Below are positions 1 to 64,000 of a stretch of DNA of 64,000 nucleotides, piece by piece. The DNA comes from Synechococcus sp. CCY 0621. Its GTDB lineage: Bacteria > Cyanobacteriota > Cyanobacteriia > PCC-6307 > Cyanobiaceae. How positions within the stretch are numbered: position 1 is the stretch's first letter; each line of letters begins with the position of its first letter. The stretch lies in assembly GCF_019038465.1 (NCBI RefSeq), contig NZ_JAFKRH010000011.1:62001-126000 (forward strand), in the 5' to 3' direction. Both the position numbers and the translations under genes were made by a program. The notes beneath the pieces are model-generated. The model saw only the letters and a list, made by a program, of their open reading frames with translations. It made no database searches and was not told the DNA's origin.

Positions 1-110
1 AGTACAAACACTCAGCCGGTTTCCACCCTAAGGCGGACCGATTATGAGTTAAGCTCCATGCGATCGCTGCTCCGGGCGGCGCGTCGTCAAGTCGTTCTTC
101 ACACATTCAC
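1..110. other. Leader region upstream of the peroxiredoxin gene
   Basis: No gene is visible in the first 110 bases. A single GCGATCGC octamer, the core of the cyanobacterial HIP1 palindrome, lies at 60-67. It is an isolated copy, so no function is assigned. The stretch probably carries the promoter and 5' untranslated region of the peroxiredoxin gene that starts at 111, but I see no convincing -35/-10 pair. Confidence 0.4.
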
Positions 111-683
111 ATGGCTGCCATCGAAAAGGTCCCCAGCGTCGTCTTCAAGACCCGTGTGCGCGATGAGTCCGTGGAAGGCCCCAACCCCTTCCGCTGGCAG
201 GACCTGACCACCGACGACATCTTCAAAGGCAAGAAGGTCGTGGTCTTCTCCCTCCCGGGTGCCTTCACCCCCACCTGCTCCTCCAACCACCTGCCCCGTT
301 ACGAGGCCCTGTACGAGGAGTTCAAGGGACAGGGTGTTGACAGCATCGTCTGTGTGTCTGTCAACGACGCCTTCGTGATGTTCCAGTGGGGCAAGCAGGT
401 GGGCGCCGACAAGGTGTTCCTGCTCCCCGACGGCAACGGTGAGTTCAGCCGCAAGATGGGCATGCTCGTTGAGAAGGGCAACCTGGGCTTCGGTGCGCGC
501 TCCTGGCGCTACTCGATGCTCGTCAATGACGGCACGATCGAGAAGATGTTCGTGGAGCCCGGGCTCGAGGACAACTGCCCCACCGACCCGTTCGAGTGCT
601 CCGACGCCGACACGATGCTGGCCTACCTGAAGGGCACCGCCCCCGCCGGCGTCTGTGCCCCCAGCCGCGAGTTCGTCGGCTGA
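111..683 (+). CDS. Peroxiredoxin, Prx5/AhpE-like thiol peroxidase
   Basis: A 190-residue thioredoxin-fold peroxidase that reduces hydrogen peroxide and organic peroxides in the cytoplasm using a reactive cysteine. The peroxidatic site is the AFTPTCS stretch around residue 51-57, with Cys56 as the peroxidatic residue, as in Prx5 proteins, which normally read PGAFTPxCS. Length matches cyanobacterial Prx5 proteins (about 185-190 residues). The ATG at 111 directly precedes a conserved-looking N-terminus. The gene stands alone and is followed by a strong intrinsic terminator at 731-759. Reductant (glutathione or thioredoxin) cannot be read from the sequence. Family assignment is firm. Confidence 0.93.
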
Positions 684-730
684 AGCCGCCCCAGGGCTGG
701 CCCGATCAGGCTCCAGCCCCTGCCCCCCAA

Positions 731-759
731 CCCCGCTCCTCCACCGGCGCGGGGTTTTT
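731..759 (+). terminator. Intrinsic terminator of the peroxiredoxin gene
   Basis: A stem CCCCGC (731-736) pairs with GCGGGG (749-754) across a 12-base loop and is followed directly by five T residues (755-759). It lies 48 bases after the peroxiredoxin stop codon and ahead of the next gene, so the peroxiredoxin is monocistronic. Confidence 0.8.
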
Positions 760-813
760 CATGCGTCGAAACGATGCCCAACCGGCATCTGCCGGCCAGC
801 ATGGGCCCAACGG

Positions 814-2037
814 ATGCTGGTGGCTGAGGCGGTGAAGCTGGAGACGGCAACCCCAACCTTCCGCTTCCGGCCCCAGGGTCCGGCTCGTTTCTTCGTGGCG
901 GCGTTCCTGGCGTTCTGGCTCTGTGGCTGGCTGGCGGGAGAGATCTTCGCCCTGTGGTTCCTGTGGACGTTTCTGGGCACGTTCCTGACCACGGGTCAGG
1001 GGGCGCTGCCGGCGGCCCTGTTCCTGCTGGTCTGGGTGAGCCTCTGGAGTGTCGGTGGCGCCGCCGCCCTGCAGCATCTGCTGCGGGCGCTCTGGTCGGA
1101 GGATCGGCTGACCGTCACAGGCGACGGCCACCTGGAGCGGCAGGTGCAGCTGGGACCTTTCCGCCACCGGGTTGCCCTGCCCAAGGGCGCCATCCTGTGC
1201 TTTCAGGTGCGCGATGGCGGCTTCGGGGGGCCGCTGGTGGCCGAGCTTCCCGGCCGAAGCCTCGAGATCACCCGGCTCGGCAGCCTGATCCAGCGGCAGG
1301 AGGCCGCCAGTCAGCTCAACCGGCTTCTGGGTCTGCGTCCGGCGGCGCCAGGCGATCGGCCAGCAGCCCCGGCCATCCTGCCGGCGGGCTGGCAGGAGCT
1401 GACCCCCTCCTTCGGTCGTCCGCTGCTGGTGCCCGACCTGGCCCTGCGGCGGCGCCGTCGCCTGGTGATGGGCCTGGTCAACCTAGTGCTCTGGGGCCTG
1501 CTGGCTCTGCTGCTGCGTGGCGGCCAGGCCGGGCCAGGGTTCTGGGCGATGGGGATTCCGCTGGCGCTTGTCGCTCTGGCCTGCGGCTGGGCCCAGGTGT
1601 GGCTGGCCTTCGGGCGCCGCGAATGGCGGCTGGAGCCGAGGGTTCTGGTGCTGCAGCGCCGCTTCGGCCATCGTCTGCGGACCCTGGGCGAAGCCCGGGC
1701 CCTGGAGTTGGTCGAGCTGGTTGATTCCGATGGCGACCGCTCCTACCGGTTGCTTGCCACCCGGTCCCCGGGTGGCAAGCCCTTGCTGGTCGATCAGCAA
1801 AGCGGTGATCCGTCTTCCCTGCGCCTGCTGGGGGCCTGGCTGGCGGCGCGGTGCCATGTGCCGTTCGAGGATCGGGTGCCCAGCGAGGAGCAGCGGCGCC
1901 AGCAACGCGCCGCTGAGATGGAACGGCTGCGACTGCAGTTGGCCGCCTCCGGGCGCCTTGGCCGCTGGGCGGCCCAACAGCTCGATCGGGCCGAAGCGGC
2001 CGGGGCCAGGCGGCCAGAGCAGCGGCCTGACAACTGA
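814..2037 (+). CDS. Conserved membrane protein with two PH-like halves
   Basis: I do not recognise a named family. From the ATG at 814 the product is 407 residues. The open frame extends back to 655, but that part overlaps the terminator and reads like non-coding sequence. A membrane hairpin at about residues 23-75 is followed by a soluble beta-rich segment; a second hairpin near 215-265 is followed by another such segment. The two soluble segments have the alternating charged/hydrophobic look of bacterial PH-like domains that follow a membrane hairpin, suggesting an internal duplication. The C-terminus is a charged helix rich in Arg, Gln and Glu. Probably an inner-membrane or thylakoid protein; function unknown. 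Confidence 0.7.
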   Translation: MLVAEAVKLETATPTFRFRPQGPARFFVAAFLAFWLCGWLAGEIFALWFLWTFLGTFLTTGQGALPAALFLLVWVSLWSVGGAAALQHLLRALWSEDRLTVTGDGHLERQVQLGPFRHRVALPKGAILCFQVRDGGFGGPLVAELPGRSLEITRLGSLIQRQEAASQLNRLLGLRPAAPGDRPAAPAILPAGWQELTPSFGRPLLVPDLALRRRRRLVMGLVNLVLWGLLALLLRGGQAGPGFWAMGIPLALVALACGWAQVWLAFGRREWRLEPRVLVLQRRFGHRLRTLGEARALELVELVDSDGDRSYRLLATRSPGGKPLLVDQQSGDPSSLRLLGAWLAARCHVPFEDRVPSEEQRRQQRAAEMERLRLQLAASGRLGRWAAQQLDRAEAAGARRPEQRPDN

Positions 2038-2355
2038 CCAAGCCCAGGTTTCGCCTCCAGGCGGATGGTCAGATCCTCCATGTTGGAGTCGACAATTCAG
2101 CCCGCCTGATGGCCTTCCAGGTGAAGGCCTTCGCTGTTTTGATGTCCGAAGGGCCAACGTTCACCCGCCGGCAACATCTCCCCGGAAGCGAATCGAACTC
2201 CCGGCCAAACGTACGCCGCATTCGCTGCTTTTCGGGAGGGAATCAGCTAACCTTTTGCGGTAAGTTGCAGTAGATTTGCCGCAGAAGCGCTCGATAACCA
2301 TTCCCGCTTCTGCCCAAGATCGGTAGTGCCCCCTTGGAGACTGTGAACGGGTTCG
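2038..2355. other. 318-base intergenic region
   Basis: No gene or RNA was recognised. A perfect 7-bp hairpin, GGCCTTC (2111-2117) with GAAGGCC (2123-2129), is followed by TTCGCTGTTTT. It could be a weak terminator for the upstream membrane protein. The stretch 2160-2280 was checked for tRNA on both strands because of TTCGA-like strings; no cloverleaf forms. The 3' part should contain the promoter of the GGDEF/EAL gene. Confidence 0.4.
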
Positions 2356-4539
2356 ATGGGCTTTTCTGACACGTTTCCCTTCCTGCATTCGGTTTCCCGG
2401 CAGCGACGCCATAGAGAAGTGACCACCGATACCGGAACAGGTCAGGAGTCTCTCCTTGGCGGGCGCGATTCGTCAGGGTTCACTGGTAAGGGAGCGATAG
2501 AAACTGGCCCTCCGGCCTGGGCCAGCAGCCAGTCGATCTTCGAGTCCCTGCCGGATCCCTTTCTGCTTTTGGTGCCAGAGAAAGGCCCCGCCGGCTCCAT
2601 CATCGACTTTGTCTGTGTGTACGCCAACGGCCCGGCCAGCGCGCTGCATGGCCGCACGCCTCGCGGGATGCTTGGTGTCCGTCTGCTGGATGTCCAGCCT
2701 TCCAGTGCCCTGTTTCCCCATGGCCTGCAGGTCATGGAACAGGGGCAGGCTGTTGTTGTCGGAGGCCTTGACGTTTCCGACCATGGTGGCCAGCGCCCCA
2801 GGCACCCGCCCGAGGTCCGCCTGTTCCTTGCCAACGGTCTGCTGTGCTGTCTCTGGCGGGAGCCTCCCCATCGCCTAGCGGTGCAGCAAAAGTTGGTGGA
2901 GGCGGAACGGCGATACCGGCTGCTGGCCCGTCACGCCTCGGATGTGGTGGTCGAACTGGATAGCGATCACTGCATCGTGTGGGTCTCCGAGTCGATCGAA
3001 ACGCGGCTGGGCTGGCGGCCTGACGTCCTGCTGGGCCAGCGAGCCATCGACCTTGTGCACCGGAACGACCGGAGCCAGGTCCTGCGCGCCGGTCTCAGGC
3101 TTGCAGGACCGGGATCGTTCCGCGAAGACCTGCGGATCCTCTGCGCCGACGGCGGCTGGCGCTGGATGGTGGGCACCGCCCATCCCCTGCCGGGGGAGGA
3201 CGCTGGCGGCCTGGTGCTGTCGTTCCGCGACATCCACGACCAGGTGCGGATCCGCGCCGAGCTGGACCACAGCCGTCAGCTCGACCCCATCAGTGGCCTG
3301 GCCGTCCGCTCTGTGGCCCTGGATCGGATCCGGAGCGCCCTTGATGGCCTGGAGGGCACCGATTCAACGCTCGCGGTGCTCAGCATCGGCATCGATGGCC
3401 TCACCCAGGTCAACGATGCCCTCACCCATGCCGGTGGCGACAAGCTGATCGCGTTGCTGGCGGCGCGGATCGTCAGGGCGATCGGCCGTCCCGAGCAAGT
3501 GGGCCGCGGCACCGGCGATGAATTCATCGTGCTGCTGAGTGATCCGGATGCCGCAGCCGCGGCCACCCTCACGGCCGAGAGGATCCTGCGGGCCTGCCGT
3601 GCGCCGGTGAGCATCGGTGGCCAGCCCATCGACCCCACGGTGAGCATCGGCATCGCCACGGCCCGGGCTGGCGCACTTCCCGATGAACTGCTGCGGGACG
3701 CCAGCCTCGCCATGCGGCAGGCCAAGGGCCGGAGCCGCAATGGTTTTGCCCTGCTCGACGACGCCCTGGCCACCGAAGCCCACACCCTGCTGCTGTTTGC
3801 GGCCGAGATCCAGCGGGGGCTGGTGATGGGGGAGTTCGCCGCCTGGTTCATGCCGATCGTGGCGTTCGATACCGGCCAGGTCAGCGGTTACGAGGCCCTG
3901 GCCCGCTGGGTGCGGCCCGATGGCCTCGAGGTGTCACCGGCCGAGTTCCTGCCCTGTGCCGAGTGCCGTGGCCTGATCGTCCGCATCGACTTGCTGGTGC
4001 TGCGCCAGGCCCTGGCGGCGCTCTCCAGGCTGCCCCCCACGGTCACCATGGCGGTGAACGTGTCGGCGGCCACCCTCGCCCTGCCCGAATACCCCCAGCT
4101 GGTTGACGAAGCCCTGCGGGCCGCCGGGGTGCTCCCGGAGCGTTTGCACCTGGAGGTCACCGAGACGGCCCTGCTCACCCTGACCAACCGCATCGGCGAG
4201 CAGATCCAGCAGCTGGCCTCCAGCGGCGTCCGTTGGTATGTCGATGATTTCGGCACCGGCTATTCCTCGATCAGCCATCTGCGCGATCTGCCCATCGCCG
4301 GGCTGAAGCTGGATCGCTCCTTCACCTGTGCGATGCGCGCCAAGGACACCAAGAGCTTGCGGCTGGCCCAGGCGCTGGTGGGGGTGGCTGAAGGGCTCGA
4401 GCTGGACACGGTGGCCGAGGGGGTCGAAACCATCGAGGAGGCCCGTCTGCTCACCTCCCAGGGTTGGCTGCACGGTCAGGGCTGGCTCTACGGCAAGGCG
4501 GCCCCCCTGCAGCTGGAGACTGGCCCGCTTCCGTTCTGA
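2356..4539 (+). CDS. PAS-PAS-GGDEF-EAL cyclic-di-GMP signalling protein
   Basis: A 727-residue cytoplasmic signalling protein without membrane segments. Order: a divergent PAS-like region (about 55-170), a PAS domain with trailing PAC (about 185-295), GGDEF (about 305-465) and EAL (about 485-720). The GGDEF signature reads TGDEF at 386-390, with Thr for the first Gly, which usually impairs cyclase activity. The EAL domain keeps its metal and catalytic residues: Glu513 in EAL, the Asn of NVSA, Glu of EVTE, Asp630-Asp631 in DDFGTG, Lys651 and Glu688 of AEGVE. The likely net activity is c-di-GMP phosphodiesterase, with the GGDEF domain possibly a GTP sensor. That is inference from motifs. Confidence 0.93.
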   Translation: MGFSDTFPFLHSVSRQRRHREVTTDTGTGQESLLGGRDSSGFTGKGAIETGPPAWASSQSIFESLPDPFLLLVPEKGPAGSIIDFVCVYANGPASALHGRTPRGMLGVRLLDVQPSSALFPHGLQVMEQGQAVVVGGLDVSDHGGQRPRHPPEVRLFLANGLLCCLWREPPHRLAVQQKLVEAERRYRLLARHASDVVVELDSDHCIVWVSESIETRLGWRPDVLLGQRAIDLVHRNDRSQVLRAGLRLAGPGSFREDLRILCADGGWRWMVGTAHPLPGEDAGGLVLSFRDIHDQVRIRAELDHSRQLDPISGLAVRSVALDRIRSALDGLEGTDSTLAVLSIGIDGLTQVNDALTHAGGDKLIALLAARIVRAIGRPEQVGRGTGDEFIVLLSDPDAAAAATLTAERILRACRAPVSIGGQPIDPTVSIGIATARAGALPDELLRDASLAMRQAKGRSRNGFALLDDALATEAHTLLLFAAEIQRGLVMGEFAAWFMPIVAFDTGQVSGYEALARWVRPDGLEVSPAEFLPCAECRGLIVRIDLLVLRQALAALSRLPPTVTMAVNVSAATLALPEYPQLVDEALRAAGVLPERLHLEVTETALLTLTNRIGEQIQQLASSGVRWYVDDFGTGYSSISHLRDLPIAGLKLDRSFTCAMRAKDTKSLRLAQALVGVAEGLELDTVAEGVETIEEARLLTSQGWLHGQGWLYGKAAPLQLETGPLPF

Positions 4540-4545
4540 AGCTGC

Positions 4546-5298
4546 TCAGCCCGGCGCGTCGTGGAGCTCGGCGCAACAGGCCGCAAAGGCCGCCGCCGGA
4601 TCGATGGCGCCGCTGATCGGCCGACCGATCACCAGCTGGCTGGCACCCGCCGCCACCGCCGCCGCCGGTGCCATCACCCGCTTCTGATCGGCGGCGGCGC
4701 TGCCGGTGGGGCGGATGCCGGGGGTCACCAGGGTGAAGGGTCGGGGATGGGCGGCCCGCAGGCCCGCCACCTCCCAGGGGGAGCACACCGCTCCGGTGAG
4801 TCCCGCCGCCGCAGCCATCGCCGCCAGCTGGGACGCGTAGGTGGCCAGGGGTGTTGCGATGGCCAGTTCCTGCCGGAAGCGGTCGGGATCCCAGCTGGTC
4901 AGCACGGTCACCGCCAGCAGGGTGGGGGCAACCAAGCCTTCACAGGCGGCTCCCTCCTCGGCCGCAGCCTGGGCGGCGGCCAGGGCCTCACCCCCGGCGC
5001 AGGCGTGCACGGTGATCAGCTCCGCCCCCAGGCGGGCGGAGCTGCGGCAGGCGCCGGCCATGGTGGCGGGGATGTCGTGGAACTTCAGATCCAGGAACAC
5101 CCGCAGACCCCGCCGCCGCAGCTCCCGCACCACGCCGGGTCCGGCGGCCGTGAACAGCTCCAGGCCCACCTTCACCCAGCGCAGCTCAGGAATGGCCATC
5201 GCCAGTGCCAGCGCCTCTTCGGCCGTGCCGCGGTCGAGGGCCAGGATGATTCGCTCGGCGGGGTCGGACGTCACCGTGGTGCCCTCAGTGCCCGCCAT
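4546..5298 (-). CDS. pyrF: Orotidine 5'-phosphate decarboxylase
   Basis: Catalyses the last step of de novo UMP synthesis, decarboxylating OMP to UMP in the cytoplasm. The 250-residue TIM barrel shows the N-terminal ILALD strand, the catalytic signature LDLKFHDIP with its Asp-Lys-Asp set, and the C-terminal phosphate-binding VTPGIRP and VIGRPI segments. It overlaps the tyrS stop codon by one base (TGATG), so the two are translationally coupled on the minus strand. It converges on the GGDEF/EAL gene with six bases between the stops. Confidence 0.97.
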
Positions 5299-6602
5299 CA
5301 GGCCACCAGCCGCCGGAAGGTCTTCCTGCCGAGCTGCAGCACCTTGCCGGCCAGTTCCTGGGGGCTGCTGAATTCCTGGTTGGGGTCGCTCAGCTTCTCG
5401 CCGTCCAGCTTCACGCCGCCGCCCTGGATCTGGCGCCGCCCTTCGCTGCTGCTGGCGCAGACCTGCAGGGCGCTGAGCAGATAAAAGGCCTTCAACGGGA
5501 AGGCCAGACCCGCCAGGGAGGCCTCAGGCACACTGCCCGCGCTCAATTCCCCCGATAATTTCCCTGTTCCGGAGATGCCGGCGGTCACCAGCCCGGCCGC
5601 ATCGGCCTGGGCCTGCAGCGCGGCGTCGCGCCCATGGCGGCTGGCGGTGACCTCCAGGGCCATCGCCTTCTGCCTCTCCCGGGGCCCGCTGGGCAGCGTC
5701 GCCGTGTCCAGGTCGGTGAGCAGGGTGAGGTAGTCCTCCACCGCCGCGTCCGGCACCTTCTCGAGCTTGGAATACATCGAGAGGGGGTCTTCCATGAGGC
5801 CCACCGTGTTGCCCAGGCTCTTGCTCATCTTCTGCACCCCATCGAGGCCCGGCAGGATCGGCAGCAGCAGGCCGAACTGGGGCCTCTGGCCGAAATGGCG
5901 CTGCATGTCGCGCCCCATCGCCACGTTGAACTTCTGGTCGGTGCCACCCAGTTCGAGGTCAGCCTGCACCGCCACCGAGTCGTAGCCCTGCAGCAGGGGG
6001 TAGAGGAACTCGTGCAGGCTGATGGGGGTGCCCGAGCCGTAGCGGTTGGCGAAGTCCTCCTTGGCCAGCATCTGCCCCACGGTGCTGATGCCCAGCAGCT
6101 CGATCACCTGCGGTAGATCGAGGCCGGTGAGCCACTCGGAGTTGCGGCGCACCTCCAGCCGGCCGGGGGTGTCGAAATCGAGCAGGGCGCGCTCGGGGGG
6201 CTGGCCCTGGCCCAGCTGGGCCAGGTAGGTGGCGGCATTGGTCTCCACCGCCGCCGCATCGAGCTGCACGCGGGTGCTGCTCTTGCCGGTGGGATCGCCG
6301 ATGCGGGCCGTGAAGTCGCCGATGATCAGCACCGCCGTATGGCCGGCGTTCTGGAAGGTGCGCAGCTTGCGGAACAGCAGGCTGTGGCCCAGGTGGATGT
6401 CGCTGCCGGTGGGGTCGATGCCCAGCTTCACCCGCAATGGCCGTCCCTGGCGCGCCGACTCCGCCAGCCTGGCCTCCAGGCGCTGGTCAGGGTCGGCCTC
6501 CCGGCCGGCGGGGAACAGGTCGGCGATGCCCCTGGACAGGGCTTCGGGGAGGGGCGCCAGGGCCTGTGGTTCCGCCTGCTTCGCCGGGAGTGCTTCGCCC
6601 AT
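5298..6602 (-). CDS. tyrS: Tyrosyl-tRNA synthetase
   Basis: Charges tRNA-Tyr with tyrosine. The 434-residue protein has the class I signatures HLGH (HIGH box, within [15 protein letters not shown]) and KMSKS (in [10 protein letters not shown]). The C-terminal S4 RNA-binding domain occupies roughly the last 70 residues. The N-terminal 30 residues before the Rossmann fold are a short extension. The ATG at 6602 is the only sensible start. First gene of the tyrS-pyrF pair. Confidence 0.97.
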
Positions 6603-6656
6603 CTACGCCAGCTGCCTGCCTGGGCCGATGGTAGGCAGCCATGGTGCACCGGTTGA

Positions 6657-8033
6657 TCAGCCCAGCAGGGCGGCCACGGCGGCGGCCGCCCTCTCGCCAC
6701 TGTCCACGGCACCCTCGAAGAAACCCGGCCAGCGCTCCGCCACCTCGGTGCCGGCCCAGAACACCCGGCCGTGGGGCCGCAGCAGGGCGTCGCCGCTGCG
6801 GGTCCACAGGCCAGGGGGCATCCAGGCGGCGAAGGCGCCGCCGACGAAGGGTTCCTCGGGCCAGTTCTTCTCCACGTACTCCAGTGGTTCCAGGGCCATC
6901 GGGCCGAAGTAGGCGGCCAGATCCTCCAGGACCGCGGCCCGTCGCTGGTCCGCTCCCAGGGCAGCCCAGCGCTCCCGGCGGCGACCCACCACGAAGGCGG
7001 CGAGCACCCCCAGGCCCGTTTCCGGATCGGAGCTGTCGGCGCACAACTCCACCCAGGGACGGTCGCCGATGCCGATGCCGGAGAGCCCCGCCTCGCGCCA
7101 CCAGGGCCGCCCATAGGCGATCAGCACCTTGGTGCAGTTCCCCATGGCCATCCCCTCCTGCAGGGCGAGCCGGTCGGTCGGCAATGCCGGCGTGAAGCGG
7201 ATGGCGCCCGCCAGCGCCGGCGGCATGGCCACGATCACGGCCCGGCAGTGGTGGCTGGCGCGATCGGTGATCACCTCGACAGCCGCCTCTCCCTCGGGCT
7301 GAAGGATGGCCCGCACGGGCTCTCCCAGCACCAGGGCGTCCCCCAGGCCTGCGGCCAGCAACGCCGGCAACTGGCCGGCACCGCCGTGGATCAGATCCTC
7401 CTCGGGGTGGTCCCCCTGGGACGCCGTGCGCTGTCCCCAGGCCACGTGCAGCAAGGACACCTGATCGGGTTCCGCCGGGCCGAGAAAGCCGACGGCGCGG
7501 CAGAAATAGGCGAAGTACCAGGCGGCGAAGGGGGTGTGGGTGTGGGCATCGATCCAGTCCTGGAAGCTCAGCCGGTCGAGTTCGGCGGCGCCGGGATGGT
7601 GATGGGGATGGCCCTCGGGCAGGGACGCCACCAGGGCCTGGAACTGTTTCAGGGCCGCCATGGCATCGTCCCAGTCGCGGCTGGGGACCGACGGTGGCTG
7701 ACCCTCCGGGAACCCCTGGAAGAAGCCGCTGAAGGTGCAGCGATGGGAGCCGAAGCAGAGGACGGTCTCACCGCCGTGGGGGGAGGGGAAACGGCGCAGA
7801 CCGTGGGCCTCAAGCAAGGCCAGGAAACGGGAATGGCTCGGTCCCACCCACTGCCCGCCAAGGTCGACCCAGGCCGGCGTCCGGGCCCCCTCCACCTGCA
7901 GGGGGGTGCGCACCATGCGGCCCCCCACCGAGGGCGCCGCCTCAATCACCCCTACCGACAGGCCAGCCCGTCGCAGTTGCCGTGCCGCCACCAGCCCCGC
8001 CAGCCCCGCTCCGACAACGACGACATCGTTCAC
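6657..8033 (-). CDS. FAD-dependent amine oxidase (flavin monoamine oxidase family)
   Basis: A 458-residue flavoprotein. The N-terminus carries the Rossmann dinucleotide-binding motif VVVGAGLAGLVAAR followed by the acidic strand end (VIEAAPSVGGRM) typical of amine oxidases, and the C-terminus has the FAD-contacting WAGTE motif. It starts with GTG at 8033. The family oxidises primary or polyamines, or related substrates, with oxygen; the substrate here cannot be read. There is no signal peptide, so it is probably cytoplasmic. It follows the DUF1825 gene by only six bases, so the two may be cotranscribed. Confidence 0.88.
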   Translation of the reverse strand: MNDVVVVGAGLAGLVAARQLRRAGLSVGVIEAAPSVGGRMVRTPLQVEGARTPAWVDLGGQWVGPSHSRFLALLEAHGLRRFPSPHGGETVLCFGSHRCTFSGFFQGFPEGQPPSVPSRDWDDAMAALKQFQALVASLPEGHPHHHPGAAELDRLSFQDWIDAHTHTPFAAWYFAYFCRAVGFLGPAEPDQVSLLHVAWGQRTASQGDHPEEDLIHGGAGQLPALLAAGLGDALVLGEPVRAILQPEGEAAVEVITDRASHHCRAVIVAMPPALAGAIRFTPALPTDRLALQEGMAMGNCTKVLIAYGRPWWREAGLSGIGIGDRPWVELCADSSDPETGLGVLAAFVVGRRRERWAALGADQRRAAVLEDLAAYFGPMALEPLEYVEKNWPEEPFVGGAFAAWMPPGLWTRSGDALLRPHGRVFWAGTEVAERWPGFFEGAVDSGERAAAAVAALLG

Positions 8034-8039
8034 GGGGGT

Positions 8040-8363
8040 TCAGCCGGCGGCTTCCAGTTGGCTCTTCATGCGCTCCAGGGTGAGGGTCATCTGCTCGAAC
8101 ATCTGTTCCGGGGTGAGGCCGAACTGGCCAAGCTGGGTGCGCAGCTGTTCAACGGTGAGCTTGGCCTGGAAGTCCTCGGATAATTCGAAGCGCTTCATGA
8201 ACACCTGGTAGCGCTCCATCATCTCCTCCATCCGTTCGATATAAAGCTTTTTGCCTTCGCGATCGAACTTGCCGTACTCGCTGCCCAGCTGCATCAGCTG
8301 CTGGTAATCGGTGAACAGCCGTTTCGCCTCGTCCTGGACGATCTCGGACTCGAAGAAAGCCAT
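8040..8363 (-). CDS. DUF1825 family protein
   Basis: A 107-residue all-helical protein of the cyanobacterial DUF1825 family, recognised by the start MAFFESEIVQDEAKRLF and the helices rich in Glu, Met and Gln. The open frame runs upstream to 8495, but the ATG at 8363 matches the family start and the upstream part is low-quality coding sequence. Function is unknown. It is divergent from the LuxR-type regulator gene and shares an intergenic control region with it. Confidence 0.88.
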   Translation of the reverse strand: MAFFESEIVQDEAKRLFTDYQQLMQLGSEYGKFDREGKKLYIERMEEMMERYQVFMKRFELSEDFQAKLTVEQLRTQLGQFGLTPEQMFEQMTLTLERMKSQLEAAG

Positions 8364-8524
8364 GGGGAGGTTGGCTCCGGTCTGCTGAAGACATCGATTC
8401 TGCAGAGGCCGGGGGCGCCTGGGGAGTGCGGATCCACGTATCGCCATGGCCGCTACCGAATGGATGCGCAGCACCTGTTGAAGATGGATCTCCATCCGCT
8501 GGGGCGGTCGAGCCCCCTGTTCCC

Positions 8525-9229
8525 GTGGACCTCACCCCCCTGCTGCCCCAGGTGCGTGACGACGTCAGCCAGGGACAGGTTCTGCTGAAGGGCGTCCGGT
8601 TGGTGCTCTGCCTGGGCAGCCGGGCCCAGGTGGCCCTGCTGATGGGCACCCCCGCCCGGATCCTGGCTGCCGCCACCACCGCCGCCGAGGGCCTGGCCCT
8701 GGTGCGCCAGCACCAACCCAGCCTGCTCCTGGTCAGCGACCGCTTGGAGGAAGGCTGTGGCGTCGACCTGGTGGTGCAGGTCAAGCGCCGCCATCCCGAG
8801 GTCCGCACCCTGCTGGTGGTGTCCCAGGAGCACCAGCTGGCCTTGATCCAGGCGGCCCTGCGCGCCGGTTGCGACGCCATCGTGCCGGAGTCGCGTCTGT
8901 TGCACGGCTCCGGCCTGCAGGCCCTGCACACCGTCATCGGCGGCGGGATGTACCTGGACCGTTCCCTGGCCGGCGCCTTCCGCGCCGGCCAGGAGCCCGG
9001 CGCCGGGCACGAGCGGCTCAGTGCCCGTGAACGGCAGGTGCTCGACCGGGTGGTGCGGGGCCTCAGCAATCCCGAGATCGCCGGGGAGCTGATGGTCTCG
9101 GTCGACACGGTCAAGACCCACGTGCGCAATGTGCTCCTCAAGCTGCGGGTCAGTGGTCGCATCCAGGCGGTGGTCACCGGTCTGCGGCTGGGCCTGGTCG
9201 AGTGGCCCCGACCCGGAAGCACCCGCTAG
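8525..9229 (+). CDS. LuxR/NarL-type regulator with an atypical receiver domain
   Basis: A cytoplasmic DNA-binding regulator of 234 residues from the GTG at 8525; an in-frame GTG at 8426 would add 33 low-complexity residues. The N-terminal 130 residues fold like a receiver domain, but the phosphoacceptor position reads Ser (PSLLLVSDRLEEG), with an Asp shifted by one. Phosphorylation in the usual way is therefore doubtful. The C-terminal helix-turn-helix is canonical: LSARERQVLDRVVRGLSNPE followed by VDTVKTHVRNVLLKL. No histidine kinase is adjacent. It is divergent from DUF1825. Target genes are unknown. Confidence 0.85.
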   Translation: MDLTPLLPQVRDDVSQGQVLLKGVRLVLCLGSRAQVALLMGTPARILAAATTAAEGLALVRQHQPSLLLVSDRLEEGCGVDLVVQVKRRHPEVRTLLVVSQEHQLALIQAALRAGCDAIVPESRLLHGSGLQALHTVIGGGMYLDRSLAGAFRAGQEPGAGHERLSARERQVLDRVVRGLSNPEIAGELMVSVDTVKTHVRNVLLKLRVSGRIQAVVTGLRLGLVEWPRPGSTR

Positions 9230-9261
9230 CTTCAGGCCCGACGTGATGCAGGTGGGCCTCA

Positions 9262-9933
9262 ATGGCAGGGCGCCACTGGCTGGATCCCCTGGCCCGCCGG
9301 CTGCTGGTGGCCACCGGGCAGCTGCCGCCGCCCCCACCGGCCGCCCCCGTCCCCCTTGCCGGTGGGACCGACGAGGCGGTGGAGCGGGAGCTGCTCGGCC
9401 TCAAGCTGGCCCACAACCCCAACCTGCGGCTCCGCGATGCCGCTGAGGTGCGGCACGCGGCCGCCCTGGGTTGGACGCTGGAGGTGAACGTTGCCGCTGC
9501 CGGCGACTGGCTGCGGTTGCCGGGCTGCCGGCCCGATCTGGTGGATCGGCTGATCCGTCTGCAGCGCGACGGCCTGCAGTGGCGCGGCCCCGGGGAACTG
9601 GCCGGGGCGCTGCAGGTCCCCCCCGAGCAGGTGCTGATCTGGATGCCGGTGCTTCGTTTCGCCCGATCCGCGGATTCGGCGTCTGCCGAGGTGCCGGTGC
9701 CCCTGGCGATCAACCAGGCCTCCGAGGGCCTGCTGCGGGAGCGTCTCGGCCTGGGGCCGGAGCACTGCCGGCGGCTGTTGCAGGAGAGGGCCCGCGAGCC
9801 CTTCCGGGACCTGGCTGATCTGCAGCAGCGGCTGCAGCTTTCCGCCGACCAGGCCGAACGCTGGATCGGTCGGTTCCGCTACGCCGCCGCCCCCGGACCG
9901 GTGCTGCCGCCGTCCCGGCGGCCGGCCCCATGA
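9262..9933 (+). CDS. Helix-hairpin-helix protein (ComEA-like repeats)
   Basis: A 223-residue protein with repeated helix-hairpin-helix motifs: one in LEVNVAAAGDWLRLPGCRPD and another in AINQASEGLLRERLGLG. Both resemble the ComEA-type non-specific DNA-binding HhH (N-x-A-x-x-x-L-x-x-L-P-G). There is no obvious signal peptide; the N-terminus is Pro/Ala-rich after a short basic helix. The gene overlaps the next by four bases (ATGA), so the HhH protein and the GIY-YIG-like protein are made together. A DNA repair or DNA uptake role is plausible but not shown. Confidence 0.78.
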   Translation: MAGRHWLDPLARRLLVATGQLPPPPPAAPVPLAGGTDEAVERELLGLKLAHNPNLRLRDAAEVRHAAALGWTLEVNVAAAGDWLRLPGCRPDLVDRLIRLQRDGLQWRGPGELAGALQVPPEQVLIWMPVLRFARSADSASAEVPVPLAINQASEGLLRERLGLGPEHCRRLLQERAREPFRDLADLQQRLQLSADQAERWIGRFRYAAAPGPVLPPSRRPAP

Positions 9934-10538
9934 GCCGGCAGGGGGACCTGTTCACGGCAGGAGTGGCCGGCGCCTCACCGTTCCTGGAGCTCCCCCTGCT
10001 GCGGCAGCAGCTGCTCACCTGGCAGGGCCGGCTGGCCGAGCACCAGGGGCCGCTCTATGCCGAAGCCGCGGCCGGCGGGGCCGCCCCCCTGCTGCAGGGT
10101 CAGCTCTTCCCGATGGCGGCCGACCCCGGCGATCCCGACGCCGTGGCGCTCCGGTTCGATCCCCTCAGCCTGAGTCCCCAGAGCCTCTCCTTCTGGCGCT
10201 GGCCCCGGCTGCCCCAGCGGGGGGCGGCCCTCTACCTGGTGATGGATCGGCCTGCGGGGCTGCCTGTGCCGCTCCTGCTCTACGTCGGTGAGACGGGGCG
10301 GGCCGATCAGCGCTGGAAGGGCGACCACGACTGCAAGGGGTACCTGGCGGCCTATGGCGAGGCGCTGGCCCGGGTGGGGCTGGAGGCGCGGCCAAGCATC
10401 CGCTTCTGGAGCGACGTGCCGGCGGCGGTGTCCCCGCGCCGGGCCCTGGAGCAGGCCCTGATCCGGCGCTGGCTGCCGCCGTTCAACAAGGAGACCAGGG
10501 AGCGCTGGGCCACGCCGTTCACGGCCGACCCCGCCTGA
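9930..10538 (+). CDS. GIY-YIG nuclease-like protein
   Basis: A 202-residue protein whose C-terminal half (about residues 105-195) resembles a GIY-YIG endonuclease fold. The LLYVGETGRADQRW segment stands where GIY-x10-YIG and the catalytic Arg occur, and a Glu lies in RALEQALIRRW near the end, followed by FNKETR, which recalls the Asn of the family. The N-terminal half has no recognised domain. It is translationally coupled (four-base overlap) to the HhH protein, consistent with a DNA-acting pair. The fold assignment is moderate, since the first motif is LYV rather than GIY. Confidence 0.7.
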   Translation: MSRQGDLFTAGVAGASPFLELPLLRQQLLTWQGRLAEHQGPLYAEAAAGGAAPLLQGQLFPMAADPGDPDAVALRFDPLSLSPQSLSFWRWPRLPQRGAALYLVMDRPAGLPVPLLLYVGETGRADQRWKGDHDCKGYLAAYGEALARVGLEARPSIRFWSDVPAAVSPRRALEQALIRRWLPPFNKETRERWATPFTADPA

Positions 10539-10586
10539 AGACCAGGGCAAGGCTGGCTACGATCATGGGTCGCCTGCGCTGGGTCC

Positions 10587-12089
10587 ATGGAGTTTCGCTG
10601 TCTTGCCGTCACCCCTGCCGTCCCCGGTGCTCTCAAGGAGACCTGGACGGGTGACACCCTGGTGGTGGGCCTGTTTGCCCCCGCTGCGGGAAGCGGTCGG
10701 GCCCTGGCCCAGGAGCTGGTGGGCGAGGGGCTCGAAGCCTTGCTGCAGCGCCGCCGCTTCGAGGCCAAGCCCGGTCAGACCATCACCCTGGAGAGGCCGG
10801 GTGGCTCCCCGGCCAGCCTGATCCTGGTGGGCCTGGGGGATCCGGCCGACTTCGGCCTCGAGGCCCTGCGCCAGGCCAGTGCCGAAGTGGCCCGCAGTGC
10901 TGCCGCCGCCGGTGCCGTGGAACTCGGTCTCTGGCTTCCGGTGGAGGGGCTGGAGCCGGCGGCGGCCGCCGCTGCCATGGCCGAAGCGGTGCGGCTTGGG
11001 CTCTATGCCGACCAGCGCTTCAAAAGCGAGGCGGAACCCTCATCCCTTCCCTCTCTGGTGAGCCTGCTCGGCGTTGCGGCAGGCGCCGAGGCGGGCCTGG
11101 CCCATGTGGCGGCCACCTGCAGCGGCGTGGAACTGGCCCGGCGGCTGGTGGCGGCACCGCCCAACAAGGCGACCCCCCAGTCCCTGGCCGAGGAGGCCGC
11201 CGCCATTGCCGACGCCTTCGGCCTCGAGCTCAAGGTGCTGGAGCGGGACGACTGCGAGGCCCTGGGCATGGGGGCCTACCTGGGGGTGGCCCAGGGCTCG
11301 GACCTGCCCCCCAAGTTCATCCATCTCACCTACCGGCCCGCCGGGGAGGTGAGCCGGCGGGTGGTGCTGGTGGGCAAGGGGCTCACCTTCGATTCCGGCG
11401 GCTACAACCTCAAGACGGCCGGCTCCCAGATCGAGATGATGAAGTACGACATGGGCGGCAGCGCCGCGGTCTTGGGGGCCGCCCGTGCCATCGCCGAAAT
11501 CCGGCCCGCCGGCCTGGAGGTGCATGTGATCGTGGCCAGCTGCGAAAACATGATCAGCGGCGGCGCCATCCACCCGGGTGATGTGCTCACCGCCTCCAAC
11601 GGCAAGACCATCGAGATCAACAACACCGATGCGGAAGGGCGGCTCACCCTGGCCGATGCCCTCGTCTATGCCTGCGGCCTGGAGCCGGATGCCATCGTCG
11701 ATCTCGCCACCCTCACCGGCGCCTGCGTGATTGCCCTCGGCGAGGAGATTGCCGGGCTCTGGTCCCCCAGCAACGGCCTGGCCGAGGCCCTGCTGAGCGC
11801 CGGCAACGCCGCTGGGGAGGCCTTGTGGCGAATGCCCCTGCGCTCCTCCTACAAGAAGGGGCTCAAGAGCCACATCGCCGACCTGAAGAACACCGGTCCC
11901 CGGCCGGGGGGCTCCATCACCGCCGCCCTCTTCCTGCAGGACTTTGTCACCAATGGGCTGCCCTGGGCCCACCTCGACATTGCCGGGACCGTCTGGAGCG
12001 ACAAAGCCCGCGGGGAGGATCCCGCCGGGGCCACCGGCTTTGGGGTTCGCACCCTGGTGGCCTGGCTGGTGGCCGGTGCCGCCAGCTGA
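10587..12089 (+). CDS. pepA: Leucyl aminopeptidase (M17 family)
   Basis: A cytosolic di-zinc/manganese hexameric aminopeptidase that removes N-terminal residues, preferentially leucine. The 500-residue length is normal. The C-terminal catalytic domain contains the family signature NTDAEGRLTLADAL (starting near residue 346), the metal/bicarbonate-site segment KGLTFDSGGYNLK and the MKYDMGGSAAV stretch. The N-terminal 170 residues are the variable macro-like domain. A monocistronic transcription unit looks likely. Confidence 0.97.
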   Translation: MEFRCLAVTPAVPGALKETWTGDTLVVGLFAPAAGSGRALAQELVGEGLEALLQRRRFEAKPGQTITLERPGGSPASLILVGLGDPADFGLEALRQASAEVARSAAAAGAVELGLWLPVEGLEPAAAAAAMAEAVRLGLYADQRFKSEAEPSSLPSLVSLLGVAAGAEAGLAHVAATCSGVELARRLVAAPPNKATPQSLAEEAAAIADAFGLELKVLERDDCEALGMGAYLGVAQGSDLPPKFIHLTYRPAGEVSRRVVLVGKGLTFDSGGYNLKTAGSQIEMMKYDMGGSAAVLGAARAIAEIRPAGLEVHVIVASCENMISGGAIHPGDVLTASNGKTIEINNTDAEGRLTLADALVYACGLEPDAIVDLATLTGACVIALGEEIAGLWSPSNGLAEALLSAGNAAGEALWRMPLRSSYKKGLKSHIADLKNTGPRPGGSITAALFLQDFVTNGLPWAHLDIAGTVWSDKARGEDPAGATGFGVRTLVAWLVAGAAS

Positions 12090-12172
12090 TCCTTTCGCCA
12101 CCGGCCCCGCCGGCCCTGGCGGCTGAAGGTTGAGGCCTAGGTTTGCTTCCAGACCAGACAACGCATCGCCCC

Positions 12173-12448
12173 ATGGCCGTTCACAAGATCCGCTGGTACG
12201 TGAAGGCCCAGCTCGGTGTGCTCCTGCTCCCCGCCGGCCTGTGCCTGTTCGGGGAGGGGGTGATCCGCAAGGGCATCCAGACCTGGTCAGCCCTGGCGGC
12301 AGCGGCCGATCAGGGGCAGTCGCTGCCTGAGGCCGGTCCATGGGTCTGGTACGGAGCCCTGGGGCTGATCCTGATCAATGCGGGCGTCGGCCTGATGGTC
12401 GAGAGCGGCCTGCTGCGCGGCTACCCCCGCACCCCGCCCCGGGCCTGA
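12173..12448 (+). CDS. Small two-pass membrane protein, unknown function
   Basis: A 91-residue protein starting at the ATG at 12173; an upstream in-frame start at 12143 is less likely. Two hydrophobic segments lie at about residues 10-28 and 57-80, with the start MAVHKIRWYVKAQLG suggesting a cytoplasmic N-terminus. The C-terminus is short and basic/Pro-rich. I do not recognise a family. It follows pepA in the same direction with about 80 bases between. Confidence 0.65.
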   Translation: MAVHKIRWYVKAQLGVLLLPAGLCLFGEGVIRKGIQTWSALAAAADQGQSLPEAGPWVWYGALGLILINAGVGLMVESGLLRGYPRTPPRA

Positions 12449-12451
12449 GGT

Positions 12452-12655
12452 TCAGACCGCCACCGGTTCGGTGTCGCCCCTGCCGCTCACGTGGACGTGC
12501 AGCTCGGCGGGGGATTCCAGGCGATGGATCTGCCAGGTGGCCTTTTCACCAAAGCTGGCCTGAAGCTTGTCAAGGTCGTCGGACGCCTGCCTGGGGCTCG
12601 CGTAGGGCCCGATATGCCGCGTCTGCAGACCGTCACGGATGGTCAGCAGATACAT
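12452..12655 (-). CDS. Small protein of unknown function (67 residues)
   Basis: A short soluble protein starting MYLLTIRDGLQTRHIGPYAS, probably a single alpha/beta domain with mixed charged residues. The open frame continues to 12724, but the ATG at 12655 gives a cleaner N-terminus. It converges on the small membrane protein gene with three bases between stops. Not recognised; similar small proteins of this look are common in picocyanobacteria. Confidence 0.6.
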   Translation of the reverse strand: MYLLTIRDGLQTRHIGPYASPRQASDDLDKLQASFGEKATWQIHRLESPAELHVHVSGRGDTEPVAV

Positions 12656-12753
12656 ACAGAAGCCCTCCCGTGAACGCCTAAACGCTAGGGCATTCTTCGG
12701 GGTCGCGACAGGGTGGAAAAGCACCGTCTCTGCATCATCCGGCCGGGTTCGGC

Positions 12754-13380
12754 TCAGCTGCCCTGCCAGCGCTGACTGCTGCGGGCCCGCCGTCCCCAGA
12801 CCGTGTCCAGGCGCCGGTCGCGGCCACAGGACCAGCGGTAGTAGTTGTATCGGACGCCATTGCGCTTGGCGTAGTTCTGGTGGTACCCCTCCGCCGGCCA
12901 GAACTTGGCCAGGGGCCGGATCGCCACCTTGAGTGCGGCCGCCGGTTTACCCAGCTCCCGGGCAGCGGCCACCAGGCTGTTGCGGGCCTCCACGGCCTGG
13001 TTGGCGCTGGTGGTGAAGATCACCGGCCGGTAGGAATCGCCGCGGTCGCAGAACTGACCGCCGCCGTCGAGGGGGTCGATGTTGCGCCAGTAGGCCCGCA
13101 GCAGCGTCTCGTAGCGGATTTCGGTGTTGTCAAAGCGCACCCGCACCACCTCCTGATGGCCACTCCCCCCTGCCGAGACCTGCTTGTAGGTGGGGTTGGC
13201 GCTCTTGCCACCGCTGTAGCCGCTCTCCACGTCCAGGACGCCGGGGAGCACCTCCAGATCGTGCTCCAGGCACCAGAAACAACCGCCCGCCAGAACGGCC
13301 TCCTCCGTGGCCGCCAGGGCTGGAGCCACCGGCCCCCCCAGGGCGAGCAGCAGCCCCAGCAGCAGCGCGATCAGTCGCAT
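12754..13380 (-). CDS. msrA: Exported peptide methionine sulfoxide reductase A
   Basis: Reduces the S-epimer of methionine sulfoxide in proteins. The 208-residue protein starts with a Sec-type signal (MRLIALLLGLLLALGGPVA, ending near ALA), then the catalytic GGCFWCLE motif with the nucleophilic Cys, and the conserved SGYSGG and YHQNYAKRN elements. The signal suggests action in the periplasm or thylakoid lumen. It lies 11 bases downstream of lpxB's stop-side end, but the two are on the same strand with msrA transcribed first after lpxB? No: reading on the minus strand, lpxB (higher coordinates) precedes msrA, so msrA is the last gene of that run. See also the exported MsrB at 48474. Confidence 0.93.
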   Translation of the reverse strand: MRLIALLLGLLLALGGPVAPALAATEEAVLAGGCFWCLEHDLEVLPGVLDVESGYSGGKSANPTYKQVSAGGSGHQEVVRVRFDNTEIRYETLLRAYWRNIDPLDGGGQFCDRGDSYRPVIFTTSANQAVEARNSLVAAARELGKPAAALKVAIRPLAKFWPAEGYHQNYAKRNGVRYNYYRWSCGRDRRLDTVWGRRARSSQRWQGS

Positions 13381-13391
13381 GGCGTGTGTCC

Positions 13392-14570
13392 CTAGAACGG
13401 TTCGAGGATTGCCGTCGCTGCCCGGCGGGTGACGCCCGGCTCCCCCAGCTTCTGCCGTAGCCGAACGTAGCCCTCCTGCACCCGCTCCCGTGCCCCGGAG
13501 GCGGGATCGAACAGGGGCAGCAGGGCCGCCAGGATGGCGTCCGGGGTGAAGTCGTCCTGCAGCAGTTCCGGCACGAGCCGTTCCCCCAGCACCAGGTTCA
13601 CCGGAGAAATGTGCGCCACATTGAAATGGATCACATGTTTCGCCAGAAACGCCGTCGGCCGGCTGACCCGATAGCCGGTCACCTGGGGCACTCCCCGCAG
13701 GGCCAGTTCCAGGTTGGCGGTGCCGGACTTGGTCAGGGCGGCATCGGCTGCGGCACAGAGCAGGGGCCGCAGGGCATCGGCCTCACCGGCCGGGATCACC
13801 CGCACCGCCGTGGCTCCGGCCGCCTGCATGGTCTCGGCAAGCACCGCCTCGAACCCCGGCAGGCCAGCCGGCAGCAGCACCTGCAGATCAGGACGCTGCC
13901 GCTGCAGCTTGGCCACCGCAGCGGCCATCGGCGGCAACACGTAGCGCAGCTCCTGCCGCCGTGAGGCGGGCAGCATCAGCAGCACCGGAGCCTCCTGGGG
14001 CAGGCCCAGCTGCTGGCGGGCCTCCTGGCGCGTCGGTCGCTGCTGCAGGGTGTCGATCAGGGGATGGCCCACCCAGGTGACCTGGGCGCCCCGTTCGGCG
14101 TAGAAGCTGGCCTCCTCCGGGAAGATCGCCAGGATGCGATCGGTGAAGCCGATCAGCCGGGTGGTGCCGCCGTCGCCGAGGCGGAAGGCCCATTCCTGGG
14201 GGGCGATGTAGTAAGTGATGGGTACATCGGGGTAGAGCCGCCGCAGGCGCAGACCCAGGTTCACATTCGCCCCCATGTAATCGATCAGCACCACCGCATC
14301 CGGAGGGTGCAGCCGCAACCAGCGGCGCACCCGGGCCTGCAGCTTGAGGGTGGGAATCACCAGGGGGATCGGTTCCCACAGGCCGATGGCTCCGAGCTTG
14401 GTGGTGTCCGCCAGGAGCTGGGCGCCGGCCCGCTCCATCCGACTGCCCCCGAGGGCCACCACATCAAGGGGCAGGGAACGGCGGGCCGCCTCCTCGTGCA
14501 GGGCCTTGACCAGCAGGGAACCCTGCAGATCACCGGAGACCTCTCCGGTGCTGACCAGGAGTCGCACCAT
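13392..14570 (-). CDS. lpxB: Lipid-A-disaccharide synthase
   Basis: Joins UDP-2,3-diacylglucosamine with lipid X to give the lipid A disaccharide, at the inner face of the cytoplasmic membrane. The 392-residue GT-B type protein (start ATG 14570) shows the family N-terminus [17 protein letters not shown], the GAIGLWEP segment and the [13 protein letters not shown] region that binds the donor nucleotide. The frame is open to 14633, but the ATG at 14570 overlaps the lpxA stop by one base (TGATG), a typical coupling. Last Lpx gene of the bamA-lpxC-fabZ-lpxA-lpxB run. Confidence 0.95.
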
Positions 14571-15391
14571 CAGCGCTGGGCCGGCAGCGGTCCGCGCCGG
14601 CCCGGCCCCACCGAGGCCTCCAGAAAGGCGCACAGTTCGTCGGCCGCCGCCAGCAGGGGACGCTCCCGCGCCTGCCGCAGGGCGGCCGCCAGCACCAGAT
14701 CGCTGCGGTAGATGAGGGTCCAGAGATCCTGCAGCTGGCGGAACTGGGCGCCGTCGTCGAGCTGGGCCACGCCGCTGCGGCGCAGCCCGACGCGGTTCAG
14801 GCCACGGAGGCGGCCGGGGTGGCCCTCCACCGTCATGAACGGGGGCACGTCGCGGTCGATGCGGCTCATGCCGCCCACCATCGCCAGGCTGCCGATGTGG
14901 ACGAACTGGTGGATGCCGAGCACGCCACCGATCACGGCCCGCTCCCCGATCACCACGTGGCCCGCCACCGCCACACCGTTGGCGATCACGATGCGGTCAG
15001 AGAGCTGGCAGTTGTGGCCGATGTGGCTGTAGGCCATCAGCAGGTTGCCGTTGCCCAGGACGGTGCTCTCCCCTTCGGCGGTGGCGCGGTTGATGGTGAC
15101 GCACTCGCGGATCGTGTTCTCGTCCCCCATCACCACTTCGGTGGGGGCTCCGCCGTACTTGAGGTCCTGGGGCTCGAGGCCGATGCAGGCCCCCGGGAAG
15201 ATCCGGTTGCCCTTGCCCATCCGCACCCGTCCGTCGATCACGACATGGGGGCCGATGCGACTGCCCTCGCCGATCTCCACCTCCGGACCGATGACCGAAT
15301 AGGGGCCGATCTCCACGCCGGGGGCCAGCCGGGCCCGGGGATCGACCAGGGCCGTGGGATGCACGGATGTCGTCATGGCAGTACTCGACAT
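14570..15391 (-). CDS. lpxA: UDP-N-acetylglucosamine O-acyltransferase
   Basis: First enzyme of lipid A synthesis; transfers a 3-hydroxyacyl chain from ACP to UDP-GlcNAc. The 273-residue protein consists of left-handed beta-helix hexapeptide repeats (visible from residue 10 to about 190). The catalytic His lies in the [11 protein letters not shown] segment, with the family's GIHQFVHIG strand after it. The C-terminal helical domain follows. The ATG at 15391 comes four bases after fabZ's stop. Length is slightly above the E. coli protein (262). Confidence 0.97.
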
Positions 15392-15395
15392 CGCG

Positions 15396-15899
15396 TCAGT
15401 CCACGAGCGAGAACATCAGCTCGCCCGAGCAGACCCGCTCGCCATCGACCGTGGCAGTGGCGCGCACCTTGCCGAAGCGTTTGCGCTTCAGGCTGAGCAA
15501 TTCGCAGGTGATCAGGAGCTGGTCGCCGGGCACCACGGGCCTGCGGAAGCGCACGCCGTCAATACCCGCGAAGACGAACAGGCCCTTGGGCAGATCGGGC
15601 ATCTGGGTGACGATCAGGCCTCCCACCTGGGCCATGGCTTCGACGATCAGCACGCCGGGCATCAGCGGACGGCCGGGGAAATGGCCCTGGAACTGCGGTT
15701 CGTTGAAGGTGACGTTCTTGAGCGCCACCGCCCGCTTGCCGGGGACGTACTCCACCACCCGATCCACCAGGGCGAAGGGATAGCGATGGGGGAGCAGGTT
15801 GAGGATCTGCTCGCTGCTGAGCACCACGGCCCGTGCCACATCGGCGTCGGGGCAGACCGCCGGGGCGGCCTCAGGAGCGGCGGAAGGAAGAACGGTCAA
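15396..15899 (-). CDS. fabZ: 3-hydroxyacyl-ACP dehydratase
   Basis: Dehydrates 3-hydroxyacyl-ACP in fatty acid synthesis. Its position beside lpxA and lpxC links the partition of hydroxyacyl-ACP between phospholipid and lipid A. The hot-dog fold shows the catalytic His in [14 protein letters not shown] and the Glu in the helix after [20 protein letters not shown]. No ATG is available near the start. I chose the TTG at 15899, giving 167 residues and lying just after the lpxC stop; a GTG at 15839 gives 147 residues. The frame open to 16145 is a shadow of lpxC. Confidence 0.93.
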
Positions 15900-15903
15900 G
15901 GAA

Positions 15904-16776
15904 TCAGTGGGTCGGAACGGGCACGGGCAGGCGGGACGCCTGGGCCGCAAGGGCCGCGGCCATGGCGGTGTGCAGGCCATGGGAACCGCGGTAGGCGAAG
16001 ACGTGGGCCCTGGGAAGGCCCACCAACGCCAGATCTCCCAGCAGGTCCAGCAGCTTATGGCGCACCGGTTCGTCGCCGAAGCGCAGCGGCGGATTGACCC
16101 AGCCGTCGCCGTCACACACCAGGGCATTGTCGAGGGCACCGCCACGGATCAGACCGGCCGCCAGCAACTGCTCCACCTGCTCCCGGAAGCCGAAGGTGCG
16201 GGCCGGGGCGATCTCCGCCACAAAGCCCGCCGGGGTGAGATCCAGGGCATAGAGCTGGCGGCCGATGGCCGCCTGGGGAAAGTCGATGGCCGCCGCCAGG
16301 CGCAGCCGGTCGGACGGCAGGGCCACCACAAAGCTCTGACCCTGCTGGAGGGTGAGGGGCAGGGCCGGCAAGGGGGGCTCGAGGCGCTCCCCCCGGCTGC
16401 TGAGCCCCGCCTCACCGATCGCTTCGACCCAGGGAAGCCCCGATCCGTCGAGCAGCGGGATCTCCTCCCCGTCCACCAGGAGCTCCGCCTGGCTGACGCC
16501 GGTGCCGGCGAGGGCCGCCAGCAGGTGCTCCACCGTGGCCAGGCGCCGATCCCCCAGCTGCAGGCAGGTGCAGAGGCGGGTGTCGCTCACCTGGCCGGGG
16601 CCCAGTTGCAGTAGGGGCCGTTGTGGGTCGTCCAGCCAGCCCAGCCAGTAGCCCGGCCGTTCCGAAGGGCCGAGCCGGACCCGCGAAACGGCGCCGCTGT
16701 GCAGACCCACCCCGGTGCGCTCCACGCTGGAGCTGAGGGTCCAGGCCTGGCGGTAGTCGCTGGGCCAGCTGGTCAC
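15904..16776 (-). CDS. lpxC: UDP-3-O-acyl-N-acetylglucosamine deacetylase
   Basis: The zinc amidase of the committed step of lipid A synthesis. From a GTG at 16776 the product is 290 residues. This start overlaps the bamA stop by one base (TAGTG) and begins just before the conserved [16 protein letters not shown]. Zinc-site His residues are in TVEHLLAAL and [11 protein letters not shown], and the GGALDNALV stretch is intact. The alternative ATG at 16812 would overlap bamA by 37 bases. Cytoplasmic. Confidence 0.95.
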
Positions 16777-19172
16777 TAGAACTTCCAGCCCACGCCGAGG
16801 TTGAAGCGCCATTCGCCGGTGAAGTCCTGGCTGGCCACCTCAAGGCGCAGCGGGCCGACCGGGGTGGTGACGATCAGACCGGTGCCGATCGAGAAGCCGG
16901 AACCGGGCTTGTTGAGCAACCCGCCCAGGTTGCCGGGCACTTTCGTCTGGCTGCCGAAGGTGGTGCCGCCATCGATGAACAGCTCGCCGCTGACGATGCT
17001 GAACAGGGGGAACCGGTATTCGATCGTGGCCTCACCGAAGCTGCGGCCCACACCGAGGTCGCAGTCGAAGTAACCACGCACCGAGTTGCCGCCGCCCAGG
17101 CAGAAGGCCTCATAGGGCGGCAGGTCGCCGATGACCGTGCCGGCGGACACCTGGAAGGCCAGAGCCTGTTTGCAGTCCTCGGTTTCGCCGGCCTTGGGCC
17201 GGCACCCCTTGTAGAACTTCAGCCAGCGCACCGGGATGTAGTGGGTGAAGCTGCCCCGCAGCCGGTTGAAGGTGGGGGAATCGGGACCCACCGAGAAGAA
17301 CTGTTCGGTGCCGAGGCTGAGGAAGTTGCCCTGGGTGGGGTTGCGTGGATCGTTGAGGGTGCTCATCGTCGCCGCCAGCCGCAGGCCCAGCAATTGGTTG
17401 CGGGCGGCGCAGTTGTAGGCCAGGCAGATGATCGAGTTGGTCGGAGCGGTGAACAGCGCAGTGGATTCGTTCGGGGTGGCCAGACCGAAGCGGCGGGAGG
17501 TGCCGGAGAAATCCATCGGCGTGGCCACCTGGCCGGTGAGACCGAGCAGAACGGTCCAGGGGGCCCGCTTGAAGGGGTTGCCGCCGTTGAGGGGCCGCAC
17601 GAATTGAACGTTGGCGCCGACGCGCTGGATCAGGACGCTGTTGCCGTCGAACTGGAACCAGCTGAGGTTCTGACCGGTGGTTTCGGCGGCGATGCGGGCC
17701 GCCGTCACCGACGGGAAGACATCCAGGAGGGGGTTGAACGGCGAAAAAATGTTGTAGGCGACCTGGGTGCCAGGGGCCTGGTAAAAGTCGGCGACGGTGA
17801 AGATGTTGCCTCCCTCCTGGCTCTGGAACACCTGGGGGGCGTCCCGGCTGATGAAGGCCTTGAAGCGGAAGGCGGTGCGGTACCTGTCCCCCTTGATCCA
17901 GGGGTCGCTGAAGGAGATGTCGGCCAGGCCGCCGAACTGGCCGTAGGTGAAGCTGGTGGAGAGATCCCAGGCGCGGCCGAACAGGTTGCTGTCCTGCACC
18001 TGGATCTGGCCGAAGACCCCCTGGCTCTGGCTGTAGCCCAGACCACCGGAGAGGGAACCGGTCGACTGCTCAACCACCCCCAGCACGATCACGACCGAGC
18101 CGGGATCCTCCGGTTCGGGACGCAGGGTCACCTTGACATCGCTGAACAGACCGGTGCCGTAGAGACGCTTGAGGTCGTCCTCCAGGTTGCGGCGGTTGAA
18201 GACTTCGCCGGTCTTGATGGAGATCTCTCGGGTGATCACCCATTCCTTGGTCTTGCCCTTGATCGGCTGGCCCTTGTCGTTGGTGGCCGATCCTTCTTTG
18301 TTGAGGAACTGCACCTCCACACCCTTGACCGTGCCCTGGCGCACCAGCAACTGAACGTCGCCATCGGGGCCGACGCGGGAGGGGCCGGTGACGCGGGCCA
18401 GGGAGAAGCCCTGGTCGGCATACCACTTCTGCAGTTCCTGCATGCGGCCCTGCAGGGTGACCAGGTTGAGGGTTTTGCCGTAATCCCCGGCGAAGGTGTC
18501 CTGCACCACCGTTTCCGGCACCTTGGCGTCGGCGGGATCGAGGCTCACCTTGGTGAGCACCGGATTGGGCACCACCGAGACCACCAGCCGCACCCCCAGC
18601 GGGCCGTCCTGGGGCTGGATCCGGACATCGGAGAACCAGCCCGTGGCGTAGATGGCCTGCAGGTCCGTTTCCAGTTCGCTGCGGGTGATGGCGTTGCCGG
18701 GGGTCACCGCCATGGCGGCGTAGGCCGCCAATTCCAGCCGCTCCCGCTCGGGATGGTCGGCCAGGCCTTCGATCACCACCTCGCTGATCAGCACCCTCGG
18801 CTCGGCCGTGGCCGCAGGCGAGGGGGCTGGACCCAGGGTGGGTTTGCCGGGCCGGTCGTCGCTGGCGGCGGGGGCGCCTGGGGTTGGGGTGGCCGGAACG
18901 GCTGGACTGGCAGGTGTGGCTTCGGGGGCCGGTGCCGCTGGGGTGCCGGCGGGGGCAGGGGCGACGTCGGCCGGGGTGGCAAAAGGATCGGCGCCGGCCT
19001 GGGCCAGCGAGGGCACCGGGGCCTGCCCCTCCCGCTTGGTGGGGAGATTCTCGGCCGCCCCGGCCTGGCCGCCGGTCAGCAGCAGGGCCACGAGCAGGGG
19101 CAGGGAGGCGGTCGCCGCCCGGGGCGTGACGCTTCGAAGGGTGTGGGGCCTGCCGAGGCGAACGCCAATCAT
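16776..19172 (-). CDS. bamA: BamA/Omp85 outer membrane assembly protein
   Basis: The central pore of the beta-barrel assembly machine in the outer membrane. From ATG 19172 it is 798 residues. It has a Sec signal around residues 18-40 (ending near AGAAEN), then a low-complexity Pro/Ala-rich linker (about 55-115) typical of cyanobacterial Omp85. POTRA domains span about 120-410, and the 16-strand barrel ends in a C-terminal Phe (FNLGVGWKF), the outer-membrane sorting signal. The open frame extends to 19340 but that part is unlikely coding. First gene of the envelope run; its stop overlaps the lpxC GTG. Confidence 0.95.
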   Translation of the reverse strand: MIGVRLGRPHTLRSVTPRAATASLPLLVALLLTGGQAGAAENLPTKREGQAPVPSLAQAGADPFATPADVAPAPAGTPAAPAPEATPASPAVPATPTPGAPAASDDRPGKPTLGPAPSPAATAEPRVLISEVVIEGLADHPERERLELAAYAAMAVTPGNAITRSELETDLQAIYATGWFSDVRIQPQDGPLGVRLVVSVVPNPVLTKVSLDPADAKVPETVVQDTFAGDYGKTLNLVTLQGRMQELQKWYADQGFSLARVTGPSRVGPDGDVQLLVRQGTVKGVEVQFLNKEGSATNDKGQPIKGKTKEWVITREISIKTGEVFNRRNLEDDLKRLYGTGLFSDVKVTLRPEPEDPGSVVIVLGVVEQSTGSLSGGLGYSQSQGVFGQIQVQDSNLFGRAWDLSTSFTYGQFGGLADISFSDPWIKGDRYRTAFRFKAFISRDAPQVFQSQEGGNIFTVADFYQAPGTQVAYNIFSPFNPLLDVFPSVTAARIAAETTGQNLSWFQFDGNSVLIQRVGANVQFVRPLNGGNPFKRAPWTVLLGLTGQVATPMDFSGTSRRFGLATPNESTALFTAPTNSIICLAYNCAARNQLLGLRLAATMSTLNDPRNPTQGNFLSLGTEQFFSVGPDSPTFNRLRGSFTHYIPVRWLKFYKGCRPKAGETEDCKQALAFQVSAGTVIGDLPPYEAFCLGGGNSVRGYFDCDLGVGRSFGEATIEYRFPLFSIVSGELFIDGGTTFGSQTKVPGNLGGLLNKPGSGFSIGTGLIVTTPVGPLRLEVASQDFTGEWRFNLGVGWKF

Positions 19173-19215
19173 GGATGTCGTCTGCAGAGCGGCCAGGCCG
19201 CAAATTCCGCTGACC

Positions 19216-19974
19216 TTACCCGTAGACCCTCGGTTCGGGACAGACCCCTTGGACCCGTTTGAGGACCTCCCCGTAGGCCTCGACAACACCGCCCAGGTCC
19301 TGGCGGAAACGGTCCTTGTCGAGAATTCGCTCCTGGGCATCGCTCACCGCCTGGTTCCAGAGGCGGCAGGTGTCGGGGCTGATCTCGTCCGCCACCACCA
19401 GTTCACCGGTGCTGGTGAACCCAAGTTCGATCTTGAAATCCACCAGTTCGAGACCCACCTGGGCGAACAGCTGGCCCAGGGCGCCGTTGACGCGGAAGGC
19501 CAGTTCCCTGATCGACTCCAGTTGGGCGGGCGTCACCAGCGCGAGCCGCTCCAGCCGCGCTTCGCTGAGCAGGGGATCGCCCAGGGCGTCGTCCTTGTAG
19601 TACAGATCGAGAAGCGGCGGCTCCAGCCGGGTGCCTGCCGCAATCGGCATCTGGCGGCACAGGGAACCGGCGGCCACGTTGCGCACCACCACTTCCACCG
19701 GCACCACCCGCACCGGTCGGACCATCATCCAGTGATCTCCCTGCAGGCCCAGGTAGTGGGTGGGCACGCCCAGCCGCTCCAGGTGCTCGAACAGCAGGGC
19801 GGAGATGCGGCAGTTGAGGGCCCCCTTGCCGAGCAGCTGGGCCTTCTTGAGGGCATTGAAGGCCGTGGCGTCGTCCTTGTATTCGACGGCCACCAGGTCG
19901 TGCTGGTCGGTGGCGTACACCCGCTTGGCCTTGCCTTCGTAGAGCAGGGAGCCGGTGGCAGGGGTCAGGGTCAT
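19216..19974 (-). CDS. purC: SAICAR synthetase
   Basis: Converts CAIR and aspartate to SAICAR with ATP in purine synthesis. The 252-residue protein (ATG 19974) starts with the nucleotide-binding YEGKAKRVY loop and has [10 protein letters not shown] and [11 protein letters not shown], the substrate-binding signatures. The frame open to 20586 is a shadow over the upstream gene. It overlaps the upstream exported protein gene by four bases and precedes bamA by 43 bases. purD, another purine gene, starts only 1.3 kb away on the opposite strand. Confidence 0.97.
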
Positions 19975-21143
19975 GGGACGGGTGCTGTGGTCGGTGCCGG
20001 TTCCGTCGCCGGTACCGGGAGATCGGCGGCATGGCCGCCGGGGTCGCGGGGGGAGCGCAGCTGGATCTCCAGCTGGCGGGTGCGCGGGGCCGAAGCCGGA
20101 TCCTCGCGCCGCCAGCGCCATTCCCCATAGGCGTCGTCGATACGGCCGCTGAGCCGCAGACGCCTCTCCACGGCCCGCCCGGAGGGCAGGGCGGCCTGGG
20201 TGTCCAGCAGCTCCGCCACCAGACCCCAGGCCCCCGCCGCGGCCGCCTGGTCGAGGGCCGCCTCCAGCAGGGCCTCCCGCTCCGGCGCCGGCAGTTCCTC
20301 CAGCAGCCCCACCGCTTGCTGCAGCCGCAGGGCTCCCGCCAGGCCGCCCTGACGGGCCCGCACCAGCAGTGCACCGCCGACCCGGGGAAAGCCCCGCGAT
20401 TCCAGATGCAGGGCCAGCAACTCCAAGGCGGAGCGACTGATCACGGTGCCATCCTCCCGACGTTGCAGCGGCAGGGCGATGCCATCGAGGGATGTACCGC
20501 TCTCCTGCCGCAGCCGCTCCAGGGCCAGGGCGGCCCGGCGGTGGTCCAGTCCCGCCGAGGCGGCCCGCCACTGCAGTTGCAACCACTGCACCCGCTCGGC
20601 TCCGGCGGCCGGTCCGAAGCGGTTGAGCACGTCCATCGCCTCGCTGGGGGCCCGGCAGCTGAGCAGCACGTCGGCGTTGGCAAGCACCACCTCCAGGGGC
20701 TGGGGGGCCGGATGGAGCGTCAGCAGCCGCTGCTGCAGCTGCCTCAGCCGCTCGCCCAGATCGGCTTCGGCGCTCTGGCGACAGGCCGCGTCGAGCTGCT
20801 CCAGGTCCCCGTCGCGCAGCAGCTCGGCAAAGGCCTTGTCACTGAGGAGGGGTGGCGGTTCTTCAGACTTCTCCGTCACCCCGGTGGGTCCGGGTGCGGG
20901 CCCGTCGGCGGCAGCACCCTGGGGTGCCTGCTCTGGTGCCGGCGCAGGGGCAGCGGTCGTGGGGGTGGCCGCCGCAGCCGCCAGCGGCGTGCACAGGCCC
21001 AGGAGGGCCAGGGCTCCGAGGGTCCCCAGGAGCGTCGATCGCCACTCCAGTGGCCACCGCTGCCCGCGCAGGGGCGGGCCGGTGGTCGGACCGGATCCGC
21101 GGGGGGGGGCAGCGGTCGAGGCGGCGGTCGGAGAGAATGGCAA
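19971..21143 (-). CDS. Exported helical protein of unknown function
   Basis: A 390-residue protein; the only start I can find is a TTG at 21143, so the N-terminus is uncertain. A hydrophobic segment at about residues 35-60 ([15 protein letters not shown], ending ALAAAAAT) looks like a signal peptide or anchor. It is followed by a Pro/Ala-rich linker and then about 300 residues of helical repeat-like sequence ([16 protein letters not shown] and ALALERLRQ type helices) resembling degenerate TPR or HEAT repeats. The C-terminus is again Pro/Thr-rich. The gene overlaps purC by four bases and is divergent from purD. Function not known. Confidence 0.7.
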
Positions 21144-21257
21144 AGGGGAGTGGCAGCAAGGCAGGTCAGGGCAACCGGTGCAGCACCCGTGCCGGCGCTC
21201 AACCTAGGGGAGCTCTCCTCCCCGATCCACCCCCCGTCCTGCTCCCCTCGTTCGCCC

Positions 21258-22616
21258 ATGGCTTCACCCACCCCCACCGCTGCTGCCGACGCTGGCCCGG
21301 TGCCCGCACGGATCCTGGTGGTGGGCGGTGGTGGCCGCGAGAATGCCCTTGGCTGGGCCCTGGCGCGCTGTCCGGGGGTCGAGCAGGTGCTGGTGGCCCC
21401 TGGCAACGGTGGCACCGCGGCCCTGGCGGGCTGCGTCCAGCTCGCGATCGCCGAATCCGACCAGGAGGCCTTGGCCGCGGCCTGTCGCGAGCGCGCCATC
21501 GATCTGGTGGTGGTGGGCCCGGAGGCGCCGCTGGCGGCCGGTCTGGCGGATCGTTTGCGTTCGCAGGGGCTGGCGGTCTTCGGCCCCGGGGCGGACGGGG
21601 CCCTGCTGGAGGCCAGCAAGCGCTGGGCCAAGGACCTGATGCAGGAAGCGGGCGTGCCCACGGCGGGCTACTGGGCGGCAACGTCCCGCCAGGAGGCCCT
21701 GGAGGCCCTGGAGCGGCACGGCCGCCCCCTGGTGGTGAAGGCCGATGGGCTGGCGGCCGGCAAGGGCGTGACGGTGGCCGACAGCCTCGAGCAGTGCCGC
21801 GACGCCATCGAGGAGGTGTTCGCCGGCCGCTTCCAGACCGCCGCGCCTGGTGAGCCGGCCGCCGCCCCCTCTCTGGTGCTGGAGGAGCGCCTGCACGGCC
21901 CGGAGGTGTCGGTGTTCGCCCTCACCGACGGCCGCAGCATGGTGCTGCTGCCCCCGGCCCAGGACCACAAACGCATCGGTGAGGGGGACACCGGTCCCAA
22001 CACCGGCGGCATGGGGGCCTATGCCCCGGCCCTCCTGCTGGATGGGGCGGGACTGGAGCAGGTGCGCCAGCTGGTTTTGGAGCCGATCCTGGCGGCCCTG
22101 CGGGCCCGGGGCATCGACTACCGCGGCGTGATCTTCGCCGGCCTGATGCTCACCGAGGACGGTCTGCGGGTGATCGAGTTCAACTGCCGCTTCGGGGACC
22201 CGGAGTGCGAAACCCTGATGCCCCTGCTTGGCCCTGAGCTGGCCAGGGTGCTGCTGGCCTGTGCCACCGGCCGTCTGGAGGAGGCCCCGCCCCTGACGAT
22301 CGAGCCCCGTTGCAGCGCCTGCGTGATCGCCGCCGCCGAGGGCTACCCCGGCGAGGTGCGTCGTGGGGATCCGATCCATGGCGAACTGACCGACGACCCC
22401 GACCTGCAGCTGTTTCATGCCGGCAGCCGCCGCGGCGAGGATGGCCACGTGGTCACGGCCGGCGGGCGGGTGTTGGCGGTCGTGGCCCAGGCCGCGGATT
22501 TCGATGCGGCCTTCGATCGGGCCTATGCCGGCCTTGGGCGGGTGGGTTTTGAGGGCATGGTCTTCCGCCGTGACATCGGCCACCAGGTGCGGACGCGTCC
22601 GCCGGTGCGGCCATGA
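21258..22616 (+). CDS. purD: Phosphoribosylamine-glycine ligase (GAR synthetase)
   Basis: ATP-grasp ligase joining phosphoribosylamine and glycine in purine synthesis. The 452-residue product starts at ATG 21258. The N-domain has the GGGGRENALGWAL phosphate loop, the ATP-grasp domain holds KADGLAAGKGV, and the family signature FNCRFGDPECE is present. The open frame runs back to 20031 across the divergent gene, but the region before 21258 is not coding in this frame. It overlaps nblS by four bases, tying a purine enzyme to a stress sensor kinase. Confidence 0.97.
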   Translation: MASPTPTAAADAGPVPARILVVGGGGRENALGWALARCPGVEQVLVAPGNGGTAALAGCVQLAIAESDQEALAAACRERAIDLVVVGPEAPLAAGLADRLRSQGLAVFGPGADGALLEASKRWAKDLMQEAGVPTAGYWAATSRQEALEALERHGRPLVVKADGLAAGKGVTVADSLEQCRDAIEEVFAGRFQTAAPGEPAAAPSLVLEERLHGPEVSVFALTDGRSMVLLPPAQDHKRIGEGDTGPNTGGMGAYAPALLLDGAGLEQVRQLVLEPILAALRARGIDYRGVIFAGLMLTEDGLRVIEFNCRFGDPECETLMPLLGPELARVLLACATGRLEEAPPLTIEPRCSACVIAAAEGYPGEVRRGDPIHGELTDDPDLQLFHAGSRRGEDGHVVTAGGRVLAVVAQAADFDAAFDRAYAGLGRVGFEGMVFRRDIGHQVRTRPPVRP

Positions 22617-24667
22617 CGCTCAGCGACCCAGGCCAAACACGCACCAGCCCGGCACCAGAGGATTCCCTGAACCTGTGGCGGGCGCGCCTGCGGCGTTGGT
22701 GGGCCGAGTTCAGCCTCCAGACCAAGCTGCTGGCGGTCGCCCCCCTCGTGGTGAGCCTCTTGATGACGGGCATCACCTTCCTGGCCCTCAATGGCATCCA
22801 GCGCGATGCCCGCATGAGCGACACCCGCTTTGCCCGCGATCTCGGGCTGCTGCTCTCGGCCAACGTCACTCCCCTGGTGGCCGAGGGCAACGACCGCGAA
22901 CTGGCCTCGGTGGCCGAACGCTTCTGGCAGTCCAGCCGCAGCCTTCGCTACATCTTCTTCGCCGATTCCGACGGGGTGATCTATCTGGGCATTCCCATGG
23001 GCGGTAGCACCGGCATGGGTGAGCGGTTGCTCAGCCGCCGCCTGGAGCTGCCGGCCGATATCCAGCGTCGCCCCGACAACCCCCTGATCCGCCAGCACCT
23101 CACCCCGGACGGCCAGGTCACCGATGTGTTCGTGCCGATGGTGAGCGACGGCCGCTATCTGGGGGTGGTGGCCCTGGGCATCAACCCCAACGAAACGCTG
23201 CTGGCCAGTGCCGCCCTCACCCGTGAAGTGACCGTGGCGGTGTTCATCTCCATCTGGGTGCTGGTGATCCTGGGCTCGGTGTTCAACGCCCTCACCATCA
23301 CCCAGCCGGTGAAGGAGCTGCTGCGGGGGGTGCGCTCGATCGCCGGCGGCAATTTCGAGACCCGTATCGCCCTGCCTGTGGGGGGTGAGCTCGGCGAACT
23401 GCTCAACGGGTTCAACACCATGGCCTCCCAGCTGGAGGTCTACAAGGCGGCCAACATCGAGGAACTCACCGCCGCCCAGGTGAAACAGCAGTCGCTGATC
23501 GCCACCATGGCCGACGGGGCTGTGCTGCTCGACGCGGAAGGGCACATCGTGCTCGCCAACCCCACCGCCCGGCGCCTGTTCCGCTGGGAAGGGCGCAATC
23601 TGGAGGGCAGCGAGCTGGCCAGCGAACTGCCCGACCGGCTGGCGATGGAACTGCACGATCCGCTGGAGAGCCTGATCCTGAACGAGCGGGACAACACCGA
23701 AGTCCGCTGCAGCTTCGGTGATCCCTCCCGCACCCTGCGCATCGTGCTCCAGTCGGTGCGGGATGCCAGCGGCGAGAGCCTCAAAGGCATCGCCATGACC
23801 ATCCAGGACCTCACCAGGGAGGTGGAGCTGAATGCGGCCCAGAGCCGCTTCATCAGCAATGTCTCCCACGAGCTGCGCACCCCCCTGTGCAACATCAAGA
23901 GCTACGTGGAGACGCTCCACGACATGGGAGACCTGCTCAGCCCCGAGGAACAGAAGGAATTCCTGAGCATCGCCAACGCCGAGACCGACCGGCTGTCACG
24001 GCTGGTCACCGACGTGCTCGACCTGTCACGGCTGGAATCCGACCGGGTCTGGCAGCTGGAGCCCATGGACCTGGCCCCGGCCATCGAGCAGACCCTGCGC
24101 ACCTATCGGCTGAACGCCGAGGAAAAGGGGGTCACCCTGATCTTCGCCAGCGATCAGCACCTGCCCCGGGTCCGTGGCAACTGGGATCTGCTGCTGCAGG
24201 TGTTCGACAACCTGGTGGGCAATGCCCTCAAATTCACCCGTGACGGCGGCCAGCTGCTGCTGCGCGCCTACCCCTGGCCCGACCACTGCCTGCTGGATCC
24301 AGGCGCCAGCCCGGGCGACAACCCCTCCTGTGCGCTCACCTCCCCCCTGCCGCGGCTGCGGGTCGAGATCGCCGACACCGGCTGCGGCATCTCCGAAGCC
24401 GACCAGGCGCGGATCTTCGAGCGGTTCTTCCGGGTGGAAAACGCCGTTCACACCGAGGCTGGCACCGGGCTGGGACTCTCGATCGCTCGCGGCATTCTCG
24501 AGAAACACGGCAGCCAGGCCCGCATGGCCAGTGAGCCCGGGGTGGGCACCACCTTCTGGTTCGACCTGCCGCTGGAGGATGCCGACGGCGATGAATTGCA
24601 GGTCCAGGTGGAGCGCTCTTCCTCCATGGCCGACATGGACAAGGAACGGCGCACCGCCTTGGCCTGA
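22613..24667 (+). CDS. nblS: Sensor histidine kinase NblS (Hik33/DspA family)
   Basis: A membrane-bound sensor kinase of 684 residues. Order: TM1 (about 37-60), an extracytoplasmic sensor of about 140 residues, TM2 (about 205-226), HAMP (228-280), PAS (290-395), HisKA with the phospho-His at 419 in NVSHELRTPL, and HATPase (about 520-655) with N and G boxes (DNLVGNALKF, TGCGISE). NblS is the conserved cyanobacterial kinase for high-light, nutrient, cold and osmotic responses and is thought to signal to RpaB. Assignment rests on this architecture and overall resemblance. It is coupled to purD and converges on kaiC with only 18 bases between stops. Confidence 0.92.
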   Translation: MTLSDPGQTRTSPAPEDSLNLWRARLRRWWAEFSLQTKLLAVAPLVVSLLMTGITFLALNGIQRDARMSDTRFARDLGLLLSANVTPLVAEGNDRELASVAERFWQSSRSLRYIFFADSDGVIYLGIPMGGSTGMGERLLSRRLELPADIQRRPDNPLIRQHLTPDGQVTDVFVPMVSDGRYLGVVALGINPNETLLASAALTREVTVAVFISIWVLVILGSVFNALTITQPVKELLRGVRSIAGGNFETRIALPVGGELGELLNGFNTMASQLEVYKAANIEELTAAQVKQQSLIATMADGAVLLDAEGHIVLANPTARRLFRWEGRNLEGSELASELPDRLAMELHDPLESLILNERDNTEVRCSFGDPSRTLRIVLQSVRDASGESLKGIAMTIQDLTREVELNAAQSRFISNVSHELRTPLCNIKSYVETLHDMGDLLSPEEQKEFLSIANAETDRLSRLVTDVLDLSRLESDRVWQLEPMDLAPAIEQTLRTYRLNAEEKGVTLIFASDQHLPRVRGNWDLLLQVFDNLVGNALKFTRDGGQLLLRAYPWPDHCLLDPGASPGDNPSCALTSPLPRLRVEIADTGCGISEADQARIFERFFRVENAVHTEAGTGLGLSIARGILEKHGSQARMASEPGVGTTFWFDLPLEDADGDELQVQVERSSSMADMDKERRTALA

Positions 24668-24685
24668 GGGATCACACCTGCCTGA

Positions 24686-26230
24686 TCAGCGCTCCCCGTC
24701 CACGCTGCGCATGATGCGCCCGAGGTCTGCCCTTTCATCGGTGGTGATGCGATGGGGAACACCGCTGATGATGCGCTCGAAGTTGGCGAAGGAATCCTTG
24801 ATCTCCGGACCGTTGCTCGTGATCACGAACTCGCGGATGCCCTTGTCGTGCCAGGAACCGCGCATCTTGAACACGTTCAGGGCCCGGGCCATTTCGCCGC
24901 GAATCTCCACATACTGCAGCAGCAGGATGGTGTCGGTGATGGTGGAGATGTGGGAGTCGGTGATCGAGTGGCTGCCCATGAACTCTTCGGAGGTGTTAGT
25001 GAAGAAGCCCGCAATCTCCTCCTGCTTCGCATACCCCGTCACGCCGATCACGAACTGTCGGAAGGCGTTGTGGCTGACGCCCCTGGCGAGGGCGGAAAGG
25101 GAATCGATCGCCATCCGGGACGGCTTGAACTCGCTGATCTCCGTCTTGATGATCTGCAGGTGATCCTCCAGGCCGGTGGACTCCGGATAGGCGCAGATGA
25201 TCTTGAGCAGACCGTCCTGCTCCATCTGCTCAAAATCGATGCCCCAGCTGGTGGCGTTGCGCAGCAGCTGGGAGCGGGATTCCTCGTAGGCAAACAGGAT
25301 GGCCCGTTCCTTACTGCGGCAGGCATCCTCGACGAACTTGCTGACCAGCAGGGTCTTGCCGGTGCCGGTGGCACCGGTCGCCAGGATGACGGAGTCCTTG
25401 AAGAACCCCCCGCCGCACATCTCATCGAGCCGGGGCACACCGGAACTTATGCGCACATTGGAGGAGCGCTGGGTGAGGCGCATCGCCCCCAGTGGGAACA
25501 CACTGATGCCGTGGCTGCCCATGGTGAAAGGAAACTCCCCCTTCATGTGGGTGGTGCCACGGAGCTTGAGCACCTCCACCGTGCGGCGCCGCCGTTCCCC
25601 CTCCAGCACGTTGCGCAGAATCACCACGTTGTCGGAGACGAATTCCTCGACGCCGTAGCGGGCGATGGGCCCGTATTCGTCGATGCGTTCGGTGGTCATC
25701 ACCGTGGTGACGCCGATTTCCTTGAGCCGGGCGATCAACCGGAAGATCTCCCTGCGCACCACGGAGATGGCGTCGTACTGCTGGAAGACGGCAGTGATGG
25801 AGTCGATGGCCACCCGCTTCGCTTTGTATTTACGAATCGCGTAGTGGATGCGTTCGATCAGGCCGGAAAGGTCGAAACTTCCGGAAACCTCCTGGCCGTC
25901 GGGATCCGGGGAAGCATCCAGCACAAAAAGCTTGTTCTGCTCCACCATCTCCTGCAGGTTCCAGCCGAAGCTGGAGGCATTGCGAAGGATGTCGAGGGGC
26001 GATTCCTCGAACGTGACGAAGATGCCGTGTTCGTTGAACTGGCGGATCCCGTTACAGAGAAAATTCAACGAAAAGACCGTTTTCCCGGTTCCTGAGGTGC
26101 CGCTGATCAGGGTCGATCGACCAATCGGCAGACCGCCATGGCAGACGTCATCGAAGCCTTCGATTCCCGTGGGAAGCTTCTGCATCTGCATCCGGTTGGC
26201 GCTGGGGTCGTGGTCGTTGGAATCCGGCAT
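24686..26230 (-). CDS. kaiC: Circadian clock ATPase/autokinase KaiC
   Basis: The central clock protein, 514 residues, with two RecA-like domains. CI: Walker A GTSGTGKT (about 44-51), catalytic Glu75-Glu76. CII: Walker A GATGTGKT (about 286-293), Glu316-Glu317. The CII phosphorylation sites are intact: Thr424, Ser429 and Thr430 within ITDSHISTITDT, equivalent to T426, S431 and T432 of S. elongatus. The length and sites indicate a full phosphorylating oscillator. Last gene of kaiA-kaiB-kaiC. The kaiB-kaiC spacing is about 59 bases. Confidence 0.99.
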   Translation of the reverse strand: MPDSNDHDPSANRMQMQKLPTGIEGFDDVCHGGLPIGRSTLISGTSGTGKTVFSLNFLCNGIRQFNEHGIFVTFEESPLDILRNASSFGWNLQEMVEQNKLFVLDASPDPDGQEVSGSFDLSGLIERIHYAIRKYKAKRVAIDSITAVFQQYDAISVVRREIFRLIARLKEIGVTTVMTTERIDEYGPIARYGVEEFVSDNVVILRNVLEGERRRRTVEVLKLRGTTHMKGEFPFTMGSHGISVFPLGAMRLTQRSSNVRISSGVPRLDEMCGGGFFKDSVILATGATGTGKTLLVSKFVEDACRSKERAILFAYEESRSQLLRNATSWGIDFEQMEQDGLLKIICAYPESTGLEDHLQIIKTEISEFKPSRMAIDSLSALARGVSHNAFRQFVIGVTGYAKQEEIAGFFTNTSEEFMGSHSITDSHISTITDTILLLQYVEIRGEMARALNVFKMRGSWHDKGIREFVITSNGPEIKDSFANFERIISGVPHRITTDERADLGRIMRSVDGER

Positions 26231-26289
26231 CGAAGGGGTGGAAAGGGAGGGGGCTGGGTGGCTGATGCTTTGGCCTGGCCAGGACGGCT

Positions 26290-26652
26290 TCAGGAGGATT
26301 CGGGAGGGGAGGCTTCACCGCCTGCTTCGAGATCGTCGATGTCCAGCTTGAAGTCCTCGTCCGAGAGTTCTTCGTAAAGGAGATCGAGGCCGATCAACAC
26401 CCGATCCCGGTCGGACAGATCGCCGATGATCCGGCGCACGGGCGGGGGCAGGATCTTCGCCAGGGTGGGTGTGGCCAGGATCTTGTCCTCCTCCGCCAAT
26501 TGCGGATTCTTGAGGACGTCGATCACCTTCAGGGCATAGACCCCACGGAACTCGGACTCGAGGATGTTGCGGAGCGTTTTCAGGGCCCGCATGGAATTTG
26601 GCGTGTTGCCTGCCACGTAGAGCTTGAGGATGTAAGTCTTGCGAAAAGTCAT
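26290..26652 (-). CDS. kaiB: Circadian clock protein KaiB
   Basis: Thioredoxin-like, fold-switching clock protein that binds phosphorylated KaiC and sequesters KaiA. The core ([15 protein letters not shown] ... [13 protein letters not shown]) is textbook. At 120 residues it is about 18 longer than S. elongatus KaiB, with an acidic C-terminal tail ([17 protein letters not shown]), a length I associate with picocyanobacterial KaiB. It lies nine bases after kaiA. Confidence 0.99.
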
Positions 26653-26661
26653 GGCAGTGGC

Positions 26662-27510
26662 TTAAGCGGAGGGGCTGGTCGATTCGGACATGGGGGCCGG
26701 CACGATCGGCACGTCCGCAGGAATGGAGCGCCGATACATTTCGCAGAGGTGGGCCATGACGTCAAGGAGGGCCAGGCGGTAGTCCTGCAGGAAATCGTTC
26801 TTCTGTCCTTTCAGCATGAGCTGTTTCCAGAACTCTTCAATCAGATTCACGTGGATCTCGACCATTTTGGTGATCGGCAGATCGGCAAAGAAGGCTGTGT
26901 TAACGAAGCTTTCGATCGCCTGGTTGGCCGCGGCCGGATTCTTGAAGTAGCTGATCAGCAGATCCCGATAGCTGCGTCGCAGCGAGTCGAGCAGCTCCCT
27001 GCGCTCCTCGGCTTCCAGGTTGCGCAGGAAGCGGGAGGGGTCCCGCTTGTAGTAGACGCTGAGATACCCGAGACGACCGTTCAGCCGGTTTGACAGTTTC
27101 CAGCCATCGGGGGTGGTGGCCTGTCGTTCGCTGCTGGACGGCGGGGTGTGGCTGCGCAGAAACCGGGAAACGGCCGCATCGAGGCTGTAGCTCAGCTGCT
27201 CCAACTGATCGGGGGGCAGGCGGACTTCCGCCCCATGGAACAACACGTCGCCCCTGACGGGGCCGATCAGCACGGCTGGCAGCTCGAGCCCCCGTTCGTG
27301 CATGGTCCCGAAAAAGCTTTCCTCCACGGCACCCTCCTCGAGCAAAAGTCCGTCGACGTCCTCGCAGCGCTGCTCCAGCTGGGCGAGGGGGTCGGTGGTG
27401 GGGTCGAGAGCCACCAACTGGTAGCGCCCGCCCTTGAGCCACTGGGCGCAGGCCTCGGCCAGGGCAGGGGTCTGGATGAGGGTGAGAATGTTGAGGACGG
27501 GTTGGGGCAT
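26662..27510 (-). CDS. kaiA: Circadian clock protein KaiA, full length
   Basis: Stimulates KaiC autophosphorylation. From ATG 27510 it is 282 residues, close to the 284 of S. elongatus. The N-terminal pseudo-receiver domain (start MPQPVLNILTLIQTPALAE, to about 135) is complete and the C-terminal four-helix KaiC-binding domain follows. The frame open to 27999 crosses rplU and is not coding there. Divergent from rplU with about 150 bases between. Presence of a full KaiA separates this organism from Prochlorococcus, which lacks it. Confidence 0.97.
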   Translation of the reverse strand: MPQPVLNILTLIQTPALAEACAQWLKGGRYQLVALDPTTDPLAQLEQRCEDVDGLLLEEGAVEESFFGTMHERGLELPAVLIGPVRGDVLFHGAEVRLPPDQLEQLSYSLDAAVSRFLRSHTPPSSSERQATTPDGWKLSNRLNGRLGYLSVYYKRDPSRFLRNLEAEERRELLDSLRRSYRDLLISYFKNPAAANQAIESFVNTAFFADLPITKMVEIHVNLIEEFWKQLMLKGQKNDFLQDYRLALLDVMAHLCEMYRRSIPADVPIVPAPMSESTSPSA

Positions 27511-27618
27511 CGACCGCTGCGGCGGGGACGCCCCCTGGTCGAGCTGATTCTTGACGGAAGGAGGTCCCGGACGGGAGGATCTTAGTTCTGTCTTTCGATT
27601 CCGTGCGCCCAGGCCCAA

Positions 27619-27637
27619 TGGCGGCTCCCTGCCGCCA
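27619..27637 (+). promoter_or_regulatory. Perfect hairpin in the rplU leader
   Basis: TGGCGGC (27619-27625) pairs perfectly with GCCGCCA (27631-27637) around a five-base loop, ending 23 bases before the rplU ATG. There is no T-run, so it is not a terminator. A leader hairpin in an r-protein operon could serve autoregulation. That role is inference only. Confidence 0.35.
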
Positions 27638-27660
27638 GCCTGGCCACGCCCCTTGACGTG

Positions 27661-28062
27661 ATGACCCAAGCCCCCCAGCAGGACCTCCCCAGCGCCGCCG
27701 CGACAGGAGCCGCGACGACGGATACCACCGGTGCCTACGCCATCGTCGAAGCCTCCGGTCAGCAGTTCTGGCTGCAGACGGATCGCTACGTCGACCTTGA
27801 CCGCCTCAGCGCCGACGTCGACAGCACCGTCACCCTGGAGAACGTGCTTCTGGTGAAGGACGCGTCCGGCACCACCCTGGGCCAGCCCTACGTGGCCGGC
27901 GCCACCGTGGAACTCAAGGTGATGGCCCATCGCCGCGGCCAGAAGATCATCGTTTACAAGATGCGTCCCAAGAAGAAGACCCGCCGCAAGAACGGTCACC
28001 GCCAGGAACTCACTCGTGTGATGGTTCAGTCCATCAAGGTGGGCGGCAAGGCGATCGTCTGA
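27661..28062 (+). CDS. rplU: 50S ribosomal protein L21
   Basis: Large-subunit r-protein binding 23S rRNA. 133 residues from ATG 27661; a GTG directly before it at 27658 is also possible. The first 24 residues are an Ala/Thr-rich extension; the L21 core begins at [14 protein letters not shown]. The GHRQELTRV motif near the C-terminus is typical. Upstream of rpmA by 55 bases, the universal rplU-rpmA pair, and divergent from kaiA, an arrangement common in picocyanobacteria. Confidence 0.98.
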
Positions 28063-28117
28063 TCGGGTTCCCCCGGCGTTCCGTTCTCATTTCCCCCTTC
28101 CACCCCTCGCTTTCCCC

Positions 28118-28384
28118 ATGGCCCACAAGAAAGGCACAGGTTCCACCCGTAACGGCCGCGACTCGAACTCCAAGCGCCTCGGCGTCAAGCGCTACGGCGG
28201 TGAAACCGTCAGCGCCGGTTCGATCCTGATCCGTCAGCGCGGCACCTCCGTGATTCCCGGCGTCAACGTTGGTCGCGGTTCTGATGACACCCTGTTCGCC
28301 CTGGTGGATGGCGTGGTCAGCTTCGAATCGATCAAGCGTGGCCTGCGCAACCGCAAGCGCATCAACATCGCCGTGGCCGCCTAG
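28118..28384 (+). CDS. rpmA: 50S ribosomal protein L27
   Basis: 88-residue r-protein near the peptidyl transferase centre. The N-terminus [16 protein letters not shown] with the KRYGGETV segment is diagnostic. Its last four bases overlap the end of the convergent transporter gene, so no terminator separates the two. Confidence 0.99.
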
Positions 28385-29136
28385 GTCAGGGGCACCTCGC
28401 TCAGTTCGGTGCCGTCCCCCGGCACCTCCAGATATCTCCTCAGCAAGCCCACCAGCAGGTAGAAGGGCAGGGTGTCGGCCAGGGCCGCCACCAGCTTGAA
28501 CACATAGCCGCTGGCGATGAACACGCCCAGCTGGGGCAGCACGGGCTCACCGGCCCTGATCGGCAGCACATGGGCGGCGTAGTGGCTGATCAGCACCACT
28601 GCCGAGGTGTCCACGATCTGACTGATCAGGGTGGAGCCGTTGTTGCGCAGCCACAGGGCCTTGCCGTTGCTGAAGCGCTTCCAGAAATGGAACAGGCGCA
28701 CGTCGGTGAACTGGGCGGCCATGTAAGCGGCCATGGAGGCCCCCACCGCCCCGAAGGCCAGCCGCCGCACCTCAAAGAACACCGGCACCCCATCGGCCTG
28801 GGTGTCGAGAGGCAGCCCCGCCACCCCACCGAACCCGTCCAGACCCGGCAGGATGCCCCCTAGCCAGAGCACCAGCACGATCCAGCCGTTGAGCATCAGA
28901 CCCACCCACACCACCTGGGAAGCGCGTCGCTCGCCCCAGATCTCGCTGATCAGGTCGGTGCACAGAAAGGTCACGGGGTACGGCAGGGCCCCGATCGCCA
29001 CGATGATCGGGAAGGAGCCGATGCTGCCCAGGGTCAGGAACCGGGTCAGACCGAGGATGTTCAGCATGCCCATGGTCCCCAGGAAGATGCCGGCCAGCAC
29101 CAGAAAGGCCACCTCGCGCCGGTCCTGCAGGGTCAT
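28381..29136 (-). CDS. Queuosine precursor transporter (QPTR/YhhQ family)
   Basis: A 251-residue inner-membrane protein with about six hydrophobic segments. Family marks are the [22 protein letters not shown] region and the polar [18 protein letters not shown] helix. Members import queuosine precursors such as preQ0/preQ1. The start at 29136 is just 12 bases from the truB ATG on the other strand, so their promoters must lie inside each other's coding sequence or overlap. The neighbour truB is also a tRNA-modification gene. Confidence 0.88.
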
Positions 29137-29148
29137 CGGCGTCTGGGC

Positions 29149-30072
29149 ATGAAGGAAGGTTCCACCAGGCTGCCGCCTTCGCCCCCGTCACGCCACGGCT
29201 GCGGCTTCCTGGTGCTCGACAAACCTGCCGGCCTGACCTCCCACGACGTCGTCGCCCGGGTGCGGCGGGCCTCCGGGCTGCGGCGGGTGGGCCATGGCGG
29301 CACCCTGGATCCGGCGGTCACTGGCGTGTTGCCGATCGCCCTGGGTCCGGCCACCCGGTTGCTGCCCTATCTCCCCGGCGACAAGACCTACCGCGGCACG
29401 GTGCAACTGGGGCTGCGTACCAGCACTGACGACCTCGAGGGTGAGGTGCTGGAGCAGCTGCCCGTGCCACCCCTCGGCCCCGAGGAGCTGGAGCGGGCCC
29501 TGGCTGCCTTCCGCGGGGAGATCCTGCAGGTCCCCCCCCAGGTCTCCGCCGTGCATGTCGATGGCCAGCGGGCCTACGCCCGGGTGCGGGCGGGGGAAGA
29601 GCTGGCCCTGGCGGCCCGACCGGTGCTGATCCATGGCCTCGACCTGCTCGGCTGGGATGCCGCCAGCGGCCGCCTGGACCTGGAGGTGCGTTGTTCCGCC
29701 GGCACCTATGTGCGCGCCCTGGCGAGGGACCTGGGGGAGGCCCTGCGCTGCGGCGGAGCCCTGGCCAGCCTGCGCCGCACCGCCGCCCTCGGTTTCGGCC
29801 TGCACCAGGCCATTTCCATGGAGCGCCTGGCGAGCGGCCCCATGCCCCCCCTGCTGAATCCCCTCGATGTGCTGGTGGATCTGCCGCGGCAGCGTCTCGA
29901 TCCGGCCCAGCTGTCGCCATGGCGTTGCGGCCGTGCGCTGCCCCGTACGGTGGAGCAGTTGCCCGAGGGGGCGGTCGCCGTGCTCACGCCGGATGGCAGT
30001 CTGGCGGGCATTGCCCGTGCCGACGGCAAGGGTCTGCTCCTGCCCCGGCTGGTGTTCGACGCCACCGGTTGA
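29149..30072 (+). CDS. truB: tRNA pseudouridine-55 synthase
   Basis: Makes pseudouridine 55 in the T-loop of tRNAs. The 307-residue protein has the catalytic Asp in GGTLDPAVTGVLPIALG, the KTYRGTVQLG strand and the C-terminal CSAGTYVRALARDLG motif. A PUA-like C-terminal part follows. An 18-base gap to the YebC gene suggests cotranscription. Confidence 0.96.
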   Translation: MKEGSTRLPPSPPSRHGCGFLVLDKPAGLTSHDVVARVRRASGLRRVGHGGTLDPAVTGVLPIALGPATRLLPYLPGDKTYRGTVQLGLRTSTDDLEGEVLEQLPVPPLGPEELERALAAFRGEILQVPPQVSAVHVDGQRAYARVRAGEELALAARPVLIHGLDLLGWDAASGRLDLEVRCSAGTYVRALARDLGEALRCGGALASLRRTAALGFGLHQAISMERLASGPMPPLLNPLDVLVDLPRQRLDPAQLSPWRCGRALPRTVEQLPEGAVAVLTPDGSLAGIARADGKGLLLPRLVFDATG

Positions 30073-30090
30073 ACCTCTCCCCAGATCGCG

Positions 30091-30867
30091 ATGGCCGGCC
30101 ACAGCAAATGGGCCCAGATCAAACGCACCAAGGCGGTGGTGGATGCGAAACGGGGGGCCCTGTTCACCCGGTTGGGGCGGGAGATCACCGTGGCGGCCCG
30201 CGGTGGTGCCGACCCCGCCGGTAACTTCCAGCTCCGCACCGCCATCGAGAAGGCCAAGGTGGCGGGGCTGCCCAACGCCAACATCGACCGGGCCGTGGCC
30301 AAGGGCAGCGGCCAGGGAGGTGCTGGCGCCGACCTGTTTGAGGCGGTGCGCTACGAGGGCTATGGAGCCGGCGGCGTGGCCGTGCTGGTGGAGGCCCTCA
30401 CCGACAATCGCAACCGCACCGCCGCCGACCTGCGGCTGGCCTTTGGTAAGCATGGCGGCAATCTCGGCGAGACCGGCTGCGTCAGCTATCTGTTCGAGCA
30501 GCGGGCCGTGGTGCGGCTGGCCCTGCCCGACGCCGACGAGGAGAGCCTGCTCGAGCGCCTGCTGGCCCTGGAGGAGCGGGACGGAACGGCGGCGGCGGGC
30601 TACGCCATCGACGCGGACGGGGTTGATGTGTTCGGGGCCTTTGCCGACCTGGAAGTCCTCCAGGACGGACTGAGACATCTGGGTCTGCCGTTGGCGGGCT
30701 GGGAGCACCGTTGGATCGCCTCGCTGCCCTGCCGCCTTGAGGATGGGGGCGTGCTGGCCGCCTGTCTGCGCATGCTGGATGTGCTCGAAGATCTCGACGA
30801 CGTGCGCAGCGTCACCACCAATCTCGAAGCGGACGAGGCCCTGATGGAAGCGGTCCTGCTCAGCTGA
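30091..30867 (+). CDS. YebC/PmpR family protein
   Basis: 258 residues with the invariant N-terminus [20 protein letters not shown]. The family was long called a transcriptional regulator. Recent work on YebC proteins shows ribosome-associated roles at proline stretches for some members; which applies here is not readable. It ends eight bases inside the convergent nagB gene. Confidence 0.95.
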
Positions 30868-31633
30868 GCATGGCGTCGGCGTCGGCGATCACGGTGAGGG
30901 CGGGATGGTGCTGCAGCCAGCTGGCGGGCAGCTCTGCGGAAGGGGGCTCCTCCAGGGTGCGGCGCAGGATGGCCGCCTTCTCGGCCCCGGTGACCACCAG
31001 CAGCACCCGGCGGGCCGAGAGGATTTCGGCCAGTCCCAGGGTGATGGCCTGCCGGGGGACGGCACCGGGGTCGCCGCCGAAGCCGCCGGCGTTCTGGCGC
31101 CGGGTGTGGCCGCTGAGCACCACACAGCGACAGGCCACCGCAGGGTCCGAGGGGGGTTCGTTGAAGCCCACGTGGCCGTTGAGGCCGAGGCCCAGCAGTT
31201 GCAGGCCGATGCCACCGGCCGCGCTCACGGCGGCGCCATAACGACGGGCTTCCTCTGCCGGATCGGCGGCCTGCCCATCGGGGAGGCGCACCCGCTCGGG
31301 GTCCAGGCCGAGGGGCGCCACCAGCTGGCGGGCCATGGTGGCGGCGAAGGAGGTGGGATCCTGCGGCGCCAGCCCCACGTACTCGTCCAGGTTGAAGCTG
31401 CACCAGCTGTCGCGCACCCTGGCCGCCAAGGGGGCGTCCAGCCGAGCCATCCGGCGGGCCAGGGCCCCATAGACGGGCTCCATGGTGCGTCCGGTCGCCA
31501 GACCGAGGGGCCGCTGTGGGTGCAGCCGATCCGCCAGCAGCAGGGCCGCCACCCGTTCGGCCACCGCCGCCGCATCGGTCAGAACCACGGGGGTGATGGC
31601 GGGGCTGGTGGTGGAGGGGGAGCCGTGCCTCAA
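30860..31633 (-). CDS. nagB: Glucosamine-6-phosphate deaminase
   Basis: Isomerises and deaminates glucosamine-6-P to fructose-6-P. Signatures are [12 protein letters not shown], the catalytic [10 protein letters not shown] and the [12 protein letters not shown] motif, which point to NagB rather than 6-phosphogluconolactonase. No ATG suits the start: a TTG at 31633 overlaps the upstream gene's stop by four bases (TTGA) and gives 257 residues. A GTG at 31591 is possible, and the far ATG at 31729 would overlap the upstream gene by 100 bases. Coupled to the SpoIID-like gene, consistent with amino-sugar/cell-wall work. Confidence 0.9.
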
Positions 31634-32982
31634 AGGGAGGTGTAGGGGAGGATCCGGGCCCCCTGGTAGTAGTGCTTCAGGATCTGGCGGTAATCCTCGC
31701 CGCGCAGGGCCAGCCCGTAGGCGCCCCACTGGCTCATGCCCACCCCATGGCCGTAGCCGCGGCCGCTGACCAGCAGCGTTGGCGCCGCCGGTGGCCGGGG
31801 ACTCTGCCAGGGGGCCTGGACCAGGCCGGAGGCCAGGGAGCGGATCCCCTCGGGGGTGAACATCCCCTGCAGGGAGGGCAGCGGGGGTGGGAAGGGGGCG
31901 GACCTGGGGGCCTCGAAGTCGAAGCGGGCCAGGGTGCTGCGCAGGCCCAGCCGCTGCCGCAGTTCGGCGCCCGTGAGCAGCAGCGTGCCGCCAGGTCCCG
32001 TCACCCGGGCCTGGCGGATGCGGCCGGAGCTGGTGGTGGAAAGCACCTCGATGCGGAAGGCCCCATCGATTTCCCGGAAGGCCCTGGCCAGCCTGTCGGG
32101 CTCGATGCGCAGCTGCCAGGCGTGGACCGGGCTGGCCTGGTCGAAATCGGGCACGCTCACCAGGTAGGGGAGCTGCTGGCGCCAGATCTCGCCGCTGTTT
32201 TCGGTCAGGCCACCACTGCTGCTGTGGAAGACCGCGTTGATCAGGGCGGAACCGTGCACCAGCACCTGGGAACGGGTGCTGCGCACCGCCTCACGGGTGG
32301 AGTCGGTTTCGCTCTCGACCCCCTTGTAGACCTGGCTGGCCACCGTGGCCTTGAGGTCGAAGGGGGCCGCCGGTCGGCGCTGGCGCAGGGCATAGGTGCG
32401 GGCCGCCACCGCCTGGGCCCGCAGGGCCGCGAGCGGCCAGCTGGCAGGCATCTCGCTGCCCACCACGCTGGGCAGGTAGCTCTCGACATCGATCAGGTTG
32501 ATCGCCTGCAGACGATCGCCCTCGCTGCGCACCAGCAGCCGGCCGCGGTAGCGGCGCTGCTGCAGGGTCAGCATGGCCTCGCGGCCGCCGGCCTGGGACT
32601 GGGAGGGTTCGATCCAGGCCTGACCCGATGGCAACGACAACCGCCGTGGGCTGCCGGCCGATCCCTGAAGCCTTGCCTCCAGGGCCGCGCCGCTGCGGAC
32701 CAACTGCAGCCGGTCCCCCGGGGCCAACTCCAGCAGGGTGCGTCCCGCCCCATCGCCCAGGCGCAGGGCGGCGCTGCCGGCCTCCAGCTCCAGGCTGGGG
32801 GCTTCCTGCAGCAGCACCCGCACCACAGGGGCCGGCGCCCTGGCCTCGATGGGTATCGGCGCCGCCACGGCGGCTGGGAGCAGCGCCAGGGGCAGGCCGG
32901 CGCGCCATCCGAAGCGGAGCAAGGACACGGGGGGCGCGAGCGACAACGGGTCATTCTGGACGGCGCTACCGGGGTTGGCCAT
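31630..32982 (-). CDS. SpoIID/LytB-domain exported protein
   Basis: About 450 residues from ATG 32982 (a GTG at 32997 is an alternative). A signal-like segment (GWRAGLPLALLPAAVAAP) is followed by a beta-rich region and the SpoIID domain. Marks are the VESYLPSVVGSEMPASWP start, AQAVAARTYAL, SSSGGLTENSGEIW and the C-terminal GRGYGHGVGMSQWGAYGLA. SpoIID is a lytic transglycosylase acting on denuded peptidoglycan; cyanobacterial homologues may do the same at the septum. It is coupled to nagB. Confidence 0.9.
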   Translation of the reverse strand: MANPGSAVQNDPLSLAPPVSLLRFGWRAGLPLALLPAAVAAPIPIEARAPAPVVRVLLQEAPSLELEAGSAALRLGDGAGRTLLELAPGDRLQLVRSGAALEARLQGSAGSPRRLSLPSGQAWIEPSQSQAGGREAMLTLQQRRYRGRLLVRSEGDRLQAINLIDVESYLPSVVGSEMPASWPLAALRAQAVAARTYALRQRRPAAPFDLKATVASQVYKGVESETDSTREAVRSTRSQVLVHGSALINAVFHSSSGGLTENSGEIWRQQLPYLVSVPDFDQASPVHAWQLRIEPDRLARAFREIDGAFRIEVLSTTSSGRIRQARVTGPGGTLLLTGAELRQRLGLRSTLARFDFEAPRSAPFPPPLPSLQGMFTPEGIRSLASGLVQAPWQSPRPPAAPTLLVSGRGYGHGVGMSQWGAYGLALRGEDYRQILKHYYQGARILPYTSL

Positions 32983-33041
32983 GGCGCCGGCCACCACACC
33001 GGCTGGCGGCGTGGCAGCATGCCTGCTGAGGCCTCCCGGAT

Positions 33042-33989
33042 GTGCAGGTCACTTTCCTGGGAACCAGCTCTGGCGTTCCCACCCGCGCCCGCAACGTCTC
33101 CGCCGTCGCCCTGCGTCTGCCCCAGCGGGCGGAGCTCTGGCTGTTCGATTGCGGCGAGGGCACCCAGCACCAGTTCCTGCGCAGTGAGCTGCGGGTGTCG
33201 CAGCTGCGCCGGATCTTCGTCACCCACATGCACGGCGACCACGTTTTCGGTCTGCCGGGGCTGCTGGCCAGCCTGGGTCTGGCCGGCAGCTGTGGCGGGA
33301 TCGATCTCTACGGTCCGGATCCGCTGCGCGATTACCTGGAGGGGGTGATGCGCACCTCCTCCACCCGCATCGGCTATCCCCTGCGCACCCACCGTGTCAA
33401 GGAGGCCGCTGCCCGGGGCAGCCTGGTGCTGGATGACGACGACATCACGGTGCGCTGCACGGCGCTCACCCACCGGGTGCCGGCCTATGCCTACCGGGTG
33501 GATCAGAAGCCGCGGCCGGGCCGCTTCGACGTGGAGCGGGCCAGGGCCCTGGGCGTTCCCCCCGGGCCGGTCTATGGGGAGCTCAAGGCCGGTCGCAGCG
33601 TCACCCTCGACGACGGCCGGGTGATTCGGGGAGAGGCCCTGTGCGGGCCGCCGCGGCCTGGCCGCAGCGTCGTGTACTGCACCGACACGGTGTTCAGCGA
33701 GGCCGCGGTGGCCCTGGCCCAGGGCGCCGACCTGCTGATCCACGAATCCACCTTTTCCCACGGCGAGGCGGACCTGGCCATCGCCCGCCAGCACTCCACC
33801 AGCACCATGGCCGCCCAGACCGCCCTGGAGGCGGGGGTGAAGCGGCTGGTGCTGACCCACCTGAGTCCCCGCTACGTGGCCGGCAATCCCATGACCCCCG
33901 ATGACCTGGTGGCCGAAGCGCGGGCCATCTTCCCTGAGACGCTCGTGGCCAGGGACTTCCTCAGCCTTGAGGTGGGGGAGGCGGGCTGA
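33042..33989 (+). CDS. rnz: Ribonuclease Z
   Basis: Endonuclease that removes the 3' trailer of tRNA precursors. 315 residues starting at a GTG (33042), directly before [13 protein letters not shown], the family N-terminus. The metallo-beta-lactamase zinc motif is THMHGDH (HxHxDH). Later ligands are in YCTDTVF and LTHLSPRY. Divergent from the SpoIID-like gene. Confidence 0.97.
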
Positions 33990-34085
33990 GCCTGCAACAG
34001 TTCGCGTGATTCCGCTGCGGGGGACCCGTTGCCCGTGATACAAGGTCTCAGTTGCGGTCCCACCGCCATTTCGCCGGCTTCTTCC

Positions 34086-34628
34086 ATGGCCCCCCTCTTT
34101 CTCTCAGCCGCCCCCCTTTCAGCCATCCGCCGCTCGCTTGTCCGTGCCGTCGCCCGGACCCTGCTGATCCTTCCCCTGGCCCTGCTGGTCTGCTTCGCGG
34201 GTCCCGCGGCGGCGGCTCAGTGGAGCGCCGAGGACCTCACCGTGCCGGTGTCCCCCGACGGCACCCTGGTGACCTTCACCGAGAAGGAGGTCAAGACCGG
34301 CCGCAAGCTCTTCAATGACAGCTGCGGCACCTGCCATGCCGGCGGCATCACCAAGACCAACCAGAACGTGGGCCTGGATCCCGAGACCCTCGCCCTGGCC
34401 ACCCCAGCCCGCGATTCGGTCGAAGCCTTGGTCGACTACATGAAGGACCCCACCTCCTACGACGGGGAGTACAGCATCTCCGACGTCCATCCCAGCCTGC
34501 GCAGCAGCGATGTGTTCGTGAAGATGCGCGACCTGGACGACGAGGACCTGCGCCTGATCGCCGGCTACATCCTGGTCGCCCCCAAGGTCCAGGGGATCCA
34601 GTGGGGCGGCGGCAAGATCTACTTCTGA
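34086..34628 (+). CDS. psbV: Photosystem II cytochrome c-550
   Basis: Extrinsic lumenal heme protein that stabilises the Mn4CaO5 cluster and its Ca/Cl requirement. From ATG 34086 it is 180 residues. It has a Sec signal (ARTLLILPLALLVCFAGPAAAA), then the mature protein with heme motif CGTCH and the second axial His in SDVHPSLRS. It ends in WGGGKIYF, the PsbV C-terminus. An intrinsic terminator follows closely. Open sequence back to 34029 is unlikely to be translated. Confidence 0.98.
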   Translation: MAPLFLSAAPLSAIRRSLVRAVARTLLILPLALLVCFAGPAAAAQWSAEDLTVPVSPDGTLVTFTEKEVKTGRKLFNDSCGTCHAGGITKTNQNVGLDPETLALATPARDSVEALVDYMKDPTSYDGEYSISDVHPSLRSSDVFVKMRDLDDEDLRLIAGYILVAPKVQGIQWGGGKIYF

Positions 34629-34646
34629 GTCCCCACCCACCTCAAG

Positions 34647-34678
34647 CCGGCAGTCCTCCAGGACTGACCGGTTTTTTT
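34647..34678 (+). terminator. Intrinsic terminator of psbV
   Basis: CCGG-CAGTCC (34647-34656) pairs with GGACTG-A-CCGG (34661-34671) with a TCCA loop and one bulged A, followed by seven T residues (34672-34678). It sits 19 bases after the psbV stop. Confidence 0.9.
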
Positions 34679-34697
34679 GTGGCTGAACGCCGGCGCC

Positions 34698-35081
34698 TCA
34701 GGGGGCCGGTGCGGGTGGAGGCGGCGCCAGGTTGCCGGCCTCCAGGGAGCCGGGCAGCTTGCTGTACCACCACTCCTGCAGGCCAGGGGCCAGCCGCTGG
34801 GGGAAGAGGGTGATGACGGTGCGGGTGGGCCGGGCCCCGGGCTGGAGCAGCTCCACGGCGTAGGAGGGGCAGCGGCGGGCGGCCAGGTCGGCCACGAAGC
34901 GGCGGCCGACGCGGCGCCAGCTGGGCTCCTTGCTGCGCCAGGCCAGCCGGCAGCAGGGCCAGGGCAGTTCCTCCCGATCGAACAGGCGGCAGCAGGGCCC
35001 CAGGACCCGGTAGCTGTACTGACCGCCGGGGCTGGGATGCTCGCTGCCGGAGGCCAGCACGGTGTCCACCTGGAGTGACAT
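34698..35081 (-). CDS. Cysteine-containing small protein, unknown
   Basis: 127 residues from ATG 35081 (MSLQVDTVLASGSEHPSPGG). It contains CC pairs (GPCCRLF, WPCCRLAW), many Trp and Arg, and a Pro-rich tail. No domain recognised. The ATG lies directly after the T-run of the ferredoxin terminator, leaving no room for a Shine-Dalgarno. It may be leaderless, or translated from occasional read-through; an in-frame upstream start at 35126 would run through the terminator stem. Confidence 0.6.
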   Translation of the reverse strand: MSLQVDTVLASGSEHPSPGGQYSYRVLGPCCRLFDREELPWPCCRLAWRSKEPSWRRVGRRFVADLAARRCPSYAVELLQPGARPTRTVITLFPQRLAPGLQEWWYSKLPGSLEAGNLAPPPPAPAP

Positions 35082-35082
35082 G

Positions 35083-35105
35083 AAAAAGCCACCCCTGAGG
35101 GTGGC
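35083..35105 (-). terminator. Intrinsic terminator of the ferredoxin gene
   Basis: Read on the minus strand, GCCACCC (35105-35099) pairs with GGGTGGC (35094-35088) with a four-base loop, followed by five T residues (35087-35083). It lies about 55 bases after the ferredoxin stop and directly abuts the next gene's ATG at 35081. Confidence 0.85.
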
Positions 35106-35159
35106 GGAGAAGAACACGGGGTTCAAGGGGCGATCCGCGCGAATCGCCCGGCGAGGAGC

Positions 35160-35459
35160 TCAGTAGAGCTCTTCTTCGGTGTGGGTCTTGATGGTGCAGT
35201 CGGAGGTGGGGTAGGCGACGCAGGTGAGGACGAAGCCGGCCTCGATCTGGTCGTCGTCGAGGAAGCTTTGGTCCGACTGGTCGACGGTGCCGGCGGTGAG
35301 CTTGCCAGCGCAGGTGGAGCAGGCGCCGGCGCGGCAGGAGTAGGGCAGGTCAATGCCCTGCTCTTCGGCGGCGTCGAGGATGTACTGGTCGTCGGGAACC
35401 TCGATGGTCTTGTTCAGCCCCTCGCTCTCATTGACGAGGGTGACCTTGTAGGAAGCCAT
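35160..35459 (-). CDS. petF: Plant-type [2Fe-2S] ferredoxin
   Basis: 99-residue soluble electron carrier accepting electrons from photosystem I and feeding FNR, FTR and other partners. The cluster cysteines are in [10 protein letters not shown] and LTCVAYP (the C-x4-C-x2-C ... C pattern). The C-terminus EEELY is typical of photosynthetic ferredoxins. Other paralogues may exist, so petF is assigned by type. Confidence 0.95.
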
Positions 35460-35601
35460 GGAAGAGATTGGAGCTCACAGACACCCGGCAGCCAGGGCCT
35501 GTAGGACCCGCCCTTCCTACATCCGACAGGGGGCATTCCCGGCGTTCTTGGGCTCGCAGGCCGGGAAGGCCAATCAAAGCCAGGACACAGATCAGCGTGC
35601 C

Positions 35602-36546
35602 TTATGCAACATCCGAGGCCGAACGGATCCGCAGCAGGCCCCAGCGGTCCTGCTCGACCCGTTGCTCCACCCGCCAGCCCGCGGCCTGCAGATCCCGCTC
35701 CAGGCCTGGGGCCTGATCCACCAGCAGGCCGCTGAGCAGGCCCACACCGCCGGGGCCCAGCAGCTGCGGGAAGCAGGGAATCAGGGCTTCGATCACCGGC
35801 GCCAGGATGTTGCACAGCAACAGATCGGCGCCGCGCCCCGCCAGCAGCTCCGAGAGGGCCTCCGCCGACCCGGTGGTCACCGTCAGCGCCTGGGCGCCGT
35901 CCAGGCCATTGAGGGCGGCGTTCTCGCGGGTCGCCCGCTCCGCCAGGGGATCGCAGTCGGCGGCCGCCACGGTGGCCGCCCCAAGCCGCAGGGCGGCCAG
36001 GCCCAGGATGCCGCTGCCGCAGCCCAGATCGGCCACCCGCAGGCCCTGCAGGCCCGGCCCCTGGCCGGCGCGTTCCCGTTCGCCGGCCAGGGTTTCGAGC
36101 GCCTCCAGGCAGAGGCGTGTGGTGGGATGGCTGCCGGTGCCGAAGGCACTGCCTGGATCGATTCGGATCACCAGGCGATCGGCCTGCTCGGGCGGCACCT
36201 CCAGCCAGGCCGGCAGCACCAGCAGCCGCTTCCCCACCGGATCGGGCCGCCAGTGGCTCTTCCAGCTCAGGCTCCAGTCTTCATCCGCCTGGCGGTGCCA
36301 GCGGATCGGCGGCAGTGCCAGATTGAAGGGTTGCCCCAGGGGGGCCAGGGCCCGCTCCAGCTCCTGCCGCTGGTCGGGGGGCCAGTCGCTTTCGGGCAGC
36401 CAGGCCAGCAACTGGCGGCGCTCCGGGGCCTCGGGGGGATGCTGCAGGGCCACCCGAGGCACCCCCAGGAGCGGAAGCTTCCAGAGCAGGGATTCCTCCA
36501 GTTCGGCCGGGGCGGCCATCTCCAGCCGCCACCAGACCAGGCCCAT
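35602..36546 (-). CDS. prmA: Ribosomal protein L11 methyltransferase
   Basis: SAM-dependent enzyme that methylates L11 at lysines and the N-terminus. 314 residues; the N-terminal substrate-binding part precedes the class I methyltransferase core with VADLGCGSGILGLAALRLGA (motif I) and LLCNILAP (the NPPY-like motif). GTGSHPTTRLCLE is the family signature. Overlaps serA by one base. Confidence 0.93.
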   Translation of the reverse strand: MGLVWWRLEMAAPAELEESLLWKLPLLGVPRVALQHPPEAPERRQLLAWLPESDWPPDQRQELERALAPLGQPFNLALPPIRWHRQADEDWSLSWKSHWRPDPVGKRLLVLPAWLEVPPEQADRLVIRIDPGSAFGTGSHPTTRLCLEALETLAGERERAGQGPGLQGLRVADLGCGSGILGLAALRLGAATVAAADCDPLAERATRENAALNGLDGAQALTVTTGSAEALSELLAGRGADLLLCNILAPVIEALIPCFPQLLGPGGVGLLSGLLVDQAPGLERDLQAAGWRVEQRVEQDRWGLLRIRSASDVA

Positions 36547-38132
36547 CAGAGGGTGACCGGATGGGCGGCCTGGATGCCGTTGATGTCGTGGATCACCGCC
36601 AGCAGGCTGGGGGGGATCGGGTCGTCGAGACTCAGCACCATCACGGCGTCTCCGCGCACGATGCGGCGCCCCACCTGCATCGAGGCGATGTTGACGTTGT
36701 GCTCGCCGAGCAGGGAGCCCAGCTGGCCGATGATGCCCGGCATGTCCCGGTGGCGGGTGAAGAGCATGTGACGGCTGGGCGTCACGTTCACCGGGAACTC
36801 GTCGATGGTGGTGATGCGCAGTTCGCCGTCGGTGAACACCGCGCCGGTGACGCTGTGGTTGCCCCGGGGGCTGCGGGAGCTGAGCTGGAGCGAACCGCCG
36901 GCGAAGTCGCGGCTGGCGTCGTCCTTCACCTCGAGCACGTGGATGCCGCGTTCCTTGGCCTCCAGGGTGGCGTTGACGTAATTGATGCTGTCGCCCAGAG
37001 CGGCCGAGAGGATGCCCTTGAGGGCCGCCACCACCAGGGGCTGGGCGGGGTGGGAGGCGAATTCGCCCTGCAGGCGCACCTCCAGCTCGCTGATCTGGCC
37101 GCCGGCCAGCTGGCTGAGCAGCAGGCCCAGGGTTTCGGCCAGCTGCAGATGGGGCTTGAGCAGCTCCATCACCTCGGGGGTCAGGCCGGGGATGTTGACG
37201 GCGCTGCGGGCCGGCAGGCCCAGGAGCACGTCCCGGATCTGTTCGGCCACATCGATCGCCACGTTCTCCTGGGCTTCCTCGGTGGAGGCGCCGAGGTGGG
37301 GAGTGAGGATCAGCCGCTCCTTGACCAGCCGCAGGGGGGAATCGGCCGCCAGGGGTTCTTTGGCGTACACGTCGATCGCGGCGCCGGCGATCACCCGGTT
37401 CTCGACGGCGTCGGCCAGGGCCTGTTCATCGATGATGCCGCCGCGGGCGCAGTTCACCAGCCGGGCGGTGGGCTTCATCGTGGCCAGCAGCGCCGCGTTG
37501 ACCAGGTTCTCGGTGTCCGGCGTGCGGGGCAGGTGCAGGCTGACGTAGTCGGCTTCGGCGAACAGCTGGGGCAGGGGCAGCAGCCGCACCTGCAGCAGCC
37601 CGGCGCGCTCGGCGGAGATGAAGGGGTCGTAGGCGGCCACGTCCATGCCCAGGGCCCGGGCGACGCGGGCGACGTGGGAGCCGATCTTGCCGAGGCCCAC
37701 CACGCCCAGGGTTTTCTTGTACAGCTCGTTGCCCACGTAGGTCTTGCGGTCCCAGCCGCCGGCCATGGTGCTGGCGTGGGCGTGGGGCACATGCCGCGAC
37801 AGGGAGAGCATCAGCGCCAGGGCATGCTCGGCGGCAGCGATCGTGTTGCCCTCCGGGGAGTTGACCACGATCACGCCGCGCCGGGTGGCGGCGGGCACGT
37901 CGACGTTGTCGACGCCGACGCCGGCGCGGCCGATGATGCGCAGCTTGGTGGCGGCCTCGATCACCTCAGCGGTCACCTGGGTGCCGGAGCGGATCATCAG
38001 GCCGTCGTAGTCGCCGATGCAGCCCACCAGCTGCTCCGGGCTGAGGCCCGTGCGCACGTCCACCTGGGCAACCTGGGAGAGGATGTCGATCCCCGCCTGG
38101 TCGATGGGATCAGAGACCAGAACCTTCGTCAT
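36546..38132 (-). CDS. serA: D-3-phosphoglycerate dehydrogenase
   Basis: First step of serine synthesis. The 528-residue long form has a 2-hydroxyacid dehydrogenase core (LGVVGLGKIGSHVARVA NAD motif; Arg/Glu/His catalytic set with HLGAST), an intervening domain and a C-terminal ACT domain (about 450-528, FTRHRDMPGIIGQLG). The ACT domain suggests serine feedback. Starts at ATG 38132; coupled to prmA by a one-base overlap. Confidence 0.97.
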   Translation of the reverse strand: MTKVLVSDPIDQAGIDILSQVAQVDVRTGLSPEQLVGCIGDYDGLMIRSGTQVTAEVIEAATKLRIIGRAGVGVDNVDVPAATRRGVIVVNSPEGNTIAAAEHALALMLSLSRHVPHAHASTMAGGWDRKTYVGNELYKKTLGVVGLGKIGSHVARVARALGMDVAAYDPFISAERAGLLQVRLLPLPQLFAEADYVSLHLPRTPDTENLVNAALLATMKPTARLVNCARGGIIDEQALADAVENRVIAGAAIDVYAKEPLAADSPLRLVKERLILTPHLGASTEEAQENVAIDVAEQIRDVLLGLPARSAVNIPGLTPEVMELLKPHLQLAETLGLLLSQLAGGQISELEVRLQGEFASHPAQPLVVAALKGILSAALGDSINYVNATLEAKERGIHVLEVKDDASRDFAGGSLQLSSRSPRGNHSVTGAVFTDGELRITTIDEFPVNVTPSRHMLFTRHRDMPGIIGQLGSLLGEHNVNIASMQVGRRIVRGDAVMVLSLDDPIPPSLLAVIHDINGIQAAHPVTL

Positions 38133-38221
38133 GTCCGGCAGAGCGGTGCGTGGGGCGGGGGGTACGCCCCCAGGGGGGCAGGCCGGAGGTGCAGTGTAGA
38201 GAGCGGTGCGGAGACGAGCCC

Positions 38222-38725
38222 ATGTCCTTGAGTGTGGTGGTGGTGCTGGACGACCGCGATCGTCTGCAGGCGTTGCGGGAACGCTTGCTGGCGCTGCAGC
38301 CGGCCCCGACCCGGGTGCTGGCGATCGGCAGCGGCGAGGCGACCATGTCGGACGTGGAGCGGCTCGATCCGGCCACGGCCCGGCGGCGGCGGCAGCAGTC
38401 GATGGTCCGCTGGCTGCTGCCCTTCGGCTTTCTGGCCGGGCTCACCTTCACCCAGATCACCGATCTGCACACGTTCAGCTTCGCCGGGGCCTACGGAGAG
38501 CCGCTGATCGGTGGCCTGCTGGGCATGGGCTCCGGCTGGATGGGCAGCTTCGCCGCCGCCGCCAGCGTCAGCTCCGAGGAGGACGACCGTATCCGCATCC
38601 TGCGCAACCGGCTCGACGAGGGCTGCTGGCTGCTGCTGCTGGAGGCCCCCGCCGGCAGTGAGATCCCCTGGACCACCATCCAGCTGGCACGACCGAAGGC
38701 GGTCGTGCGGTTGGACGACACCTGA
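38222..38725 (+). CDS. Conserved membrane protein, unknown
   Basis: 167 residues from ATG 38222 (MSLSVVVVLDDRDRLQALRE). A soluble alpha/beta N-terminus (about 1-65) is followed by hydrophobic segments (WLLPFGFLAGLTFTQ and GEPLIGGLLGMGSGWMGSF) and a short soluble tail with WLLLLEAP. No family name recalled; this organisation occurs in cyanobacteria. Divergent from serA and 12 bases upstream of the PSII S4 gene. Confidence 0.7.
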   Translation: MSLSVVVVLDDRDRLQALRERLLALQPAPTRVLAIGSGEATMSDVERLDPATARRRRQQSMVRWLLPFGFLAGLTFTQITDLHTFSFAGAYGEPLIGGLLGMGSGWMGSFAAAASVSSEEDDRIRILRNRLDEGCWLLLLEAPAGSEIPWTTIQLARPKAVVRLDDT

Positions 38726-38737
38726 GCCGCTGGCGCC

Positions 38738-39511
38738 ATGCTTCCACGACGGGACCTGTTGGAAGGGACTCGCCACCCCGAGGAGCTCGGGGCCCTGTTC
38801 AGCCTCGCGGAGACGGCCCTGCGCACCTGGGAGCCCCAGGTCAGCGGCTTTCTCGAGGCGGCGGTGCGAGAGGAGGCCGAGGACCGGCTGGGTGCCCTCA
38901 GCGAGCTGACCCTCGCCAGTGACGGCGGCCACCCCGGCGCCGAGCGCCGCTGCCTGCTGCTGGTGCGGGCGGGCCAGGAGCCTGTGGCTCCCACCCTGAT
39001 GGGGCTGGAAATCAGCGGCAACTTCCTCTTCGATCCCGCCGCCGCCGCCGACATGCTCGAGGGGCTGGCCCGCTCCGGTGCCAGCGCGGCGGAGTGGGGC
39101 GATCTGTGGCTGCGAGGCGACCGGGGCGCCCAGGCCATCGTCACGGCGGACCTGGCCGGGAGGCTGGATGGGGGCGAGGGGCTGGTGCGCACGGTGCCGG
39201 TGCGCTTCGAGGCCCGCCCCATCGACGGGCTGCAACTGCCGGCCCGGCGGCTGCCCCGCCAGCTGACCACGGTGGAAGCCTCCCTGCGGCTGGATGCCCT
39301 GGCGTCCGCCGGTTTCGGCCTGTCCCGCAACCGCATGGCCAACCTGATCCGCCAGGGGGCCGTGCGCATCGACTGGACCGTGGTCAGCAGCCCCAGCCAG
39401 CCGTTGGCGGTGGGGTCGCGGGTGCAGCTGGAGGGGCGGGGGGAACTGGAGGTGCTGGCGATCGATCCCACCAAGCGGGAGCGCTTCCGGATCCGGATGG
39501 AGTGCCATTGA
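38738..39511 (+). CDS. Photosystem II S4-domain protein
   Basis: 257 residues, matching the family annotated as photosystem II S4 domain protein in cyanobacteria and plastids. The C-terminal S4 RNA-binding domain (about 180-245) contains LRLDALASAGFGLSRNRMAN and QGAVRIDW. The N-terminal part resembles the YlmH family. A role in RNA binding connected with PSII is inferred from the family name; no direct function is readable. Confidence 0.88.
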   Translation: MLPRRDLLEGTRHPEELGALFSLAETALRTWEPQVSGFLEAAVREEAEDRLGALSELTLASDGGHPGAERRCLLLVRAGQEPVAPTLMGLEISGNFLFDPAAAADMLEGLARSGASAAEWGDLWLRGDRGAQAIVTADLAGRLDGGEGLVRTVPVRFEARPIDGLQLPARRLPRQLTTVEASLRLDALASAGFGLSRNRMANLIRQGAVRIDWTVVSSPSQPLAVGSRVQLEGRGELEVLAIDPTKRERFRIRMECH

Positions 39512-39677
39512 GGCCTCGGGCCCCAAGTTGACAGGAGGGAAGGCCGGCGAGTAGGAAAAGCCGTAGGAAGAAGCGGAACCAGCGGATTTCCCGTTGGCGA
39601 AGTTACGACAAACCATGCATGTCGATCTTCATCGAGATGCCAGTCGATTTTCCCAACACCTCAGTGATCCCGGTAAC

Positions 39678-39749
39678 GGGCGATTAGCTCAGAGGTAGAG
39701 CACTACCTTGACACGGTAGGAGTCACTGGTTCGATTCCAGTATCGCCCA
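39678..39749 (+). tRNA. tRNA-Val (anticodon GAC)
   Basis: Full cloverleaf: acceptor GGGCGAT (39678-39684) pairs with ATCGCCC (39742-39748), D-arm with TAGCTCAGAGGTAGAGC, anticodon stem CTACC/GGTAG with GAC at 39710-39712, T-arm with GGTTCGATTCC. Discriminator A at 39749; CCA is not encoded. Reads valine codons GTC/GTT. Confidence 0.97.
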
Positions 39750-39846
39750 TCTTCAGTTCTATTCATTTCTCTCAAATCGGGCACGGTTCGGTTCGGCATG
39801 CGCTTCGCTGCTACCCTCGGCCGATCCTGAATCTGAGCCTGCCAGC

Positions 39847-41253
39847 GTGAGCCCAACCGAGGCCATTCCACCCCTGTCCTGCACGGTGGTGGTGGGGCTC
39901 GGCCGTTCGGGACTGGGCGCTGCCCGATTGCTCCATGCCCGCGGTGAAGCGGTGGTGGTGATTGAAAGTGGCGACTCCCCGGAGCTTCGGGCCCGGGCCG
40001 CCGAATTGGAAAGCGAGGCCATCGCGGCGCGCCTGGGGGTGCCCCTCAGCGTCGAGGTGTTCCAGTCCCTGCCGCTGCCACCGTCCGTGGTGGTGGTGAG
40101 TCCGGGAATCGCCTGGAACCACCCGGTGCTCGAGCAGCTGCGCCGCCAGGGGGTGCAGGTGCAGGGGGAGATCGTGCCCGCCTGGCAGGCCAGCCGGGAT
40201 GTGCCCTGGATCGGCATCACCGGCACCAATGGCAAGACCACGGTCACCTGCCTGGTGCACCATCTGCTGGAGCAGGCCGGTAAGGATGCGCCGCTCTGCG
40301 GCAATGTCGGCATCTCCGCCGCCGAGGTGGTGCTGCAGCGGCGTCTGGAGGATGGCCCCCGCCCCGACTGGCTGGTGGTCGAACTGAGCAGTTACCAGCT
40401 TGAGGCCGCCCCCGCCGTCGCCCCCGCCATCGGCGTCTGGACCACCCTCACCCCCGACCACCTCGAGCGCCACGGCACCCTGTCTGCCTACCGGGCCATC
40501 AAGCGGCGCCTGCTGGAGCAGTCACGCCTGCGCATCCTCAATGCCGACGACCCCGATATCCGCCGCCATGCGGACACCTGGGATCACGCCGACTGGATCA
40601 CCGCCGGGCCCAGGGAGGCCCTGCCGGCCGGGATCGATCCGCTGCTCTGGATCGATGCGCACGATCAGGTGCAGGGGCGCCAGGGCCCCCTGTTCCCCGC
40701 CAGCGCCCTGGCGATGCCCGGGGCCCACAACCGCCAGAACCTTCTGCTGGCGGTGGCGGTGGGGCTCCATGCCGGGCTGGAGCCGGCGGCGATGGAGGCC
40801 GCCTGCCGCTGCTTCCCCGGTGTGCCGCATCGGCTGGAGCGCCTGCGCCAGCAGAACGGCATCACCTGGTACAACGACAGCAAGGCCACCAATTACGACG
40901 CTGCCGAGGTGGCCCTGCGGGCCCTGGAAGGCCCCTTGGTGGTGCTGGCCGGTGGTCAGTCGAAGCAGGGAGACGCCAAGGCCTGGCTGGAGCGCCTGCA
41001 GCAGCGGGCGGCGGCGATGGTGCTCTATGGCGCGGCTCGGGAGGAATTCACCGGCCTTCTGCTCACCAGCGGTTTCGGCGGTGTGGTGCGGCAGGTGGAA
41101 GATCTGGAGGCTGCGGTGCCCCTGGCCGCCAGCCTGGCTACGGAGCTCGACTGCCAGGGGGTGTTGCTGTCGCCCGCCTGTGCCAGCTTCGATCAGTACA
41201 CCAGTTTCGAAGCCCGCGGCGACCACTTCCGCCGGCTGGTGCTGTCCCTCTGA
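39847..41253 (+). CDS. murD: UDP-N-acetylmuramoylalanine-D-glutamate ligase
   Basis: Adds D-glutamate to UDP-MurNAc-L-Ala. 468 residues from a GTG at 39847. N-terminal Rossmann-like domain with VVVGLGRSGLGAARLL, ATP site GITGTNGKTTV and the C-terminal YNDSKATN motif. The EVE-domain gene follows after 12 bases. Confidence 0.97.
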   Translation: MSPTEAIPPLSCTVVVGLGRSGLGAARLLHARGEAVVVIESGDSPELRARAAELESEAIAARLGVPLSVEVFQSLPLPPSVVVVSPGIAWNHPVLEQLRRQGVQVQGEIVPAWQASRDVPWIGITGTNGKTTVTCLVHHLLEQAGKDAPLCGNVGISAAEVVLQRRLEDGPRPDWLVVELSSYQLEAAPAVAPAIGVWTTLTPDHLERHGTLSAYRAIKRRLLEQSRLRILNADDPDIRRHADTWDHADWITAGPREALPAGIDPLLWIDAHDQVQGRQGPLFPASALAMPGAHNRQNLLLAVAVGLHAGLEPAAMEAACRCFPGVPHRLERLRQQNGITWYNDSKATNYDAAEVALRALEGPLVVLAGGQSKQGDAKAWLERLQQRAAAMVLYGAAREEFTGLLLTSGFGGVVRQVEDLEAAVPLAASLATELDCQGVLLSPACASFDQYTSFEARGDHFRRLVLSL

Positions 41254-41265
41254 GACCGAACATCC

Positions 41266-41733
41266 ATGGCCTGGTGGTTGATGAAAAGCGAGCCGGATGT
41301 CTACGGCATCCAGCACCTGCAGGCGGAGGGCACCACCCTCTGGGACGGGATCCGCAACTACCAGGCCCGCAATTTCATGCGCGCCATGCAGAGCGGTGAT
41401 CGCGCCTTTTTCTACCACTCCAATGTCAACCCGCCCGGCATTGTCGGCCTGATGGAGGTGATCGAAACCGGGCTGGTGGATCCCAGCCAGTTCGATCCCA
41501 CGTCCAAATACTTCGATCCGGCCTCCAAGCCGGAGGCCCCCCGCTGGGACTGTGCCCGTCTGGCCTACCGCAGCACCTTCCCGGCGATGCTGACTCTGGA
41601 TGCCCTGCGGGAGCATTTCTCGGTGGAGGATCTGGTGGTGGTGCGCCGGGGCAACCGCCTCTCGATCCTGCCGGTGGCTGACGCCAGCGCCGCGCGCATC
41701 TTCAGCCTGCTGGGGGTGGAACCGGACGCCTGA
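41266..41733 (+). CDS. EVE-domain protein
   Basis: 155 residues, entirely one EVE (PUA-related, formerly DUF55) domain: starts MAWWLMKSEPDVYGI and has LWDGIRNYQARNFMR and FFYHSN. EVE domains bind modified bases in DNA or RNA. Most such single-domain proteins are of unknown role. Likely cotranscribed with murD. Confidence 0.92.
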   Translation: MAWWLMKSEPDVYGIQHLQAEGTTLWDGIRNYQARNFMRAMQSGDRAFFYHSNVNPPGIVGLMEVIETGLVDPSQFDPTSKYFDPASKPEAPRWDCARLAYRSTFPAMLTLDALREHFSVEDLVVVRRGNRLSILPVADASAARIFSLLGVEPDA

Positions 41734-41749
41734 GGCGCCCCAGGCCACC

Positions 41750-41962
41750 TCAGGCCGCCGGCGCCGAGAACGCCTGATGGCCCGGAAACAGGTTGGCCAG
41801 GTAGCAGCGGGTCACCCCCCTGTCGCGAATGCCGTTCTGTACCAGAAAGCCCGCTAATGCGGCTTGGAACAGCCGGTACTGGTCCCAGTTGGGGTGGCGC
41901 TCGATGAACTGCCGCATGGCCTCCAGCAGCGGTTCGGGCACCTCCGCCCGCAGGCTCACCAT
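41750..41962 (-). CDS. DUF2811 family small protein
   Basis: 70 residues from ATG 41962, the start that fits the family (MVSLRAEVPEPLLEAM). Longer in-frame starts exist at 42004, 42016 and 42040 (GTG). The HPNWDQYRLFQAALAGFLVQNG core is the DUF2811 mark. Function unknown. It converges on the EVE gene with 16 bases between. Confidence 0.82.
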   Translation of the reverse strand: MVSLRAEVPEPLLEAMRQFIERHPNWDQYRLFQAALAGFLVQNGIRDRGVTRCYLANLFPGHQAFSAPAA

Positions 41963-42298
41963 CGACTCGGCCCCGTCCAATGGCAGGGTTCTCAGGCGGG
42001 CCATTGCGGACTCCATGCAGCGCGTCAGCCACTTCTCCACACCGAAGGCGGAACGTCAAACGGCGCCGGCGGCGGCGAGAGCGGCCTGGTCCCAGGCTGA
42101 GACACAAGGTCTTGCAGGGACTTCAGGCTGTCGCAGGCCCCGCCAGCCAGCCGCCGCAGCGGCGGCCGTGAATTGTCAAGCCGGAGCGGCGGCCCGTGAC
42201 GCTTCTCCCCAGCCGCGGCCAGCGGGCAGCCGCAGAGGCGGGCCCCCTGGGGAGAAATGGTGCAAAACAGGGGTGGCGGCTGTGGAATCCGCCAACGA
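41963..42298. other. Intergenic region between DUF2811 and DUF1818
   Basis: No gene is supported. A perfect stem GCCGCC (42150-42155) and GGCGGC (42161-42166) has no T-run. The part 41963-42040 could be coding if DUF2811 starts further up. The rest is GC-rich with frames open by composition only. Confidence 0.4.
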
Positions 42299-42724
42299 TC
42301 AACAATCCTGATCCCCGCCACCCCGCCCAGCGGGTCTCAGGCGCTCCAGGGCCGCGGCAAACGCCGCACTGGCGGCAGGATTCCAGCCCCCTTCGATCCC
42401 CCGTGATCCGGGCTCGGGGGTGAGCACCAGTTGCAGCGACCAGCTGCCGCGATCCCCCCGCAATCCCAGCCACAGCGACCCGCCGGCGTCGGAGCTGGGA
42501 TCGCCGATCGGCAACTCCAGTTCCATCTCGATGGCCTCTTCCGCCATCAGGGTGCCGGCGAGGGCGCCGTGCTGGGCCGTAAGCCGACAGACGGCCTGTT
42601 GCAGGGCCAGCAGTTCGGCGCCGGTCAGTTCACAGGCCCAGCCTTCACCTCCAATCAGGGCGGTGTAGGGGGTGTGCGATGCATCGACCACCAGCCGCCA
42701 GCCCTGGCCTTCGCAGATCTCCAC
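42299..42724 (-). CDS. DUF1818 family protein
   Basis: 141 residues from a GTG at 42724, starting with EGQGWRLVVDASHTPYTALI. A cyanobacterial/plastid family of unknown function. Follows rpoZ by 22 bases on the same strand, so probably cotranscribed. Confidence 0.85.
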   Translation of the reverse strand: MEICEGQGWRLVVDASHTPYTALIGGEGWACELTGAELLALQQAVCRLTAQHGALAGTLMAEEAIEMELELPIGDPSSDAGGSLWLGLRGDRGSWSLQLVLTPEPGSRGIEGGWNPAASAAFAAALERLRPAGRGGGDQDC

Positions 42725-42746
42725 AGCGGCTTGGAGTGGGCCCGGT

Positions 42747-42974
42747 TCAGCCGGGCAGCAGGTCGGGCTGGTCCTGCTCGTCGCTGAGTTCGACGATGGC
42801 CCGTTGCACAGGCTTGATCATGGAGTCATCGAGCAGGCCGTCGAAATCGTCGAAGCGGCGTTGCTTGGCCCGAAAAGCGATGCGAACGGTGGTCAGGTAG
42901 CGGTTGCTGGAGTGCCGGATCAGGCTCTCTCCTCTCTGGGCCAGCTCCTTGGCGTTGAGTTCGCTGCTTGGCAT
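42747..42974 (-). CDS. rpoZ: RNA polymerase omega subunit
   Basis: 75 residues from ATG 42974 ([20 protein letters not shown]). Cyanobacterial omega is short and this has the [18 protein letters not shown] helix. Assists RNA polymerase assembly. The upstream open frame to 43082 is not used. Divergent from the Hsp70-like gene with about 120 bases between. Confidence 0.92.
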
Positions 42975-43093
42975 ACGGACCTGATCATCAATTTCAACAG
43001 CGTAGTTCAGCCCCCCGTAGGCCCTTCTTCCCTGGTCACGCCCTAGAAGGGGGCCACCCGTGCCCCTGCGCCAACACCGCACCCCTCCGACCC

Positions 43094-44647
43094 ATGCCCG
43101 GCACCCTCGCCATCGACCTGGGCAGCAGCACCACCGTCGTGGCCTGGCAGGACAGCCAGGGACCCCCCGGGCTGCTGCCCCTGCCCCCGTACAGCTGCGG
43201 CGATCCCTGCGTGGTGCCCAGTCTGCTGTGGCTGGAGAGCCCTGGGGCCGAACGGCCCCTGATCGGCCGCCAGGTGCTGGAGGCGGCCCTGGCCGATGGC
43301 GACCATCCCGGCCTCTGCCGGGATTTCAAGCGCCACATCGGCGCCCCGGCGACGGGCCCATCACCGGGCTGGCTCACCGCCGAGCGGGCCGGTGCCCTGC
43401 TGCTGCAGGGGCTCTGGCGGGCCCTGCCGCCGGAACTGGTGCCGGAACGGCTGGTGCTCACCGCCCCGATCGAGACCTACCGGGGCTACCGGGCCTGGTT
43501 GCAGCGGGTCAGCGGCGAGCTGGCGGTGCCGGAGCTGGCGCTGGTGGATGAACCCACCGCCGCTGCCATCGGTGCCGGCCTCCCCCCCGGCAGTCGGGTG
43601 CTGGTGGTGGACATGGGCGGTGGCACCATCGATCTGTCGCTGGTGGCCCTGGAGGGCGGTGAAGGGCGGGCCGCCCCGATCGCCCAGCTGCTGCGCTTCG
43701 CGGGCCGGGATCTGACCCGCAGCACCCAGACCCTGCGTTGTGCCCGGGTGATCGGCAAGGCGGGTGTGGCCCTCGGTGGTCGGGACATCGACCGCTGGAT
43801 CGCGGCCCACCTCTGCCCGGACGTCCCCGTCGACGGCGCCCTGCTGCAGCTCGCCGAGCGGCTCAAGTGCCAGCTCAGCGACGCCCCCGAGGCCCGGCAG
43901 ATCCAGGCGACGGGGGGATCCTTCCGCGACCTGACCCTGAGCCGGTCGGCCTTGGAGCGGCTGCTGCAGGAACGGGGACTGTTGCAGCTGCTCGATGGTC
44001 TGCTGGAGACGGTGCTGGCGGCGGCCCGCCGCGAAGGACTGGGCCTGGCCGCCATCGACGCGGTGCTGCCGGTGGGGGGCAGCAGCCGGATCCCCCTGAT
44101 ACGCCAGTGGCTGGAGAGCCGCTGTCCGGGCGTGCCCCTGCGCAGCGAGCGGCCCGTGGAGGCCGTGGCCCTGGGGGCCCTGGCCCTGACACCCGGCGTG
44201 CGGGTGCGGGACGTGCTGGCCCGCGGCGTGTCCCTGCGCTGCTGGGACCGGCGCAGCGGTTGCCACCGCTGGCATCCCCTGTTCATGGCGGGCCAGAGCT
44301 GGCCCACCGACCAGCCCCTGGAGCTGGTGCTGGCCTGCAGCCGAGATGGCCAGGACCAGCTGGAGCTGGTGCTGGGGGAGCCCCTGCCCGAGGAGCGGGC
44401 CGAAGTGGTCTTTGAGGGGGGGCTGCCTGTGCTGCGGGAGCGGCCGGCGGGGGCGGCCCCGGTGCGGCCCTGGTCCACGCCGCCGCTGGCCATCCCCCTG
44501 GCCTCCCCCGGTCAGCGGGGCGTCGACCGGCTGCGGCTGCGGTTCTCCATTGATGCCGAGGCTCAGCTGCTGGTGGACAGCGACGATCTGGAGGCCCCTG
44601 CGGGCTCTGGCCGTCTGGGGCCCCAGCGCCTCGGCCCGGTGCGCTGA
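43094..44647 (+). CDS. Hsp70-like ATPase with shortened C-terminal region
   Basis: 517 residues from ATG 43094. The actin-like ATPase domain has phosphate-1 [13 protein letters not shown], phosphate-2 [14 protein letters not shown] and the adenosine motif [14 protein letters not shown]. The region after about 385 is short and lacks a clear DnaK-type lid, so this is a divergent Hsp70 rather than DnaK. No J-domain partner is adjacent. Client and role unknown. Confidence 0.88.
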
Positions 44648-44659
44648 CGGCCAGGGACG

Positions 44660-45583
44660 GTGGACGCCGACCAGGCTGCCCCTGTGACCGGGCGCCGGTG
44701 GCCGCCGTTGCATACAACGGAGAGAGATCCGCCCCGCTGTCCCCCCTTGGCCCTCCGCCGGCACAGACTGCCCCGATTCTGGCTGGCCATCACCCTGGGT
44801 TCGGTCGCTGCGGCCATCGGTCTGGGCTACTGGTGGGAGCGTCAGCTGCCCGTGCGCCTGGAGCAGGCCTCCACCAGCGGCCGCCTCGACGATTGCCTGC
44901 GCTACAGCGAGCAGCTGGCCGCCCTCAGCTGGCTGCCCGGCCGCTCCCCCTTCGATCGGGGCCGTTGCCTGCGGGCCAAGGCCGACCAGCTCTGGGGCCA
45001 GGAGAACTGGAGCGAGGCCCTGCGCCTGCAGCGCCAGGTGATCAACTCCAGGGCCGGCACCCCCGCCGACCGGGAACGGCTCTCCCGTTGGCAGCGCCAG
45101 CTGCGGGCCATGGCGATGAATCGCTTCCAGGCCGGTGATCTGCCGGGGGCTCTGGCGGCGCTCACGCCCCTGGGGGAGGAGCGCAAGGACGATGGCAGTT
45201 CCATGGGCGACGACCTCCAGGAGATCTGGAACCGCAACCGCTCCCAGCTGGAGCGGGCGACGTTGCTGGTCAAGCAGAAGCGCTGGTGGGAGGCGCTCGA
45301 CAGCCTCAACCGCATCGACCACCCCTGGTGGCGCCAGCAGAGCGATCCGCTGCGGCAGGAGGTGAAGAAGGGCCTCGACCAGCTCAAGGGCAAGGACCGG
45401 GAGCACGACAGCCACGGTTCCCTGCCCCACACGGTGTCCGGCGAGAAGCTGGATGGCCTGGTGCAACGCCGCATCGCCGCCGGCATGGACGAGTGGCAGG
45501 CGTTCCAGGAGGCCTGCAAGGAGCTGGGCGGCCGGGTGGTCGAGGCCGGTCCCGAAAGCGCCTGCCAGCGCAGAGCCCCATGA
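44660..45583 (+). CDS. Membrane-anchored helical protein, unknown
   Basis: 307 residues from a GTG at 44660, 12 bases after the Hsp70-like gene. One hydrophobic segment at about 38-58 (FWLAITLGSVAAAIGLGYWW), then a helical TPR-like region (DDCLRYSEQLAAL, WSEALRLQRQVI, WWEALDSLNRI). This suggests a cytoplasmic N-terminus and a periplasmic or lumenal helical domain. The link with Hsp70-like suggests a functional pair, but that is inference. Confidence 0.7.
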   Translation: MDADQAAPVTGRRWPPLHTTERDPPRCPPLALRRHRLPRFWLAITLGSVAAAIGLGYWWERQLPVRLEQASTSGRLDDCLRYSEQLAALSWLPGRSPFDRGRCLRAKADQLWGQENWSEALRLQRQVINSRAGTPADRERLSRWQRQLRAMAMNRFQAGDLPGALAALTPLGEERKDDGSSMGDDLQEIWNRNRSQLERATLLVKQKRWWEALDSLNRIDHPWWRQQSDPLRQEVKKGLDQLKGKDREHDSHGSLPHTVSGEKLDGLVQRRIAAGMDEWQAFQEACKELGGRVVEAGPESACQRRAP

Positions 45584-45587
45584 CAGG

Positions 45588-45833
45588 ATGGCCGCGCAGA
45601 GCGTCCCGGTGGACATGCAGCCAGGTGATCAGGTCAGGGTGAGCAGCAGCGTGGTCATCTACAACCACCCCCAGCACCGGGGAGAGGCCTTCGACATGGA
45701 AGGGCAGCAGGGAGAGGTGTTCAACGTCCTCAACGACTGGAAGGGACGCCCCATCAGCCCGAACCTGCCGGTGGTGGTGGCCTTCGGCAAGTTCCGCGCC
45801 CACTTCCGCGAGGACGAACTGGCCACCGTCTGA
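45588..45833 (+). CDS. ftrV: Ferredoxin-thioredoxin reductase variable chain
   Basis: 81 residues from ATG 45588, four bases after the previous stop. The SH3-like beta barrel is recognised by MQPGDQVRVSSSVVIYNHP and FNVLNDWKGRPISPNLPVVVAF. It forms the heterodimer with the catalytic chain that passes electrons from ferredoxin to thioredoxin. An internal ATG at 45615 is an alternative start. Confidence 0.95.
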   Translation: MAAQSVPVDMQPGDQVRVSSSVVIYNHPQHRGEAFDMEGQQGEVFNVLNDWKGRPISPNLPVVVAFGKFRAHFREDELATV

Positions 45834-45882
45834 CAGTCCCCGTCTGAGGCCGCTGGGAGAACTCGCCGCGTCCGTGGACGCT

Positions 45883-46443
45883 TCAGTCGCGCAGCAGGTA
45901 GACCCCCTCCTCGCCATCAATGGCCTGGAGGCAGAGCTGGATCGTCTCGTGGCGGGCGGTGGGCACCACCCGGCCGCAGTAATCCGGCTGGATCGGCACT
46001 TCCCTGTGGCCCCGGTCCACCATCACCAGCAGACCCACGCGGCGGGGACGTCCCCAGGCCTGCAAGGCCTCCAGGGCGGCCCGCACCGTGCGGCCGGTGA
46101 AGATCACGTCATCGACGAGCACCACCTGACGGCCGTCCACGGGCACCGGCAACTGGGTGGCCTCCACCAGCCGGGTGCCCACCCGCTCCAGGTCATCGCG
46201 GTGGAAGGTGGGATCCAGGCTGCCGTGGGCAATCGGATGGCCGCAGATCGCCTCCAGGCGTCCGGCCAGCACCCGCGCCAGGGCCACACCACGGGTGGGG
46301 ATGCCGAGCAGCACCAGGTCCTGGCTGTCGGCCACGGCCTCCAGGACCTGGGAGGCGAGCCGGTCGAGGGTGCGTCCCAGGTCCTGGGCGGAGAGCAGTT
46401 CCAGCCGATCGGCTGGGGTCGTACCGGCCTGAGGTCGGGCCAT
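45883..46443 (-). CDS. pyrR: PyrR bifunctional protein
   Basis: 186 residues with the PRPP loop [18 protein letters not shown] and the family's YCGRVVPT segment. In some bacteria PyrR attenuates pyr mRNA and has uracil phosphoribosyltransferase activity. I see no PyrR-type attenuator near pyrF here. Divergent from gpmI. Confidence 0.93.
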
Positions 46444-46552
46444 TCAACGGTTGGCGTGTAACCAAAGCCTGACGCATCTCCGTCGCAGCAAGGTGTTTTG
46501 GAAGGGGGGATGTAGGTTGGCGGTGCGTAGAAACGTGCAGATTTTCTCGCTG

Positions 46553-48205
46553 GTGAAAGCAGCTCCCTCCCAGAAGCATTCCGCCAGCGGCAGAGCTGAT
46601 CGTCTCTCCAGCGAGACGGCCGCCCCCGTGGCCCCGATGGTTCTGGCCATTCTGGATGGCTGGGGCTATCGGCCCGAAAGCGATCACAACGCTGTCAGGG
46701 AGGCGGACACGCCGATCATGGATGCCCTCTGGGCGGCCTATCCCCACACCCTGATCGAGGCCAGCGGCGCCGCTGTGGGCCTGCCGGATCACCAGATGGG
46801 GAATTCCGAGGTGGGCCACCTCACGATCGGCTCCGGCCGGATCATCCGCCAGGAGCTGGTGCGGATCGGTCAGGCGGTGCGCAGCGGCACCATCGCCAGC
46901 AATCAGGCTCTCAACAATCTGGGCGACACGCTGGTGGCCAGCGGCCGCCCCCTGCACCTGATCGGCCTCTGCTCCGATGGCGGCGTCCACAGTCACATCG
47001 ACCATCTCGGTGGCCTGCTGCGCTGGGCGGCCGGCCGCGGGCTCAGCGATGTGCTGGTGCACGTGGTCACCGACGGCCGTGACTCGGCCCCCCATGGCGG
47101 CCCCGGGTATCTGGCCCGCATCCAGGCCATGATCGAGGACGCAGGGGTTGGTCGGATCGCCACCCTCTGCGGCCGTTACTGGGCCATGGACCGCGACCAG
47201 CGCTGGGAGCGCACGGAGAAGGCCTTCCGGCTGCTCACCGAGCCGTCCGAGATCTGCCCCCTCACCCCCGCGGAGGTGCTGCAGGGCTCCTATGCGGAGG
47301 GCATCACCGACGAGTTCCTTGAGCCGGTGCGCCTTGCCGAAGGACTGCTGGAGAGCGGCGACGGCCTGGTCTGCTTCAACTTCCGTCCCGACCGGGTGCG
47401 CCAGCTGATGCGTGCCCTGGTGCTGCCGGACTTCGACGGCTTCCCGCGCCAGTGGATCGGTCCGCTGGATGTCGTCACCTTCACCCAGTACGAGCAGGGG
47501 CTGCCGGTTCAGGTGGCCTTCCCCCCCGAGTCCCTCGATGGCCTGCTGGGCCAGGTGGTCTCCGAGCACGGCCTGCGGCAGTTCCGCACCGCCGAAACCG
47601 AGAAGTACCCCCACGTCACCTATTTCATGAATGGTGGCATCGAGCAGGCCTTCCCCGGCGAAGACCGCCACCTGGTGCCCTCGCCCCGCGTCGCCACCTA
47701 CGACCAGGCTCCGGCGATGTCGGCGGAGAAACTCACCGACAGCTGCATCGCCGCCATCGGTCGGGGGATCTACTCCCTGGTGGTGATCAACTACGCCAAC
47801 CCCGACATGGTGGGCCACACCGGCCAGATGGAGGCCGCCACCGAAGCCATCGCCATGGTCGATCGCTGCGTGGGCCGACTGGTGGAGGCCACCACCCGCA
47901 TGGGCGGCACCCTGCTGATCACCGCCGACCACGGCAATGCCGAAGTCATGCAGGGCCCCGATGGACTCCCCTGGACCGCCCACACCACCAACCCCGTGCC
48001 GGTGATCCTGGTCGAGGGTGAAAAGCGCAAGCTCCCCGGCCATGGCAACGACGTCAGCCTGCGGGAGCACGGCGGCCTGGCCGACATCGCCCCCACCCTG
48101 CTGGAGATCCTGGGTCTGCCCAAACCGGCCCGTATGACGGGCACCTCCCTGGTGGTGCCGGCCACCGCCCCCACCGCCCGGATCCCCCAGACCCTCGGCG
48201 CCTGA
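46553..48205 (+). CDS. gpmI: 2,3-bisphosphoglycerate-independent phosphoglycerate mutase
   Basis: Interconverts 3- and 2-phosphoglycerate using two Mn ions. The catalytic Ser is in [15 protein letters not shown]; metal residues include the Asp of [10 protein letters not shown], and [10 protein letters not shown] and HTTNPVP are present. No ATG suits the N-terminus. A GTG at 46553 gives 550 residues; a GTG at 46628 or ATG at 46637 gives about 522-525, and the enzyme core starts there. I list the longer form with an uncertain start. Picocyanobacterial genomes usually have pyrR-gpmI-secG in this order. Confidence 0.95.
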
Positions 48206-48237
48206 AGGTCCGCATCGGGGACGGTTAGTCTGGCCCA

Positions 48238-48468
48238 ATGGTCAAGAACATCGTCTCCTCCCTCTGGATGCTCAGCGGCGCCCTGCTGATCATCTCCGTG
48301 CTGCTCCATAGCCCCAAGGGCGATGGCATGGGGGGCCTGGCCTCCAGCGGCGGCTCGATGTTCAGCAGCGCCCGCAGCGCCGAGAACACCCTCAACCGCA
48401 TCACCTGGACCCTGCTGTCCCTGTTCCTGGGGCTGGCCGTGGTGCTGAGCGCCGGCTGGCTGGGCTGA
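48238..48468 (+). CDS. secG: Preprotein translocase subunit SecG
   Basis: 76 residues with two transmembrane helices and the loop SPKGDGMGGLASSGG, typical of SecG. Accessory subunit of SecYEG. The stop is five bases before msrB, but the latter is not a usual neighbour. Confidence 0.95.
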   Translation: MVKNIVSSLWMLSGALLIISVLLHSPKGDGMGGLASSGGSMFSSARSAENTLNRITWTLLSLFLGLAVVLSAGWLG

Positions 48469-48473
48469 GCCGG

Positions 48474-48977
48474 ATGGAACGCCGCAGTTTCCTGTCCACG
48501 TTGCTGGCCCGGGTGGGGGCACCCCTGGCGGGGTTGTTGCCCTTCCTGCCGGCCTCCAAAGCCCTGGCGGCGGCGAAGGCCACCGATCCCGCCTGGCAGT
48601 TGAGCCCTGCGGAATGGAAGAAACGTCTCAGCCCGGCGGCCTATGCGGTGCTGCGCCAAGAGGGCACCGAGCGCCCCTTCAGCAGCCCGCTCAACAAGGA
48701 GAAGCGCAGCGGCACCTACGTCTGTGCCGGCTGCCGCCTGCCCCTGTTCGCCTCGAGCACCAAGTTCGACTCCGGCACCGGCTGGCCCAGCTTCTGGCAA
48801 CCCCTGCCCAAGGCGGTGGTCACCAAGACCGACTTCAAGCTGATCCTGCCGCGCACCGAATACCATTGCCGCCGCTGCGGCGGCCACCAGGGCCACGTGT
48901 TCGACGACGGACCCAAGCCCACGGGCAAGCGCTACTGCAACAACGGCGTGGCCCTGGCCTTCGTGCCGGGGAGCTGA
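48474..48977 (+). CDS. msrB: Exported peptide methionine sulfoxide reductase B
   Basis: Reduces the R-epimer of methionine sulfoxide. 167 residues. The start MERRSFLSTLLARVG has a twin-arginine-like motif (RRSFLS) and a hydrophobic stretch ending at SKALAAAK, so it is probably exported via Tat. The zinc cysteines are in CAGCRLP and CRRCGGHQGHVFDDG and the catalytic Cys is in RYCNNG. Pairs functionally with the exported MsrA at 12754, although 35 kb apart. Confidence 0.93.
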   Translation: MERRSFLSTLLARVGAPLAGLLPFLPASKALAAAKATDPAWQLSPAEWKKRLSPAAYAVLRQEGTERPFSSPLNKEKRSGTYVCAGCRLPLFASSTKFDSGTGWPSFWQPLPKAVVTKTDFKLILPRTEYHCRRCGGHQGHVFDDGPKPTGKRYCNNGVALAFVPGS

Positions 48978-48995
48978 GGCCCCGCCGCCCCCACC

Positions 48996-49196
48996 ATGGC
49001 CCCGTTGCCTGCGCTGCTGATTGCCCTGGCGGTTCCGCTGCTGTTGCTGCTGGGCTTCACCCTGCTGCTGGAGCAGCGCCGCGGCCACCTGCCCGCCTGG
49101 CTGGCCGCCTTCTCCGCTCGCGACGCCATGCTCTGGAACATCGGCGTGGGGCTGCTGATCGGCCTGAGCCTGCTGCGGGTGCTGCTGGGGCGCTGA
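48996..49196 (+). CDS. Small two-pass membrane protein, unknown
   Basis: 66 residues: two hydrophobic segments, about 3-25 (LPALLIALAVPLLLLLGF) and 44-63, joined by a short loop with RRGHLPAWLAAF. No family recognised. It follows msrB by 18 bases, so the two may be cotranscribed. Confidence 0.6.
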   Translation: MAPLPALLIALAVPLLLLLGFTLLLEQRRGHLPAWLAAFSARDAMLWNIGVGLLIGLSLLRVLLGR

Positions 49197-49212
49197 GCCC
49201 CAGGCGACGTGG

Positions 49213-50814
49213 TCAGTCCACCCCCACCAGAACGGCTTCCCTGGCGCTGACGTCCGGCGCTGGTGGGGATGGCACCAGGAGGGGATCCTGGCCCAGCTGG
49301 TCGCCGATGCGCTCCCGGGCCAGCTGGCGGTACTCGAAGAAGTGCTCGCCGGCGGCGCAGAGGCCCAGGTAGAGGGCCAGCAGTCGTGGTTGTTGTCGCG
49401 CCATCTGCAGCAGTTGCAACCAGAACTGGCGGCGCAGCCCAGGGCGGCGCAGGCCCTGGTACCAGATCAGCAGAGCCAGTAGCCGCACCGCCCGGACCAG
49501 GGGCACATGCATCTGCTGGGAGCAGTGGGGATTGGGCGTGATGGCGAGGCAGTGGCGCAGGCAGCGCTCCAGATAGGTGGTCGGTTCGTACATCCGCCAG
49601 AAGGCCTGGACATACTCGCGGCCGATCTCCTGGAGCGGCCGGGTGGGTACGAAATTCATCAAGGTGTTCTGGTCGCCGCAGAGGATATCGGCCTCCGGCA
49701 GCAGCCGCCCTTCCTGCTCCAGCCGGGTCCACAGGGCCGTGTTCGGCAGGGCCTGGAGAATCCCCAGCATCGGCTGGGGAATGGCTGTTTCAGCGACGAA
49801 CGCCTCGATGCGCTCTCCGGCCCCTGTTCGTTCCCCGTCAAAGCCGAGAATGAACCCGGCGTAGATGACCAACCCCGCCGAGTTGATCGTCTGGCAGGCC
49901 TCCACAAGGGGATGGCGGGTGTTCTGCTGTTTGCGGGTGACCGCGAGACTGTCCTGGTCGGGGGTCTCAATGCCCAGGAAGACCCCGAAGAAGCCGGCCT
50001 GGGCCATCAGCTTGAGCAGGTCGGGCTGCTCGGCAAGATTCACAGAGGCTTCAGTGAGGAAGTTGAAGGGGTAGCGATGCTCCTGCATCCAGGGAATGAG
50101 GTCGCGGAGCAGATGCTTGACGTTGTGCTGATTGCCGATGAAGTTATCATCCACCATGAAGATGGATCCGCGCCAGCCCAGGTCGTAGAGGGTCTGAAGT
50201 TCCCCCAGCAGCTGGTGGTTCTGCTTGGTCCGTGGCTTGCGGCCGTAGAGGTTGATGATGTCGCAGAACTCGCAGTTGAAGGGACAGCCGCGGGAGAACT
50301 GCACCGCCATCATCAGATAGTCGTCCCGCTGCAGCAGGTCGTAGCGGGGCCTGGGGCTGAGGCTGACATCGGGCTTCTCCGTGGCCCGGAACACCCCTGT
50401 GGGTGCGCCTTGCTGGAGGGCCTCCAGGAAAGCGGGCACCGTGAGTTCCCCCTCATCCAGGATCAGGTAGTGGGCTCCGGATTGCAGCGCATGCTCCGGC
50501 AGCGAGGTGGGATAGGGGCCACCGACCGCCACCTTCTTGCCCATCGTCACCGCTTTGCGGATCAGATGGTGGAAATCCTCCCGTTGCACGAGCATCGCCG
50601 AGACAATCACCAGGTCGCACCACTGCCAGTCGTCCTCCGGCTCCTCGGCCACGTTCCTGTCGTGGAAGCGCAGATTCCAGTGCGGCGGCAGCAGGGAGGC
50701 CACCGTGAGGATGCCCAGCGGCGGGATGAAGGCCTTCACGCCGGCCATCTCCAGGAGACGGTCGAACGACCAGAAGGTTTTCGGGAAGTGGGGATAGAGC
50801 AGGAGGGCGTTCAT
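49213..50814 (-). CDS. B12-binding-type radical SAM protein (DUF4070 family)
   Basis: 533 residues. The N-terminal part (1-140) is a Rossmann-like B12-binding-type domain that lacks the DxHxxG ligand motif, as is usual in this group. The radical SAM core has the 4Fe-4S cysteines Cys177, Cys181 and Cys184 in SRGCPFNCEFCD. A helical DUF4070-like C-terminal region follows. Members act on unactivated carbons, for example in hopanoid or lipid modification; the substrate is not readable. Converges on the small membrane protein. Confidence 0.88.
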   Translation of the reverse strand: MNALLLYPHFPKTFWSFDRLLEMAGVKAFIPPLGILTVASLLPPHWNLRFHDRNVAEEPEDDWQWCDLVIVSAMLVQREDFHHLIRKAVTMGKKVAVGGPYPTSLPEHALQSGAHYLILDEGELTVPAFLEALQQGAPTGVFRATEKPDVSLSPRPRYDLLQRDDYLMMAVQFSRGCPFNCEFCDIINLYGRKPRTKQNHQLLGELQTLYDLGWRGSIFMVDDNFIGNQHNVKHLLRDLIPWMQEHRYPFNFLTEASVNLAEQPDLLKLMAQAGFFGVFLGIETPDQDSLAVTRKQQNTRHPLVEACQTINSAGLVIYAGFILGFDGERTGAGERIEAFVAETAIPQPMLGILQALPNTALWTRLEQEGRLLPEADILCGDQNTLMNFVPTRPLQEIGREYVQAFWRMYEPTTYLERCLRHCLAITPNPHCSQQMHVPLVRAVRLLALLIWYQGLRRPGLRRQFWLQLLQMARQQPRLLALYLGLCAAGEHFFEYRQLARERIGDQLGQDPLLVPSPPAPDVSAREAVLVGVD

Positions 50815-50977
50815 TAAATCTGCAGCAGATCAGCTACAAAAGTTGGCTGAACATCTGGGGCTAGATGGTCAACGTAGAGAGCTATCCGCTGAGGCCATAG
50901 CGATGAAACAATTCTTTCTCTGGTCTTGCTGCTGATGCATCAGCGCCGCATTCTTTTAACTTCATGCGCTCGGATAA

Positions 50978-51328
50978 TCAGCCATCGATAGGGAGTGCTC
51001 TTGGGAGCCACCTCCTCTGCCAAGGGCTGCAGGCATCGGGGCGAGACCAAGATGAGAGGAGAAGTCTGCTGCGTTCCTGATGGAGGGTGAGGAGATACCG
51101 CCGCAGGGCGCGGCCATCCTCGATGCTTCCCAGAGGCTTTCCGCCCCCATGCAGCAGGCCTTGCCTCAGGTCCTCGAGGGAGGTTGGCCTGCTTTCCGGA
51201 TTGATCTCCTGAACGGATCGAAGCAGCCATGGCTCCAACCGCTCTGGCGTTGCCGATTCCGGCAGCAGGAAATGGTGCTGCTCTCCGGTATCAATTGCCA
51301 GAAGGGTGAGCAGAGCTGCGTCGGACAC
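50978..51328 (-). CDS. Small ORF downstream of hsdR, unknown
   Basis: From a GTG at 51328 (frame open to 51430, which would overlap hsdR) it gives 116 residues: VSDAALLTLLAIDTGEQHHF and onward with a Leu/Arg-rich, helical C-terminal part. Composition looks coding (good amphipathic helices). I do not recognise a family. It lies 49 bases after the hsdR stop on the same strand, so it would be the last gene of the defence operon. Could be spurious. Confidence 0.45.
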   Translation of the reverse strand: MSDAALLTLLAIDTGEQHHFLLPESATPERLEPWLLRSVQEINPESRPTSLEDLRQGLLHGGGKPLGSIEDGRALRRYLLTLHQERSRLLLSSWSRPDACSPWQRRWLPRALPIDG

Positions 51329-51377
51329 GAAGGCTGAGGTGGTGGCTCTCCGCAAGTGCCACCAGGTGGAAGCTGCC

Positions 51378-54300
51378 TCAGGCTGCCAGCGGAGCTTCGG
51401 CCCGCTGCCGGATGACGTCCAGCAGGTCACAGATGCGGTTCACGTCCGATTCGGAGAACAGGCCTTCAGGGCCCGTGGGGGCCAGATCGGTGAAGGGAGG
51501 GTCGTAGAGACGGGCCGGATCCATCACACCGCGGCTGGTGAGTTCATTGATGATCTCGTTGATGAACTGGATCTGGGTGAGGGTGTGGGTGCCTTCAATG
51601 AGGAACTCCGCAAACAACTCCTTGGCGGCATTGCGGTCAAGGCCCACCAGGGAACGGATGAAGAGCCCGAAGCCGTTGCATTCTTCGGTGGCCCTGGCGA
51701 TCACGCTCTCACTGCCGATGCCATGGCTGAGCAGGAAGCGTTGCAGCTCGCTCAGGTCGTCGGCGGTGAGGGGTTGGTTGCGGCGCAGCCGTTGCATGGT
51801 GAGGTGATCCTGATGGGCGTTGAGAAAATCCCGTGTCCGCAGGCGGAACTGGCGGAATTCGTCACGGCTGATCAGGGGTGTGGGGTCGTGTTCGCGCAAA
51901 TCACCGAGTTCATCGGTGAAATTGACGTAGATCGGGCTGCGAGATTGTCGCTCGATCAGGCCGACCAAGCCCCGTAGTCTGCGCCGCACCTCTTCGAGCA
52001 TCGGCAGGGTCAGATCCTGCCACCATTCATCCAGCAACAGATCCTGGATCAGGCCCATCTCGGCGGCCACCATCGGGATGGTGTGGCGTTCCTCAAGCAG
52101 CGCCGCGATGGTGCGCACCTGTTCCTGGAGCTTGGCGAAGCGCGGATGTCCTTCCAGCAGCGCCAGCTGAAGCTTGTACACGATCAGATCGAAACGCCGT
52201 GCATCGGCATCGGTGTCGCCTTCCTGTTCAGCCAGAGCGGAGGGTAGAGGCGCCAGCGTGGCGGAAAGAGTGACGTGGTCGTCGCCGCTCAGCTGCCCCC
52301 AGGCGTTCGGTTGGCTGAAGCGTTCCACCACATCCAGATGGGGACGCACCAGGAAGTTGTCGCTGGGGCAGGCGGCCACATGGCTTCTGAGCTTGTTCGC
52401 CAGTTCCGTGCGGTGGGAGAGAAGGTCCACCGGAAGTGCCTCATGGCCCTGGGTAGCCTGTTGATCAAGGGATTCGATCAGGGCCAGGCGAGCGCGGAAG
52501 ATCTTGGTGCTGATGGATTCGGGCGCTGCGGTGCCTTGCGCGCCTCCTTCACCGAGGAAGAATTCGAGGTTCTGGCAGCAATCAAAGATCCAGAAGAACT
52601 GCTTGTGCTGGCCTGGCCCGAACAGGTCCGGGCAGAGACGGGTGCCACGCCCCACCATCTGCCAGAACTTGGTGCGGGATCGCACCGGCTTGAAGAACAT
52701 CAGGTTGACGATCTCCGGGATGTCGATGCCGGTGTCCAGCATGTCGACCGAGATGGCGATGGCGAGATCACTGCCAGGATCGGCGAATTCGTCGATCAGA
52801 TTCTGGGCATAGCTCGTGCGGTTGTCGATCACGCGGGCGACCTTTCCAGCGAGGTGGGGGTAGTGGTGGTCGAACCGGTCTTGAATGAAAATGGCGTGGT
52901 CGTGGTTGCGGGCAAACAGGATGGTCTTGCCGATGCGATCACCGTCCTGGCCCACCATGCCCTGGGTCATCAATACCTTCAGGGCTTTATCGACGGTGTC
53001 GGTGTTGAACAACCAGGCGTTGACTGCGCCGGATTCGATCTGCTGGGCGCCCAGGGCGCCCTCCTCCCATTCGAGCAGATCCCACTGGGATTGTTCCTCC
53101 TCGCTGAGGTCGGCGTAGCGGATGCCTTCGCGGGGAAACCGCAGCGGAACCGTGACGGGCCGGAGGTTCACGAGATAGCGATCGTCCACGGCCTGATCGA
53201 GGCCGTATTCATCGGTGGGGAGGCCCACCTCGAGGCCGAAGAGGTCGTAGGTGTTGCGGTCGATCTCGTCACGGGGCGTGGCGGTAAGCCCGCAGAGTAG
53301 GGAATCGAAGTAGGCAAAGATGGCGCCATATTTCTGATAGATGCTGCGGTGGGCCTCATCCACCACCACCAGATCGAAGTGGCCGACACCGAAGCGCTTC
53401 TCGCCGCGGCTGTCCTCCTCATCGATGAGGTTCATCATCGTGGGGTAGGTGGAGAGGAACACCCGCCCTTCTCCGCCGCGGTTGGTGACCAGGTTCACCG
53501 GTGAACAGTCCGGCAGAAAGCGGCGGAAGGCCCGCTCGGCCTGGAGCACCAGGGCCTTGCGATCGGCAAGGAACAGCACCCGCTTCACCCAGTTGCAGCG
53601 GATCAGCAGATCGGCCAGGGCGATCACGGTGCGGGTCTTGCCGGTGCCGGTGGCCATCACGAGCAGGACCTTGCGCCGGCCGCGCTCGAAGGATTCGCTG
53701 ATCGCCCGGATGGCCCGCTGCTGGTAGTAGCGCTCCACGATTTCGGGATTCACCGTGGCCGAGGCCAGGCTCTGGCGCTGGGTCCGGCGGCGGATCAGGG
53801 TTTCCAGCTCGGCCTTTCGATAGAAGCCCTGCACCTCTCGGGGCGGATAACGGCTGTCGTCCCAGAGGCGATGGCGGTAGCCATTGGAGAGGAAGATCAG
53901 GGGCCGCTGGCCGTATTGGGCTTCCAGGGCGTCGGCGTAGAGCTTGGCCTGTTGCTGGCCGAGCACCGGATCTTTGCTGCTGCGCTTGGCCTCCACCAGG
54001 GCCAGGGGTTTGCCGTCGTCGCCCCAGAGCACGTAGTCAACGAACCCTTCTCCGGTCTGATTCGGCATGCGGCTGACGGGCACCTCGTCGGAGCGGCCCT
54101 CCCCCAGCCGCCAGCCCACTTCCTCGAGGTAGTGGTCGATGTAGAGGCGGCGGGTGTCGAACTCGGTGAGATCGGCCTCTGGTTGGGCGGCGGCCTGGTT
54201 GGCCTTGCGCAGGGCCGTGATCTGCTGGCGCAACCGTTCCACTTCTTCGCGGGATGCGGCGGTCGCCTCCCTGGCCTCCCGCAGTTGCTGGTCGCGTTCC

Positions 54301-54800
54301 GCCAGCTGGTTGGCGAGAACCTCCAGTTGCTCACGGGTCTGGGCCTGCTGGGCGGTGTTCGGGTCGGAAGCGGGCAGCTGGGCCTTGTCGAAACGAAGGC
54401 CCCGGATGGCGTTGGGGTTGGGGCCATAGGTGAGGGCCAGCCACCGCAACACCTGGAACAACTCCACCGCCGCCAGGACTGCACTCTTGGGGGGTATCGG
54501 TTGGGCTCGATGAACGGCCTCGTTGCCGAGGTCTTTGAGCAGTTTGAAGCGGCTCAGCAGCTGGGGCCCGACGAGCTGGCGGAAATCGGAGACATGGATC
54601 AGCTGGGAGAGGGAGGGCTCCCCCCAGGGCCGATTAAGCTGGCTGTCGTTGGCGTAGACCCACTCCACCAGCAGCTCGATGGTGCGGCGGGCGTAGAAGC
54701 AGGCGGTACGGGGATCGCCCAGGGCGAAGTGCTCCACCCGCACGGCCTCTTCCAGGAGCTCCGGCCACGGCTCGGCGATCAGGGCGTACTGGGAACTCAT
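51378..54800 (-). CDS. hsdR: Type I restriction enzyme, R (endonuclease/translocase) subunit
   Basis: 1140 residues. Order: DUF4145-like helical domain (about 1-125), coiled coil (about 155-205), HSDR_N nuclease with Asp255 and Glu270-x-Lys272 in VDYVLWGDDGKPLALVEAKR, then SF2 helicase with Walker A MATGTGKTR (382-390) and DEAH (481-484), helicase C, and an EcoEI-type C-terminal helical region. The motor and nuclease motifs are intact, so it should be active. ATG 54800 begins three bases after the YoeB-like toxin stop. Acts with HsdM/HsdS on unmodified DNA. Confidence 0.96.
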   Translation of the reverse strand: MSSQYALIAEPWPELLEEAVRVEHFALGDPRTACFYARRTIELLVEWVYANDSQLNRPWGEPSLSQLIHVSDFRQLVGPQLLSRFKLLKDLGNEAVHRAQPIPPKSAVLAAVELFQVLRWLALTYGPNPNAIRGLRFDKAQLPASDPNTAQQAQTREQLEVLANQLAERDQQLREAREATAASREEVERLRQQITALRKANQAAAQPEADLTEFDTRRLYIDHYLEEVGWRLGEGRSDEVPVSRMPNQTGEGFVDYVLWGDDGKPLALVEAKRSSKDPVLGQQQAKLYADALEAQYGQRPLIFLSNGYRHRLWDDSRYPPREVQGFYRKAELETLIRRRTQRQSLASATVNPEIVERYYQQRAIRAISESFERGRRKVLLVMATGTGKTRTVIALADLLIRCNWVKRVLFLADRKALVLQAERAFRRFLPDCSPVNLVTNRGGEGRVFLSTYPTMMNLIDEEDSRGEKRFGVGHFDLVVVDEAHRSIYQKYGAIFAYFDSLLCGLTATPRDEIDRNTYDLFGLEVGLPTDEYGLDQAVDDRYLVNLRPVTVPLRFPREGIRYADLSEEEQSQWDLLEWEEGALGAQQIESGAVNAWLFNTDTVDKALKVLMTQGMVGQDGDRIGKTILFARNHDHAIFIQDRFDHHYPHLAGKVARVIDNRTSYAQNLIDEFADPGSDLAIAISVDMLDTGIDIPEIVNLMFFKPVRSRTKFWQMVGRGTRLCPDLFGPGQHKQFFWIFDCCQNLEFFLGEGGAQGTAAPESISTKIFRARLALIESLDQQATQGHEALPVDLLSHRTELANKLRSHVAACPSDNFLVRPHLDVVERFSQPNAWGQLSGDDHVTLSATLAPLPSALAEQEGDTDADARRFDLIVYKLQLALLEGHPRFAKLQEQVRTIAALLEERHTIPMVAAEMGLIQDLLLDEWWQDLTLPMLEEVRRRLRGLVGLIERQSRSPIYVNFTDELGDLREHDPTPLISRDEFRQFRLRTRDFLNAHQDHLTMQRLRRNQPLTADDLSELQRFLLSHGIGSESVIARATEECNGFGLFIRSLVGLDRNAAKELFAEFLIEGTHTLTQIQFINEIINELTSRGVMDPARLYDPPFTDLAPTGPEGLFSESDVNRICDLLDVIRQRAEAPLAA

Positions 54801-54803
54801 GGG

Positions 54804-55070
54804 CTAGTAGTGATAGCGGCCCTGGAGGAACTCCACCCGGTCAGCTTTGACGAGATAGACACAGCGGTGCTCCTGGGTGATCCGGCGCGACCAGATCCCC
54901 GCGCCCAGGTATTTCAGCGGCTCCGGTTTGCCGATGCCACTGAAGGGATCGCGCAGCACGGCTTTCATCAACTCCAGCAGGCGGCGGGCCGTGCGGCGGT
55001 CGGTTTCGATCCAATGCTGCAGGTCCTCCAGAAACTCCGGATGGCATACCGCCTGCCGCTGGGGACTCAT
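54804..55070 (-). CDS. YoeB/Txe-family toxin (mRNA interferase)
   Basis: 88 residues of RelE-fold toxin: PEFLEDLQHWIETDRRTARRL, GIGKPEPLKYLG and the C-terminal HRCVYLVKADRVEFLQGRYHY (His, Tyr residues of the YoeB family active site). Expected to cleave mRNA on the ribosome when the antitoxin is lost. Overlaps the antitoxin gene by four bases and is three bases before hsdR, an unusual position. Confidence 0.93.
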   Translation of the reverse strand: MSPQRQAVCHPEFLEDLQHWIETDRRTARRLLELMKAVLRDPFSGIGKPEPLKYLGAGIWSRRITQEHRCVYLVKADRVEFLQGRYHY

Positions 55071-55342
55071 GCCTCCAGCTGCGCCTCGAGATCCACGAGG
55101 CGCAGCGGGGGAAGGCTGTCGCTCTGGGCGCGCTCCAGGGCCTTGAGCAGGCGGGCGGCATTGCGGGGGGAGCGCAGCAGATGGGCGGTTTCCAGAAGCC
55201 CCTCCAGCTCCTCGGCCGCCACCATGGCCACGTCACCGCCATGCCGGCGCCGGACCAGCACCACCTCGCGATCGTCCACGACCTTGTCCATCAGGGCCTT
55301 GAGCTGGTCGCGGGCAGCGGTGTAGGTGGTCTCGATGGCCAC
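55067..55342 (-). CDS. YefM/Phd-family antitoxin
   Basis: 91 residues from a GTG at 55342: YTAARDQLKALMDKVVDDRE, then VLVRRRHGGDVAMVAAEELE, the Phd/YefM DNA-binding fold, with the C-terminal tail that folds on toxin. Should neutralise the downstream YoeB-like toxin and repress its operon. Upstream lie two copies of TGGCGATCCGGT (55374-55399). Confidence 0.93.
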   Translation of the reverse strand: MAIETTYTAARDQLKALMDKVVDDREVVLVRRRHGGDVAMVAAEELEGLLETAHLLRSPRNAARLLKALERAQSDSLPPLRLVDLEAQLEA

Positions 55343-55373
55343 GGGAGTCGTACAGGATGTCTGTGCATGTTAG

Positions 55374-55399
55374 TGGCGATCCGGTCATGGCGATCCGGT
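55374..55399 (-). promoter_or_regulatory. Direct repeat upstream of yefM-yoeB, candidate operator
   Basis: TGGCGATCCGGT occurs at 55374-55385 and again at 55388-55399, 14 bases apart, 32-57 bases upstream of the antitoxin start and overlapping the stop of the DUF262 gene (55385-55387). The place and spacing suit an antitoxin operator. An ACAG-N5-CTGT inverted repeat at 55352-55364 is also nearby. Binding is inferred. Confidence 0.45.
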
Positions 55400-57523
55400 G
55401 GCGTCATCCAGCTGCCGCTCCAGCGACTGGCGGATCAGGCCGATGGCGTAGGGGACTTCCTCCAGCGTGGCCACACCCAGCTCCACCTCACCGTTGCCCC
55501 AGCGACGCATCCCGGCCACATTGCGGGCCAGCCCCTTGGGGTCGTCGAGTTCGGCGTAGGGCATGTTGAGGGTGAGGTGCAGTCGCTTGGCCTGGGGAAC
55601 GATGTCGACGAAGTTCGTCTCACACTTGTAGGCGATGTAGACCTTGAGCACGTCTTGGTAGACGTTGGGATCGAGGGCCCGGATGCTCAGGTCAAGGGCA
55701 TCGAACAGCGTGCGGATGTGGGGAATCGCCAGCTGGGGATGATCGGCCAGGGAGTAGGCGGCGGCGGGATTGAGGGGTTTGCTCCAGTACTCGGCCAACT
55801 GCTCTGCCGGCAGGGAAGGAGCGGCCCACACGTGCAAGGCACGATCCGCCAGGTTGGCTCCGCGCACCTGGATCTGCTCAACGCCCCAGGCCTCGAGCTG
55901 GCCCAGTCCCTGGTTCAGCCTCAGGGGGCTGCCGGCGAAGCCGCCTTCATGATTCCGCTTCTCGAGAAAGGGGCGATCACTGAGCTCAGGGTTGTAGCCG
56001 GAGAGGGTGAGGTTGCCGAGCCGGTGCAGCCATTCCTCCTGGAGCGCCTTCCAGTTCTCGCCCAGGGCCTGTCGCCAGGGGGCGGGCAGTTCGGGGTTCT
56101 GGGGAAGGATGTGCTCGATCGTGTACTCGGCCACGGCGATCGGCTCCTTGCGCTGGTGGTTTTCCAGCTTCCGCAGCCAGTAGCTGCAGCTCTTATTGAA
56201 CTTGTAGAGGTTGCGCTCCTGCAGGTCGCGCCGGAACTCAGCGTCGGTGGGAAAGCGGCGGTAGGACGGGAGGCTCTGCAGATGGGCTTTGAAGCTGGGC
56301 AGGTAGTGGCCGCTTTCCTTGCGCAGGGAGCGGCTGAAGGTGGCGAAGGTTTTCTGCTGGGAGTTCGACGGGATGGCGCAGACCGCCCGGCGGAACACAT
56401 AGGACTCCAGCAGCTCCAGGGCCTCCAGCAGCTCGCCTTTGCTGAGCAACCCTGCCTCGTGGTCGCCGTAGAGCTCCAGCAGCAGGGGGTTGACCACGTT
56501 CACCTTGAGCTCACGCAGGTTGAGGAACGCCTGGTGCAGCGCGGGGTCGGGTTCCTTGCCGAGCACGATGCGGGTGTAGCGGCCCGCCACGGCGGCCACT
56601 TCCTTGAGCAGGCTTTCGATGCCGGCCTGCTCCACTTCGGGCCGGCGAGCGTAGGCCTTGAAGGTGTCGTACACCTGATCGAGCAGGGGCACCTCACCGG
56701 TCTGGAGGGTGAGGAAATCGCGCATGAAGGCGCTGAACTCGTTGCCGCTGTAGGCCTCCTGGCCGAAGGCCAGCTCCATGGGCCGCCAATGGAGGGTGTA
56801 GAGCCGCTCCTGCAGCTCGGGTGGCTGCCCCATCAACACGAAGTTGCGGATCAGATCGGCCTGGGAGAGCTCCCGGCCGGTGGAGTTCATGCTCTCGAAG
56901 ATCAGCTGGGGATTGTCCTGATCGCGGGCGAGGGCCACATCCACCACCAGCAGCTTGCTGATGCCTCGGCACAGCAGGGCCAAATCGGTGCCGCTCTGGC
57001 GCAGCTGATCCAGGAAGAACTGGTGATTGGCCTGGATGCGTATTGAGGGCTCCGGTGGCGGCGCAGCCACCGAGGGATCGACCAGCGCCATCAAGGTGGC
57101 GCGGTCGGTGTCGGAGAGCAACAGTTTGAAGCGCTTGTCGCCTTTTTCGAGAGGGTTGGTCAGGTAGTACTGGCGGATCTTGGCCGGAGCGAAGCCTTGG
57201 ATCGGTTCCTGCTGCTCCTCGGGCAGGCCTCCCAACACCTCGGCCAGGGCGGTGAGCAGCAGGGTGACGGTGGTGAGCCGCTGCTGGCCATCAATCACTA
57301 GCTTGGGAGCCTGCACCGCGAGATTGCCTAGGCCCTCATCGATGTGGACCACCGAGCCGATGAAGTGGACACCGATCTCCTCGGTGCTACCGGTGCGGAG
57401 GATATCGGACCAGAGCTGGGCGCATTCCTTCTCCGTCCAGGAGTAAGTGCGCTGATAGATCGGGATGATGAACTGGGAGACGGCACCCAGGATTTGGAGG
57501 AGCTTGGCTTCTGTGGCTTTCAT
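55385..57523 (-). CDS. DUF262/DUF1524 GmrSD-like nuclease
   Basis: 712 residues. DUF262 domain with the nucleotide-hydrolysis motif DGQQR (78-82, in VIDGQQRLTTV). DUF1524 HNH nuclease with IEHILPQN (469-476) and HRLGNLTLSGYN (500-511). A DUF5655-like C-terminal domain follows (about 600-710, LFDALDLSIRALDPNVYQDV). This matches the fused GmrSD type IV restriction family, which attacks modified DNA. Overlaps hsdS by four bases, so it is coupled to it. Confidence 0.9.
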   Translation of the reverse strand: MKATEAKLLQILGAVSQFIIPIYQRTYSWTEKECAQLWSDILRTGSTEEIGVHFIGSVVHIDEGLGNLAVQAPKLVIDGQQRLTTVTLLLTALAEVLGGLPEEQQEPIQGFAPAKIRQYYLTNPLEKGDKRFKLLLSDTDRATLMALVDPSVAAPPPEPSIRIQANHQFFLDQLRQSGTDLALLCRGISKLLVVDVALARDQDNPQLIFESMNSTGRELSQADLIRNFVLMGQPPELQERLYTLHWRPMELAFGQEAYSGNEFSAFMRDFLTLQTGEVPLLDQVYDTFKAYARRPEVEQAGIESLLKEVAAVAGRYTRIVLGKEPDPALHQAFLNLRELKVNVVNPLLLELYGDHEAGLLSKGELLEALELLESYVFRRAVCAIPSNSQQKTFATFSRSLRKESGHYLPSFKAHLQSLPSYRRFPTDAEFRRDLQERNLYKFNKSCSYWLRKLENHQRKEPIAVAEYTIEHILPQNPELPAPWRQALGENWKALQEEWLHRLGNLTLSGYNPELSDRPFLEKRNHEGGFAGSPLRLNQGLGQLEAWGVEQIQVRGANLADRALHVWAAPSLPAEQLAEYWSKPLNPAAAYSLADHPQLAIPHIRTLFDALDLSIRALDPNVYQDVLKVYIAYKCETNFVDIVPQAKRLHLTLNMPYAELDDPKGLARNVAGMRRWGNGEVELGVATLEEVPYAIGLIRQSLERQLDDATGSP

Positions 57524-58761
57524 GAGTTGGCAATTAAGGCTTGAGAATCAAGCCCTTCTCTTCGAGCGCAATGCTCATCGAAGGCGTACTCAAAAAGGCT
57601 GAAGCAAAGAGATCGATTCATCTTCTCAGCCTCGAAAACGCCTGCTTTGCTTTTTTCACTCTTTCGGCCGATCGCGGCCATCAAGTCAGCAAACCTCATC
57701 TGGTCTTTAAGGGGAGGTATTACAGAGGGGAACTCGGATAGTTCAGTAATTTGCAGATGCTTCAACGCATTACCCTTGCCCATTTGCTGGATTCTTTGCT
57801 GAACAGGAGCGCACCTGATATAAGCAGAGACATACTCAGGGGCAACTCGGGATCGATCAGGTATGACCAGGGCGACGGACTGATTAATGCACAACGGGCC
57901 CCCTGCAGGGGCTATCGCGCATCTACCTATAGATCCATCCTTTGTAATGAGGATGTCGCCGGGAGCTGGCTTGCACTTGCTTGTCAAGGCGTCGAACTCG
58001 TCCTGTCGTGCATAGTGAACATTGTATAGGTCTATGAAGCCGTTCTGAATATTCTTTGCGGTCAGGATTGGGATGCCGGCATCCTCGTGAGTCATGGGAG
58101 ATGTGAACCCGTACGTAATTCTCTTTGTCATTTGGCTAAAGGGCACATGAGAGCGGCTCGAGTCCGTCGAGAACGGATTTCCAAACATATCGAGAAATAT
58201 GGAGTTAGCTAGAAACTCAATTCTTTCCAGGCTCTTTCGACGAAGGCTTAGAATTTTGTTGGCCTTGTCCAGAATCGCCGCGATGCGATGCTGCTCCTTC
58301 AGGGGGGGGAGGGGGATTTCAAGTTCTTTGAACGTAGAAATATTGAAACTTGCCTGATTGACCGACTTCTTCGCAATTGTGGATATCTGCGCGACGAATC
58401 GCCTGTTCCTGAGAGCGTGAAGGATATAGCGTGGAAGCGCGACTCTTTGATCAACCCTGAGATTCAGTAAATTCATTCCATGAACGATTTCTCTTGCCTC
58501 TTCTTCGTAAATCGCGCATTTACCAAGATGCGCCAGGCTGTTGATATGGCTAATGAGAATATCGCCTTCCTCTAGCAGCCATCCCGAACAGTCTTTCGTT
58601 TCTAGTCCTGCGTATCCACACCTAGAAAAATTGAAACTGCCAGATGCGATGGTCTCAATCCTGGTAATCGGTAGCCCTCCCGCGCCTGGAGACTGCTTTA
58701 TGCTCATGCCATTCCTGAGTAGGCAGGCAATCTCGCCAATAGCAACAGTTGGCCAGCTCAT
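57520..58761 (-). CDS. hsdS: Type I restriction-modification specificity subunit
   Basis: 413 residues: target recognition domain 1 (1-145), central conserved region (IPLPPLKEQHRIAAILDKAN, then LSLRRKSLERIEFL), TRD2 (about 195-340) and a second, weaker conserved region (PPLKDQMRFADLMAAI). Two half-sites are expected. The base composition is clearly AT-richer than its neighbours, a sign of transfer or TRD replacement. Overlaps hsdM and the DUF262 gene by four bases each. Confidence 0.93.
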   Translation of the reverse strand: MSWPTVAIGEIACLLRNGMSIKQSPGAGGLPITRIETIASGSFNFSRCGYAGLETKDCSGWLLEEGDILISHINSLAHLGKCAIYEEEAREIVHGMNLLNLRVDQRVALPRYILHALRNRRFVAQISTIAKKSVNQASFNISTFKELEIPLPPLKEQHRIAAILDKANKILSLRRKSLERIEFLANSIFLDMFGNPFSTDSSRSHVPFSQMTKRITYGFTSPMTHEDAGIPILTAKNIQNGFIDLYNVHYARQDEFDALTSKCKPAPGDILITKDGSIGRCAIAPAGGPLCINQSVALVIPDRSRVAPEYVSAYIRCAPVQQRIQQMGKGNALKHLQITELSEFPSVIPPLKDQMRFADLMAAIGRKSEKSKAGVFEAEKMNRSLCFSLFEYAFDEHCARREGLDSQALIANS

Positions 58762-60629
58762 CGCAGCATCCCCTCCAGCTCCTCGATCCCCTGCAGAATT
58801 TCCTGCTCGATCGCCCGCAATTCGGCCAAGATCTCCAGCGGCGGACGATGCTCCACTTCCTCGTGCACCAGCTCCTTGTAGCGGTTGAGGCTGAGGTCGT
58901 AGCCCTGCTCGGAGATCTCTGCCTTGGGCACACAGAAGCTCTGGGCAGTGCGTTCCCGCTCGCGCTCGGAATCCTTGCGGTGGCGCCAGCGGGCCAGACA
59001 GTCGGGCAGGTTGTTCTTCCCGTGCTCGCCTTCGGCCAGGGGTTCTTTCGGAGCGGGCCCGAGCTTCTCCAACGGCAGCAGCGGGTTGCGCTTGTCGTCG
59101 AGGCTCCAGCCGTCGGCCGTCATGTCATAAAACCAGACGAGGTCTGTGCCGCCCCGGCCGGTTTTGGTGAACAGCAGGATCGCCGTGCTCACGCCCGCAT
59201 AGGGGCGGAACACGCCACTCGGCAGCGAGACCACGCCCTCCAGGAAGTGATCTTCAACAAGGGTGCGGCGCAATTCCTTATGCGCCTTGCTGGAACCGAA
59301 CAGCACGCCATCGGGCACGATCACCGCCGCCCGCCCGCCGGGCTTGAGCAGCTGCAGGAACAGGGCCATGAACAGCAGCTCGGTCTTCTTGGTCTTCACC
59401 ACCCGCTGCAGCTTGGCGCTGGTGCTCTCGTAATCGAGTGATCCGGCGAAGGGCGGATTGGCCAGGATCAACGAGTAACGGTTTTCCTCAGCGGCACCGT
59501 CTTCCGAGAGCGAGTCGCGGTAGCGCACATCGGGGTTCTCCACCCCGTGCAGCAGCATGTTCATTGCGCCGATGCGCAGCATCGTGTTGTCGAAATCGAA
59601 GCCATGGAACAGACCATGGTTGAAGTGCTCCCGCAGCTGTGGATCACTGAGCAACTCCGGGTGGTGCTGGCGCAGGTATTCGCCCACCGCCACCGGAAAG
59701 CCGCAGGTGCCGCAGGCCGGATCGGCCATCACATCGGTGGGCACCGGCTCGGTCATCGCCACCATCAGCTCGATGATGTGGCGCGGCGTGCGGAACTGGC
59801 CGTTGGTGCCGGCGGTGGCCAGCTTGCCGAGCATGTACTCGTAGATGTCGCCCTTGGTGTCGCGGTCGGCCATCGGCACCGCATCGAGCAGATCGACCAC
59901 CTTGTCCAGCAGAGCCGGGGTCGGGATCGTGAAGCGCGCATCCTTCATGTGGCCCGCATAGGCCGAGCCATCACCCCCCAGTTCGCGCAGGAAGGGGAAC
60001 AGGCTTTCGCCCACCAGCGCGTACATCTCGCCCGCGGCCAGGTGCTTGAAGCGGCTCCAGCGCAGTTGCTCGTAGGGGCGCTTGTGGACATCGGCGCCCT
60101 CTGGGAACAGGCGCCGCGCTATCGGTTGGCCGGTGCGCTGGGCCTTGCGTTCCTCCAGGGTTTCCAGCTCATCGAGGCGCCGGATGAACAGCAGGTAGGT
60201 GAGCTGCTCCAGCACCTCCAGCGGGTTGGCGATGCCGCCACTCCAGAAGGCATTCCAGATGGCATCGATCTGGTTGCGCAGCTCACCGGTGAGCACCGAG
60301 GCGGCGGTGGAGCCGGGGGCGATCGCTTGCTGGGCCGTGGCGGGGGTCGCGCCATTGCCGTTGCGGCGGCCGCGGCCGTTGCCTGATGGTTTGGCCGCTC
60401 GGGGCGGAGGGCTGAGGCCTGGGGCCTTCAACCCGCCGCCGGGGCCCCGGGCTTTTTCAGCGGCACCCATGGCCACCACATGGTCCTTGGCGGCTTCGAA
60501 CTCTTCGTCGCTGAAGTGTGCGTCGGCCTCTTCGGCCAGGGCCGCCCGCAACTGCTCGTTGCTCACGCGGCTGCCGTCTTCCGGGATCAGGGCCAGCAGG
60601 GCGTCGGTGAGGTCGGTGCGGACTGGCAT
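58758..60629 (-). CDS. hsdM: Type I restriction-modification N6-adenine methyltransferase
   Basis: 623 residues from ATG 60629 (60668 would add 13). An unusual N-terminal 60-residue helical domain (winged-helix-like), an Ala/Gly/Pro-rich linker (60-105), then HsdM_N (ELRNQIDAIWNAFWSGG) and N6_Mtase. The SAM motif is DPACGTCGF (303-311; normally DPACGTGGF) and the catalytic motif is NPPF (391-394). Methylates adenine at the HsdS site. Preceded by a 15-base palindrome at 60674. Confidence 0.95.
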   Translation of the reverse strand: MPVRTDLTDALLALIPEDGSRVSNEQLRAALAEEADAHFSDEEFEAAKDHVVAMGAAEKARGPGGGLKAPGLSPPPRAAKPSGNGRGRRNGNGATPATAQQAIAPGSTAASVLTGELRNQIDAIWNAFWSGGIANPLEVLEQLTYLLFIRRLDELETLEERKAQRTGQPIARRLFPEGADVHKRPYEQLRWSRFKHLAAGEMYALVGESLFPFLRELGGDGSAYAGHMKDARFTIPTPALLDKVVDLLDAVPMADRDTKGDIYEYMLGKLATAGTNGQFRTPRHIIELMVAMTEPVPTDVMADPACGTCGFPVAVGEYLRQHHPELLSDPQLREHFNHGLFHGFDFDNTMLRIGAMNMLLHGVENPDVRYRDSLSEDGAAEENRYSLILANPPFAGSLDYESTSAKLQRVVKTKKTELLFMALFLQLLKPGGRAAVIVPDGVLFGSSKAHKELRRTLVEDHFLEGVVSLPSGVFRPYAGVSTAILLFTKTGRGGTDLVWFYDMTADGWSLDDKRNPLLPLEKLGPAPKEPLAEGEHGKNNLPDCLARWRHRKDSERERERTAQSFCVPKAEISEQGYDLSLNRYKELVHEEVEHRPPLEILAELRAIEQEILQGIEELEGMLR

Positions 60630-60673
60630 CAGACGTGGAGCGGGGCAGGCAGGGGAGAGTTGGGACAAGTGTG

Positions 60674-60688
60674 TCGCCTGTCAGGCGA
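60674..60688. promoter_or_regulatory. 15-base palindrome before hsdM
   Basis: TCGCCTG-T-CAGGCGA, a perfect 7+7 inverted repeat with one central base, 45-59 bases upstream of the hsdM ATG (60629) and after the vapC stop (60737). No T-run follows, so a terminator is unlikely. Probable operator or protein-binding site. Confidence 0.45.
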
Positions 60689-60736
60689 TGCTGCTGGACC
60701 AGTCATGCGAAAGACGATCGCCAGGCCATCACTCGT

Positions 60737-61144
60737 TCAAGCTGCCACCACCCAGTTCTCCAGCAGCAAGCCTTCCACCCGCTGGAATTCGTGCAGGTTG
60801 TTGCTCACCAGGGTGAGCCCTTCGCTGCGGGCATGGGCGGCGATGTGGAGATCATTCACGCCGATCGGCTGTCCCTGCCGCTCAAGCGCGGAGCGGATCT
60901 GTCCATAGTGCTGGGCGGCCTTGGGCCCATAACTGAGCACCTCCAGGCGGCTGCAGAAATCCTCCACCACCGCCAGCGAGCGTTCCGGCGCCGAACTCTT
61001 CTCCGCCCCATGCAGCAGTTCGCTCAGGGTGATTGCCGAGATGGCCATGTGGCCGGCATGGCGGTTGAACAGCTCCAGGGCCGAGGCTGGCCGGCGCTTG
61101 ATCACGTCGATCGTGATGTTGGTGTCCAGCACGTAGCGCAGCAT
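60737..61144 (-). CDS. VapC-like PIN-domain toxin
   Basis: 135 residues from ATG 61144 (MLRYVLDTNITIDVI). PIN-domain acidic residues: Asp7, the Glu of LSELLHGAE, the Asp of VNDLHIAAHA, and the final LVSNNLHEF motif. Expected RNase toxin (often cleaving tRNA or rRNA). Open frame to 61288 is not used. 13 bases after vapB. Confidence 0.93.
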   Translation of the reverse strand: MLRYVLDTNITIDVIKRRPASALELFNRHAGHMAISAITLSELLHGAEKSSAPERSLAVVEDFCSRLEVLSYGPKAAQHYGQIRSALERQGQPIGVNDLHIAAHARSEGLTLVSNNLHEFQRVEGLLLENWVVAA

Positions 61145-61157
61145 CTGGGTGGCCCCG

Positions 61158-61391
61158 TCAGAAGGACTCCCGCTCGTCCTGTTGCTGGGAGGCCCGTTCG
61201 GCCATGAAGTCGTCGGGAACGCTGGGAACTGAGAGGAAGAAGCTGTCCCAGCTGCTGCCCAGCGGGGCAATGATGCGCTCGCAGCCACGGGCGCGCACTT
61301 CCACTTGCTTGACGCTGTCGGGAAGTCGCAGCTCAGCAGGGATGCGCACCGCCTGGCTGCGGTTGCTCAGGAACAGGCGGGTGATCGCCAA
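61158..61391 (-). CDS. VapB-like antitoxin
   Basis: 77 residues from a TTG at 61391: AITRLFLSNRSQAVRIP then a tail with SFFLSVPSVPDDFM. AbrB-type swapped-hairpin N-terminal DNA-binding domain. A repeat GGGATATCC (twice) lies just upstream. The weak TTG start fits low antitoxin output. Should neutralise the VapC-like toxin. Confidence 0.9.
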   Translation of the reverse strand: MAITRLFLSNRSQAVRIPAELRLPDSVKQVEVRARGCERIIAPLGSSWDSFFLSVPSVPDDFMAERASQQQDERESF

Positions 61392-61405
61392 GGCTCGCTA
61401 GCGAT

Positions 61406-61427
61406 GGATATCCCATGAGGATATCCC
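61406..61427 (-). promoter_or_regulatory. Tandem GGGATATCC repeats before vapB, candidate operator
   Basis: On the minus strand GGGATATCC occurs at 61427-61419 and 61414-61406, 13 bases apart, 15-36 bases upstream of the vapB start. The core GGATATCC is itself a palindrome. This layout fits autoregulation by VapB/VapBC. Inferred. Confidence 0.5.
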
Positions 61428-61448
61428 GGAATCGGAGATCGCGACAGC

Positions 61449-61476
61449 AAAAAAAAGCGCCCCCGCAGGGGCGCTT
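61449..61476 (-). terminator. Intrinsic terminator of groES-groEL
   Basis: Read on the minus strand, GCGCCCC pairs with GGGGCGC (61468-61474 with 61457-61463) around a four-base loop, followed by eight T residues (complement of A-run 61449-61456). It lies about 50 bases after the groEL stop. Confidence 0.9.
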
Positions 61477-61525
61477 GGAACGGAAGGTGAAGGATCGGAG
61501 ATCCGACTAATGACCGCTGGCGAGA

Positions 61526-63211
<1,686 letters not shown>

Positions 63212-63216
63212 TCAGA

Positions 63217-63528
63217 TCAGTTGACGACGGCGAGGATGTCCTTCTCGGACAGGAGCACGTACTCGTCGGTGCCGAGCTTGATGTCGGTACCGGCGTACTT
63301 GCTGTAGAGCACCTTGTCGCCGACGCCCACTTCAGGGGCCTGACGGGAGCCGTCGTCGTTGCGCTTGCCGGGACCGATCTGGACCACTTCGCCCACTTGG
63401 GGCTTTTCCTTGGCGGTGTCGGGCAGAAGGATGCCACCGGCGGTTTTCTCCTCCGATTCAGACACCTTGATGAAAACGCGATCTCCGAGGGGTTTGACCG
63501 TGGAGACGCTGAGAGAAACGGCAGCCAT
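63217..63528 (-). CDS. groES: 10 kDa chaperonin GroES
   Basis: 103 residues from ATG 63528 ([19 protein letters not shown]). Mobile loop [20 protein letters not shown] and the C-terminal [13 protein letters not shown] are typical. Lid of the GroEL chamber. The frame open to 63660 is not coding. Divergent from atpD. Confidence 0.98.
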
Positions 63529-63604
63529 GAATTGACGCGATGGATGGACGCGAAGGCAGCGACGGAAGACGACCAGGGCCGGCGCGTCGCTGTGATGGGG
63601 CGAG

Positions 63605-63631
63605 TTAGCACTCGCGCCCTTCGACTGCCAA
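63605..63631 (-). promoter_or_regulatory. CIRCE element (HrcA operator) upstream of groES
   Basis: TTAGCACTC (63605-63613), nine bases, then GACTGCCAA (63623-63631). The consensus is TTAGCACTC-N9-GAGTGCTAA; the left arm is perfect and the right arm has two mismatches. It lies 77-103 bases upstream of the groES ATG. HrcA binds CIRCE to repress groESL and is released on heat stress. Confidence 0.88.
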
Positions 63632-63776
63632 CCTAGGAGTCGTCTCCGCCGCGACGCCATCCCAGGGCTGTGCGGGTGACCGAACCCCAGGTCCCAGGCC
63701 CCCTGCAGTGGTAAGGTTGCGCCGCTTCAGACGGGTGGTTGGACCCCGCTGGGCACACCACGCTCCTTCCTTACCT

Positions 63777-64000
63777 ATGGCTGCTGCCGCTCCCGCCGTC
63801 CCTGGTACCAAAGGCACCGTGCGCCAGGTGATCGGCCCCGTCCTCGACGTGGAGTTCCCTGCCGGCAAGCTGCCCAGAATCTTCAACGCCCTTCGCATCG
63901 AAGGCACCAATTCCGCCGGCCAGCAGGTGGCCATCACCGCTGAAGTGCAGCAGCTGCTGGGCGACCACCGGGTCCGCGCCGTGGCCATGAGCAGCACCGA
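63777..64000 (+). CDS. atpD: ATP synthase beta subunit, 5' part (continues beyond window)
   Basis: The frame opens at ATG 63777 and runs off the window end; about 74 residues are visible. The start [20 protein letters not shown] and [11 protein letters not shown] are the beta-subunit N-terminal barrel. The catalytic part lies outside. In picocyanobacteria atpD-atpC sits beside groES as here. Confidence 0.95.

Follow-up and report, generated by a model that had tools for sequence, protein, structure and literature searches.

Two palindromic boxes at a 13-bp pitch as a probable operator through which a chromosomal vapBC operon of a Cyanobium-like cyanobacterium represses itself

On the minus strand of the window (the whole 64-kb stretch of DNA that was analysed), genes and sites follow in the order groEL, a terminator-like hairpin, two short boxes, vapB, and vapC. 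The antitoxin gene vapB (61158..61391, minus strand; TTG start, 77 amino acids and a stop) precedes the toxin gene vapC (60737..61144, minus strand; ATG start, 135 amino acids and a stop), with 13 nt between the vapB stop codon TGA (61158-61160) and the vapC ATG (61142-61144), an antitoxin-first arrangement by which the pair is classed as an operon on gene order only. VapB scores 102.5 bits against model NF040493 (cutoff 60), which places it with the SpoVT/AbrB (MazE-like) antitoxins, while the general Pfam MazE model PF04014 falls below its cutoff for this protein (19 versus 24.7), and it carries the loop SNRS at residues 9-12, counting TTG as residue 1. VapC scores 159.2 bits against NF010285, the model of tRNA(fMet)-specific VapC (cutoff 143), and 71 bits against PF01850 (cutoff 23.6), making it a PIN-domain toxin, and it has D7, E42, and D98, which we take to be the positions where PIN enzymes have their catalytic acids. 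Judged from these matches, the module is a SpoVT/AbrB-type VapB joined to a tRNA(fMet)-class VapC. Of the solved structures, PDB 6IFM and PDB 3ZVK (the latter presumably VapBC2 of Rickettsia felis) both match VapB and VapC of the window by sequence, and the closest relatives are VapB and VapC of PDB 3TND (E-value for VapB 5e-17, with an identical SNRS loop). In the available portion of the source, 3TND is given as the S. flexneri VapBC and 6IFM as Salmonella VapBC, called DNA-bound (PMC11796401).

A site resembling an intrinsic terminator follows groEL at 61455..61476 on the minus strand (one found, versus 0.1 expected from shuffles), and vapBC thus appears set apart from groEL transcription. 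The upstream neighbour itself (61526..63163, minus strand) is presumably GroEL, named from its sequence, and the order groEL-vapBC is common to the window, Cyanobium sp. Cruz-8D1, and Cyanobium N.Huapi 1H5. Directly after vapBC, the window encodes HsdM and HsdS (Pfam assignments; 57520-60668, minus strand), a pair of the type I restriction-modification kind; hsdM also follows vapBC in Cruz-8D1 and is absent from the 1.6 kb examined downstream in N.Huapi 1H5, where a Phd/YefM-YoeB toxin-antitoxin pair (L033:2785-3323) comes after groEL-vapBC, in the place of hsdM in the window. Different genomes may thus receive different defence or addiction genes at this site behind vapBC.

The start of vapB at TTG, as proposed in the earlier note, is well supported. 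Upstream of the TTG at 61391, the in-frame codons are GCC, CGA, and then TAG, and an in-frame stop is met three codons before the TTG in the window and two codons before it in N.Huapi 1H5, with no ATG, GTG, or TTG intervening; the 60 codons examined upstream in Cruz-8D1 likewise hold no in-frame ATG, GTG, or TTG. In rows L005-L018 of our set of relatives, ATG or GTG stands one codon earlier in 13 of 14, at the position where the window, Cruz-8D1, and N.Huapi 1H5 have GCC. In the full set of 100, the start is ATG in 83, GTG in 13, and TTG in 3 (window, Cruz-8D1, and L142), with none in the remaining one, when ATG is preferred over GTG and GTG over TTG in the vicinity of the aligned start. Downstream, a GTG is found at codon 15, where initiation would remove the DNA-reading loop. 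With no earlier start open and this cost attached to the later one, TTG is probably the true start, common to the window lineage, and vapB is very probably translated from it. The weak translation that the earlier note derived from this codon, with its bearing on the toxin/antitoxin balance, is a possible consequence.

Upstream of this start, GGGATATCC is found exactly twice in the window, both times on the minus strand, at 61419..61427 (left, upstream box) and at 61406..61414 (right, downstream box), with a centre-to-centre spacing of 13 bp, so the claim of two repeats 13 bases apart in the vapBC promoter position is borne out; the span first ascribed to them, 61392-61430, encloses both boxes, the pair proper occupying 61406-61427. 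Read along the minus strand from 61427 to 61406, the arrangement is GGGATATCC TCAT GGGATATCC, and each box contains the 8-bp palindrome GGATATCC as its core (61419-61426 and 61406-61413, columns 3-10 and 16-23 of the family motif, respectively). Recurrence of GGGATATCC somewhere within the window is by itself no great rarity, two or more copies arising in 6 of 100 shuffles, which is what a chance pair of palindromes without function could draw upon; such a pair is made exceedingly improbable by the closeness of the boxes, two GGATATCC cores no more than 30 bp apart being expected only 5.6e-5 times per 64 kb by a first-order Markov estimate, and by the conservation in relatives and the independent placement by a non-cyanobacterial matrix that are described below. 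Across the whole 3,230,971-base assembly, the vapB locus is the sole occurrence of two GGGATATCC copies separated by 0-8 bases, and GGATATCC-N5-GGATATCC with up to 3 mismatches is found here at 0 mismatches and in five other places, all at 3.

Relatives of the module were collected through several protein searches. At an E-value of 1e-5, relatives were found in 28 of 201 Cyanobiaceae genomes, at 1e-15 in 33 of 400, and, phylum-wide at 1e-12, in 3 of 386 genomes, these three samples overlapping one another. With other family members as queries (E 1e-15), relatives were found in 22 of 399 genomes in the order of the L044 genome and in 15 of 369 genomes in the class of the L065 genome, and a scan of named genomes, from which the best 80 of at least 321 confirmed relatives were used, contributed many that are beta- and gammaproteobacterial by title. 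From 166 loci, 115 passed the cut (tblastn identity of at least 45%, at least 60 bits, and a match starting by residue 15), and removal of 15 near-duplicates, among them L004/L033 (N.Huapi 1H5, left box GGATTTCC), left 100 non-redundant rows. The motif work leaves out the distant VapB-like relatives (approximately 30-45% identity). A second, distant VapB-like group of this kind is present in the same cyanobacterial family (L020-L023, L025, L026, and L031; approximately 40% identity, NGHS or NGNS loops), often with a tighter repeat, judged by eye to resemble GGATGTA-N4-TACATCC, just before the start, and this group apparently uses another operator pitch.

An expectation-maximization (EM) search for one 26-bp motif, on which neither symmetry nor spacing was imposed, placed a site in 90 of the 100 upstream regions, and in the window it chose exactly 61404..61429 (minus strand), which we treat as the 26-bp operator. 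The family motif consists of two boxes of about 8 bp at a 13-bp pitch, with the upstream box doubling as a -10 hexamer, and the suggestion that the repeats are operator-like is supported at the sequence level by the recurrence of this same element in 90 of 100 non-redundant relatives. The best of 8 EM starts reached a log-likelihood of 1061 (occupancy 92%), versus 98-110 in 10 dinucleotide-shuffled sets, and the run placing 90 sites, with more starts and iterations, reached 1101. The pitch also emerges from simple repeat counts: direct 8-mer repeats (at least 7 of 8 matching) at lag 13 are present in 45 of 100 upstream regions (mean of 15 shuffles 3.1, maximum 7), compared with 1-8 of 100 at each of the remaining lags between 8 and 30. 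Inverted 8-mers at lag 13 are present in 32 of 100 (shuffle maximum 6), and further odd lags show lesser excesses, such as 21 at lag 15 and 19 at lag 17, a pattern that TATATA-like boxes would produce. A matrix of the 65 non-cyanobacterial sites, built without the cyanobacterial set to avoid circularity, ranks the window site first in the 64 kb (61404, minus strand, 22.2), followed by its own opposite-strand reading (11.2), with the next non-overlapping site at 7.3. The distance from the motif end to the aligned first codon is 11-30 nt in 82 of the 90 sites and 45-55 nt in the other 8. A scan of the region upstream of vapB in the window revealed no second operator, the next-best site scoring -10.4 bits. 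In 5 of the 100 relatives (L074, L147, L153, L162, and L163), a second box pair scoring at least 8 bits is found upstream of vapB, in resemblance to the two-operator layout of enteric vapBC.

In relatives, the upstream box carries the marks of a promoter element. Motif columns 6-11, which lie within the left box and at its edge, read TATACT in 29 of the 90 sites, TAGACT in 17, TATACA in 9, and TATAGT in 8, with other hexamers in the rest. A -35 element (at least 4 of 6 bases of TTGACA) is found 17 bp upstream in 24 of 90, versus 0-7 of 90 for each of the 11 remaining spacings between 12 and 23 bp, and 66 of 90 are without a good -35 at 17 bp. The identity of the hexamer and the -35 at 17 bp therefore suggest that the left box is also the -10 element in these relatives. 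In the window, the putative -10 hexamer TATCCT (61418..61423, minus strand), which overlaps the left box, matches TATAAT at 4 of 6 bases only, and a sigma-70 promoter scan of this stretch found no promoter pair, with no -35 passing, so that the -10 assignment there follows by position from the relatives.

The motif was not placed in 10 of the 100 relatives, in 4 of which the reading loop looks intact. Among relatives that have the site, 79 of 90 carry a loop of the form [SNT]NR[ST], versus 4 of 10 among the others (Fisher p 0.0014, uncorrected for relatedness), and VapC was detected in 85 of 90 versus 5 of 10, counts from which relatedness is not removed and in which some misses may be contig ends. 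It would seem that decayed modules tend to lose the site, the VapB loop, and VapC together. One of the 10 rows, L140, has a similar pair, seen by eye, beside a misplaced start. The VapBs of L016 and L017 have SHRS for SNRS, with diverged boxes (GAGACAGACT...GTAAATC; ...GGAGATCC) and no VapC match in the stretch examined, and these modules are possibly losing function.

These observations also bear on whether the boxes might serve another regulator, or be a VapB activator site, instead of serving VapBC repression. A precedent for activation exists in Synechocystis, where VapB15 is reported, in the accessible part of the source, to increase the activity of its own promoter (PMC5924515), and the unrecognisable -35 of the window would fit an activated promoter. 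Against these roles stand the presence of the element beside vapB in distant bacteria and in differing genomic settings, its tendency to vanish together with the VapB loop and VapC, and its overlap with the -10 and the predicted start site. A protein bound over the -10 and the transcription start normally blocks polymerase. We thus consider either of these roles very unlikely, and auto-repression by VapBC remains our preferred explanation.

The earlier note had the bound dimers lying nearly on one face of the helix, and this part was not borne out: 13 bp make 1.24 turns, leaving the box centres 86 degrees apart at 10.5 bp per turn (65 at 11 and 108 at 10). A geometry of a related kind has been described for the Shigella VapBC, whose two DNA-binding domains are, according to the available text, spaced by a non-whole number of turns and rotated by 56 degrees, so that the DNA is "approached from two sides" (PMC3384007). 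The rotated-domain clamp put forward for that octamer would fit the window better than binding on one face, even if the two angles, 56 and 86 degrees, differ.

A single VapB dimer could, alternatively, read the whole 21-bp element as one interrupted inverted repeat with two half-sites. The 25 cyanobacterial sites, of which 24 are Cyanobiaceae-clade rows and one, L112, comes from another family, speak for such a site, the boxes being inverted repeats of each other (at least 7 of 8) in 19 of 25 and direct repeats in 3 of 25. The other 65 sites, mainly proteobacterial, reverse this relation: 32 of 65 have direct repeats matching at 7-8 of 8 positions and 9 of 65 have inverted ones, and it would be surprising for one symmetric site to accept both orientations. 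Agreement between the flanks of the left and right boxes is further above expectation in the direct register (0.628 versus an expected 0.494 +/- 0.017) than in the inverted register (0.575 versus 0.515 +/- 0.020), shared ancestry not being removed from either value, and the Shigella octamer, as presented in the available text, has two dimer domains (PMC3384007). We therefore see a single-dimer site as unlikely and retain two boxes, each for its own dimer.

In the window, the direct and inverted registers coincide. The exact tandem repeat noted earlier is real there, yet special: no more than 2 of 90 sites, both of the window lineage, have perfect palindromes in the two boxes, and N.Huapi 1H5, a third genome of this lineage, has GGATTTCC as its left box, so that the exact repeat varies even inside the lineage. 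Palindromy inside the boxes was also considered as a covarying family trait and was rejected, showing no excess over column composition (left 0.644 versus 0.651, right 0.672 versus 0.679), in a test that is silent on the symmetry of the consensus itself. What the VapB family conserves might be the 13-bp pitch, as set by the VapB4C4 octamer, with box orientation left free, and the GGATATCC pair of the window, which fits both orientations, might suit either kind of VapB; we offer this tentatively, as a possibility somewhat short of even.

Another candidate, VapB residue 12 (Ser or Thr, the last of the SNRS/NNRT loop) as a specificity switch, is not claimed after tree control. Over 90 rows, residue 12 and the right-box base (C in TATCC, others in TATAC/G) combine as Ser with C in 38, Ser with other in 10, Thr with C in 5, and Thr with other in 37, and the link persists in 66 non-cyanobacterial rows (Fisher p 5e-6 on raw counts). 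A quick tree of VapB and VapC, made without the residue-12 column, offers 5 independent pairs on well-supported branches (11 on all branches); of the 5, an average of 1.9 run in the same direction, 0.5 in the opposite one, and 2.6 show no difference, too few for a sign test to reach 0.05. Residues 35, 5, 8, 29, 6, 9, and more have mutual information with operator columns equal to or above that of residue 12, as shared ancestry would give.

Taken with what is known of enteric systems, the two boxes are, with high probability, the auto-repression operator of this chromosomal vapBC operon of a Cyanobium-like cyanobacterium. By analogy with relatives and from established knowledge, a VapB dimer, through its SpoVT/AbrB domain and SNRS reading loop, would sit on each 8-bp box, the two dimers lying in neighbouring major grooves roughly a quarter turn from each other, and VapC would join two VapB2C2 units into a VapB4C4 octamer clamping both boxes at the 13-bp pitch. 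With the left box over the -10 hexamer and the right box over the predicted transcription start, binding would exclude RNA polymerase, and proteolysis of VapB or an excess of VapC would free the promoter.

The system to which this model is closest is enteric vapBC (mvpAT) of Shigella and the F plasmid, for which the available portions of two papers describe an octamer with two SpoVT/AbrB domains and operator sites OS1 and OS2 over the -10 and -35 (PMC3384007, PMC11796401). For S. flexneri, the accessible text gives the complex as a VapB4C4 octamer that binds two sites overlapping the -10 and -35, and expects Ser8-Asn9-Arg10-Ser11 of VapB in the major groove (PMC3384007), corresponding to SNRS at residues 9-12 of the window VapB. 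Each of the two operator sites of the Shigella promoter is drawn as a pair (PMC11796401). As far as these partial sources go, the window shares with enteric vapBC the VapB family and its SNRS loop, the VapC class, a site over the -10 (putative in the window), and the antitoxin gene coming first, and it differs in having one box pair rather than two, in its GGATATCC palindromes, in the TTG start, and in its chromosomal position beside groEL.

Among cyanobacteria, the Synechocystis vapBC10 and vapBC15 are also vapBC operons with promoter repeats, so far as the available parts of the two papers describe them (PMC3834315, PMC5924515). The former differs from the window in being a PIN-COG2442 pair with other repeats, given in the accessible text as TTTTGATA-6N-TTTTGTTA and TTTCCCT-2N-AGGGTAA (PMC3834315), and the latter in that VapB15, while binding a palindrome, is reported there to activate (PMC5924515), in contrast to the repression in our model. 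Among the matches listed in searches of the open PMC literature, judged by titles and abstract openings, we found no 13-bp two-box operator for the VapB family of the window. The pitch of 13 bp may, however, have been published already by Winther & Gerdes (2012), the principal previous study of how enteric vapBC is regulated.

From the sequence comparisons, the window operator is of an already known kind, VapBC auto-repression, of which it appears to be a well-defined local variant. With the operator model for this VapB family, of two boxes at a 13-bp pitch with the left box as the -10, vapBC promoters would become recognisable in distant bacteria, and the window, with two identical palindromes in one pair, would provide a clean minimal site for measuring the grip of the octamer on boxes a quarter turn apart. 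The constancy of the pitch, with box orientation varying, is the most interesting residue of this analysis.
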